Source: Acidimicrobiia bacterium
GTDB lineage: Bacteria > Actinomycetota > Acidimicrobiia > Acidimicrobiales > SKKL01
Assembly (NCBI GenBank): GCA_016649895.1
Contig: JAENWR010000018.1
Location: forward strand, 1-42,849
Direction of reading: 5' to 3'
DNA length: 42,849 bases
Part shown: one piece after another, positions 1 to 42,849 of the stretch
Numbering within the stretch: the stretch's first letter is position 1
Layout of the letters: every line of letters begins with the position of its first letter
Made by a program: the position numbers and the translations under genes
Notes under the pieces: generated by a model
The model's input: the letters and a program-made list of their open reading frames with translations, nothing else
Database searches by the model: none
What the model was told of the DNA's origin: nothing

Positions 1-111
1 CGGAGCGATCCCCACCGCAGGCCGCTCGGGTGCCCACTCTGGGTGTTCGACGAGAAGGTCGTCGATGGTGACGTACAGTCGGGTTGCGAGGGGGTCCAAA
101 TCAGGGGTCAT
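1..111 (-). CDS. IS982-family transposase, N-terminal fragment (partial)
   Basis: An ATG at 109-111 opens a frame that stays open to the window edge, giving 37 residues. It begins MTPDLDPLATRLYVTIDD and continues with an acidic stretch ending in PAVGIAP. This matches the remembered N-terminus of actinobacterial IS982 transposases (M-T-x-x-L-D-x-L-x-T-x-L-Y-V-x-x-D-D, followed by a P-K-L-S-D-A-E-L type region that would lie beyond the edge). The DDE catalytic core is outside the window. A GAAGGAC-like ribosome binding site precedes the start. The codons for residues 2-12 are also an inverted copy of the outer terminal repeat, which may limit translation from read-through transcripts. Whether the element is intact cannot be judged. 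Confidence 0.6.
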   Translation of the reverse strand, partial: MTPDLDPLATRLYVTIDDLLVEHPEWAPERPAVGIAP

Positions 112-176
112 GCGCTGCGTCCTTCGGGATCAGGGGCTGTGGTAGCCCCCTGATTTTGGACACCCTCGCAACCGAC
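78..176. repeat. Inverted repeat pair, transposase start versus element end
   Basis: Arms at 78-107 and 147-176 match when one is reverse-complemented, apart from one substitution and two single-base length differences. The intervening 39 bases carry the transposase start codon and ribosome binding site. They also contain a second, smaller hairpin (ATCAGGGGCT at 129-138 against its near-complement at 144-154). A transcript crossing this region could fold into a long stem that encloses the start site. Confidence 0.75.
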
Positions 177-227
177 TTGGTGGATGATCACGCGGAGCGC
201 GCGAATCCCTTGGAACTACTCATCTAG

Positions 228-920
228 CTAGACCTGGAACGGCTGGAGGTCTGCGGGTGGCAGACCACCGGACAGTCTCCACATGCCGCGTTCTGCGTCC
301 CAACGCCAGTAGCCGTCGTCGATGAGACGGATCCATGTGGCGACGAGCTCCGCGATCGATCCGGCGATACGCCGCCCCGGCATGTGTGAGGTTTCGTAGC
401 GCCACACCGCAGACGTCTGCTCCCGGACCGGTCGGCATTCGGCGGCGAAGTAGCCGCCGTGCGCGAACTGGGTGAGCGGAAGCCACGACGGGTCCCACAG
501 GTCAGGAGGTTCGAGGCCGGGGTCGAGGTCGACCTTGAACGACTCCGCAAGCTCCAGTGACTGGGCTCGTGCGTCGACTGCCTGGTCAACCGAGAGCGGA
601 ATCAGCGCCGGACCAACCGTTGTTCCGGGGACGGCCTGACCGGCCTGCCACGCGAACCACACCTCCAGCTCGTCGGAGGGAACGAACCCGACGGCTTCGA
701 GCGGAGCGGCGATGGCGGCTGAGTCGCTGCCAGGCGCGAGCCCCGCTTTCGTACTGGCGGCGTGGAGCCGCCAGCGTTCCTCCAGCTCGGCCAGAGCGTC
801 GGAGAGCGGCGCGGCGTTCACAGTCGTCCGCGCGGGCAGATGTGGAACGTCACCGACGGCCCATCTGCTGGTAGGGCCACGACTGCTCGTCGATCCACTC
901 ATCGAGCGGTTCGGCGGCAA
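228..920 (-). CDS. SMI1/KNR4 (SUKH) family protein
   Basis: A 230-residue soluble protein with no signal peptide or membrane segment. The pattern fits the SMI1/KNR4 fold: an N-terminal helix (about residues 40-55, ALAELEERW), the PGSDSAAIAAPLEAVGF segment, a P-x-D-E-L-x-x-W-F-x-W-x-x-G helix, then L-W-D-P-S-W-L-P-L and a glycine-rich strand, ending in a helix leading to a tryptophan-rich tail. In bacteria such proteins often act as immunity proteins against contact-dependent or polymorphic toxins, but no toxin gene is visible here, so the role is open. The start chosen is TTG at 918-920, because AGGAGG lies six bases before it. ATG at 902 or GTG at 821 are alternatives, and the core domain begins only near residue 40. 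It lies next to an insertion sequence and a tRNA gene, an accessory-type setting. Confidence 0.7.
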   Translation of the reverse strand: MPPNRSMSGSTSSRGPTSRWAVGDVPHLPARTTVNAAPLSDALAELEERWRLHAASTKAGLAPGSDSAAIAAPLEAVGFVPSDELEVWFAWQAGQAVPGTTVGPALIPLSVDQAVDARAQSLELAESFKVDLDPGLEPPDLWDPSWLPLTQFAHGGYFAAECRPVREQTSAVWRYETSHMPGRRIAGSIAELVATWIRLIDDGYWRWDAERGMWRLSGGLPPADLQPFQV

Positions 921-1125
921 GCAGGTCCTCCTGAGTCGGGTAGGACACGGTCAGGCGGACTCCTGCCAAATGGGACGAACAAGGCATTCCTGCCGCAACG
1001 TGCTCTCCAGGTCCTCCAGACGAGCCATTCCACCAGCCTCCCGTTCAGAATCGCCGCTCGTGATGACGAATCGCCGACATATCGCCTGATCCGCCCGGCC
1101 GCACCTGCCCTGAGCTGCACTTGTT
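921..1125. other. Gap between SMI1-like gene and tRNA-Leu
   Basis: No convincing gene. A 25-codon minus-strand frame at 951-1028 (starts MARLEDLES, with GGGAGG upstream) and a second short frame ending at 850-852 (contains RLTVSYPTQEDLL) read like coding sequence but lie in different phases. They could be a leader peptide plus overlap, or remnants of a decayed gene. Confidence 0.35.
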
Positions 1126-1212
1126 TGGTGTCGGAGGGGGGACTTGAACCCCCACGTCCTTTCGGACACTAGCCCCTCAAGCTAGCGCGTCTGCCTATTC
1201 CGCCACTCCGAC
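1126..1212 (-). tRNA. tRNA-Leu (anticodon GAG)
   Basis: Read on the minus strand, the 87-base gene starts GTCGGAG and ends CTCCGAC plus ACCA, so the acceptor stem pairs fully and the CCA end is encoded. The anticodon arm is CTAGC-TTGAGGG-GCTAG, giving anticodon GAG, which reads leucine CUC/CUU codons. The long variable arm (GTGTCCGAAAGGAC) is the type II form expected of tRNA-Leu. The T-arm GGGGG-TTCAAGT-CCCCC is canonical. Its 3' end faces the SMI1-like gene and the insertion sequence. Confidence 0.95.
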
Positions 1213-1283
1213 GTGGCCTCTCCGGTTGCCCGGCGAGAGAGTGCACTCTAGCGCCTCCTGCGACCTCGCAGAAACCAGCGGCG

Positions 1284-2240
1284 CTATGTCGAAGCTCCAC
1301 CGGCGAGCGCCCGCACGCGCGCCACCTCCGCAGCACTGAGACCGGCGAACACGTCGACCGCCGCCACGTTCTCCCGCACCTGCTCGGGCGAGGTCGCACC
1401 GAAGAGCACGCTGGCCAACGCGGGATGGGCCAGGGCGAAGCAGAACGCCACATGCGCGGGTGAGATGCCCCACTCCTCGGCCAGCTCGGCCGCACCACGC
1501 GCCACGTTCGCCACGGTGCCCACCGTGGGATCGTCGCCCGATCCGGACACCCGGCCGGTCTCGCCCCGTAGGTACTTGCCCGACAGCACCCCCGAGGCCA
1601 GCACCGACGACGCCACCAGGCTCACCCCGTCGGCCGAGAGCACCTCGGCCATGTCGTGCCCCTCGACCCAACCCGGCCGGGCGATCGAGTACGGCAGCTG
1701 CGCGGCACACGGCATGGGCAGGTGGTTGGTCGTGCACCACGTGAGCGCCACGGCGATGAGGTCGGCCGGCCAGTTGCCGACGCCCCATGCCCGGGCCCGT
1801 CCGGTCGTGACCAGCCCGGCGACCTGTGTGATGAGGTCGGTGACCGGCAAACCTTCGGGCGGGGGCATCGAGTAGATGAGATCGACGTGGTCGAGCCCCA
1901 TCCGATCGAGCGACGCGTCGAGCTCGGCAGCGGCGTCCTGGTCGGGCCAGAACTCCCACCAGAGCTTGTTGGCTACCACGACCTCGTCGCGAACCCACCC
2001 GACGGCCCGGAAGATCTCGCCGAACAGCACCTCGGAGTAGCCGGTGGGGACCGGCGCCGTGCCTGTCTCGTCGTTGTAGCGGGCGTCGTCGAGGAAGTTG
2101 ATGCCGGCGCGGCGCGCCGCGCCCATCACCTCGATCGACCGCTCGAGCCCGATGGGCTCGAACGTGCGCCACGAGCCGAGCGAGAGCACCGACACATCGA
2201 TGCCGGACGAGCCAAGGGGGCGCAGCGGAAGATCAGCCAT
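1284..2240 (-). CDS. Aldo/keto reductase family protein
   Basis: A 318-residue protein with the (alpha/beta)8 aldo/keto reductase layout: N-terminal PLGSSGIDVSVLSLG, the D-D-A-R-Y segment (D51, Y55) in place of the usual D-T-A-x-x-Y, the catalytic lysine in VVVANK (K92), and the C-terminal SVLFGATSPEQVREN segment that normally helps bind NADP(H). The family reduces aldehydes and ketones with NADPH. Oddly, the residue that should be the catalytic histidine (usually in an I-H-x-P motif) is methionine here (S-M-P, M125), and the D-to-Y spacing is one residue short. It may therefore have altered chemistry or none. Length is normal. It lies downstream of secG by 117 bases on the same strand and could be the last gene of the glycolytic operon. 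Confidence 0.88.
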   Translation of the reverse strand: MADLPLRPLGSSGIDVSVLSLGSWRTFEPIGLERSIEVMGAARRAGINFLDDARYNDETGTAPVPTGYSEVLFGEIFRAVGWVRDEVVVANKLWWEFWPDQDAAAELDASLDRMGLDHVDLIYSMPPPEGLPVTDLITQVAGLVTTGRARAWGVGNWPADLIAVALTWCTTNHLPMPCAAQLPYSIARPGWVEGHDMAEVLSADGVSLVASSVLASGVLSGKYLRGETGRVSGSGDDPTVGTVANVARGAAELAEEWGISPAHVAFCFALAHPALASVLFGATSPEQVRENVAAVDVFAGLSAAEVARVRALAGGAST

Positions 2241-2357
2241 GACGCCGGTCTAGCGCGAGCGCCACCCCGATGCACCGGCCGTCGGCCCGACCGGAAGACA
2301 CGAGCCCAGACGCGACAGAGGCGCCCCCGGAGGAGCGTCCTGTGCGATCGAGCGAGC

Positions 2358-2594
2358 TCAGTCGATGGTGAGCGCCAGTCCGAAGGTGCTCATCGCGAAG
2401 ATGACGGCCGCGAACACGGTGAGGCGGTCGAGGTTCTTCTCGACGACCGTCGAACCCGCCGCCGTCGCCCCGAGACCACCACCGAACATGTCGGACAGGC
2501 CGCCACCCTTGCCGCTGTGCAGCAGCACGAGGACGATCAGCGTGAAGCTGACCAGCAGGTGGACGACGGTGATGATGGCGGTGACGATGGACAC
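2358..2594 (-). CDS. secG: Preprotein translocase subunit SecG
   Basis: A 78-residue protein with two membrane helices (about residues 4-25 and 56-75) joined by a glycine-rich cytoplasmic loop containing L-L-H-S-G-K-G-G-G-L-S-D-M-F-G-G-G, the SecG signature. SecG joins SecY and SecE in the plasma-membrane channel that exports proteins with SecA. Its place just after tpiA is the standard actinobacterial order. A short GC-rich hairpin lies between tpiA and secG and could lower read-through. Length is typical. Confidence 0.95.
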   Translation of the reverse strand: MSIVTAIITVVHLLVSFTLIVLVLLHSGKGGGLSDMFGGGLGATAAGSTVVEKNLDRLTVFAAVIFAMSTFGLALTID

Positions 2595-2617
2595 GCAGGC
2601 TCCAGGGCAGATCGGAT

Positions 2618-2635
2618 CGGCCCCCGAGGGGGCCG
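2618..2635 (-). terminator. Short hairpin between tpiA and secG
   Basis: Seven perfect GC pairs (CGGCCCC at 2618-2624 with its complement at 2629-2635) enclose a 4-base loop. There is no U-tract. It is best read as a partial terminator or processing hairpin that sets the relative output of tpiA and secG. Confidence 0.45.
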
Positions 2636-2645
2636 TGAGAGGGTA

Positions 2646-3428
2646 TCAGTCGCCCATCCGCCACTGCACGATGCGGGCGAACTCGTCGGCGTCGAGACTC
2701 GCCCCGCCGACCAGGGCGCCGTCGATGTCGGGCTGGGCCATCAGGTCGCCGGCGTTCCCGGGCTTCACCGACCCGCCGTACTGGATGCGCACCGCCGCAG
2801 CAGCGTCGGCACCGAAGGCATCGGCGACGGTGGCCCGCACCACCGCACAGGTGGTCTGGGCATCATCGGGCGTGGCGGTGCGGCCTGTGCCGATGGCCCA
2901 GATGGGCTCGTAGGCGATGACGAGGCCCGCCACCTGCTCCTTCTTCACCCCGGCGAGCCCGGCCCGCACCTGGCCCGACACCTTGTCGTCGGTGCCCCCG
3001 GCGTCGCGCTCGTCGAGCGTCTCGCCCACGCACAGGATCGGCGTCATCTCGGCCTTGAGGATGGCCCTCACCTTCTTGTTCACCATCTCGTCGTCCTCGC
3101 CGAACACCTCGCGCCGCTCGGAGTGGCCGGCGATCACGTAGGTGACATCGAGCTTGGCCAGCATCGACGGGGCCACCTCGCCGGTGAACGCGCCCTTCTC
3201 CTCGAAGTGGCAGTGCTGGGCACCGAGGGCGATGGGGATGTTCTCGCTCTGGAGCAGCGTCTGGATGGAGCGGATGTCGGTGAACGGTGGGTGCACCGAC
3301 ACGTCGACCGCCTCGTAGTCGTCGTTGGTGAGGCGGTACGACAGCTTCTGCACCGTCTGGATCGCCTCGAAGTGGTTGTGGTGCATCTTCCAGTTGCCGC
3401 TGATGAGCGGTCGGCGTGGGCTAGGCAT
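2646..3428 (-). CDS. tpiA: Triosephosphate isomerase
   Basis: A 260-residue TIM-barrel enzyme that interconverts dihydroxyacetone phosphate and glyceraldehyde 3-phosphate in glycolysis. All catalytic features are present: lysine in GNWKMH (K14), histidine in AGHSERR (H102), glutamate in AYEPIWAIGTG (E174), and the C-terminal phosphate-binding QYGGSV. The ATG start overlaps the end of pgk by 8 bases, indicating translational coupling. Gene order gap-pgk-tpiA-secG is the usual operon in actinobacteria. Nothing is unusual in length or residues. Confidence 0.98.
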   Translation of the reverse strand: MPSPRRPLISGNWKMHHNHFEAIQTVQKLSYRLTNDDYEAVDVSVHPPFTDIRSIQTLLQSENIPIALGAQHCHFEEKGAFTGEVAPSMLAKLDVTYVIAGHSERREVFGEDDEMVNKKVRAILKAEMTPILCVGETLDERDAGGTDDKVSGQVRAGLAGVKKEQVAGLVIAYEPIWAIGTGRTATPDDAQTTCAVVRATVADAFGADAAAAVRIQYGGSVKPGNAGDLMAQPDIDGALVGGASLDADEFARIVQWRMGD

Positions 3429-4542
3429 TGGGTGCCCCTCTCAGAGCTTCGAGGCCGGGGAGGTCGCCCTGCTCGAGCAGTTCGAGCGATGCGCCACCCC
3501 CGGTGGAGATGTGGTCGATGTCGGCGGCGAGGCCGAACTCGGCGACCGCAGCAGCAGAGTCACCACCGCCGACGACGGTGAAGCCACGGCAGTCGGCCAC
3601 GGCCTGGGCGATGGTGCGGGTGCCGGCGGCGAAGCGGGGGTCCTCGAACACGCCCATGGGTCCGTTCCAGAACACGGTGCGCGCCTCGCCGATCACGTCG
3701 GTGAACTCGGCCGCGGTGCCGGGGCCGATGTCGAGGCCCATCCACCCGTCGGGCAGGTTGGTGCCGGCCTGGCGCACCTCTCCCCCGGCGGCGGGATCGC
3801 CGATCTTGCCGCCGGGGCCGAGCGCGGTGAGGTCGTGCGGCAGATGGATCTTGTCCGACTCGAGCAGGCGCCGGCAGGTGGCGATCTGGTCGGGTTCGAG
3901 GAGCGAGGAGCCGACCGACTTGCCCTGGGCGGCGAGGAACGTGAAGCACATGCCGCCACCGATGACGAGCGTGTCGACCACCGACATGAGCGCCTCGATG
4001 ACCCCGAGCTTGTCGGACACCTTGGAGCCGCCGAGCACGGCGACGAACGGGCGGGCGGGACGCTCGCGCAGACGGCCGAGCACCTCGACCTCCTTGGCGA
4101 GCAGCCGTCCCGCGGCGCTCGGGAGGAACTTCGGCGGCCCGACGATCGACGCGTGCGCCCGGTGCGACGCGCCGAACGCGTCGTTGACGTAGAGGTCCTG
4201 GCCCTCGATGAGCCGCTGGACGAACGCCGGGTCGTTGGCGGTCTCGCCGGCATCGAAGCGCAGGTTCTCGAGCAGCTCGACCCCAGGGGCAAGCTCGGCG
4301 AGGCGGGCCCGCACCGGGTCGAGCGAGTACTGCGGGTCGGGCGCGCCCTTCGGCCGGCCGAGGTGGCTGCACGCGGTGACGTGCGCGCCCTTGCCCTGGA
4401 GGTACTGGATCGTGGGCAAGGCGGCCCGGATGCGCAGGTCGTCGGCGATCTCGCCGTCGCGCAGCGGCACGTTGAAGTCGGCGCGGAGGAGCACCCGGCG
4501 GCCGTCGAGCTCGCCGAGGTCGCCGAGTTGAGGGACGGTCAC
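3421..4542 (-). CDS. pgk: Phosphoglycerate kinase
   Basis: A 373-residue kinase that transfers phosphate from 1,3-bisphosphoglycerate to ADP in glycolysis. Visible motifs are LLRADFNVPL near the N-terminus, SHLGRPKG, the hinge and nucleotide-site NGPMGVFE, and VGGGDSAAAVAEFG near the end. The GTG start at 4540-4542 was chosen because it gives the normal N-terminus (VTVPQLGDLGELDGRRVLLR) and lies 11 bases after the gap stop. The same frame stays open further upstream through gap, but that extension is antisense-free shadow coding and not part of the protein. The protein is slightly shorter than the usual 390 residues, with no missing motif. Confidence 0.97.
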   Translation of the reverse strand: MTVPQLGDLGELDGRRVLLRADFNVPLRDGEIADDLRIRAALPTIQYLQGKGAHVTACSHLGRPKGAPDPQYSLDPVRARLAELAPGVELLENLRFDAGETANDPAFVQRLIEGQDLYVNDAFGASHRAHASIVGPPKFLPSAAGRLLAKEVEVLGRLRERPARPFVAVLGGSKVSDKLGVIEALMSVVDTLVIGGGMCFTFLAAQGKSVGSSLLEPDQIATCRRLLESDKIHLPHDLTALGPGGKIGDPAAGGEVRQAGTNLPDGWMGLDIGPGTAAEFTDVIGEARTVFWNGPMGVFEDPRFAAGTRTIAQAVADCRGFTVVGGGDSAAAVAEFGLAADIDHISTGGGASLELLEQGDLPGLEALRGAPNA

Positions 4543-4553
4543 GTGGGGTCCGA

Positions 4554-5567
4554 TCAGCCCTTGTTCGCCGCGCCGACCGTGACGGTGAGGTCGACGAGGC
4601 GGTTCGAGTAGCCCCACTCGTTGTCGTACCAGCCGAGGACCTTCACCAGGTTGCCCATCGCCATGGTGAGCGGGGCGTCGAAGGTGCACGAGGCGGGCGA
4701 GCCGACGATGTCGGACGACACGATGGGTGCCTCGGAGTACTCGAGCACGTTGGCGAGCGGGCCCGAGGTGGCCGCAGCGCGGTACGCCTCGTTGACCTCG
4801 TCGACGGTGACGTCCTTGGAGAGGACGCCGACGAAGTCGGTGATCGAACCGGTGGGCACCGGGACACGCAGCGATGTGCCGTCGAGCTTGCCCTGCATCG
4901 ACTGGAGCACCAGGCCGGTGGCGCGGGCGGCACCCGTGGAGGTGGGGATGATGTTGATGGCCGCAGCCCGGGCCCGGCGAAGGTCGCTGTGAGGACCGTC
5001 GACGAGGCTCTGGTCGCCCGTGTAGGCGTGCACCGTGGTCATGAGGCCCTTCTCGACGCCGAACGCATCGTCGAGCACCTTGATCATCGGCACGAAGCAG
5101 TTGGTGGTGCACGACGCGTTGGAGATGACCTTGTGGCTCTCGGCGTCGAAGGTGTCGTCGTTGACCCCGACGACGAACGTGGCATCGGCCCCGGAGGCGG
5201 GGGCCGACACGATGACGTAGGGGGCGCCGGCGGTGAGGTGGGCGGCGGCCGCATCGCGACTGGTGAAGAAGCCGGTGGACTCGATGACGACGTCGACACC
5301 GAGATCGCCCCACGGGAGGTCGGCGGGGTTGCGCTCGGCCAGCACCTTGAGCTGGTCGCCGTCGACGACGAGACCGTCGTCGTTCACCTCGACCGTCGAG
5401 CCGAGGCGACCCATCACCGAGTCGTACTGGAGGAGGTGCGCCATCACGTCCTTCGACCCGAGGTCGTTGACGGCCACGAAGTCGATGTCGGCGCCCTGCT
5501 GCTTCGCCGCCCGGAAGAAGTTGCGACCGATCCGACCGAAGCCGTTGATGCCGACACGAACGCTCAT
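4554..5567 (-). CDS. gap: Glyceraldehyde-3-phosphate dehydrogenase, type I (NAD-dependent)
   Basis: A 337-residue enzyme that oxidises and phosphorylates glyceraldehyde 3-phosphate. The N-terminal Rossmann motif GINGFGRIGR is present, and aspartate in VNDL (D35) favours NAD. The catalytic cysteine is in SNASCTTNC (C153), and the closing motif WYDNEWGYSNRLVDL is intact. ATG follows an excellent ribosome binding site (TAGGAGG, about 9 bases upstream). It is the first gene of gap-pgk-tpiA-secG. A 17-base palindrome at 5600-5616 lies just upstream and may be the operator of the operon. Confidence 0.98.
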   Translation of the reverse strand: MSVRVGINGFGRIGRNFFRAAKQQGADIDFVAVNDLGSKDVMAHLLQYDSVMGRLGSTVEVNDDGLVVDGDQLKVLAERNPADLPWGDLGVDVVIESTGFFTSRDAAAAHLTAGAPYVIVSAPASGADATFVVGVNDDTFDAESHKVISNASCTTNCFVPMIKVLDDAFGVEKGLMTTVHAYTGDQSLVDGPHSDLRRARAAAINIIPTSTGAARATGLVLQSMQGKLDGTSLRVPVPTGSITDFVGVLSKDVTVDEVNEAYRAAATSGPLANVLEYSEAPIVSSDIVGSPASCTFDAPLTMAMGNLVKVLGWYDNEWGYSNRLVDLTVTVGAANKG

Positions 5568-5599
5568 GGGGAAAGTCCTCCTAGGGGGTCAGTGGTCCT

Positions 5600-5616
5600 A
5601 TCCGACCACGTCGGAT
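5600..5616. promoter_or_regulatory. Perfect palindrome upstream of gap
   Basis: ATCCGAC and GTCGGAT (5600-5606, 5610-5616) flank a 3-base centre, 33 bases before the gap start and inside the 77-base rapZ-gap gap. A loop of only 3 and an odd-length symmetric form fit a dimeric repressor site better than a terminator, though a weak hairpin ending rapZ transcripts is possible. No regulator can be named from the sequence. Confidence 0.45.
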
Positions 5617-5644
5617 GACGGTGTGCCAATGGACACGACGGGGG

Positions 5645-6499
5645 CTACCTGTCGATGTCGCGGTGGGTGACGGTGGGCTGGTGGCCGTGGGCGGCGAGGC
5701 GTTCGGCGATGGCCTCGGCCAGGGCGACCGAGCGATGACGACCGCCGGTGCAGCCGAACGCCACGGTGAGGTACGACTTGCCTTCGCGTACGAACGCCGG
5801 CAGCACCAGCTCGAAGAGGTCGTCGAGCCGGTCGAGGAACTCACCGGTCTCGGGCTGCGACAACACGTAGTCGCGCACCGGAGCATCGAGGCCCGACAAC
5901 GGACGCAGCTCGTCGACCCAGTGCGGGTTTGGCAGGAACCGGCAGTCGATGACGAGGTCGACATCGAGCGGCAGGCCGTTCTTGTAGCCGAACGACATCA
6001 CGCCGGTGCGCATCAGCGACGCCGGGTCGACGTCGCCCGCGAACAGGTTGACCAGACGCTCGCGCAGTTGGTGGACGTTGAGCTCGGAGGTGTCGACCAC
6101 CACGTCGGCCTCGGCCTTCACCGGTTCGAGCAGCGTGCGCTCGCGCTCGATGGCGTCGGCGAGGCTGTACTCGTCACCGAACGGGTGACGCCGCCGGGTG
6201 CTCTCGTAGCGCCGCACCAACACGTCGGTGGCGGCCTCGAGGTAGAGGATCCGCACGGGGGTGTCGCCCGCTCGCACCTGGCGCAGCGCCGGGAGCACGT
6301 CGTCGAAGCCGGGACCGGTACCCACCACGAGGACCACCTGGCTGAACGCCGCGCCGGGCGCCGAGGCCAACTCGGCCACCTTGGGGATGAGCTGGGGCGG
6401 CAGGTTGTCGATGACGAACCAGCCGAGGTCCTCGAGGTGATCTGACGCCAGCGAACGTCCGGCCCCCGACAGCCCGGCGATGACGATGAACTCGCTCAC
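5645..6499 (-). CDS. rapZ: RapZ/YvcJ-family nucleotide-binding protein
   Basis: A 284-residue protein with the P-loop GLSGAGRS near the N-terminus (residues 9-16), the W-F-V-I-D-N-L-P-P segment, a DTSELN motif near residue 147, and the C-terminal domain signature FGCTGGRHRSVALAE. In Escherichia coli RapZ is an RNA-binding adaptor that directs GlmZ decay and so tunes glucosamine-6-phosphate synthase. In Gram-positive bacteria the YvcJ form binds and hydrolyses nucleotides and its task is less clear. In most actinobacteria it is followed by yvcK and whiA and then gap. Here gap follows after 77 bases, so these two genes are absent from this site. The start is ATG. Upstream lies a divergent membrane gene, in contrast to the usual uvrC-rapZ adjacency. 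Confidence 0.93.
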   Translation of the reverse strand: MSEFIVIAGLSGAGRSLASDHLEDLGWFVIDNLPPQLIPKVAELASAPGAAFSQVVLVVGTGPGFDDVLPALRQVRAGDTPVRILYLEAATDVLVRRYESTRRRHPFGDEYSLADAIERERTLLEPVKAEADVVVDTSELNVHQLRERLVNLFAGDVDPASLMRTGVMSFGYKNGLPLDVDLVIDCRFLPNPHWVDELRPLSGLDAPVRDYVLSQPETGEFLDRLDDLFELVLPAFVREGKSYLTVAFGCTGGRHRSVALAEAIAERLAAHGHQPTVTHRDIDR

Positions 6500-6647
6500 T
6501 GGTGATGTGGGGGCACAGCGGACCGGCTCACACGGCCGAGGCTAGCCGGACCCGCCACCGGCCCGAGCCATGGTTCAGGCCCGCAGCTCGGTGCGCAGGT
6601 CCGGCGCGCGAAGCTGGTGCCGTGGGTCCGGCTACCAATGGAGCGAC
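6500..6647. other. Divergent gap upstream of rapZ and the frameshifted membrane gene
   Basis: 148 bases that must hold promoters for both directions. No clear -35/-10 pair, repeat or hairpin is evident by eye. Confidence 0.4.
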
Positions 6648-7783
6648 GTGAGCCAACGACAGCGGCGGAGCATCGTCGTGCTTGCAGCGGCTGGCGCGAT
6701 CGTAGCGGCTCTGATCATTGGGGAGGGTGCTCGGCGCCAGGTGCCCATGGCGGTTGAATCGTTCACTGCTCCCTACTACATGCGGCACCTCGACGATCCC
6801 CTCGAACTGCTGCTCGTGCGCAGCGATGGACAGGCGTATGCCAACATCGCACGCGACCCGCTCCTCCGCCGAGCCGCCAGCGACTTCCACTCACCGGAGG
6901 AGGCCGCATACCGGGCGCAACGACCTCTGGCGGCATACGCAGCTTGGGCCATGTCGTTCGGTCAGCCACACCTGGTGCCCTCGGCACTTGCGCTCCTGGC
7001 GGTCGCAGGTGCTGGACTCGCAGTCTCGGGCGTCGGAGCCCTCCTGGTTCGGCGGACGTCTCCCCCCTGGTATGCCCTCGCTATCGTTCCGCTTCCAGGC
7101 TTCTACTTCTCCACGCTGTTCCTCCTGCCAGAGCCTCTCGCCCTGGGCCTGGCGTCATGGGGGATCTACGCGTGGGAGCGCAACAGATTCCTCCTCGCGG
7201 GAGTCCTCATGACCCTCGCCGCGATGACACGCGAGACCATGCTCATCGCGTTCGGAGTCCTCCTCCTCGTTGCACTGTGGCAGCGGCGGGGCCGGCGGTG
7301 CTGGCGGCGGCCGCACCGTTCGTCGCGGTCACAGCCTGGTTCGGGTTGCTGGCCGCTCGGTTCGGAAGCCTCCCAACCGCCGGAGGAGGCTCGGGGCGCC
7401 TGGGCTGGCCGCTCCAAGGACTACGTGAGGCCCTCGCATCCGGATCCGCCGTCGCCGAGAGCGGAAACCTGGTCTTCGCGGCGACGTTCGTCGCTCTCGT
7501 CCTGGCCGCGTTCCTACGTAGTCGCGATGATCTCCTCACCTGGATCTCCGTGACCTACCTGGCGTTCATCTCACTGTCGGGTCACCTCGTGTGGCAAGAG
7601 GCAGGGTTCGGGAGGATCTCACTCCCCATGGCCGCGTTCGCCCTTGTGGCCATCTTCGCTCAGATCAGCGCAGGGTCAGTTCGGTGCAGAGGAGCAGCAG
7701 GCGTGGGATCGACGCGGCGGCCTCGTACTCACTGGCCCGAGCCAGGAAGCCTGGCGGTGGCGCCGGCTCCTCCATGCGGGTGA
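6648..7783 (+). pseudogene. Polytopic membrane protein (GT-C-like), frameshifted
   Basis: The first part (GTG at 6648, MSQRQRRSIVVLAAAG after initiation) reads to about 7283 in one phase. The protein then continues without loss of character in another phase from about 7286 (AVLAAAAPFVAVTAWFGLLAA) to a stop at 7783. One base appears to be missing in the run GCGGCGGGGCC at 7284-7293, most simply from the four G's at 7288-7291. The joined product would be about 375 residues with roughly nine hydrophobic helices. It carries an early luminal-type segment RSDGQAYANIARDPLLRR and L-P-E-P-L-A-L-G-L-A, resembling integral-membrane glycosyltransferases. Its tail overlaps the convergent methyltransferase by 119 bases and looks non-native after residues FAQISAG, so the 3' end may also be lost. 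Either a true pseudogene or a sequencing error; function is not assigned. Confidence 0.65.
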
Positions 7784-8447
7784 CGGTGAGGCCGGCGTCG
7801 GCGAGGGCGTTGACGTAGCGGCTGAGCGGCCGGTGGATGAACGGGATGAACACGCCCTTCTCCACCTCCTCGATGGTCTCGTCCTCGACGAGGTAGGGAC
7901 CGATGCGCCAGTACTGCTCGGGTGGGTCGAGGATCTGGTCGTCGATCCAACCGCTGTTCGGCGTCTGGAGCAGCGGGTGGTTGAGGAAGAAGAGGAAGCG
8001 CCCGCCCGGCTGCAACACGCGGGCGACCTCGGCGATGGCACCGTCGACGTCGGTGATGTGCTCGAAGACGAGGCAGGCCACAGCGGTGTCGAACGAGTCG
8101 TCGGCGAAGGGCAGGGCTGCGGCGCCGGATCGCGCGTAGACCGGACCACCGGCTCGCTGGGCCGCCACCTCGACCTGGGCCCACGTGGGGTCGACGCCGA
8201 TCACCCGACGGGCGCCCACCTTCGTGGCGAGGCGGGCCACCTGTCCCTCGCCGCAGCCGATGTCGAGCACGTCGACAGCACCCGCCATGTGCTCGGCGGC
8301 CAGCGGCAGGATCTGCTCTTCGTACTCGGGATCGGCCCCCTCGGAGAACCCGTCCTGCCACCAGCCCGCGTGGGTCTCCCACAGGTCGGCATCGTCGACG
8401 CGGTTGGCCTGGCCGTCGCGCCAGGCGGTATCGCTGGGATCAGTCAC
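7665..8447 (-). CDS. Class I SAM-dependent methyltransferase
   Basis: A 260-residue soluble enzyme with the Rossmann-type methyltransferase motifs. Motif I is VLDIGCGEGQVARLA, followed by the acidic end of strand 2 (VIGVDPT), then GAAALPFADDSFDTAV, then the post-motif helix ITDVDGAIAEVARVLQPGGRFLFFLNHPL. This is the UbiE/Methyltransf_11 group, which methylates small molecules; the substrate cannot be told. The ATG start overlaps the end of the thioesterase gene upstream by 8 bases, so the two are co-translated. Its 3' end runs under the tail of the convergent frameshifted gene. The N-terminal 60 residues (W-x-T-H-A-G-W-W-Q-D) are a typical substrate cap. Confidence 0.88.
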   Translation of the reverse strand: MTDPSDTAWRDGQANRVDDADLWETHAGWWQDGFSEGADPEYEEQILPLAAEHMAGAVDVLDIGCGEGQVARLATKVGARRVIGVDPTWAQVEVAAQRAGGPVYARSGAAALPFADDSFDTAVACLVFEHITDVDGAIAEVARVLQPGGRFLFFLNHPLLQTPNSGWIDDQILDPPEQYWRIGPYLVEDETIEEVEKGVFIPFIHRPLSRYVNALADAGLTVTRMEEPAPPPGFLARASEYEAAASIPRLLLLCTELTLR

Positions 8448-9234
8448 GGAGCCTCACGATGGTCGACTGGCTGGCGGTGGCGAGCAGCGTGCCGTCCTCG
8501 GCCCACTGGTGCACGAGGCCGTGGGCGAAGCCGTTGGCGATGGCGTGGATGCGGATGTCGAGCAGCACCCAGTCGGTGGGCACGGGGCGGGCGATGCGGA
8601 TCGTGTTGTCGAGGCTGTTGCCCCCGCCGTTGCGGCCGAGCGCGGCGCCAACGCCGCCTGGAACGAAGTCGCCGAGGACGCCCAGCGCAGCGGGTCCCAT
8701 GTCGATGCCTGCCGGCATGCGCACCCACAACGCCGACCGTCCGTTGGTGGTGGCGTCGGGCTTCGATCCATCGGCCGGCAGCGCGACGCGCTCCTCCAGG
8801 CGGCTCATGATCCAGTCGCCTTCCATGTGCCGGTGGTTGGCCCGAGGCGGGCACTCGTCGGGCGCCAGCACGGCGGGGCGCTGCGACCACTCGCCCTCGG
8901 CATCGAGCTGGCGCGCACCCAGGGCGGCGTTCACCGTGAGGATCTCGGTGTCGCCCACCTTGGCGATGGCCCGGGCCTGGCTGACCTGGTTGCCGGGGAC
9001 CACCACCGGCACGTCGATGTCGACGATCGACGGTGGCTGGGCGTAGGAGAGGTACTGCGCCGTGGCCCAGATGAGTGGCCGACCAGTGGTGCCCTCGAGC
9101 GCCGATATGGCTGCGCCGAGACCGCACCCCCCGAACAAGAAGTTGCCGGGCGTGCTGATGCCCGGCGTCACCGGCAGGAACCATCGGTTGGGGTTGTGCG
9201 TGGGTTCGAGACCCAGCCACTCACGGGCATCCAT
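8440..9234 (-). CDS. Acyl-CoA thioesterase, TesB-like double hotdog protein
   Basis: A 264-residue protein. It begins MDAREWLGLEPT and shows the two hotdog halves of the TesB-like family: the first has F-G-G-C-G-L-G-A-A-I-S-A-L and the strand ATAQYLSYAQPPS, the second ends LLDIRIHAIANGFAHG followed by W-A-E-D-G-T-L-L-A-T-A-S-Q-S. The family hydrolyses acyl-CoA thioesters, and the closing SQST segment with its upstream helix fits the fold. The ATG at 9232-9234 was chosen over a longer frame because the extra 62 upstream residues are low-complexity and shared with the divergent gene. It is followed by the coupled methyltransferase. Substrate chain length is unknown. Confidence 0.82.
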   Translation of the reverse strand: MDAREWLGLEPTHNPNRWFLPVTPGISTPGNFLFGGCGLGAAISALEGTTGRPLIWATAQYLSYAQPPSIVDIDVPVVVPGNQVSQARAIAKVGDTEILTVNAALGARQLDAEGEWSQRPAVLAPDECPPRANHRHMEGDWIMSRLEERVALPADGSKPDATTNGRSALWVRMPAGIDMGPAALGVLGDFVPGGVGAALGRNGGGNSLDNTIRIARPVPTDWVLLDIRIHAIANGFAHGLVHQWAEDGTLLATASQSTIVRLRD

Positions 9235-9259
9235 CGGCCGCCGATGGTACGACGTGGGG

Positions 9260-9640
9260 ATGGCGACGAGGTCGGGCAGTGACCGCGGGCACAACCCGTT
9301 CGACGAGGCCCTGTCTCCCCTCCCCCGCCCGCTGCGGACCCTCGCCGTCTGCGTCGTGGCGGCGATCGTGGTGGGCCCTGCGCTCGTCGGGCTCCTCGGT
9401 GTCGGGCCCGTGAAGTTCAAGTGGGGGATGTACTCCGATGCCGATCACGTCGGCGTCTCCTACGTGGCGATCGACCATACCGGCGAGCCCCTCGACCTCG
9501 ATCTGGCGGTGCTCGGGTGGTGGGCTCACGGCGACCACATCACCGAGGGTCCGTTGCGCGAGCTGTGTGACGCCCATCCGGCGGCCGACTCGGTCCAGCG
9601 CCTCGTCCGGGGCCGAGTGGTCGAGGAGCACACGTGCTGA
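9260..9640 (+). CDS. Small membrane-anchored protein paired with HTTM-like protein
   Basis: A 126-residue protein not recognised as a named family. The N-terminal 24 residues are hydrophilic, one membrane helix spans about residues 27-50 (TLAVCVVAAIVVGPALVG), and the C-terminal part (KFKWGMYSDADHVGVSYVA, then acidic and histidine-containing) would be outside. The W-G-M-Y-S phrase resembles short proteins encoded beside HTTM membrane proteins. The ATG at 9260 was chosen since upstream sequence is antisense to the thioesterase. Its stop overlaps the start of the next gene by 7 bases, so the two are expected to be made together and may form a complex (inference). Confidence 0.68.
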   Translation: MATRSGSDRGHNPFDEALSPLPRPLRTLAVCVVAAIVVGPALVGLLGVGPVKFKWGMYSDADHVGVSYVAIDHTGEPLDLDLAVLGWWAHGDHITEGPLRELCDAHPAADSVQRLVRGRVVEEHTC

Positions 9641-10353
9641 CGACCTGGCCCGGGCGCCGTCGAGCCGTCGATGTGCTGCTCGGCGCAGCGTTGGTCGCCA
9701 AGTCGCTGTCATGGGTCGACGAGGTCCCCACCATCGGTTGGTCGCTCCTCATCGTCGGACTCGTCGCGATCGCAGGACGGACGGCACGGCTCGCGTTCGC
9801 GGTGGCGTCGCTGTTGATCTGGACGGCACTCACCACGGGCGGCTACGAGTCGCACCACTTCACGCTGCTCGGGCTGCTGACGGCGTATGCCGCCATGCCT
9901 GGACGCTCGGACCACCCAGGGCTCCACGTCACCGAGCTGCTCGCAATGGTCCAGGTGTCCACCGTCTACGCTTGGGCGGCAATCTGGAAGCTCAACCCCG
10001 ACTTCCTCACCGGCTCGGTGGTCTGGATCGAGTGGAGCACGTCGTGGCTGCTCGGGCCGCCTTCGGTGCCCCAGTGGGTGGTCATCGCGGCCGCGGCGGT
10101 GACGATCCTCGGTGAGCTCGTCCTGGCAGGAGCGTTGTGGGCTCGGCGGCTGCCCGCGATGTGGGTCCTCGGGCTCGCCGCGCTCCTCCACGGCGGGATG
10201 ATCCTGTCGATCGGATCCGACCTGGACACCACCGTGGAGCTGGTGTCGTTCGCCCTCGCCTGCGGCTCGACCTTCCCGCTGTTCTTCAGCCTGCGGAATG
10301 GGTCGGTCGTGCCGGCGGGACCAGCGGTCGGTTCACGTCTGCGCCAGGCCTGA
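9634..10353 (+). CDS. HTTM-like (vitamin K carboxylase-like) integral membrane protein
   Basis: A 239-residue protein with about six membrane helices. The phrase VYAWAAIWKLNPDFLTGSVV near residue 110 is the hallmark of the HTTM/DoxX-like group (Y-x-x-A-x-x-K-L followed by a W-x-x-G style turn). Members include bacterial relatives of gamma-glutamyl carboxylase, but the catalytic carboxylase lysine region cannot be confirmed here. Starts GTG inside the stop of the preceding small membrane gene. Followed after 31 bases by a GT-C glycosyltransferase on the same strand. Substrate unknown. Confidence 0.65.
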   Translation: MLTTWPGRRRAVDVLLGAALVAKSLSWVDEVPTIGWSLLIVGLVAIAGRTARLAFAVASLLIWTALTTGGYESHHFTLLGLLTAYAAMPGRSDHPGLHVTELLAMVQVSTVYAWAAIWKLNPDFLTGSVVWIEWSTSWLLGPPSVPQWVVIAAAAVTILGELVLAGALWARRLPAMWVLGLAALLHGGMILSIGSDLDTTVELVSFALACGSTFPLFFSLRNGSVVPAGPAVGSRLRQA

Positions 10354-10384
10354 TCACGGGTGACACCCGGCCGGCGTCCATACT

Positions 10385-11911
10385 GTGCCCGTGGTTCATC
10401 GTCAGGCGGAGGACGCTCTCGCCCCGAGCGTCGGCCCAAGGGACGCACGCTCGACGAGCGCCCCTCGCTGGCCAGAGATCGCGCTCGTCGCTGCCCTGAC
10501 CGTCGCCGGTCTTGCGCTGTGCCTCCACCGGATCGGGACGACGAGCCTCTGGCTCGACGAGGCGTTCTCGGTGGCCGGCAGCGGCGATCTGGCGAGGTCG
10601 TGGCGCGACCGCGGCGGCAGCATGGGCCTCTACTACTCGCTGCTCAGCGTGTGGGCCGAGCCGTCGAGCAGCCCCGGGTGGGTGCGGCTGCCGTCAGCGG
10701 TGTTCGCCGCCGCGACGGTGCCGTTCGTCTACCTGATCGGACGCGAGGTCGGCGGGCGACGGGTGGCCCTGTACGCCGCGTCGCTGCTCGTCGTCAGTTG
10801 GGGGTTCGTCCGCTACGGGCAGGAGGCACGCTCGTACTCGATGGTCCTGCTCTTGGCGGCGATCTCGTGGTGGACGTTCCTTCGCATCGTCCGCAGCCCA
10901 GCGACCTGGCCGTGGGTGGCCTACGGGATCGCCAGCGGCCTGGTGGGCTACGCCCATCCCCTCGGTGTCCTGGTCATCGCTCCCCAGGTCGTCTGCCTCG
11001 CGGCGGTGTCGGCGCCGTTCGCCACCCTTCGCCGTTGGGCTCCGGGACTCGCACTGGCCGCCGTGCTCGTCGTCCCCCTGGTCGTCCTCATCGTCACGAG
11101 CAGCGGCGCCGAGCCCGAGCGGGTGCCATCGCTGCGGCTCCGGCAGTTCGAGCAGCTCCAGACCCAGTTCGGCGGCACGTTCGCCGTCGGCACGTGGGCC
11201 ATGACCGCAGGCTGGGTGATCGGCACCGCGGTCGTCGTCCGGCGGATGTTCAGCGTCGCCTCCGGGCCACGCCGCATGGCGTGGCTGGTGCCGGCGCTGT
11301 GGTTCTGGGTGCCGATCGCCGGGTTGGCCGCCATCTCCGCGGTGCAGCCGACGTTCGCCGCCCGCTACCTCCTGGGGTCGCTGCCCGCTGCGTGCCTGCT
11401 CGTGGCCGCGGCGCTCGACGCGCTCCCCCACCGAGTCCGATCGCTGGCGCTCGTCGTCCTCGTCGCCCTGTCACTCGTCAGCGTCGGACGCTTGTGGGAG
11501 AGCCCCCGGCAGGACTGGGCCGCCGTGGTCGAGCACGTCGCCGATCCTCGCGAGCCGACGGTGATCGCGTTCGCCGACCCCGATCTGCGAGTCCCGTTCG
11601 AGCACGCTCTGCTCGCCTCGGGTGACACCGACGGCGTGGTGCCGCTGGCGCCGCCGCACTCGTGGGGCGCACTCCCCCGCTACCTGCCGGACGTCCCCCT
11701 CGACGAGTTGGTCGACGAGCTGGCCGAGGCCGATGCGCTCTGGGTCGTCGACTGGGGCCACCAGCCCGACTCCGATCCGCTCGGGGGGCGGATGCCTCAG
11801 ATCCTGGATCACCCCGCGGTCGCCGGATCGTTCTGCCCGGCGAACGACACGCGGTTCGACGGGTCGATCCTGGTGCTCCGCCTCGAACGCTCGACCGGGG
11901 TCTGCGACTGA
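10385..11911 (+). CDS. GT-C fold (PMT/ArnT-like, GT39) glycosyltransferase
   Basis: A 508-residue polytopic protein. After a hydrophilic N-terminus of about 28 residues comes the first helix, then the luminal loop TTSLWLDEAFSVAGSG, whose D-E pair is the usual catalytic/metal motif of polyprenyl-phosphate-dependent GT-C enzymes. FVRYGQEARSYSMVLLL follows, matching the conserved Q-x-R-x-Y region of the family. About 9-10 further helices and a soluble C-terminal domain of about 130 residues complete it. Such enzymes move a sugar from a lipid-phosphate donor to protein, lipid or glycan outside the membrane. The start is GTG at 10385. It stops 4 bases before the convergent uvrC stop. Confidence 0.83.
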   Translation: MPVVHRQAEDALAPSVGPRDARSTSAPRWPEIALVAALTVAGLALCLHRIGTTSLWLDEAFSVAGSGDLARSWRDRGGSMGLYYSLLSVWAEPSSSPGWVRLPSAVFAAATVPFVYLIGREVGGRRVALYAASLLVVSWGFVRYGQEARSYSMVLLLAAISWWTFLRIVRSPATWPWVAYGIASGLVGYAHPLGVLVIAPQVVCLAAVSAPFATLRRWAPGLALAAVLVVPLVVLIVTSSGAEPERVPSLRLRQFEQLQTQFGGTFAVGTWAMTAGWVIGTAVVVRRMFSVASGPRRMAWLVPALWFWVPIAGLAAISAVQPTFAARYLLGSLPAACLLVAAALDALPHRVRSLALVVLVALSLVSVGRLWESPRQDWAAVVEHVADPREPTVIAFADPDLRVPFEHALLASGDTDGVVPLAPPHSWGALPRYLPDVPLDELVDELAEADALWVVDWGHQPDSDPLGGRMPQILDHPAVAGSFCPANDTRFDGSILVLRLERSTGVCD

Positions 11912-11915
11912 GCTG

Positions 11916-13796
11916 CTACCGGTCCAGCGCGCGTTCCGGCGGCCCGTGGACCTTCTCGTAGATGGCCTCGGCCACAGCGTCGGGCAGCCACGACAGGGCC
12001 TTGAGCGACTCGACCGGGGCCTTCTTCACCGCGGTGACGCCGCCCATCTCCTTCAGGAGCCGCTTCTTGCGGGTGGGGCCGAGGCCGGGGATGTCGTCGA
12101 GGACCGACTTGGTCATGCGCTTCGCCCGCAGCTGGCGGTGATAGGTGATGGCGAAGCGATGGCTCTCGTCGCGGATGCGTTGCAACAGGTAGAGGGCCTC
12201 TGACTGGCGCGGCAGTCGGATGGGGTCGGCTTGGCCCGGGAGGTAGACCTCCTCGAACTGCTTGGCGAGCGACGCCACCGGGATCTCCTGGTCGAGGCCG
12301 AGGCTCTCGAGCACCCGCACCGCCACGCTCAGCTGGCCCTTACCGCCGTCGACCACCAGCAGGTTGGGCGGGTAGCTGAACCGACCTTCGCGCTCAGAGA
12401 CCGGGATCTGGCGCTCCTCGAGGTAGTTGCGGAAGCGGCGGGTGAGCACCTCCTCCATGGCGGCGAAGTCGTCATTGCCCGGAACGTCGCGGATCTTGAA
12501 GCGGCGGTACTCGCTCTTCTTGGCGAGGCCGTCCTCCACCACCACCATCGATCCCACGTAGTCGGTGCCCTGGATGTGGCTCATGTCGAAGCACTCGATG
12601 CGCAACGGCGCCGTGGGCAACCCCAGCTGCTCCTGCAGCTCGTTGAGCGCCTGGGCCCGGCTGTTGTGATCGGCGGCGCGGCGCATGCGGTGCCGGGTGA
12701 ACTCCTCGGTGGCGTTGCGGGTGACGGTCTCGAGCAGCGTGCGCTTGTCGCCGCGCTGGGGGACGCGGATCTGGACCTTGGTGCCACGCACGTCGCAGAG
12801 CCAGCGCTCGTAGAGGTCGTCGTCTTCTGAGCGGTTCGGCACCATCACCACCTTCGGGAACCCGAGCGGTGGGTAGTCGTAGTAGAGGCCCTCTAGGACG
12901 TTGCCGACGAGCTCCTCGGCGTTGAGGTCCTCGACCTTGTCGATGATGAACCCCTTGCGGCCGACCACGCGGCCACCGCGGACGAAGAAGACCTGTACGG
13001 CCGCTTCGAGCTCGTCGTCGGCGATGCCGATGACGTCGAGGTCCTCGTCGCGATCGGCCACCATCTGCTGGCGTTCGATGGCCTTGCGCACACTGCCGAG
13101 CCGATCGCGCAGGCGCGCCGCCAGTTCGAACTCGAGCTCGCTGGCCGCTGCGTGCATCTGGCCTTCGAGGCGTTTGACGATGTCGTCGGTATCGCCGTCG
13201 AGGAAGTCGCACAGCTCCTCGACGAGGATGTCGTAGGCCTCCTTGTCGATGGCGCCGACGCAGGGCGCCGAGCACTTCTCGATGTGGCCGAGCAGGCACG
13301 GTCGGCCCAGGCGCTCGTGGTGGCGGTACTTGTTGTCGGAGCAGGTGCGGATGGGGAACGTCCGCAGCAGCAGATCGAGCGTCTCGCGGATGGCGTAGGC
13401 GTGGCCGTAGGGGCCGAAGTAGCGAACGCCCTTGCGCTTCGAGCCCCGCATCACCATCGCCCGGGGGAACTCGTCGTCCATGGTGACGGCCAGGAACGGG
13501 TAGCTCTTGTCGTCGACGAGGCGGACGTTGAACCGGGGTCGGTGCTCCTTGATGAGGTTGTACTCGAGCATGAGCGCTTCGACGTCGTTGCGGACCTGGA
13601 TCCATTCGACGGTCTCGGCGGTGGCCACCATCTGGGCGGTGCGCGGCTGGAGGTTGCGCGGGTTCTGGAAGTAGTTCGACAGGCGTTGGCGCAGCGACTT
13701 GGCCTTGCCGACGTAGATGACCCGCCCCTCGGCGTCCTTGAACTGGTAGGAGCCAGGTGCGTCGGGGATCGTGCCGGCAGGAGGACGTTGGACCAC
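11916..13796 (-). CDS. uvrC: Excinuclease ABC subunit C
   Basis: A 626-residue nuclease that makes both incisions around a lesion recognised by UvrAB. Domains in order: GIY-YIG nuclease (about residues 14-95, PGSYQFKDAEGRVIYVGKAKSL), a cysteine cluster near residues 150-180 (C-x-A-P-C), the UVR helix pair that binds UvrB (ASELEFELAARLRDRLGS), the RNase H-like endonuclease half with D in IECFDMSHIQGTDYVGSMVV and LVVDGGKGQL, and a tandem helix-hairpin-helix end (DIPGLGPTRKKRLL). Starts GTG. Complete. The usual downstream partner rapZ is 5.4 kb away, separated by an inserted membrane/lipid gene set. Confidence 0.98.
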   Translation of the reverse strand: MVQRPPAGTIPDAPGSYQFKDAEGRVIYVGKAKSLRQRLSNYFQNPRNLQPRTAQMVATAETVEWIQVRNDVEALMLEYNLIKEHRPRFNVRLVDDKSYPFLAVTMDDEFPRAMVMRGSKRKGVRYFGPYGHAYAIRETLDLLLRTFPIRTCSDNKYRHHERLGRPCLLGHIEKCSAPCVGAIDKEAYDILVEELCDFLDGDTDDIVKRLEGQMHAAASELEFELAARLRDRLGSVRKAIERQQMVADRDEDLDVIGIADDELEAAVQVFFVRGGRVVGRKGFIIDKVEDLNAEELVGNVLEGLYYDYPPLGFPKVVMVPNRSEDDDLYERWLCDVRGTKVQIRVPQRGDKRTLLETVTRNATEEFTRHRMRRAADHNSRAQALNELQEQLGLPTAPLRIECFDMSHIQGTDYVGSMVVVEDGLAKKSEYRRFKIRDVPGNDDFAAMEEVLTRRFRNYLEERQIPVSEREGRFSYPPNLLVVDGGKGQLSVAVRVLESLGLDQEIPVASLAKQFEEVYLPGQADPIRLPRQSEALYLLQRIRDESHRFAITYHRQLRAKRMTKSVLDDIPGLGPTRKKRLLKEMGGVTAVKKAPVESLKALSWLPDAVAEAIYEKVHGPPERALDR

Positions 13797-13952
13797 GCCC
13801 TGAGGGTAGCGAACGGCCGTTCGGTCCAGGCCGAATCCCTTCCCGGACTATCGACTATCGACTAGTCCCCACGCTCGTCCGTTGCCTCGCTGCCCCGTCG
13901 GTGCGAGCCAGTCCATTCCCGAGAGTCCGGAAGGAGGGGCTATCCTTCCTGC
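13797..13952. other. Divergent gap upstream of uvrC
   Basis: 156 bases holding divergent promoters for uvrC and the GT-C-like gene. A short direct repeat GCGGAGTG (three copies, 13955-13979) runs across the start of the plus-strand gene. No LexA-type SOS box (GAAC-N4-GTTC) is apparent. Confidence 0.35.
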
Positions 13953-15266
13953 GTGCGGAGTGGCGGAGTGGCGGAGTGGTCGGTGCTCGGGCGCTGGCGT
14001 CTCGGGGCTCCTCCGGCGATCCTAGGGATCGTTGGCATGGCAGTCACCACGCTGGGGTTCATGATCGGCAGCTCACGTGCTTTCGGCTACGACTCGGCCG
14101 TGACCGTTCACTACTTCGTGCGAGTCGACTCGCTTGCCGAGGTCCTGACTCGGCAGAACAACTTCAACAACCACCCGCTGTTCTCGGCTTTGTCTTGGGC
14201 GTTGAGTCGGGGGTTCGGCTCGAGTGAGGTGGCGATGCGGGCGCTGCCGGCGGTCGCTGCGGGATGCGCGGTGGGAGTCCTCGGCTGGGCGGTCGCACGG
14301 CGCGCAGACAACTGGGCCTCAGCCACCGCGATGACGCTTCTGGCCACTAACCCGGTGTTCGTCAGCACCAGCCGGGAGGTGCGCGGCTACTCCATCCTGG
14401 TCCTCGTTGCCGTGGCGGGGACCTTCCTCGTCATCGAGGATCGGCCGGGTTGGCTCTACGCCGTGGCGCTCGGGATCGGAATCGGAACCCACCTGTATGC
14501 GCTCGGCGTCATGACGGGACACGTCGGATTCCTCTACAGCACGAACCGAGTGACCCAGCGTTGGCGCACGTCGCTCCTCGGCGGGCTCGTGATGGGAAGT
14601 GCGCTCTACGTCGGCGTCCTAAGGACGATGGTGCAGGCGCCTCGCGGGAGGGAGTTCCGCCCCTACTTTCCGCTGAACCTTACGTGGGAGCTACTTGGTG
14701 GAGCCACGATCGCCGTGCTGGCGACCGGACTACTGCTCGGCGTGGGATCGTGGCACCGTCGCTCCACGGTCCATGCGCCAGTAGCGGCGTTCGCGGTAGC
14801 GGCATTGCTGGGCCCCTGGTTGATCCTCCGACCGTTGGACCTCTATCCCCGGTTCTACGTATGGGTTGTACCAGCTGTTGCTATCATCGCGGCTTGCGCG
14901 GTCCACCGGCACCGGCGGCTGGCCCTCGTCGCGTTCCTTGCGGGAGGAGTCGCACTCTGGGCCCAGGTGCCCACCTGGACGGCAGATCCTCTCGCTGCGC
15001 GGGAGGCGGCGAGAGCAGTTGCCTCGATTGAGGGCGACGTCTGCATCCTCGGATGGTCGGGCGAAGCGGTCATGGCCTACATCCCCGGTGGCGTGCGTCT
15101 AGGTCCCGGCGAAGCAGTCAACGGATGTGCAGCCGCGGTTGTGCTGCTACCAGATGAGCATCCGGAGCTCGTGGCGGCCGCCCGAGACCAGTTCGGCACC
15201 GAGACCGTCCTCGACGGCGCGGTCACCCCAAGCCTGCTCTTCTCGCACGCTTCCGGTGGTCGGTAG
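13953..15266 (+). CDS. Polytopic membrane protein, GT-C (RgtA/B/C/D-like) glycosyltransferase
   Basis: A 437-residue protein with roughly ten membrane helices. After the first helix (IVGMAVTTLGFMIGSS) comes FGYDSAVTVHYFVRV, where the aspartate may take the place of the D-E motif. Then NNFNNHPLFSALSWALSRGFGSSEVAMRALPA and STSREVRGYSILVLVA fit the second family motif (x-x-R-x-Y). A soluble tail of about 95 residues follows the last helix. Lipid-linked sugar transfer outside the membrane is the likely reaction (family inference). It starts GTG at 13953; ATG codons come too late. It is transcribed towards nadA, 161 bases away. Confidence 0.72.
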   Translation: MRSGGVAEWSVLGRWRLGAPPAILGIVGMAVTTLGFMIGSSRAFGYDSAVTVHYFVRVDSLAEVLTRQNNFNNHPLFSALSWALSRGFGSSEVAMRALPAVAAGCAVGVLGWAVARRADNWASATAMTLLATNPVFVSTSREVRGYSILVLVAVAGTFLVIEDRPGWLYAVALGIGIGTHLYALGVMTGHVGFLYSTNRVTQRWRTSLLGGLVMGSALYVGVLRTMVQAPRGREFRPYFPLNLTWELLGGATIAVLATGLLLGVGSWHRRSTVHAPVAAFAVAALLGPWLILRPLDLYPRFYVWVVPAVAIIAACAVHRHRRLALVAFLAGGVALWAQVPTWTADPLAAREAARAVASIEGDVCILGWSGEAVMAYIPGGVRLGPGEAVNGCAAAVVLLPDEHPELVAAARDQFGTETVLDGAVTPSLLFSHASGGR

Positions 15267-15427
15267 CCAGAAGACGAGCACTGCGTGGCCCAGTCGATCG
15301 GCCTACACTCCACATCGAGCTGGCCTGGTCTCCAGCACATCAGTTCCGTGACCGACATCCCCGTGGCGTGGCGACCAGGCTGCCCCCACCGGTCAGAAGC
15401 GGAACTCCAAGGGGAGGAATCCCGCCC

Positions 15428-16513
15428 ATGTTGAGAATCCAGAACCGCCTACCAGACCGGTACCTCGACGCGTCCAGCGAGCAGCTCGACGAGTGGATCG
15501 CCACCGCCAAGCACACCCTCGGCGATCGCGTGTTCATCCTGGGGCACCACTACCAGCGCGACGAGGTCATGAAGTGGGCCGATGCCCGAGGTGACTCCTT
15601 CCGCCTCTCGGTCCTCGCCCAGGAGCGTCCCGACGCCGACTACATCGTGTTCTGCGGCGTCCACTTCATGGCTGAATCGGCCGACATCCTCACCGCCGAG
15701 CACCAGAAGGTGATCCTCCCCGACCTCAACGCCGGCTGCTCGATGGCCGACATCGACGAAGTGACCGAGGCGTGGGAGTCCCTCGCCGAGGTCGTCGACA
15801 TCGAGCGGCTCGTCCCCATCACCTACATGAACTCGTCGGCCGCGCTGAAGGCGTTCGTCGGCGAGCACGGTGGTGCGGTGTGCACCTCGACCAACGCCAA
15901 GGCCGTGCTCGAGTGGGCACTCGACAAGGGCGACAAGGTGCTGTTCTTCCCCGACCAGCACCTGGGGCGCAACAGCGGCCTCGCCATGGGATACGGCCAC
16001 GAGGACATGCGTGTGTGGAACCCCCGCCAGGAACTCGGCGGTCTCACCGACGCCGACTGCAAGGACGCCACCCTCCTGCTCTGGAAGGGCCACTGCTCGG
16101 TCCACCAGCGGTTCACCACCGACCACATCGACGCATTCCGCGCTGAGCACCCCGACGGGATCGTCATCACCCATCCCGAGTGCTCCTACGAGGTCTGCGA
16201 GGCCGCCGATCAGGTCGGCTCCACCGACTTCATCATCCGCGCCGTAGCGGCCGCACCGGTCGGATCGACGATCGCCATCGGCACCGAGGTCCACCTCGTG
16301 AACCGGCTGAACGACGAGACTCCCGACAAGACAGTCGTCTCCCTCGATCCCCTGGTGTGCCCGTGCTCAACGATGTTCAGGATCGATGCTCCGCACCTGG
16401 CATGGGTGCTCGAAGCGTTGGTCGATGGGCGAGTCGTGAACCAGATCACCGTGGACGCGGCCACGACGAAGTGGGCGAAGGTAGCTCTAGAGCGAATGCT
16501 TTCGATCACGTGA
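15428..16513 (+). CDS. nadA: Quinolinate synthase A
   Basis: A 361-residue [4Fe-4S] enzyme that condenses iminoaspartate with dihydroxyacetone phosphate to quinolinate in NAD synthesis. Cluster ligands are the cysteines in LNAGCSMAD (C104), KGHCSVH (C223) and LVCPCSTM (C311 or C313). Substrate-site phrases LGHHYQRDEV, HFMAESADIL, YMNSSAALKA and FPDQHLGRN are all present. The ATG at 15428 was chosen since AGGGGAGGAA lies 8 bases upstream; a longer frame from 15368 has no such site. nadB and nadC are not in the window. The stop overlaps the next gene start by GTGA, so it is coupled to a methyltransferase. Confidence 0.97.
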   Translation: MLRIQNRLPDRYLDASSEQLDEWIATAKHTLGDRVFILGHHYQRDEVMKWADARGDSFRLSVLAQERPDADYIVFCGVHFMAESADILTAEHQKVILPDLNAGCSMADIDEVTEAWESLAEVVDIERLVPITYMNSSAALKAFVGEHGGAVCTSTNAKAVLEWALDKGDKVLFFPDQHLGRNSGLAMGYGHEDMRVWNPRQELGGLTDADCKDATLLLWKGHCSVHQRFTTDHIDAFRAEHPDGIVITHPECSYEVCEAADQVGSTDFIIRAVAAAPVGSTIAIGTEVHLVNRLNDETPDKTVVSLDPLVCPCSTMFRIDAPHLAWVLEALVDGRVVNQITVDAATTKWAKVALERMLSIT

Positions 16514-17220
16514 CCGGCGCCGCCCAGCTGAAGAACCACGGCGGGTCCGTGCGATTGCGGGCCGGATGGTCAAAGACCACGCTCACTGCCGGACCCGGAC
16601 CCATCCTCGACGTGGGGAGCGGAGCGTTTCCCCACCCCCATGCATCGGTCATCTGCGAACGAAACCTCGATGACAACACCGATCGGCACGGAGCAAGTGC
16701 AGTCATCGACGACCGGCTCGTCGTAGGGGATGCCACGAGCCTCCCATTCCGAGATGGCGCGTTCGCTCTTGTGATCGTATCCCACGTGGCTGAGCACGTC
16801 GAAGACCCAGTCGCGCTATGTAGGGAACTCCAACGAGTAGCGCACTCTGGCTACATCGAGACGCCGAGCGCTCTGGCCGAGACCCTGCTGCCCGAGCCCT
16901 TCCACCAATGGAAGGTCTCGCGTCGCGGCCGGCGACTGGTCTTCGCCAGAAAGTCCGTTTCCTCGAAGCGGCTCGAATGGACCAGCCGGCATCTCTACCG
17001 CTGGTTCTACATCGGCCAGGAAGACCGGGGCCGCCCAGTGGTCTCGCTGCCGCCGGGCGCCGCAGGGATGATCGTTGCTCGGATGAGATGGGTGATCGTC
17101 GGCGTCCTGAATCGCACCCACGTCCTCCACACCCGAATGGTCTTCTCGGCGGCCGATCCATTCGATGCTGTCGTCGTGGACGATCAGTCCCGACGATCAT
17201 CCGAGGTCCTGGCCAACTGA
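16510..17220 (+). CDS. Class I SAM-dependent methyltransferase, short form
   Basis: A 236-residue enzyme. Motif I is PILDVGSGAFPHPHASVICERN, motif II region VVGDATSLPFRDGAFALVIVSHVAEHVEDPVALCREL, then a truncated remainder with a basic, tryptophan-rich segment (W-K-V-S-R-R-G-R-R-L-V-F-A-R-K-S). This resembles methyltransferases that sit in surface glycan clusters and modify lipid-linked intermediates. The GTG at 16510 shares GTGA with the nadA stop. The 3' end overlaps the convergent glycosyltransferase by 37 bases. A long frame reaching back to 16180 is antisense-free overlap with nadA and was not used. Substrate not known. Confidence 0.72.
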   Translation: MTGAAQLKNHGGSVRLRAGWSKTTLTAGPGPILDVGSGAFPHPHASVICERNLDDNTDRHGASAVIDDRLVVGDATSLPFRDGAFALVIVSHVAEHVEDPVALCRELQRVAHSGYIETPSALAETLLPEPFHQWKVSRRGRRLVFARKSVSSKRLEWTSRHLYRWFYIGQEDRGRPVVSLPPGAAGMIVARMRWVIVGVLNRTHVLHTRMVFSAADPFDAVVVDDQSRRSSEVLAN

Positions 17221-18122
17221 GCAGCGATCTCGTCGAGGACCTCCGCGGGTGGAGCGCCTGCACGCCACAGTTCGTCGAGACGCGTTGCAAGGACAGGGTC
17301 CCCGAAGGCGAACGTCCTGAGCGCCGTCCGGTGCACGAAGCGCAGAAGGCGAGCTCGACGGGGGACACGCGTAGAGAGGAAGTACTCGACTCCAGCCCAA
17401 CGCAGCAATTCACGGCGGGTATTCGAGGCCCTTCCGCCCGTGCCCCGATGGTGAAGGACGGTGACATCTGGGGCAAACCCGATATCGAACCCGGCGCGGC
17501 GGAGTGAGTCCCAGATGGCGAGATCCTCTGCATACAGGAAGTAGTGCTCGTCGAAACCGCCGACCGACTCGAACGCCGACCGGTCGACGATCAGGCACGC
17601 ACCCGAGCCGAAGCGCCGCCCGCGGGTGTTGGAACTACCCGCGCGGTCTTCACGGGGGAGATCGCGCCCACGGCGGCGCGCTCGTCGGGCTCTGACGGCA
17701 CCGACGATCACGATCGCAGACTGCCTCGAGAACGATGGGTACCGGAAGCCCGCCGGACGGTGAGACATTCCTGTCCGTATGCCAGGCGCGACGACTCCTG
17801 GCGAGGTCTGGGAGCGCAGGCGAGCGTGGAGCGCTCGCAGACCAGCCTCGTCAATTTCCACGTCAGGGTTATGGAAGCACACTGCGTCGATGTGGGGGGG
17901 GAGCTGCTGCACGCCGAGGTTGCACGCACGCCCGAAGCCTAGGTTCGCCCCGCTGTCCACCACCGTGCCGGGCCCGTCGTAGGTAGAGCTGTTGTCGACC
18001 ACCACGACCTCGGCGCCCCAAGAAGTGAGGAGCGCCACACGGTCACGGATCAGGTCTTCACCGTGGTGATTCACCAGCACCACCCCTAGTCGCGTGAGCT
18101 CCGACGTTCCCGAGTCGATCAC
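17184..18122 (-). CDS. GT2 family glycosyltransferase (rhamnosyltransferase-like)
   Basis: A 312-residue cytoplasmic, probably membrane-associated enzyme. It has the GT-A fold start GVVLVNHHGEDLI, VVVVDNSSTYDG, the ANLGFGRACNLGV segment, the D-x-D-like HNPDVEID, and the acceptor-side GGFDEHYFLYAEDLAIWDSLRRAG, where E-D is the likely catalytic base region. This is the rhamnosyl/galactofuranosyl-type group that adds a sugar from a nucleotide donor to a lipid-linked chain. It is the last gene of the polysaccharide operon, 4 bases after the flippase. A basic, arginine-rich tract near residues 145-165 is unusual. Donor sugar unknown. Confidence 0.85.
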   Translation of the reverse strand: MIDSGTSELTRLGVVLVNHHGEDLIRDRVALLTSWGAEVVVVDNSSTYDGPGTVVDSGANLGFGRACNLGVQQLPPHIDAVCFHNPDVEIDEAGLRALHARLRSQTSPGVVAPGIRTGMSHRPAGFRYPSFSRQSAIVIVGAVRARRARRRGRDLPREDRAGSSNTRGRRFGSGACLIVDRSAFESVGGFDEHYFLYAEDLAIWDSLRRAGFDIGFAPDVTVLHHRGTGGRASNTRRELLRWAGVEYFLSTRVPRRARLLRFVHRTALRTFAFGDPVLATRLDELWRAGAPPAEVLDEIAAQLARTSDDRRD

Positions 18123-18126
18123 ACGG

Positions 18127-19371
18127 TCACCTTCCGAGAGTCGGGATGGCCGGCGTGAGAGCCACGGACAACAGGATGCTTACCATCGCCGCCGGGATCA
18201 TCCACGGCGGCACGGCGAGACCCGCCCGGCGGGTAGCCACAACGTGAAGGGCAGCGGCGCCGACGATGGCTGCGACGGATGTGGCGACGACGAACGTCGG
18301 GAACCCGGCGATTGCTCCGCAGAGCACGGCACCGGCTGTCCCGAGGAGTCGGACAACTTCCCACCGAACGAGCGAGCCACCGTGGTCGGTGCCGACAGCC
18401 AGCGAGCCGGCGACCCCGAGGAGGAATCGCCACGGAGCGCCGATGGACACGACGACGAGAACAGGAACGACATCGCGCCAGCGCTCGCCGAGCACCGCGG
18501 GTAGGAGCGGGGCGCCGGCAGCAGATGCCACGGCCCCGACGACGCCCACTGCGAAGAGAACCGACACGTAGCGGAGGTAGCGCGCACCGAGAGCAGCTCC
18601 CGACGTGCGGCCGAAGTCCACCAACGACAATCGCGAGGCGACGTTCGCGATCTGGGCCTGGAGAGCGCTGCCAACCCGATAGGCGAGTGTGTAGACGCCA
18701 AGCGGGCCCGCCCCGATCAGGAGCCACACGACCAAGTAGTCGACATTGGCGGTGCTGAATGTCAGAGATTGGCTGATCAGGAGGTCGACCGGCCAGGCGG
18801 TCGACCCGTCCTCGCTGAACCGATCGTTGACCCGCCGGATGGAAAGGACCTCGACCGCGCTCTTCATACACAGGGCGAGGGCCACTCCGAGGAGGCTGGC
18901 GGGCCCGAACGTCACGATGGCGAGAAGCGTCACCGCACCGAGCACCTCCGCACGTGCGAGGTCCGCCGTCCAGCCTGCGTTCAGCGCTGCAGCCTTGGCG
19001 ATGAACGCCTCCCCAGCTACGAACCAGAGAACACCCACGGCGAGACCGAGCCACCCCCAACTCCCGCCAGCGATCGCGCCTCCCACCGCTAGGAGGGTCA
19101 GGACGAAGAGGTTCAGCAACCGGACTTGACGGCGCATTCGCGCCGACAGCCGATCCTCAGGCGCGAGACGCATCACGGCGAGGCCGACACCCCAGTGAGC
19201 GAGGGTGATGGCCAGCGAATTGGCGACGAAGAGAAGCCCGGCCCGTCCAAACGTGCTCATGTCCAACCGCGCCGCGAGGATCAGAGTGGAGAGCCCGAGC
19301 GCACCCTGATCCGCCAAACGACCGACCAGGAGGTCACGCGCGGGGCTCGCCGTCCAGATACGGGGGATCAC
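18127..19371 (-). CDS. Lipid-linked oligosaccharide flippase (Wzx/MATE-like)
   Basis: A 414-residue protein with about 12 membrane helices, the size and density of the oligosaccharidyl-lipid flippase group. Phrases such as QSLTFSTANVDYLVVWLLIG (central helix with charged residue) and PLGVYTLAYRVGSALQAQI are typical of this group. The GTG at 19369-19371 was chosen as start because it shares GTGA with the stop of the upstream glycosyltransferase. An ATG-like earlier start (19419) would create a 52-base overlap. Its job would be to flip undecaprenyl-linked units made by the flanking transferases. No matching polymerase (Wzy) is recognised next to it. Confidence 0.82.
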   Translation of the reverse strand: MIPRIWTASPARDLLVGRLADQGALGLSTLILAARLDMSTFGRAGLLFVANSLAITLAHWGVGLAVMRLAPEDRLSARMRRQVRLLNLFVLTLLAVGGAIAGGSWGWLGLAVGVLWFVAGEAFIAKAAALNAGWTADLARAEVLGAVTLLAIVTFGPASLLGVALALCMKSAVEVLSIRRVNDRFSEDGSTAWPVDLLISQSLTFSTANVDYLVVWLLIGAGPLGVYTLAYRVGSALQAQIANVASRLSLVDFGRTSGAALGARYLRYVSVLFAVGVVGAVASAAGAPLLPAVLGERWRDVVPVLVVVSIGAPWRFLLGVAGSLAVGTDHGGSLVRWEVVRLLGTAGAVLCGAIAGFPTFVVATSVAAIVGAAALHVVATRRAGLAVPPWMIPAAMVSILLSVALTPAIPTLGR

Positions 19372-20366
19372 GTCGCCCAGCGCGATTTGAGCAACTCGGC
19401 CCACGCGCCGTAAAGCCACCCGACCGAGGTCGCCCCCATCGCTGCGACGGCGTGCACGCGGCCTATCGCACTCGTATCGGGGCCGGACGACCCCGCCCCT
19501 TCAATCACGACCGCTCCTGTCACACCAGCCAATAGGAGTGCAATCACGGCGCGCCGGCCGGCCGCCGCCGCTCCGGCCGCCACGGCGAGGCCGATGGGAA
19601 GCGTCGCGAGGAAGGCCATCTGGCGCGGTTGGGGCGGATCACCGGTCGTACGCCAATACCGAACCTTCCAGCGCCCGAAGCGGACGTACTGGCGGAAGAG
19701 CGAACGGATGTCCTTTCGGGGGATGTACTCCACCACGAGGCGCTCGTCGAACCAGACGAGGCCCCTCGCCGCCATCCGCCGATTGAGCTCGAAGTCCTGG
19801 TTGGTGTCGAAGACCTCGTTCCACCCTCCGACACGACGAAGTTCATCGGTGCGGAAGGCACCGAGGTAGACGGTCTCGGCCGGGCCGCTCGGTGCCCCTC
19901 GGCGGTAACGCGAGAGACCCATCGAGTAGCGATTGTTGAGGGCTCTGGCGATCCCCGACGCACTGGCACTGGAATCGCGGGCGACTGATAGCTGACGGCC
20001 ACCCACGACGATCACGTCCGGTCGGCTTTCGAGAGAGTCGACGCACACCTCCACGTATTCCCGGCGAGGCCGGCTCCTGGCATCGATGCGACAGAGGATC
20101 CGACCTCGCGCCGCTTCAAGACCGATGTTCAGGCTGGTTGGCGTGGTCCCCAGTGGGTTTTCGAGCACGGCCCACGACGCGATACCTGACAGGCTGAGCA
20201 GCTCTCGAGCGATGCCGGCCGTCCGGTCGTCCGAGGCTCCGTCCACGACGACCACTTCCATCTCGTCGAGGGGGTAGGACTGCCCGAGCACCGCTCGGAG
20301 GGCGTCCGCGATGTCGGTTTCCTCGTTGCGTGCCGGTATGAGGATCGTGACGGACGGCGCGCTCAT
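19368..20366 (-). CDS. GT2 family glycosyltransferase with C-terminal membrane helices
   Basis: A 332-residue enzyme. N-terminal GT-A domain: VTILIPARNEETDIADALRA, VVVDGASDDRTAG, and a D-A-R-S metal site (RILCRIDARSRP) in place of strict D-x-D. Then ETVYLGAFRTDEL, and NQDFELNRRMAARG with the E-D-like pair as Q-D-F-E, plus R-Q-Y-x-R-F-G-R-W. The C-terminal 100 residues hold two or three hydrophobic helices anchoring it. Such enzymes extend lipid-linked sugars for exopolysaccharide. The start ATG overlaps the upstream sugar transferase stop by ATGA, so production is coupled. Donor unknown. Confidence 0.85.
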   Translation of the reverse strand: MSAPSVTILIPARNEETDIADALRAVLGQSYPLDEMEVVVVDGASDDRTAGIARELLSLSGIASWAVLENPLGTTPTSLNIGLEAARGRILCRIDARSRPRREYVEVCVDSLESRPDVIVVGGRQLSVARDSSASASGIARALNNRYSMGLSRYRRGAPSGPAETVYLGAFRTDELRRVGGWNEVFDTNQDFELNRRMAARGLVWFDERLVVEYIPRKDIRSLFRQYVRFGRWKVRYWRTTGDPPQPRQMAFLATLPIGLAVAAGAAAAGRRAVIALLLAGVTGAVVIEGAGSSGPDTSAIGRVHAVAAMGATSVGWLYGAWAELLKSRWAT

Positions 20367-21685
20367 CGGCCGCCGCCCGAGCCGAGGTGACGCAACGTCC
20401 GAGCGACGATCCGAGCATCGAAGGCGAACCCCTGTCGACGCAGGTAGAAGAACTCGTACTGCAGCTTCTGCAGGGCATCGCGCTCGTCACCGGCGTAGCC
20501 GTACTTCACCTGGGCCCAACCCGTGAGACCGGGACGGACCAAGTGCCGGAGTCGGTAGAAGGGCAGCTTCTCAGCCAACTCCTCGACATACCGCGTTTGT
20601 TCCGGACGCGGACCGACGAGCGACAGGTCGCCCCGTACGATGTTGACCGCCTGCGGGAGCTCATCGAGGTGAGCCACCCTCAGCATCCGACCGAAGGGAG
20701 TGATGCGTGGATCAGAGTCGGTGGTCCACTCGTTGTCGTCCGAGCCGGCCGTCATGGTCCGAAACTTGAGGATCGTGAACGTTGAACCGCCCTTCCCGAC
20801 ACGCTCCTGGCGGAAGAGCAAGGGTCCACGATTCCCGAGCAGATTCCCGACGAGGACGAAGGGAACCGCAACGAGGAGAGCAGCGCAGCCCACCACTCCT
20901 GCGCCGATGTCGAACACGCGCTTCATCCGGGCGTACCGCGCCCGGTGGAGCTCGCCGACGTCGAAGAGGAGGGACACCCGCTCGAGCTCCGAGATCGGCA
21001 GCTTGCCGAGCCACTCCTCGTAGAACAGCGACAGGGTTCGCACCCGTACCCCTCGCTCGTGCCCAGATGCAGCCTGCGCCACGATTCCCGGCTCGGCCTG
21101 GGCGCTCACGTCGAGGACGAGCAAGTTAGCGCGGGTCGCGTCCAACCGCTCGATGAGCGAAGGCTCGCCACCCTCACCGACGAGCTCGGAAACGGTTGCG
21201 GCAGCGAGGAGCACAGCGGGCCGTTCGAGCCCTTCATGGAGATCCTCTTGGAGCTGCGCCGCCTCGGCGACCCCGCCCACGAAGAAGACGCGCTCGCGCT
21301 GGGCGGCGCGCTGCATGGTGCGCATCCCGAGAGCTCCGACGGCTCCCAGAACCGGCACCAAGACGAGCGCGGACCCGAAGACGACGAAGCGGGGAAGAAG
21401 CGCGTCACCGAGCACCAACTGGGCTGCGGATACGCCCCCCACGCCGATGACGACGGCGACCAGCGCGCTGGTGAAGGCGGCACGGATGGTCCGGACCAAG
21501 GCCGGCAAGCCCACTGCGTATGCGGCCACCCAGATCAGCACGATGAAGGCCGCCGCCCAGGTCAACCGGGACGAGGAGGTGAAGTCGTATGAGTCGACCG
21601 CCACCACCGACGCATGCACCTTGCTGAGGCCGAGCACCACGGCGGGTATGGCGAGAACGTGCAGTAGGCGGGTGAGATGCGCCAC
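20363..21685 (-). CDS. Polyprenyl glycosylphosphotransferase (WbaP/PssY-like)
   Basis: A 440-residue enzyme that moves a sugar-1-phosphate onto undecaprenyl phosphate, the first step of lipid-linked glycan building. The N-terminal half has about four membrane helices and a CoA-like Rossmann segment (ERVFFVGGVAEAAQLQED). The C-terminal bacterial sugar transferase domain (from about residue 255) has the reentrant helix KRVFDIGAGVVG, GPLLFRQERVGKGG, FTILKFRTM, the LDELPQAVNIVRGDLSLVGPRPE signature and PGLTGWAQVKYGY. GTG start with AGGAGG about 7 bases upstream. It leads the operon to GT2, flippase and GT2. Preceding uvrA ends 98 bases upstream, so it may be transcribed from uvrA or from its own promoter. 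Confidence 0.93.
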   Translation of the reverse strand: MAHLTRLLHVLAIPAVVLGLSKVHASVVAVDSYDFTSSSRLTWAAAFIVLIWVAAYAVGLPALVRTIRAAFTSALVAVVIGVGGVSAAQLVLGDALLPRFVVFGSALVLVPVLGAVGALGMRTMQRAAQRERVFFVGGVAEAAQLQEDLHEGLERPAVLLAAATVSELVGEGGEPSLIERLDATRANLLVLDVSAQAEPGIVAQAASGHERGVRVRTLSLFYEEWLGKLPISELERVSLLFDVGELHRARYARMKRVFDIGAGVVGCAALLVAVPFVLVGNLLGNRGPLLFRQERVGKGGSTFTILKFRTMTAGSDDNEWTTDSDPRITPFGRMLRVAHLDELPQAVNIVRGDLSLVGPRPEQTRYVEELAEKLPFYRLRHLVRPGLTGWAQVKYGYAGDERDALQKLQYEFFYLRRQGFAFDARIVARTLRHLGSGGGR

Positions 21686-21783
21686 CTATCCCCTCCTCAC
21701 CGTCATCTCGTGATGAACCATCTGCTCTCCATCGGCCGCACGCACCCATCAGTGAGCGCGTCGCGCAGGCCAACCGAGCAGCA

Positions 21784-24624
<2,841 letters not shown>

Positions 24625-24678
24625 CGGGTCAGGCTATCGCGAGGCACAACCTCATCGAACGTGTGTTCCCCTTCGTCC

Positions 24679-26394
24679 TTACGGCCCGTCGACGCGGACA
24701 GCTGTGGCGACGACGATGCCCCCTTCGGGGAGCTCGCCGTCGAACAGCACCCTCCAGCCAACCAGTCTCGCCGCGTCGTTCTGCGGATGGCTGCTGACGA
24801 ACACCATCGACTCGTAGCCATGGTCGGCCAGGCGCCTGCTGTAGCGGGAGATGTGGCGCTCCGCCACGGCCACCCATGTGTACTCATCGAAATCAGGCCA
24901 CAGGATCTGCGGCACCAGTTGTCCCTGGACGAACACGAGTGGGCGGTCGTCTCCACCACCTGGGGGGTGGAGCGTTGCAGCGGCGGCTTCGATGCGTGCC
25001 GCCAGCCACCGACCATCGGCATGGCCTCGCGCGAGTTCTTGGAGGCCCATCGCCGCGGTCACCAGGGTGATCACCACGACCGGGGCCATGACGGGCCATC
25101 CCACGGTCAGGTCGCGTCGAACTGCGTCGACGAGGACCTGGGCGCACAGCACGCTCACCAGCGGCGTGGCAAGCGAGAAGTAGCGCCACCCCCACTCCAC
25201 CCCACCGCCCTGTGAGTACTGGGTCAACAACACCGCCGCGCCGAACACGAGGCACGAGCCGAGCAGGAGGACGGTCGCGACGGAGCGCTCGCGGCGGGGA
25301 TGCCAACCGACGACGAGCACGAAGCCGAGGAGCGGGAAGGCGACGAAGAGCCCGGGGATCGTCGCGGTCGGGCGCAGCGCCCACCCCACCAAATAGGCAC
25401 CCAACGCGGCCCAGACCATGACCGAGGCGAGATCAGGTCGGCGTCGACGTACCGCGATTCCGGCGCATGCCACGAACGCCGCGCCGGCGACGAGCAGCAC
25501 GTCACCGTGCGAGAAGGCATCGACGGAAGGGCGGAAGAGGGTGGTCTGGGCCGCGCCAATGCGCTCGGACCAGGTCGCGGAGACGCCGGCGACGGACTCG
25601 ATCGGTGATCCGGTGATGGCTCGAGTCACCCACTGCTCGACCAACCAGGCCGAAACGCCGGCGGTCAGGACCACCCCGGAGGCGACGGTGGCCGCGACCA
25701 AGGTGATACTGCGACGCAGCGCGAGAACAAGCAGCATCGCCACGAGCGCGGCCCACCAGAGGAGAGCCTCGGTCCTGACCGCCGTCGACACGGCGACTCC
25801 TCCGCCGCACGCGATGAGTGGAACCACGCGATCAGGCCAGTCCCGCCCTTCGGGAGCCGTGCAGGTGCGGAGGACACCCCAGACCCCGATCGCCACCGCG
25901 GCCGCCGCGAGCGTGTGGGCGACGATGAGGAACGAGTCGAAGAACAGCGGGGTGCCGACAGCAGTGAGCCACAGGGCGAGGACAGCGGTGCCTGCACCAC
26001 GCCGCCGGGCGATGAGTGCCGCGGCCCCGGCCGCGACCACCGTGCCCAGCACGGACAACATGGTGAAGCCGGCCCTGCCGAGCAGGGTGTGGGCCCCCTG
26101 GAGGAGCACCGGGTACAGCGGGTGCTTGGCATACGGCGCCACACCCTTGGTGCCGACATCCCCACGGAGGAAGGGTCGAGCTTCCTGTTCGGGATCGAGT
26201 TCGGCCAGCGGATACTGGTGGAACCACGAACCATCGTCGAGCGCAAGCGCCTGCAACGCAGCTGCGCCCTCGTCACTGAAGTACGAGTAGTGCGGGCCAA
26301 TGGACACATGCGCGAGGCCGAGGACCAGCGCGACGATCAGGAGGTGGAGCGGGATGCGGAGCAGGCGCGGCCGCTGTTCAGCCAACGGCGTCAT
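24679..26394 (-). CDS. Polytopic membrane protein, GT-C-like (paralog A)
   Basis: A 571-residue protein with about ten membrane helices. First luminal loop [16 protein letters not shown] carries a D-E motif typical of GT-C enzymes, then [18 protein letters not shown]. Later, [24 protein letters not shown] closely parallels the neighbour (paralog B). A soluble C-terminal domain (about 110 residues) ends with [12 protein letters not shown] and [10 protein letters not shown]. The ATG start overlaps the upstream paralog by 17 bases. Function likely lipid-linked sugar transfer; acceptor unknown. uvrA follows after 54 bases on the same strand. Confidence 0.75.
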
Positions 26395-28057
26395 CTGTGC
26401 CCGAGTACTCGGTCAGCCTGAACATGCCGAAGAAGCCGGGAACCGGAGTGGACTCACCTGCCTCGAAGCCAGCGATGGTCGGAAGTGGTCCATCGCGAGC
26501 GTCCAGAAGAAACCAGCTGTCGTACCCCGCCTCCTCGAGCAGGGCAGACGCAGAGGCGCGGCCGCTCGAGCCGGACGTGGACAGCCACGGGGAGTCGGCG
26601 TCGAACCAAGTGCTCACCTCACGGAGCCAGAACCCCTGATCGGAGATGAGCGGTGCGTCGCGATGCTGGGCGAGGAACTCCCCCACCTCGGCGACCTCGT
26701 GGGTCCGCTGGCTCATCCACGCGGCGCCGAACACGGTGATGACCACGGCCCCGCCGACGAACACCACTCGACGGACGCGATCGAGCGACGCCAGGGCGGC
26801 GCAACCAACCGCTCCGGCGATGACCCCGGCGGGCAGCAGGTAGCGCGCCCCCCACTGCGGCGTTGCTCCGCCGGTGTACTGCGTGAGCCACACCAGCGGT
26901 AGCGACACGGCGACGATGGCCAGCGGCAGACGGGCCGAGGGGCTCCGCCAACCGGCGGCCAACCCGAGCACTGCGACGGGTGTGGCCGCGGCGAGCCCTG
27001 GGACGAATCCGAGCCCATCGACGATGCGCATCGTGTACAGCACTGCGATGACAGCCACCGCGACAACGACGTGGCGTTGCTCGGGGACTCGCACCCAACC
27101 GAGCCAGCCGAGCGCGAGGGCGAGCACCAGTCCGAACAGCAACATCGTGGGCTGACTGGTGGGGAAGAGACCCCAACCTGTGATGGCGGCCTCGCGGACC
27201 CGCAGCGCGAGATCGCCCCCCGCTGCCCCCGCGGTGCCGGTGGCCCGGCCGCCCCGGAAGGTCTCACCCATGAGCGCCACCTCGAGCGCGGCGTTGGCCA
27301 CGAGGACCGAACCGAGCCCCACGACCGCGGCCAGGCCGAGGCGGATCGGTGCCCCGATCCCCCGACGCGCGACCAGTACACACGTTGCGGTGGCGGCGAC
27401 GGTGACGAAGCCGAACACCAGTGCCTCGGTGCGCATCGTGGAGGCGGCACCGACGAGCGCCCCAGCGATCAGTCCTGTCCGCAGCATTCCTAGGTCGTCT
27501 CGCTTCATGGCGGTGACCACCGCCCAGGCCATTAGACCGGCACCGATGCTGTGCTCCCAAAAGTCGAGCGCGTAGACCAGCACCGGCGACGCCAGGCCGG
27601 TGAGCCAGAAGGCCAGCCAGCCGGACCCCGACCGAATCCGGTCGGCGATGGCCCGTGCCGCCAACCCGCACACCACCGCACCGGCGATGGGAAGCATGAG
27701 CGACAGGCGGTAGCCACCCAATTCGTAGAGGGGGCGAGCGGCCAGGATCATCGGCAAGCTCGTGGTGTTGACGTAGTGCCCACCGATTTCGGCCGTGTTG
27801 TAGAGGGGGTGGAGCTCGGCCTCGGGGTCGAGGGCGGCGGCCCAATAGCCGACGTCGGGGACCCAGCTGTCGTTGCGCACCATCGCCTCGAGGGTGGCCG
27901 ACTTCCCGCCAGTGTCGGTCCCCAAATAACCGCGGTCGTCCATCACGAACGAGACCGCGAAGAGGATCGCCCCCAGCGCAAGCGCTGCGGCCACCACCCG
28001 AACGACGGATGTGGGTGTCGGCACTCCGTCCGCCTGTCCTCGCGCCGAAGCGCTCAT
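26378..28057 (-). CDS. Polytopic membrane protein, GT-C-like (paralog B)
   Basis: A 559-residue protein with about ten membrane helices and a soluble tail. The early loop reads YLGTDTGGKSATLEAMVRND, where the usual E of a D-E motif is T, so this copy may differ catalytically from its neighbour. The shared phrase LTQYTGGATPQWGARYLLP, matching the other gene's [15 protein letters not shown], shows that the two are tandem paralogs. The ATG at 28057 was chosen (MSASARGQADGVP); the frame stays open further into uvrB, but that segment is low-complexity shadow. It starts 79 bases after the uvrB stop. Confidence 0.73.
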   Translation of the reverse strand: MSASARGQADGVPTPTSVVRVVAAALALGAILFAVSFVMDDRGYLGTDTGGKSATLEAMVRNDSWVPDVGYWAAALDPEAELHPLYNTAEIGGHYVNTTSLPMILAARPLYELGGYRLSLMLPIAGAVVCGLAARAIADRIRSGSGWLAFWLTGLASPVLVYALDFWEHSIGAGLMAWAVVTAMKRDDLGMLRTGLIAGALVGAASTMRTEALVFGFVTVAATATCVLVARRGIGAPIRLGLAAVVGLGSVLVANAALEVALMGETFRGGRATGTAGAAGGDLALRVREAAITGWGLFPTSQPTMLLFGLVLALALGWLGWVRVPEQRHVVVAVAVIAVLYTMRIVDGLGFVPGLAAATPVAVLGLAAGWRSPSARLPLAIVAVSLPLVWLTQYTGGATPQWGARYLLPAGVIAGAVGCAALASLDRVRRVVFVGGAVVITVFGAAWMSQRTHEVAEVGEFLAQHRDAPLISDQGFWLREVSTWFDADSPWLSTSGSSGRASASALLEEAGYDSWFLLDARDGPLPTIAGFEAGESTPVPGFFGMFRLTEYSGTDDAVG

Positions 28058-28136
28058 TGCCGCGTCACCACCCTCCCCGGTCGGCACCTCGAGCGTCGAT
28101 TCAAGCACTCGCCCTCGACCGGGAAAACAGGTGCTG

Positions 28137-30161
28137 TCACACGACCTCGCGCAGCTCTCGCTTGAGCTCTTTGATCTCGTCGCGCAGACGGGCCGCGTAC
28201 TCGAAGCGCAGGTCGCCCGAGGCCTCGTGCATCTCCTCCTCGAGCGTGCGGATGAGTCGCTCGAGCTCCTCGTGCGGGAGATCGGCCAGCTCGGACCGGA
28301 TCTTCTCGGCCTCGCCCGGGCGACGTCGGCGGCGATCGCCGTCGGGCACCGGGGCCTTCTCGCTGGGCCGCAGGTAGGAGAGGATGTCGGTGACCGCCTT
28401 GCGGATGGTCTGCGGGTTGATGCCGTGCTCGAGGTTGTAGGCCACCTGCACACCGCGCCGGCGGTTGGTCTCGGAGATCGCCCGCTCCATCGAGTTGGTG
28501 ATGCGGTCGGCGTACATGATGACCCGGCCGTCGACGTTGCGCGCGGCGCGGCCGATGGTCTGGATGAGTGACGTCTCGGAGCGCAGGAAGCCCTCCTTGT
28601 CGGCATCGAGGATGGTGACGAGCTGCACCTCGGGGAGGTCGAGCCCCTCTCGCAGCAGGTGGATGCCGACGAGCACGTCGAACTCGCCGAGCCGGAGGTC
28701 GCGCAGGATCTCGATGCGCTGGATGGTGTCGACCTCGCTGTGCAGGTAGCGCACCCGCACGCCCAGCTCGAGCAGGTAGTCGGTGAGGTCCTCGGCCATC
28801 TTCTTGGTGAGGGTGGTGACGAGCACGCGACCCTCGGTGGTGACCACTGCGTTGATGTTCTCGATGAGGTCGTCGATCTGCCCCTTGGTGGGCTTGACCA
28901 CCACCTCGGGGTCGACCAGGCCGGTGGGGCGGACGATCTGCTCGACGATCTGGGTGGAGTTCTCGACCTCCCAGTTGCCCGGTGTGGCCGAGAGGAACAC
29001 GCATTGGCCGATGCGCCCCATGAACTCCTCGAACCGCAGCGGTCGGTTGTCGGCAGCGGACGGCAGCCGGAAGCCGTGGTCGATGAGGTTGGCCTTGCGG
29101 CTGCGGTCGCCTTCGTACTGCCCGTGCAGCTGCGGCACGCTGACGTGGCTCTCGTCGAGCACGACGAGGAAGTCCTTGGGGAAGAAGTCGAGCAGGGTGT
29201 TGGGCGGTTCGCCCGGGCTGCGGCCGTCGATGGGCGCCGAGTAGTTCTCGATTCCGTTGCAGAAGCCGACCTCGTTCATCATCTCGAGGTCGTACTGGGT
29301 GCGCATGCGGAGCCGCTGCGCCTCGAGCAGCTTGCCCTCGCGTTCGAACTGCGCCAGCCGCTCCTGCAGCTCGACCTCGATGCGCACGATGGCCGTGGCC
29401 ATGCGCTCCTCGCCCGTCACGTAGTGCGTAGCGGGGAAGACGATGAGCTCGTCGAGCGAGCCCACCCGCTCGCCGGTGAGCGGATCGACCACCGTGATGG
29501 CGGTGACCTCGTCGCCGAAGAGCTCGACCCTGACGGCCGTCTCCTCATAGGCGGGGTGGATCTCGATGGTGTCGCCCCGCACCCGGAACTTGCCCCGCAC
29601 GAGGTTCATGTCGTTGCGCTCGTACTGCATGTCGACCAGTTGGCGCAGCACGGCCCGCTGGTCGTGCTCCTCGCCCACCCGCACGACGAGCAGCTTGTCG
29701 CGGTACTCCTCGGGCGAACCCAGACCGTAGATGCACGACACCGACGCCACGACGATGACGTCGCGCCGGGTGAGCAACGCCGAGGTGGCCGAGTGCCGCA
29801 AGCGGTCGATCTCGTCGTTGACCGACGAATCCTTCTCGATGTAGGTGTCGCTCGAGGCCATGTAGGCCTCGGGCTGGTAGTAGTCGTAGTAGCTGACGAA
29901 GTACTCGACCCGGTTCTCGGGGAAGAACTCGCGGAACTCGCTGGCGAGCTGGGCGGCCAGTGCCTTGTTGGGGGCGATGACCAGCGTGGGACGCTGCACC
30001 TGCTCGATGGCCCAGGCAATGGTGGCGCTCTTGCCGCTGCCGGTGATGCCGAGCAGCGTCTGGAAGCGATGACCAGTGTTGATGCCTTCGCTGAGCTGCG
30101 CGATGGCGTTCGGCTGGTCGCCGGCGGGCTGGAACTCGGAGACCATCTTGAAAGGCGGCAC
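28137..30161 (-). CDS. uvrB: Excinuclease ABC subunit B
   Basis: A 674-residue helicase-like repair protein. P-loop GITGSGKSA near residue 38-46 (serine where the family commonly has threonine after lysine; tolerated). Beta-hairpin region [16 protein letters not shown] with [33 protein letters not shown] (DEAH-like D-E-S-H), helicase motifs [18 protein letters not shown] and [12 protein letters not shown], and C-terminal UVR motif [27 protein letters not shown] that binds UvrC. GTG start gives [20 protein letters not shown], the expected N-terminus. Preceded by coaE (47 bases), the usual actinobacterial arrangement. Confidence 0.99.
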
Positions 30162-30208
30162 GCCTGAGATGGTACCCAGGGGGTATGACGGTCTCGATGG
30201 GGCGGCGG

Positions 30209-30820
30209 CTACGAACCGGGGTGCGGCGGGTGATCGAGCGAGGTCAGCCAGGCCCAGCAGCGGTCGACCTCGGCCCGGAGCTGGGTGAGGTCGCCCGAGT
30301 TGTCGACCACGAAGTCGGCCAGAACGAGGCGCTCATCGCGGCTGATCTGCGCCGCGATGCGTGCCGTGGCGTCGGCCTCGGTGAAACCGCGGTGCTCCAC
30401 GAGCCGGGCGATGGCCATCTCGGTTGGCACGTCGACCACGATCACGTGGCCCATCCCTGCCCGCTTCTCGGTGAGCAGCGGGATGTCCATCACCACGATC
30501 GCATCCGTGCCCGCCGCGGCAGCCATCCGCGACGCCATCTCGGCCTGCACCGCGGGGTGCACGATCTTGTTGAGGTCGGCCAGAGCGCCCTTGTCGGAGA
30601 AGACCATCAGGGCCACGGCGGCGCGGTCGAGCGTCCCGTCGGCCGCCAGGATGCCCTGACCGAAGCGGTCGACCATCGCCGCGAGCACCGGCTGGTCGGG
30701 CTGCTGCAGCTCTCGCACGATGCCATCGGCATCGATGAGCACGGCGCCGCGGGCCACCAGGCGCTCGGCCACCGACGACTTCCCCGAACCGATCCCTCCG
30801 GTCAAACCCACGACCAACAT
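30209..30820 (-). CDS. coaE: Dephospho-CoA kinase
   Basis: A 203-residue P-loop kinase that performs the last step of coenzyme A synthesis, phosphorylating the 3'-hydroxyl of dephospho-CoA. The P-loop [12 protein letters not shown] is at residues 5-16, [10 protein letters not shown] gives the substrate/metal aspartate, and [14 protein letters not shown] plus [20 protein letters not shown] fit the CoaE lid and core. Typical length. Some actinobacterial CoaE carry a C-terminal UPF0157 domain; this one does not. It is next to uvrB, as is usual, and divergent from the histidine kinase gene. Confidence 0.96.
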
Positions 30821-30938
30821 GTCGTGGGAAGCTACCAGCCGGGTGCGACGACCTCGTCGAGACGTTCAAGTCGGCTTGACACCTGCCGATCCAGAAGGAG
30901 GCGGACGACCAGCGTGACCAGAGGGTCAGGATGTCCGG

Positions 30939-32735
30939 ATGAGTCTGACGAGCGAGCGTCCCACCGACGCCGCCACATCTGAGGTGCGCGACACGACCGA
31001 CAGCGGTCGGCGCCGCCGCGTCGCACGACTGATCCCGGCGCGCCTCCGCAACGCCGGCGGCATCGAGGACCAGGTCGACGCGCTCACCGCCGGCACCTTC
31101 GGCGGCGAGGTCGACCGACTAAGGCCGTTCAACCCCGCCATCCTCACCATCCGCTGGGGCGCAACCATCGCCTGTCTGGCGCTGGCGGCCCAGTCGTTCG
31201 TCGACCGCGACCTCGACGTCGTAGCGTGGACCTTCGCCGTGGTGTCCTACACGGCGTTCCGCACCATCAGCCCCATCCGGTACGTCGGCGACACGCGCAG
31301 CCTCCTGGCGGTCCTGGGCGAGGTGGGCCTCCTCACCCTCGCCGTCACCGGCACCGGCTACTGGTCGTCTCCGTTCGTGGTCAGCTTGGTGTCGGCGATC
31401 ATGGTGGCCGGCTTCGCCCGCGGCTTCGGGTTCGCGTTGCGCATCAGCGTGGTCGCGGTGCTGGCGGTCGCCATCCCCGACGCCGCGCGCGCCGAGTACG
31501 TATGGGAGATCGACGGGGCCGTCTCGCTCGAGCGCGCCGTCATCCTGCTCATGGTGTCGGTCATCGCCGGCTACGCCCGACGGATCTCGGGCGAAGCCGA
31601 TGCGCAGCACACCCTTGCGCTCGACCGGCTCGGCCGCCTCGCCGACGCCAACGCCCTCCTCTTCTCCCTGCACCGGGTGGCCCAGACGCTGCCGGCATCC
31701 CTCGATTTCGACGAGGTGCTCGACTCGACCGTTCAGCGCCTCCGGGGCCTGCTCGACTTCGACGCCGCGGCGGTGCTCATCGCCGACGACACCGACGGCA
31801 CCTGGCACGTCGCTCGCCGCGAGGGCCTCCGGCTGGGTGACCGCCTCAGCGAGTCGGAGCTGCCGGGGGTGCTCCGCACCGTGGCCGAACGCCGCGAGCT
31901 CGTCGTCCGCAACGAGCTGAGCAATGCCCACCCGGGCCTGGCCCCCTCGATGGGATCGGGGATCTACGCACCCCTCACCGCTCGCGGGGCGCTCATCGGC
32001 CTGGTGAGCCTCGAGCACAAGGACGAACGCCACTTCACCCAGCGTGACGTCGAGCTCATCAACGGCTTCGTCGAACCGGTCGCCCTTGCCATCGACAACG
32101 CTCGCTGGTTCATGCGGCTGCGCACCGTCGGCGCCGACGAGGAGCGCACCCGGATCGCCCGGGAGCTGCACGACCGCATCGGCCAGTCGCTCGCCTACCT
32201 GGCGTTCGAGCTCGACCGCATCGTGTCGGCCCAGGCGAGGGGAGCCGAGATCGGCCCGTCGCTCGACCAGCTGCGCGACGACGTCCGAGGCGTCATCGGC
32301 GAGGTGCGCGACACCCTGTACGACCTGCGCACCGACGTGTCCGACAACCAGGACCTGGCCGACACCCTGGATCAGTTCATCCAACGGGTGAAGGATCGCA
32401 CCGGCCTGGAGATCACGCTCTACGCCGATCGGGGACCACGCTTGCCGATCCTGCAGGAGCGCGAGATGTGGCGCATCGCCCAGGAGGCGCTCACCAACGT
32501 GGAGCGCCACGCCAAGGCCAGCCGGGTGCGCGTCCTGTGGCGCTGCAACGGCCAGGCGGCGGCCCTCGAGATCGCTGACGACGGCGCCGGCTTCCCGGTG
32601 GGCCGCTCCGGACGCCTCGATTCCTACGGGATCATGGGCATGAGGGAGCGTGCAGCGAGCATCGGGGCCACTCTCGACGTACTCTCAGAGCCGGGAAAGG
32701 GCACACGAGTGCGCTGCTACCTGGCCCCGACATGA
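30939..32735 (+). CDS. NarL-type sensor histidine kinase with GAF domain
   Basis: A 598-residue membrane kinase. After about 65 cytoplasmic residues there are about six membrane helices (roughly residues 70-215). A GAF domain (about 245-390, FDAAAVLIADDTDGTW to QRDVELINGFVEPVALAIDNAR) follows. The HisKA_3 dimerisation helix carries the phospho-accepting histidine in ERTRIARELHDRIGQSL (H411). The HATPase domain has EALTNVERHAKASRVRV (N-box), EIADDGAGFPVG and SYGIMGMRERAASIGATL. It phosphorylates the regulator encoded 19 bases downstream. The GAF domain suggests a small-molecule or redox input, but no ligand residues can be assigned. ATG start follows AGGATG-like sequence. Confidence 0.93.
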   Translation: MSLTSERPTDAATSEVRDTTDSGRRRRVARLIPARLRNAGGIEDQVDALTAGTFGGEVDRLRPFNPAILTIRWGATIACLALAAQSFVDRDLDVVAWTFAVVSYTAFRTISPIRYVGDTRSLLAVLGEVGLLTLAVTGTGYWSSPFVVSLVSAIMVAGFARGFGFALRISVVAVLAVAIPDAARAEYVWEIDGAVSLERAVILLMVSVIAGYARRISGEADAQHTLALDRLGRLADANALLFSLHRVAQTLPASLDFDEVLDSTVQRLRGLLDFDAAAVLIADDTDGTWHVARREGLRLGDRLSESELPGVLRTVAERRELVVRNELSNAHPGLAPSMGSGIYAPLTARGALIGLVSLEHKDERHFTQRDVELINGFVEPVALAIDNARWFMRLRTVGADEERTRIARELHDRIGQSLAYLAFELDRIVSAQARGAEIGPSLDQLRDDVRGVIGEVRDTLYDLRTDVSDNQDLADTLDQFIQRVKDRTGLEITLYADRGPRLPILQEREMWRIAQEALTNVERHAKASRVRVLWRCNGQAAALEIADDGAGFPVGRSGRLDSYGIMGMRERAASIGATLDVLSEPGKGTRVRCYLAPT

Positions 32736-32754
32736 CCACCAGATGGGAGATGGT

Positions 32755-33402
32755 GTGAGCATTCGACTCATGCTGGCCGATGACCACCGGATGCTGCGCG
32801 AGGGGCTGCGACGCTCGATGACCGAGCATGGCTTCGACGTGGTGGGCGAGGCGTCTGACGGCGCCGAGGCCGTCGACATGGCCGGGGAGCTGAAGCCCGA
32901 CGTGATCCTCATGGACGTCACCATGCCCGAGCTCGACGGGGTCGAGGCCACGCGGCTGGTGAAGGTCGCCAACCCGGCGATCCGCGTCATCATGCTCACC
33001 ATGCACGCCGACCAGGAGGTCCTGGCCGCCGCCATCCGATCCGGAGCCAGCGGCTACCTGGTGAAGGACTGCTCCACCGAGGAGATCGCCGATGCCATCC
33101 GCTCGGCGGTGTCGGGCGAGACCACCCTCTCCCCCGCGCTCGCGGCCTCGATGCTCAACGAGGTGCGCAAGCTCGACGCCCCCGACAAGCCCGAGGAGGA
33201 CCGTGTCGTCACGAAGCGTGAGGAAGAGGTCCTCCAGCTCATCGCCGACGGCTGCTCCACCCCCGAGGTGGCCGAGCGCCTCTACATCAGCCAGAAGACG
33301 GTGAAGAACCACCTGGCATCGATCTACCAGAAGCTCGATGCCCGTGACCGCACCCAGGCGGTGCTGCAGGCGGTGCGCATGGGCATCGTCAGCCTGGACT
33401 GA
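32755..33402 (+). CDS. LuxR/NarL-family response regulator
   Basis: A 215-residue two-domain regulator. Receiver: acidic pocket in RLMLADDHRMLREGLRR, phospho-acceptor aspartate in VILMDVTMPE (D54), threonine in MLTMHADQE, lysine in GYLVKDCS. Output: LuxR-type helix-turn-helix TKREEEVLQLIADGCSTPEVAERLYISQKTVKNHLASI. GTG at 32755 was preferred to ATG 32743 because a GGGAGATG ribosome site precedes it. The cognate kinase is immediately upstream, and the pilin genes follow 128 bases downstream on the same strand, so they are a plausible direct target (inference). Confidence 0.94.
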   Translation: MSIRLMLADDHRMLREGLRRSMTEHGFDVVGEASDGAEAVDMAGELKPDVILMDVTMPELDGVEATRLVKVANPAIRVIMLTMHADQEVLAAAIRSGASGYLVKDCSTEEIADAIRSAVSGETTLSPALAASMLNEVRKLDAPDKPEEDRVVTKREEEVLQLIADGCSTPEVAERLYISQKTVKNHLASIYQKLDARDRTQAVLQAVRMGIVSLD

Positions 33403-33416
33403 CCTCGGAGCGTGGC

Positions 33417-33439
33417 CGAAATAGGCCAAACGTCCTATT
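33417..33439. promoter_or_regulatory. Inverted repeat before the pilin genes
   Basis: AATAGG (33420-33425) and CCTATT (33434-33439) form a 6-base inverted repeat with 8 bases between. The left side is part of CGAAATAGGCC (33417-33427). Similar sequence (CGAAATTAGGTC on the minus strand, 42036-42047) occurs upstream of the Tad operon at a comparable distance. It could be a regulator site; only two examples support it. Confidence 0.3.
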
Positions 33440-33530
33440 CATCTTCTCGCCGAAACTGCCGATGGTTGTGGAGACAGAGAGTCGTGGTCCCCCACATGGG
33501 GTCCGGCACCAACCAAAGGGAGTCCACCCC

Positions 33531-33722
33531 ATGCTTACCCAGTTCAACGTCCTCACCGCTTGGATCAAGGCCCACATCGACAGCGACCGTGGCGCCTCCC
33601 TCGTGGAGTACGCCCTCCTCGTCGCCCTCATCGCCGTGGTCTGCATCGCCGCCATCAGCTTCCTCGGTGAGAGCGCTTCGACCCAGCTCTCGAAGGTCGG
33701 TTCCTCCATCGAAGGCGCCTGA
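33531..33722 (+). CDS. Flp/Tad type IVb pilin, copy 1
   Basis: A 63-residue prepilin. Leader of 21 residues ends DSDRG; the prepilin peptidase would cut after glycine, leaving ASLVEYALLVALIAVVCIAA with the glutamate at +5 and tyrosine at +6 required of Flp pilins. A single membrane helix and a short tail (GESASTQLSKVGSSIEGA) follow. The ATG at 33531 was chosen, preceded by AAAGGGAG-like sequence. A GC-rich hairpin sits between this gene and the second pilin. The minus-strand Tad genes nearby supply the assembly machinery. The small tail gives a minimal pilin. Confidence 0.93.
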   Translation: MLTQFNVLTAWIKAHIDSDRGASLVEYALLVALIAVVCIAAISFLGESASTQLSKVGSSIEGA

Positions 33723-33744
33723 GCCAGCACACGTACGCGAGTTC

Positions 33745-33778
33745 AAGGGCCGGGTCGGATACTTCCGGCCCGGCCCTT
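33745..33778 (+). terminator. Hairpin between the two pilin genes
   Basis: AAGGGCCGGG (33745-33754) pairs perfectly with 33769-33778 around a 14-base loop; three further loop pairs can form. Only three T's follow. Likely a partial terminator or an mRNA stabiliser that raises the output of pilin 1 over pilin 2. Confidence 0.6.
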
Positions 33779-33804
33779 TGCTCGTTCGGAGAGGAGACGC
33801 AGTC

Positions 33805-34029
33805 ATGAACGACGCAGCACCTCCGGTGTGCCTCACGGCGATCCACCCCTCGATGCCCAACGCGGCGGACAGCACCCTGGACAGCACCGACCGAGGTGCG
33901 TCGCTCGTCGAGTACGCGCTGCTCCTCGCTCTCATCGCGGTGGTCTGCGTGGGCGCGATGTCGTTCCTCGGTGGGACGACGGGCGACAGCCTCTCGACAT
34001 CGACGAGCAAGATGTTCGTCGCCGACTGA
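33805..34029 (+). CDS. Flp/Tad type IVb pilin-like protein, copy 2
   Basis: A 74-residue prepilin. Long leader of 31 residues (MNDAAPPVCLTAIHPSM then acidic/serine-rich, ending DRG), followed by ASLVEYALLLALIAVVCVGAM, again with E at +5 and Y at +6. Mature part is about 43 residues. Compared with copy 1 the hydrophobic core is nearly identical, while the leader and tail differ, suggesting duplication and divergence. Start ATG with GAGAGGAG about 8 bases upstream. It could be a minor pilin capping or initiating the fibre (inference). Ends before a strong terminator. Confidence 0.88.
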   Translation: MNDAAPPVCLTAIHPSMPNAADSTLDSTDRGASLVEYALLLALIAVVCVGAMSFLGGTTGDSLSTSTSKMFVAD

Positions 34030-34041
34030 GATCACGCACCA

Positions 34042-34079
34042 CGACAGCGGCCCGGAGCACCAGCTTCGGGCCGCTGTCG
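34042..34079. terminator. Strong terminator after pilin 2 (bidirectional candidate)
   Basis: CGACAGCGGCCCG (34042-34054) pairs perfectly with 34067-34079. The inner bases extend the stem by four more pairs, leaving an ACCA loop, so the stem is about 17 pairs. No U-tract follows on either strand. It sits in the 98-base gap between convergent genes, so it can end both the pilin transcript and the Tad operon. Confidence 0.75.
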
Positions 34080-34127
34080 CGTCTGCGTCCACGCCGACCG
34101 CTGCAGGCAGGTGGTCAGCGAGTGCGT

Positions 34128-35591
34128 CTACTCGTTCCGCCTGAAGATCGACCAACCGGTCGACCCGTCGTCGGCGGCGCGCTCCGGGTCGATCGGATCG
34201 AGCGGCGCGTCGGCCACCCACGCCTCCGAGGTCAGCAGCTGTTCCGACACCGGTGAGTCGGTCTGCCAGACGACGATGTCGATGTCGAAGTGGTCGAGCA
34301 CCTCGAGCACGCGACGGCCCTGGTGAAGATCGATCATGCCCTCGAGCACCCGCTCGGGGTACATGTCGAAGCGGTCGTCGAAGAAGACGTTCTGGATGGG
34401 CCCATACCGGTACTCGAGGTAGTTCCCAACCCGGTCGATGTAGGCCACCCGCTCGTCGCCGTGCGGGAGAACGCCTTCATCGTCCAGCCGGGCGATCTCG
34501 GCCATCGGGTAGCTCTCCAGCTCGAGGTGCGGACCGCTGGACAAGGAGAGGAGCAGCACGAGCATCCCTGCGACGGAGACGCCGAGCAAACCCTTGGCCA
34601 GCGGAGAGCGCTCGTCGGACCGTAAGCGCCCAAGGTTCGGTGCGGCAGCGGCCAGCAGTGGAGCAACTGCGATGGCGGCGATCGGAATGTTGCGTGCCCC
34701 GAGGAGCGCCGCCCCGATGAACGTCGCGGCAGGCACGACCAGCTCCCACCTGCCGACCCGCCGGGCAGCGAGGAACGCCAGCACCAGTTGGAGGAGGAAC
34801 AGTCGCGCTCCCCACCCGGCGAAGTCGGGAGAACGCCACTCGGTGACGGCCTGGAGCTGATCGGCCCGTCCGAGCAACGTGACGGGGAACGTGAGGATCG
34901 TGACGCTCACCGGCGACACGACGCCGCCGAAGACCGTGCCGACCGCCGTCAGTCCTGCGACCCGTGAGAGGCGCGCCACATCGCCCCGATCGATCAGACG
35001 GCCAACGAACAGGGTACCGACGAGGACGATACCGAGTGGGAACGAGCCGTGGCTGTTCACCCACACCCACATGAGCGGGACGATCGGCCACAGGGGGCCG
35101 CGGTCCGCCAGGACCCACAGACCGACGAAGCAGACGAGTCCGATCATGAGCGGCCGCTCGACCCATAGGATCGCACCTGTGCCGACGCTGAGCGCCGCTA
35201 TCGCCAGGCGCGGGATCAACGATCGTGCGGCCCGGGTCAGCCACCAGACGCCGACTGCGACCACGGACGCGAGCGCCATGTGCAGCAGCCGCGGACCAGC
35301 CAGTCCGAACCCGCGCTCGAGCACCGCGTACATCAACGAGGCGAGCCAGGACTGCACCGTCCACACCTCGCCAGCAGCGGTGAACGTGTACGGGTCGGTC
35401 GACGGGACCGACCCTTGATCGAGGATCAGGCGACCAGTGGCCAGGTGGGTGAAGAAGCTGTTGTCGGAGAGCTTGCCCGCGCCCACGAACGCACCGATGA
35501 GGGCGACGACCGATCCCAGTCCGACTCCGAGCGTCAACCGGTCGTGGAGGGTTTGTGGGCCCTCCGCCCCGCCCGCCATGGCCTCCACCAC
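34128..35591 (-). CDS. Polytopic membrane protein (GT-C-like), last gene of Tad operon
   Basis: A 487-residue protein with about ten membrane helices. The first outer loop DNSFFTHLATGRLILDQG then S-T-D-P-Y-T-F-T and W-x-x-Q-S-W-L is a pattern shared by many bacterial membrane proteins of glycosyltransferase-like layout (x-D-x-x-H-x-x-x-G-R-x-I-L). I know of no proven function. The acidic residues in the loop before helix 2 may form a donor site. A soluble domain of about 125 residues closes the protein and includes VAYIDRVGNYLEYRYG and VVWQTDSP. The gene starts GTG (or ATG at 35579) 3 bases after tadC, implying co-expression with the pilus. It could glycosylate pilins or other surface proteins, which is inference from location alone. 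Confidence 0.7.
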   Translation of the reverse strand: MVEAMAGGAEGPQTLHDRLTLGVGLGSVVALIGAFVGAGKLSDNSFFTHLATGRLILDQGSVPSTDPYTFTAAGEVWTVQSWLASLMYAVLERGFGLAGPRLLHMALASVVAVGVWWLTRAARSLIPRLAIAALSVGTGAILWVERPLMIGLVCFVGLWVLADRGPLWPIVPLMWVWVNSHGSFPLGIVLVGTLFVGRLIDRGDVARLSRVAGLTAVGTVFGGVVSPVSVTILTFPVTLLGRADQLQAVTEWRSPDFAGWGARLFLLQLVLAFLAARRVGRWELVVPAATFIGAALLGARNIPIAAIAVAPLLAAAAPNLGRLRSDERSPLAKGLLGVSVAGMLVLLLSLSSGPHLELESYPMAEIARLDDEGVLPHGDERVAYIDRVGNYLEYRYGPIQNVFFDDRFDMYPERVLEGMIDLHQGRRVLEVLDHFDIDIVVWQTDSPVSEQLLTSEAWVADAPLDPIDPERAADDGSTGWSIFRRNE

Positions 35592-35594
35592 GGG

Positions 35595-36530
35595 TCAGCT
35601 GCTGAAGTTGTCGCGGATGTTGATGATGGCGGGTCCGATGACGACGACGAACAACGCGGGGAAGATGCAAAAGACCATCGGCACCATCATCTTGACCGGT
35701 GCCTTCATGGCCCGCTCCTGCGCAAGCTGGCGGCGCTTGATGCGCATCTCGTCGGCCTGCGACCGCAGCACCCGGCCGATGGAGACGCCGAAGGTGTCGG
35801 CTTGGAGGATGGCCATGACGAACGAGCGCAGCTCGGGCACGTCGGTCCGCTGCTCCATGGCCCGCATGGCATCGGCGCGAGTCGATCCGGCCCTTGTCTC
35901 ACCCAGCATCCGACCGAACTCCTCGGACAGCGGCCCCGGAACCGACTGCACCACCCGGTCGATGGCCTGCTCGAACCCGAGCCCCGCCTCGACCGAGATG
36001 ACCAGCAGGTCCATGACGTCGGGCAGCTGGATCCGCAGCCGGTACTGACGCTCCTCGACATTGCGGTTGAGGATGGCATCGGGCCCGACGATGAGGGCGA
36101 AGGCGACCATTCCGAAGATGGCGTGGTTGAGCATGCCCTCCATGCCGAGCGGAGCGACGCCGTAGTGGACGATGAACCAGACGGGCACGAGGGCCACGGT
36201 GATGACCCGGATGGCCAGGAAGCGGTCGGCGGCATCGGCACTGGCGTTGCCGGCTCGCACGAGCTTGAGCTTCACCTGGTCGACGTAGCCGACCGGGGTG
36301 AAGCGACGGCCGAGCCCGGTGAGGCCGGCGAGCACGGGCTTGAAGGCGCGGTCGGCGAGGGGGACGAGCAGCTCCTGGTCGCGGAGGTTCTCGACCTCGT
36401 AGCCGTCGAGCTGCCGCAACGACTCGCGCACCACGGCCTTGTCCTCGGCCTGCCAGAGGAAGAAGAAGATGACGAGCCCGATGGCTAGGCCGACGCCGCC
36501 GACGAGCAGTTCGAGCGGGAGTTCAGACAT
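35595..36530 (-). CDS. tadC: Tad pilus inner-membrane platform protein TadC
   Basis: A 311-residue protein of the type II secretion F family. N-terminal helix (LLVGGVGLAIGLVIFFFLW), a cytoplasmic stretch, central helices around residues 105-150, the T2SSF domain (LPDVMDLLVISVEAGLGFEQAIDRVVQ with E-x-G) and a C-terminal helix. With TadB it makes the platform that the TadA ATPase rotates to build the pilus. Starts ATG, overlapping the tadB end by 8 bases. Length normal for TadC. Confidence 0.94.
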   Translation of the reverse strand: MSELPLELLVGGVGLAIGLVIFFFLWQAEDKAVVRESLRQLDGYEVENLRDQELLVPLADRAFKPVLAGLTGLGRRFTPVGYVDQVKLKLVRAGNASADAADRFLAIRVITVALVPVWFIVHYGVAPLGMEGMLNHAIFGMVAFALIVGPDAILNRNVEERQYRLRIQLPDVMDLLVISVEAGLGFEQAIDRVVQSVPGPLSEEFGRMLGETRAGSTRADAMRAMEQRTDVPELRSFVMAILQADTFGVSIGRVLRSQADEMRIKRRQLAQERAMKAPVKMMVPMVFCIFPALFVVVIGPAIINIRDNFSS

Positions 36531-38448
36531 CGACCTCGATCACCTTCTTCATCCAGTAGAAACCGACTGCGGCGAGGATGATGGAGCCCGCCAGCAGGAT
36601 GTTGCCGAGCGTGGTGTCGAACAGCACGGCGATGTACTCGGGGTTGAGCATCCACATGGCCACGCCGAGCCCGATGGGCAACAGCCCGAGCACGATGGCG
36701 CTGATCTTGCCCTCGGCGATGAGGCCTTGGATATCGCGGCGGAGGCGCTCGCGCTGGATCATGGTGTCGGCCACCGTCATGAGGAGCTCGCCGAGGTTGC
36801 CGCCAACCTCGCGCTGGATGCGGATGGCCATGACCGCCCACGCAAAGTCGTCGCTCTGCATGCGGTCGGCCGAGGCTTCCATCGACTCCTCGAGCGGACG
36901 GCCGAGGCGCGACTCGGTGACGATCCGCCGCAGCTCTTGGCCCATCGGCTCGGAGACCTCGCGTGAGATCGCTTCGACGCCCTGCATCAACGAGTAGCCA
37001 GCACGGAGGGTGCCAGAGAGCATGCTGAGCGTGTCGGGCAGTTGGGAGACGAACTTCTTGCGCCGTCGACCGGCCAGGAAGTTCACGACCGCTGGGGGGA
37101 GGATCGCGATGAGGGCACCCACCACGAGGGTGGTCACCAGGTTGCCGCCGCTGACCACGAACATCAGTACGAACAGGAGCACCACGCCGCAGGCGTAGAA
37201 GAAGAGCGCCTCGGCGGCGCGCAGCGGGAGGTTGGCCCGCTCGAGCATCCCCTCGATCTTCGTCAGCACGCCCTGGCGCTCGGCGAAGCCCTCGGTGATG
37301 GTGACGGCACGTTGGATGAACGCCGTCTTGGCCATGCCGGAGCCGTCGTCGTCGTCGAGCGGTGAGCGGGTGCCCGTGTCGGTGTAGGCCTCGAGCACCG
37401 AGTTCAGCGAGCCGCCATCGGGGACCATCAGCGAGCCGATGGCGTAGACCGCGAGGCCAGCGGCGAGCACCGCAAGGACGAGACCGATGGTGAACCCGTT
37501 GTCGCGGAGGAAACCGACGCCTTCGAGTGGCGTGACCTCGACCGGCCGCAGTGAGCTGGCCCCCGTGGCCACACCACCGGCCACGTAGGACACCGAGGTC
37601 GACTGGCCGCCAACCTCGAGGGTGAGGTCGACCGGTCCGGTGGCGTTCGCGGAGCTGAAGGTGAGGAGGTACTGGCTGTTGAGCTCGGTGACGATGTCAC
37701 CCATGGCGGCACCGATGGCCGACGGGTTCTCCTGGCCCCGGTACGAACCACCCGCGGCGTCGATGACGCTGCGCAGCTCGTTCGGGTTGATGCCGCGACC
37801 CTGGAGGCCGAGGGCGTAGACGGCCGCTTCGGCCGAGACGACCGCTCCACGGGCCCGGCTGCCGGGGATCGTCGAGCTGTCGTTGGGCCCGCCGGCGATG
37901 ACGATGATGTTGCGCTGCTGGCCCTCGGCCTCTTGGAGGAGCCCAGCGGCGATGTGGAGGCCGTTCCAGAGGGCACTTCCACCGGTGGGGGCAAGGCCGT
38001 CGACAGCCGAGAGGAGGCGCTCGGTGTTGTTCGTGAGGCGCTGCACCACCCGCCCGGTGCCGCCAAACGACACGATCCCGACCTCTTGTCCTTCAGGACG
38101 GTTCCGGATGTACTCGGCCAGTGCCTCGCGGGTCTGGACGAGGGCTCCCTCGGCATCCATGGCGGTCGAGGTGTCGACCGCGAGGATGGTGGCGATGCGG
38201 CTGCCGGGGATGGGGGCGACGACGTCGACGTCGACCTCGGTGCCGTTCTCGACGATGGTGGCCGACTCGAGGTCGGACTGGTCGCCGGTGTAGTCGACGA
38301 TGAGGGTGACCGACGAGGCATCACGACTGTTGACCGAACGGACCTGCAGCCGCGTGAGAGCGTCGCCGTCCTGGGCCGATGCCGACGGGACGACGACCGC
38401 GAGCGCAGCCATCAGGACGGCGCCGAGCACCGCCACGAGTCTCTTCAC
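36523..38448 (-). CDS. tadB: TadB with N-terminal secreted von Willebrand factor A domain (fusion)
   Basis: A 641-residue fusion. Residues 1-25 are a signal peptide ending PSASA before QD. Residues about 85-265 form a vWA domain (ILAVDTSTAMDAEG, GIVSFGGTGRVVQ, PTGGSALWNGL, IIVIAGGPNDSS). A helix at about 321-341 crosses the membrane. Then two helices near 412-456 and the T2SSF domain (about 465-590, QLPDTLSMLSGTLRAGYSLMQGVEAI, with a C-terminal pair) complete TadB. Plain TadB is about 300 residues, so the first 310 are extra. The metal site looks incomplete: D92-x-S94-x-A96 instead of D-x-S-x-S, and A-G-G where the third aspartate should be. It might bind a partner outside the cell without metal. 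ATG shares ATGA with tadA. Confidence 0.92.
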   Translation of the reverse strand: MKRLVAVLGAVLMAALAVVVPSASAQDGDALTRLQVRSVNSRDASSVTLIVDYTGDQSDLESATIVENGTEVDVDVVAPIPGSRIATILAVDTSTAMDAEGALVQTREALAEYIRNRPEGQEVGIVSFGGTGRVVQRLTNNTERLLSAVDGLAPTGGSALWNGLHIAAGLLQEAEGQQRNIIVIAGGPNDSSTIPGSRARGAVVSAEAAVYALGLQGRGINPNELRSVIDAAGGSYRGQENPSAIGAAMGDIVTELNSQYLLTFSSANATGPVDLTLEVGGQSTSVSYVAGGVATGASSLRPVEVTPLEGVGFLRDNGFTIGLVLAVLAAGLAVYAIGSLMVPDGGSLNSVLEAYTDTGTRSPLDDDDGSGMAKTAFIQRAVTITEGFAERQGVLTKIEGMLERANLPLRAAEALFFYACGVVLLFVLMFVVSGGNLVTTLVVGALIAILPPAVVNFLAGRRRKKFVSQLPDTLSMLSGTLRAGYSLMQGVEAISREVSEPMGQELRRIVTESRLGRPLEESMEASADRMQSDDFAWAVMAIRIQREVGGNLGELLMTVADTMIQRERLRRDIQGLIAEGKISAIVLGLLPIGLGVAMWMLNPEYIAVLFDTTLGNILLAGSIILAAVGFYWMKKVIEVDV

Positions 38449-39806
38449 CGACCGACCGCCTTCTGGCCCATCGGCTCCGGCTGGAAGACCTCGGCCCCGA
38501 GGCGGATGCCCAGGTCGGCCAGCTTCTCGGCGAACTTGGGCCGCACACCGGTGGCCTTGAGGTGGCCGCGGAAGCGGCCCTTGTCATCGACACCCATGCT
38601 GTAGTCGAACATGAAGATGTCCTGCAGGGTGATGACGTCGCCCTCCATGCCCTGCACCTCGGTGATGTGGGTGATGCGACGAGTGCCGTCGCGGAGACGG
38701 CTGAGGTGGACGACGAGGTCGAGGGCCGACGCCATCTGCTCACGGATCGCTCGGATGGGCAGATCGAACCCTGCCATCAGCGTCATGGTCTCGATGCGCG
38801 ACAGCGTGTCACGGGGGCTGTTCGAGTGGATCGTGGTGATCGACCCGTCGTGGCCGGTGTTCATGGCCTGGAGCATGTCGAGGGCCTCACCGGCGCGGCA
38901 CTCGCCGACCACGATGCGGTCGGGGCGCATCCGGAGGCAGTTCTTCACGAGGTCGCGGATGGTGACCTGGCCGCGACCCTCGATGTTCGGTGGGCGAGCC
39001 TCGAGCGACAGGACGTGGTCCTGGTGCATCTGGAGCTCCTTGGCGTCCTCCACCGTGACGATGCGCTCGTCGGACGGGATGAACGACGACAGCACGTTGA
39101 GGGTGGTGGTCTTGCCGGTGCCGGTGCCGCCCGAGACGATGATGTTGAGCCGTCCGACCACGCAGGCCTGGAGGAACCGGGCCGACTGGGCGTTGAGGGT
39201 GCCGAAGCGGATGAGGTCGTCGATCTGCAGCGGATCGGTGGAGAACTTGCGGATGGTGAGGAACGGGCCACCGATGGCGAGGGGGTGGATGACGGCGTTG
39301 ACGCGGGAGCCGTCGGGGAGGCGGGCGTCGACCATCGGAGTCGACTCGTCGATGCGGCGCCCCACCTGGCCCACGATCTTGTCGATGATGCGACGCAGGT
39401 GCGTCTCGTCGACGAACGAGGCGGTGTCCTTCTCGATGCGGCCCGACCGCTCGACGTAGACACTGTCGGGGCCGTTCACCATGATCTCGGTGACGGCCTC
39501 CTCCTTCAGCAGCCGATCGATGGGGCCATAGCCCAAGATGTCGTCGGAGACGTCCTGGATGAGCTGGGCCTTGTCGGCCGCGGTGAGGGGCGTGCGCTCC
39601 TGGGCCAGCGCCGACTGCAGCTGCTCGTGCACGCGACGACGGAGATCGTCCTCGCTGAGCCGTTTGTCGTAGAGGATCGGACCAAGCTCGTCGATGAGGT
39701 GGTGGTGGATCCGCTGGCGCAGCTCGTCGAGAACTGGGTCGCGGCGACTCGGCAGCCCGGTGGCGGCCGGTCCCTGCTGTTCGTGGAGCCTCTTGTACAA
39801 CGACAT
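38445..39806 (-). CDS. tadA: Tad/Flp pilus assembly ATPase CpaF/TadA
   Basis: A 453-residue secretion ATPase that powers pilus assembly. N-terminal three-helix region (residues 1-90), then ILGYGPIDRLL, the N1 domain, and the RecA-like core with P-loop GGTGTGKT (226-233), Asp-box region ERIVTVEDAKELQMHQDHVL, Walker B region PDRIVVGECRAGEALDML, and the His box GHDGSITTIHSNSPRDTLSRIETM. All motifs complete. It follows tadZ by 53 bases and is coupled to tadB by ATGA. Confidence 0.97.
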   Translation of the reverse strand: MSLYKRLHEQQGPAATGLPSRRDPVLDELRQRIHHHLIDELGPILYDKRLSEDDLRRRVHEQLQSALAQERTPLTAADKAQLIQDVSDDILGYGPIDRLLKEEAVTEIMVNGPDSVYVERSGRIEKDTASFVDETHLRRIIDKIVGQVGRRIDESTPMVDARLPDGSRVNAVIHPLAIGGPFLTIRKFSTDPLQIDDLIRFGTLNAQSARFLQACVVGRLNIIVSGGTGTGKTTTLNVLSSFIPSDERIVTVEDAKELQMHQDHVLSLEARPPNIEGRGQVTIRDLVKNCLRMRPDRIVVGECRAGEALDMLQAMNTGHDGSITTIHSNSPRDTLSRIETMTLMAGFDLPIRAIREQMASALDLVVHLSRLRDGTRRITHITEVQGMEGDVITLQDIFMFDYSMGVDDKGRFRGHLKATGVRPKFAEKLADLGIRLGAEVFQPEPMGQKAVGR

Positions 39807-39859
39807 CGTGGCCAGTCCTCAGAAATCGGAGAGATGTGGTTCGGGTGCGGAGCGGGTGG

Positions 39860-41080
39860 TCAGCGTCGGCGGGAGCGCTTGTCGGAGGCGAGAAACTGCC
39901 CGGCGAGGTCCTCGATGGCGCGGCTGACACCCGACTTGGGCGAGGCCATCACGACGGGAGTGCCCTTGTTGACCGACTGCGGGACGGCGATGTCGCTCGG
40001 GATGAGCGACTCTGCCTTGATCCCGAGAGTCTTCTCGACCTCTCCGACCTCGAGCTTGACCTTGGAGTTGGCCCGGTTGAGGACCAAGTGCAGCTTCTCC
40101 ATCGGCGTGTTGAGCAGCTTGAGGGTCTGGAGGCCGATCTTGACGTTCTTGATGTTGGGGATGTCCATGCCGGCGACGAGGAGGACGTCGTCGCTCGTCT
40201 CGATGAGACCGAGCACCACCTCGTTGAAGTAGGCCGGCGTGTCGATGATGATGTGGCCGGCGAACGTGCGCAGGAGGTCGATGATGCGGATCATGTCCTC
40301 GGCACCGATCTGATCGGCGAAGGCCGGCTCGAGCGGCGCAGGCAGCACGTAGAGGCCCGACCCCTCGTGCACAGCGAGGAGGCTCTGGAGGAGCGAACCG
40401 TCGAGCTTCTGGATCGAACCGACGGCGTCGACGATGGTGTGCTGCGGTGCCAGCTTGAGCATGACGGCGACGTCGCCGAACTGGAGGTTGGCGTCGACGA
40501 GCACCACCGGGCGATCGCTGCGCTGGGCGAGGGTGACCGCCACGTTGACGGCGAGGACCGACTTGCCCGCGCCGCCCTTGGTGGAGAACACCGTCATGAC
40601 CCGGCCGAGATCGCCCGCCGGCAGACCCGGCTCGGATGATGCCATCGAACCCCCGGGCACGAACAGCGAGTCGGCCACGCGCTGCACCGCGGCCACGAGT
40701 TGCCCGGTGTCGACCGGCGCGCCGAGCACGTCGCGGACACCAGCCCGAAGCGCCTGCTGCAGCAGGGCCGTGGACAGCTCCTCGCTGAGCAGGACCGCAC
40801 CGACCTCGCGGTGGGCACGGACCAGCTCCTCAGCGGCCGCGAGCTCCGAGCCGTAGGCACACGACGGCCCGAGGACCGCCACCACGGGATGGCCAAGGAG
40901 ACGAGCGCGCAGCTCACCGACGCTGCCGAAGGTCGTCGCGCTCTCGCCGAGTTGCATGGCGAGTCGGTTGCGCGTCGACTGATCGGCATCGACGACGGCC
41001 ACGGCGATACCGGCCGGGATCATCGGAACACCCCCATGACGGGTCGGATCGTGTGCGCCCGGATCGGGAGCAAAGGACAT
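39860..41080 (-). CDS. cpaE: Pilus assembly ATPase/localisation protein CpaE (TadZ)
   Basis: A 406-residue protein. The N-terminal about 130 residues look like an atypical receiver domain (GIAVAVVDADQSTRNRLAMQL and GAVLLSEELSTALLQQALRAGVRDVL) with no clear phospho-aspartate. The C-terminal ParA/MinD-like ATPase has the deviant Walker A FSTKGGAGKSVLAVN, VVLVDANLQFGDVAVML, and IIIDTPAYFNEVVL. TadZ/CpaE places the pilus assembly machine at the pole or a membrane patch. Start ATG at 41080 with AAGGAG 4 bases away, 1 base after the cpaB stop. An inner ATG at 41023 is an alternative. Confidence 0.94.
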   Translation of the reverse strand: MSFAPDPGAHDPTRHGGVPMIPAGIAVAVVDADQSTRNRLAMQLGESATTFGSVGELRARLLGHPVVAVLGPSCAYGSELAAAEELVRAHREVGAVLLSEELSTALLQQALRAGVRDVLGAPVDTGQLVAAVQRVADSLFVPGGSMASSEPGLPAGDLGRVMTVFSTKGGAGKSVLAVNVAVTLAQRSDRPVVLVDANLQFGDVAVMLKLAPQHTIVDAVGSIQKLDGSLLQSLLAVHEGSGLYVLPAPLEPAFADQIGAEDMIRIIDLLRTFAGHIIIDTPAYFNEVVLGLIETSDDVLLVAGMDIPNIKNVKIGLQTLKLLNTPMEKLHLVLNRANSKVKLEVGEVEKTLGIKAESLIPSDIAVPQSVNKGTPVVMASPKSGVSRAIEDLAGQFLASDKRSRRR

Positions 41081-41081
41081 G

Positions 41082-41915
41082 CTACTCCTTGCCTGCGGGC
41101 CCGAACGGGGTCAGACGGACGCCATCCTCACCCGGCAGGATCTCGTCGAGGGGAAGCGGCGGCATGGGCACGGCCTCGAAGTCGGGCGGCACGAGCGAGA
41201 GGTAGATGCTGCCGGGATCGACCGAGGCGATGCGCTGGGCGGCGTCGGGGGGCACGATGAAGGTGATGGTGCCGGCGCCTGCGGCGACAGCTTCGGGATC
41301 AACCGTCTCACCGGGCTGCGGCACGAAGTTGCGCCCGATGGCCAGGATGGGCACCTGCTGGTAGAGGTAGCGGGCCGGCTGGGTGTAGATGGCCTGGTCC
41401 TCGTTGGGACCGGCACCTTCGGGCGGAGCTTCGCCCTCGGCCAGCTCAGCGGGAGCGCTGGTGATCATGATGTTCACCTCGTCGCCCGGCACCAGGAGGC
41501 CGCCGACGCCACGCACCTGGTCGACCGAGATGGTCATGGTGACGTTGCCGTCGGTGAGGCGCTCGGAGAAGGTGATGAGCGCCGAGGCCGGGTCGACGAA
41601 CATGCCCTCGACCAGCACCTGGTTGGCCGACAGGTCGTTCAGTGCGACCCTGCCCTCGATGGTCTCGATGTTGGCGGTGGCGTTGGCCGGCAGGAACTCA
41701 CGAGGGATCTCGGAGCGGACGATCAGCTCGCTGCTGGACGCCTGCTCGCCCGGGGTGCCCTTGGGGATGTCGAGCGCCACCTTGTAGACGGGGACTCGCT
41801 CGGCCTGCTCGTTGGCCCGATCTTCGATCCCCTTCACGTAGTTGAACAGCGCGAAGGCGGCGATGGCACCGACTGCGATCGCTGCGATGAGGATCAACGT
41901 TCTGCGAGAGCTCAC
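41082..41915 (-). CDS. cpaB: Flp pilus assembly protein CpaB (RcpC), SAF domain
   Basis: A 277-residue protein. A single N-terminal helix (TLILIAAIAVGAIAAFALFNYV) anchors it, and the outer part has the SAF-type domain with VPVYKVALDIPKGT, LVRSEIPREFLP and LVEGMFVDP, followed by the RcpC region with ISVDQVRGVGGLLVPGDEVNIM. A glutamate- and proline-rich insert (AELAEGEAPPEGAGPNED) splits that region. In other bacteria CpaB helps the pilus pass the outer envelope; in one-membrane cells it may link to the cell wall. GTG start with GAGG 5-6 bases upstream. First gene of the minus-strand Tad operon. Confidence 0.93.
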   Translation of the reverse strand: MSSRRTLILIAAIAVGAIAAFALFNYVKGIEDRANEQAERVPVYKVALDIPKGTPGEQASSSELIVRSEIPREFLPANATANIETIEGRVALNDLSANQVLVEGMFVDPASALITFSERLTDGNVTMTISVDQVRGVGGLLVPGDEVNIMITSAPAELAEGEAPPEGAGPNEDQAIYTQPARYLYQQVPILAIGRNFVPQPGETVDPEAVAAGAGTITFIVPPDAAQRIASVDPGSIYLSLVPPDFEAVPMPPLPLDEILPGEDGVRLTPFGPAGKE

Positions 41916-42218
41916 TTCGACCTCGTTCGTCCTGGATTCGTATGGGTTGGGGGTGACACGGGTGGGCGTGGACGGCCACGGGCCGTGACATGCCGGACGG
42001 ACAGTGCACCGCCGCTGCCTCTCCTTCGGCCGATCGACCTAATTTCGTGAGGAGTTTCCGGCAGAGATCTGACATCGACACGGGCGGCTGCCGTAGAGCG
42101 CGGTTGTCGGGCCTGGCGGACGAGGCGGTCGGGCGCGACTGCGGGGCAGCGCCGGAAGGCCGGCATCTGCCCCGCAGTCGTCTATCGCGCTGTTCGCCCG
42201 AGACGGCGAGTGTTCGCC
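41916..42218. promoter_or_regulatory. Upstream region of the Tad operon
   Basis: A 303-base gap between rpsA and cpaB, holding no gene. From the rpsA side it has a strong hairpin (42136-42180). Nearer cpaB, the minus-strand sequence CGAAATTAGGTC (42036-42047) resembles the motif before the pilins, about 120 bases from the start codon. The A/T-rich hexamers around 42041-42046 are the most promoter-like bases, but no -35/-10 pair can be fixed by eye. Confidence 0.4.
42136..42180 (-). terminator. Terminator after rpsA
   Basis: A 14-base perfect stem (42136-42149 with 42167-42180). Five further pairs (42151-42155 with 42160-42164) around an AAGG loop lie above a small bulge. There is no T-run on the 3' side, as is frequent in high-GC actinobacteria. 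It sits 39 bases beyond the rpsA stop and isolates rpsA from the Tad operon. Confidence 0.7.
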
Positions 42219-42849
42219 TCAGACCTCGTCGGCCTCGTCGGCGGCGTCGGTGTCGGCCACGACCTCGAGATCGACCTCGGGACCGGCTTCAGGGGCGGCA
42301 GGTTCAGGATCCGACTCGGCCGGCGACTCGGCCTCGGCCTCGGCCTCAGGGGCTGCGGCTTCAGCAGCCGACTCGGCCGGCGACTCGGCCTCGGCCTCAG
42401 GGGCTGCGGCTTCAGCAGCCGACTCGGCTGGCACGTCGGCCTCGGGCGCGTCGGCCTCGGCCCCGGGGGTGGCGGTCGTGAGCTCGGCGTCGGGCACCCC
42501 ACCGGGGGGAGCCTCGTCGGGGTGCTCGGCGTAGTACTCGGCCCAGGCGGCCTCGGCGTCAGAGGGCGTGTCGGTGGAACCACCGATGTAGTTGCCCTCG
42601 TTGTCGTAGGCGTGCTCGCCGAAGTGCTCCTGGTACTCGGCGGCGACGATGCCACCCTCGGCGGCCTGCTTGATCGACAGGCTGATGCGGCGACGCTGGA
42701 GGTCGAGGTCGATGATCTTGACCCACAGTTCCTCACCGGGCGTGACGACCTGCTCGGGGAGGTCGACGTGGTGGGCCGACATCTCCGAGATGTGCACGAG
42801 GCCCTCGATGCCGTCGCCCACCTGCACGAACGAGCCGAACGGCACGAGC
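42219..42849 (-). CDS. rpsA: 30S ribosomal protein S1, C-terminal part (partial)
   Basis: The frame runs off the right edge; a GTG at 42843-42845 is an internal valine codon, not a start. The visible 209 residues begin in the last S1 RNA-binding domain (PFGSFVQVGDGIEGLVHISEM, VTPGEELWVKIIDLDLQRRRISLSIKQA). Then come 140 residues of acidic, alanine/glutamate/proline-rich tail with repeated blocks AESAAEAAAPEAEAESP, probably disordered. S1 brings mRNA to the small ribosomal subunit. The tail is encoded by tandem DNA repeats (42312-42419). The order rpsA-coaE-uvrB is typical of actinobacteria, but here the pilus genes intervene. Confidence 0.93.
   Translation of the reverse strand, partial: LVPFGSFVQVGDGIEGLVHISEMSAHHVDLPEQVVTPGEELWVKIIDLDLQRRRISLSIKQAAEGGIVAAEYQEHFGEHAYDNEGNYIGGSTDTPSDAEAAWAEYYAEHPDEAPPGGVPDAELTTATPGAEADAPEADVPAESAAEAAAPEAEAESPAESAAEAAAPEAEAEAESPAESDPEPAAPEAGPEVDLEVVADTDAADEADEV
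42312..42432. repeat. Tandem repeat in the rpsA tail
   Basis: Two adjacent units of 57 and 51 bases (42312-42368, 42369-42419) are identical apart from one extra 6-base CTCGGC in the first. A third begins at 42420 and fades after about 9-13 bases. Unit length is a multiple of three, so copy-number change would keep the reading frame and lengthen or shorten the acidic tail. Confidence 0.85.

Follow-up and report, generated by a model that had tools for sequence, protein, structure and literature searches.

The window, a stretch of 42,849 nucleotides from an Acidimicrobiia bacterium, carries a two-component pair followed by two pilin genes and a converging Tad block. On the sequence evidence, the regulator of this pair probably binds an operator just upstream of the −35 region and activates pilin genes at their sigma-28-type promoters, but not the motor operon. 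The conserved switch before the fibre genes of dozens of relatives suggests that two signalling systems may jointly time fibre production.

Organization of the Locus

The features of the locus are listed in Table 1. A GAF-containing kinase and a NarL-type regulator preceding two pilin genes had been described in the first-pass annotation, which is confirmed by Pfam, with the second pilin below the cut-off. The converging Tad motor block was also recovered by Pfam, with the minus-strand genes from TadC to CpaB/RcpC in 35595-41915. The nearest converging gene (34128-35591), for which no Pfam match was obtained, has homologs in many regulator loci, often adjoining tad genes.

Table 1. Features of the kinase-regulator-pilin locus and the converging Tad block (positions in the window).
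Feature	Position	Strand	Evidence or remark
Sensor histidine kinase	30939..32735	+	Pfam GAF, HisKA_3, HATPase_c
NarL/FixJ-type response regulator	32755..33402	+	Pfam Response_reg and GerE HTH
Operator palindrome (predicted), ATAGGCC-AAAC-GTCCTAT	33421..33438		1 mismatch to ATRGGYC-N4-GRCCYAT
Presumed weak −35, abutting operator	33438..33442	+	TTCA before N16 or TCAT before N15
Sigma-28/WhiG-like −10 element, GCCGATGG	33458..33465	+	19 nt after operator
flp1, Flp-type pilin, 63 aa	33531..33722	+	Pfam Flp_Fap (PF04964) above cut-off
Intergenic hairpin flp1-flp2, strong, 15-nt arms	33745..33778	+	Folding
flp2, second Flp-like pilin, 74 aa	33805..34029	+	Flp_Fap below cut-off, 26.2 vs 32.2 bits
Hairpin between convergent genes, presumed shared terminator	34042..34079		Folding
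Unknown-family protein, membrane-like by eye	34128..35591	−	Pfam: no match
TadC	35595..36530	−	T2SSF domain (Pfam)
VWA domain fused to TadB	36523..38448	−	VWA and T2SSF (Pfam)
CpaF/TadA ATPase	38445..39806	−	T2SSE (Pfam)
CpaE/TadZ-like ATPase	39860..41080	−	CbiA, ParA, AAA_31 (Pfam)
CpaB/RcpC	41082..41915	−	Pfam

The kinase has five predicted membrane segments between residues 66 and 211 (hydropathy script), a GAF domain at residues 255-386 and His411 in the HisKA_3 domain. The receiver domain of the regulator carries D54 and K104; in an alignment of 30 sequences D9, D10, D54 and K104 were invariant, and the HTH was largely near-invariant. A REC and GerE protein encoded beside HisKA_3/HATPase_c, together with the phospho-acceptor residues, identifies the pair as a NarL/FixJ-type two-component system. 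In 296 genomes sampled from the phylum, regulator matches with at least 55% identity were found in Acidimicrobiales only, and the seven matches listed outside the order showed 43-47% identity.

The window contains the Flp pilin, CpaF/TadA and the TadB/TadC platform of a Tad/Flp locus (T2SSE and two T2SSF domains), whereas the TadE/TadG minor pilins (PF07811 and PF13400) were found outside it, on contig C73 (L034). A strong hairpin in the flp1-flp2 gap was also found in all four relatives folded (L035, L036, L037, and L163).

Operator and Promoter Elements

The operator consensus comprises 18 bp, ATRGGYC-N4-GRCCYAT, and is followed after 18-20 nt by GCCGAT(A/G); this arrangement is referred to as the composite. 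The window −10 element shares six of eight letters with the sigma-28/WhiG −10 motif GCCGATAA, and most composites have GCCGAT or one change from it at this position. The WhiG promoter consensus is given as TAAA / GCCGATAA in the available text of PMC8325347. The −10 consensus is common to the whole flagellar sigma class and not to WhiG alone.

A canonical −35 TAAA at 15 nt before the −10, the spacing as found here, was not detected in the window. The presumed −35 of most composites is TCAG, CCAG or similar. Among the loci examined, TAAA-N15 occurred only in L164, where the palindrome is combined with TAAA-N15-GCCGATAC (11 of 12 letters), and in the IMCC26207-like loci L204, L207, L214, and L215, where TAAA-N15-GTCGATAC is not accompanied by a composite within the cut-off.

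The inverted repeat AATAGG-N8-CCTATT (33420-33439) had been proposed as a candidate regulator site, and it does fall on the conserved operator. Taken alone it was rejected as evidence, since 21 inverted repeats with arms of at least 6 nt were counted in 749 nt, which places a single repeat within chance; only the comparison with relatives lifts it above that level.

Conservation in Related Genomes

The named relatives carrying the locus are mostly Acidimicrobiales, an order in which few bacteria have been cultured, and the complete genome of Aquihabitans sp. G128 (Iamiaceae) bears it as well. Proximity of the pair to tad genes in relatives, the lack of which would have refuted the first-pass annotation, was analyzed in 27 stretches (the window and 26 from 25 relatives) and upheld. 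An Flp gene was present in 22 and tad motor genes in 20 of them, and a kinase homolog was found in 23 of the 26 relatives' stretches. A later contig set comprised 80 loci, 10 of which were left out because less than 400 nt followed the regulator. In 54 of the remaining 70 a same-strand Flp gene was located at most 1.5 kb downstream of the regulator. The other 16 had no same-strand pilin by motif within this distance; several have an Flp gene by tblastn, and inverted flp genes were identified by tblastn in L219, L239, L240, and L245.

The cut-off for the composite was set to a palindrome with at most three mismatches and a GCCGAT spacing of 18-20 nt. Of the 41 Flp genes in the 27 loci, 22 were preceded by it, compared to 6 hits in a maximum of 20,000 windows, with the consensus derived from the loci of these same counts. 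Six of the 80 later loci were identical to earlier ones, five of them among the 54, leaving 49 independent regulator-proximal downstream Flp genes. The composite was present at 31 of these (20 of 20,000 random windows), was missing at the cut-off in 18, and was missing in 11 when four mismatches were allowed. The spacing was then left free (0-45 nt) in 43 independent Flp upstream regions whose palindrome had at most two mismatches; the best GCCGAT was located at 18-20 nt in 31 and at exactly 19 nt in 26 of them.

Where flp is inverted, the site moves with the pilin (L047, L219, L239, L240, and L245), and in G005 two flp genes located 110 kb from the regulator both have perfect palindromes. The composite was absent within the cut-off in L040 (G008), and flp2 of the window has none of its own. 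Neither the composite nor TAAA-N15-GCCGATAA (at most three mismatches) was identified in 50 of 118 Flp upstream regions, many of which belong to second pilins.

Pilin and Motor Promoters

The region 41916-42060 upstream of the motor operon had been suggested as a second region for the regulator. This could not be upheld, since the best match there is a palindrome with three mismatches (42025-42042) and no GCCGAT at the proper spacing. Palindromes with at most three mismatches were found in 3 of 14 CpaB upstream regions at differing positions and distances (window and L036 with three mismatches, L040 with two), compared to 265 of 3,000 random stretches. The motor operon is thus unsupported as a co-target, and regulation appears to concern the pilins and not the motor.

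The layout had also been read as a compact signal-to-pilus unit, which does not hold because the same element also precedes two remote targets, a TadE-TadG-Flp operon on contig C73 and a small Cys-rich gene on contig C14. On C73, a perfect palindrome at L034:7325 precedes TadE (PF07811), Tad (PF13400) and Flp-like genes.

The Sigma Factor

To our knowledge, no role has been established for WhiG and RsiG in the Acidimicrobiales. The window's own genome encodes a WhiG-type sigma factor (G000:C108; match to 6pfj_A, 4e-89) and the anti-sigma factor RsiG (6pfj_T, E 7.5e-14). The RsiG motif E(X)3S(X)2R(X)3Q(X)3D is exact in EESVSYLRRIIQVRLD, and by eye the second helix is ETDVSAARRTLHTRLD with a Q to H change. 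A strong WhiG (>240 bits) was found in 21 of the 26 regulator-bearing genomes, and 15 of the 21 had no flagellin match. Since both proteins are also common where the regulator is lacking, finding them in a genome is not specific. The available text of PMC8325347 reports twin-motif RsiG in three of four Acidimicrobiales species and proposes WhiG as the driver of type IV pili in Rubrobacter.

It is possible, though on balance somewhat unlikely, that GCCGAT is read by a second FliA-like sigma factor (about 200 bits) or another one instead of WhiG. The closed genome G005 keeps the sites and the −10, with a best WhiG of only 204.8 bits and no RsiG at E ≤ 1e-6, and in G030 a composite-like site lies upstream of the second-type FliA-like sigma gene. 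Against this stand the distribution of strong WhiG, mostly in genomes without a flagellin match, the absence of a composite directly upstream of the second sigma gene in the window's own genome, and the fit of the −10 to the consensus described in PMC8325347, as far as a class-wide flagellar motif allows. As a general target the second FliA-like sigma gene was rejected, given a site in G030 alone and none directly upstream of the own-genome copy, the one other copy read for it.

At flagellin promoters, TCAA-N16-GCCGAAGA was found in G047 (three mismatches) and TCAA-N16-GCCGTAGA in G043 (four mismatches). No sigma-28 match with up to three mismatches was detected at those of G000, G001, G002, and G027, and the G006 region ends at the contig end.

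Proposed Mechanism

We infer that the kinase, on sensing its signal, would phosphorylate the NarL-type regulator, a dimer of which would bind the 18-bp palindrome and activate the promoter with the sigma-28/WhiG-type −10 element. Since the first −35 base coincides with or adjoins the end of the palindrome, the dimer is predicted to be centred at about −41.5. With an assumed start site, this is the position of a class II activator, which would compensate for the poor −35. Transcription of flp is expected to begin 5-8 nt downstream of GCCGATNN. The same composite would control pilin genes elsewhere, namely extra flp copies, the TadE-TadG-Flp operon on C73 and the remote flp genes of G005, and the motor operon would be expressed separately. 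The matching sigma factor in the window's genome is probably WhiG, restrained by RsiG with c-di-GMP, in which case pilin synthesis would need both the kinase signal and the release of WhiG.

An operator that abuts the −35 region or overlaps it by one base could also serve a repressor, or a regulator whose sign switches with phosphorylation. This is considered unlikely, since the −35 beneath a repressor should be strong, whereas loci with the operator usually have a weak one and the four IMCC26207-like loci with TAAA have no composite; the centre near −41.5 likewise fits activation.

Activation by the adjacent regulator further presumes that it is the protein bound. The palindrome might instead belong to another regulator, with the pair a mere neighbour inherited with the coaE-rpsA locus. 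The regulator does stay in place in G007, G019, G043, and G147, whose stretches contain no flp/tad genes, and upstream of the kinase gene in the window no operator with up to three mismatches was found (best four), for which reason autoregulation of the pair was rejected. This explanation is nevertheless judged quite improbable. A palindrome of such length beside a NarL-type gene is in keeping with this regulator family. In addition, matches of an operator model (R1), trained on sites outside the window's family, track the regulator. At E ≤ 1e-3 they occurred in 19 of the 26 regulator-bearing genomes and in none of 33 without it; 14 of the 26 had supplied training sites. Among the genomes without training sites the fraction was 5 of 12 (Fisher 6e-4). 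The comparison included mostly one genome per family; the four f1 genomes, all from a single family, were scored under less strict filters. Flp (PF04964) was present in 25 of the 26 and 3 of the 33 genomes, respectively.

In three of nine untrained regulator-bearing genomes matched at E ≤ 0.02 (G008, G019, and G027), the site did not precede a recognised pilin. The Flp genes elsewhere in G019 and G043 lack the site, which, together with the regulators without flp/tad genes nearby, indicates that the regulator may have other targets. Matches within long high-GC3 frames (L131, L133, L134, L135, L138, L140, and L145) possibly reflect coding chance; L138 alone was used, for a TadE-like gene.

That the repeat acts in RNA, as a leader hairpin or riboswitch, and not as protein-binding DNA is most improbable: its arms could pair as a 7-bp stem with a 4-nt loop (one mismatch in the window), but the letters of both arms are conserved, the near-fixed distance to GCCGAT would place the repeat upstream of the transcript, and the Rfam search, by which known RNAs in the flp leader, riboswitches included, were rejected, gave no family that reached the gathering score at this place; its matches in the rest of the stretch were weak and implausible.

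In a wider and more tentative reading, pilin promoters across much of the Acidimicrobiales might act as AND gates for Tad pilins, at which c-di-GMP frees or sequesters WhiG via RsiG, and the NarL-type regulator, served by its own dedicated membrane kinase, licenses transcription from a class II site. The distributed regulon would comprise pilins, minor pilins and the FliA-like sigma factor of one relative, without the assembly motor. Flagellin may also be touched by the regulator in the family to which the window belongs, which, if true, would couple attachment to swimming. The operator provides a concrete predicted regulon, a means of finding pilin genes far from the motor and a testable role for the WhiG-RsiG pair of the order.

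Comparison With Known Systems

Tad pili under two-component control and other type IV pili under WhiG are each known already, and the combination predicted here would be new; no paper on Tad pilus regulation in the Acidimicrobiales was found in the literature search. In Pseudomonas aeruginosa the response regulator of PprA-PprB induces the flp pilin and the tad locus (PMC10418997). The pair described here resembles it in being tied to flp/tad, a likeness that is functional only. In contrast to the present system, induction by PprA-PprB extends to cupE, bapABCD, and the tad locus, whereas no site was found here at the motor operon; a sigma-28-type promoter is not mentioned in the available text.

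ECA0785-ECA0786 of Pectobacterium likewise adjoins flp/tad genes and has a positive effect on their transcription (PMC3767616). It consists of an OmpR-domain regulator and a BaeS-type kinase, compared to the NarL-type regulator and HisKA_3 kinase found here, and no operator is described in the accessible part of that report.

The WhiG-type pilus promoters described in PMC8325347 are similar in having TAAA / GCCGATAA before pilus genes and RsiG as the anti-sigma factor. They precede pil-type genes, and the available text mentions neither Tad/Flp nor an operator for a companion response regulator. Activation of a sigma-28 promoter by a transcription factor, as predicted here, is described for E. 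coli aer, where CRP is bound at −49.5 (PMC2859248, available text); the corresponding activator here would be a NarL-type regulator with a predicted centre at about −41.5.

The two-component genes and their linkage to tad loci

The window is contig C94 of its own genome (G000; 3.59 Mb in 171 contigs), and its features are listed in the table. By sequence, VraR, NarL and DevR are among the nearest solved relatives of the regulator, VraS and DesK among those of the kinase. The best regulator match among the matches listed in a named collection (97% identity) was L167 from an Acidimicrobiales MAG, which is identical in sequence to L035 in the genome G003. The VWA-TadB fusion had a near-full-length match in several relatives (e.g., L038, L039, and L045), and in some (e.g., L049) the TadB part alone was matched. 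The VWA domain may serve the pilus platform as a sensor of force or of a ligand. In translations inspected by eye, several large proteins at about 9.6–28 kb of the window resembled glycosyltransferases or polysaccharide-export membrane proteins, in the vicinity of genes resembling uvrA, uvrB and uvrC.

Features of the kinase–regulator–pilin region and the adjoining Tad block
Feature	Position	Strand	Characteristics
Kinase	30939-32735		five predicted membrane segments, one GAF region, HisKA_3 histidine box His411
Regulator	32755-33402		usual aspartate and lysine kept
Palindrome of the composite	33421-33438
−10-like element of the composite	33458-33465
First pilin (flp1)	33531-33722
Hairpin between flp1 and flp2	33745-33778		strong
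Second pilin (flp2)	33805-34029
Tad block		minus	TadC through CpaB
TadB with N-terminal VWA domain	36523-38448	minus	fusion

The genome set comprised 59 genomes (58 relatives and the own genome). In 26 of them (RR+) the regulator had a match with ≥50% identity and ≥200 bits, whereas the remaining 33 peak at 49% identity. Mapping of 26 stretches from 25 relatives (two from G033) together with the window resulted in 27 loci, of which 24 contain the kinase, 22 an Flp gene and 20 tad motor genes. The proximity of the pair to tad genes, which the first-pass annotation had described for the window, thus recurs in relatives. The recurrent order is coaE-kinase-regulator-flp with the tad block and rpsA close by, subject to rearrangements, and the same order and site were found in two genomes drawn later (G189 and G335). 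The Flp pilin (PF04964) occurs in 25 of the 26 RR+ genomes versus 3 of the 33 others.

In five loci (L050, L051, L053, L055, and L056) a more divergent tad motor cluster lies directly upstream of the kinase, co-directional with kinase-regulator-flp; L051 and L053 additionally have a closer tad cluster.

No flp or tad genes were present in the regulator stretches of G007, G019, G043, and G147. For the first three, Flp genes are located elsewhere in the genome and the composite element described below was not found at those read; one Flp gene of G007 has a palindrome with one mismatch approximately 210 nt upstream, without GCCGAT. These regulators lacking flp or tad neighbors are the main warning that the regulator may have a wider role.

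A composite element upstream of the pilin genes

For the DNA downstream of the regulator in the mapped loci, the consensus was ATRGGYC-N4-GRCCYAT, a gap of 18–20 nt and GCCGAT(A/G), i.e., a candidate operator followed by a candidate −10 of the sigma-28/WhiG type. The inverted repeat previously proposed as a regulator site covers only a portion of this longer element. Allowing three mismatches in total, 22 of the 41 Flp genes in these 27 loci have the composite upstream. Among random windows, 6 had it; their number was 20,000 at most, as any that fell close to an Flp were discarded and not replaced.

As the consensus was derived from these same 27 loci, it was tested on other loci. A scan of the genome_contigs collection for the regulator provided a second set, the best 80 of 400 loci, labeled mostly Acidimicrobiales, Acidimicrobiia, Microthrixaceae or actinobacteria apart from a few MAGs with other titles; six were identical to earlier loci and no two were near-identical to each other. 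Among the 49 independent loci of these 80 with a pilin at most 1.5 kb away, the composite was identified in 31 (at most three mismatches) or 38 (at most four), against a random background of 20 and 89 in 20,000 windows, respectively. With the spacing left free, the best GCCGAT was located 18–20 nt away in 31 of 43 independent Flp regions having a palindrome of at most two mismatches, and exactly 19 nt away in 26.

The site goes with the pilin rather than with the 3′ end of the regulator gene. In loci with an inverted pilin (L047, L219, L239, L240, and L245), the element shares the strand of the pilin. G005 has two flp copies at a distance of 110 kb from the regulator, both with a perfect palindrome, and each of the four flp copies in L056 has its own site. 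A TadE-TadG-Flp operon on contig C73 of the own genome likewise has a perfect palindrome, here with GTCGAT, in front of it.

The motor operon promoter, which had also been considered a regulator target, did not contain a conserved site. No composite was found upstream of the second pilin in the window, which lies behind the hairpin. This very strong hairpin is present in all four relatives folded, with differing stem letters. The second pilin presumably arises from read-through in smaller amounts, and the hairpin likely determines how much of each pilin is made relative to the other.

Genome-wide search

A model built from sequence alone, on 22 sites of 14 genomes outside the window's family, was run against the full set of 59 genomes, and RR+ and other genomes were compared by Fisher tests; for the four genomes of the window's family, the filters applied in scoring were laxer. 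At E ≤ 1e-3, 19 of 26 RR+ genomes had a match versus 0 of 33 others. For the RR+ genomes without a training site, a match was found in 5 of 12 at this threshold and in 9 of 12 at E ≤ 0.02, versus 4 of 33 other genomes; in three of these nine (G008, G019, and G027) the matches are not in front of a recognized pilin. Hits also precede additional flp copies in G045 and G057; judged by eye, the same holds for a pilin in G026, where the spacing is longer, and for a TadE-like gene in G012.

In the own genome the window site ranked third (E 0.0017), behind sites on C73 and C14. The C14 match (G000:C14:25170-25221) lies in front of a conserved gene for a small CxxC-rich (Cys-rich) protein, and each of the four genomes of the window's family has such an upstream match (G000:C14, L067, L073, and L074). 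The divergent neighbor of this gene appeared purB-like by eye in G000 and G001.

Upstream of the flagellin match (regions L157, L158, and L159), palindromes were located approximately 167 nt away with one mismatch in G000 (L157, G000:C97) and two in G002, and by eye a two-mismatch palindrome was seen at a similar place in G001, in each case without a normally spaced GCCGAT. Flagellin may be a further target of the regulator.

A composite-like site (L132, G030:C35:14054-14119) was noticed upstream of a second FliA-like sigma gene; the own-genome copy (L066) has no such site directly upstream. L144 and L146 (G019:C7), from a genome without a tad locus beside its regulator, show operator-like palindromes, after which come GCGATA and a AATACATAAGCACATAG stretch common to both; no gene is evident further downstream.

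Sigma factor and −35 region

According to PMC8325347, GCCGATAA is the −10 motif of the WhiG/flagellar class, with TAAA as −35. Most composites have TCAG, CCAG or a similar sequence at the −35 position, whose first base coincides with or adjoins the final base of the palindrome; L164 has the palindrome together with TAAA-N15-GCCGATAC. The composite is present in 60 of the 118 upstream regions of Flp genes, in 16 cases together with TAAA-N15-GCCGATAA at up to three mismatches; another 8 regions have only the latter and 50 neither; TAAA-N15-GCCGATAA occurred in 442 of 20,000 random windows at the same cut-off. Because TAAA-N15-GTCGATAC is present in L204, L207, L214, and L215, where the composite does not reach the cut-off, we suggest that the candidate operator makes up for a poor −35 in the manner of a class II activator site. 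Assuming a start about 7 bases after the −10, the operator center would lie near −41.5.

The own genome encodes a WhiG-type sigma factor (6pfj_A, 4e-89) and an RsiG homolog (6pfj_T, 7.5e-14); of the two c-di-GMP motif helices of this homolog, one matches exactly and the other has Q changed to H. RsiG was found in 42 of 59 genomes, including 23 of the 26 RR+ genomes, and a strong WhiG (>240 bits) in 21 of the latter. The closed genome G005 is without strong WhiG and RsiG, yet keeps the sites, which counts against the WhiG reading.

Among the papers listed, with subscription literature largely outside, no title or displayed abstract joined two-component and WhiG control of pili or dealt with Tad regulation in Acidimicrobiales. 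Flp/Tad pili are known to be under two-component control in Pseudomonas (PMC10418997) and Pectobacterium (PMC3767616), and WhiG control of type IV pili has been proposed for Rubrobacter (PMC8325347).
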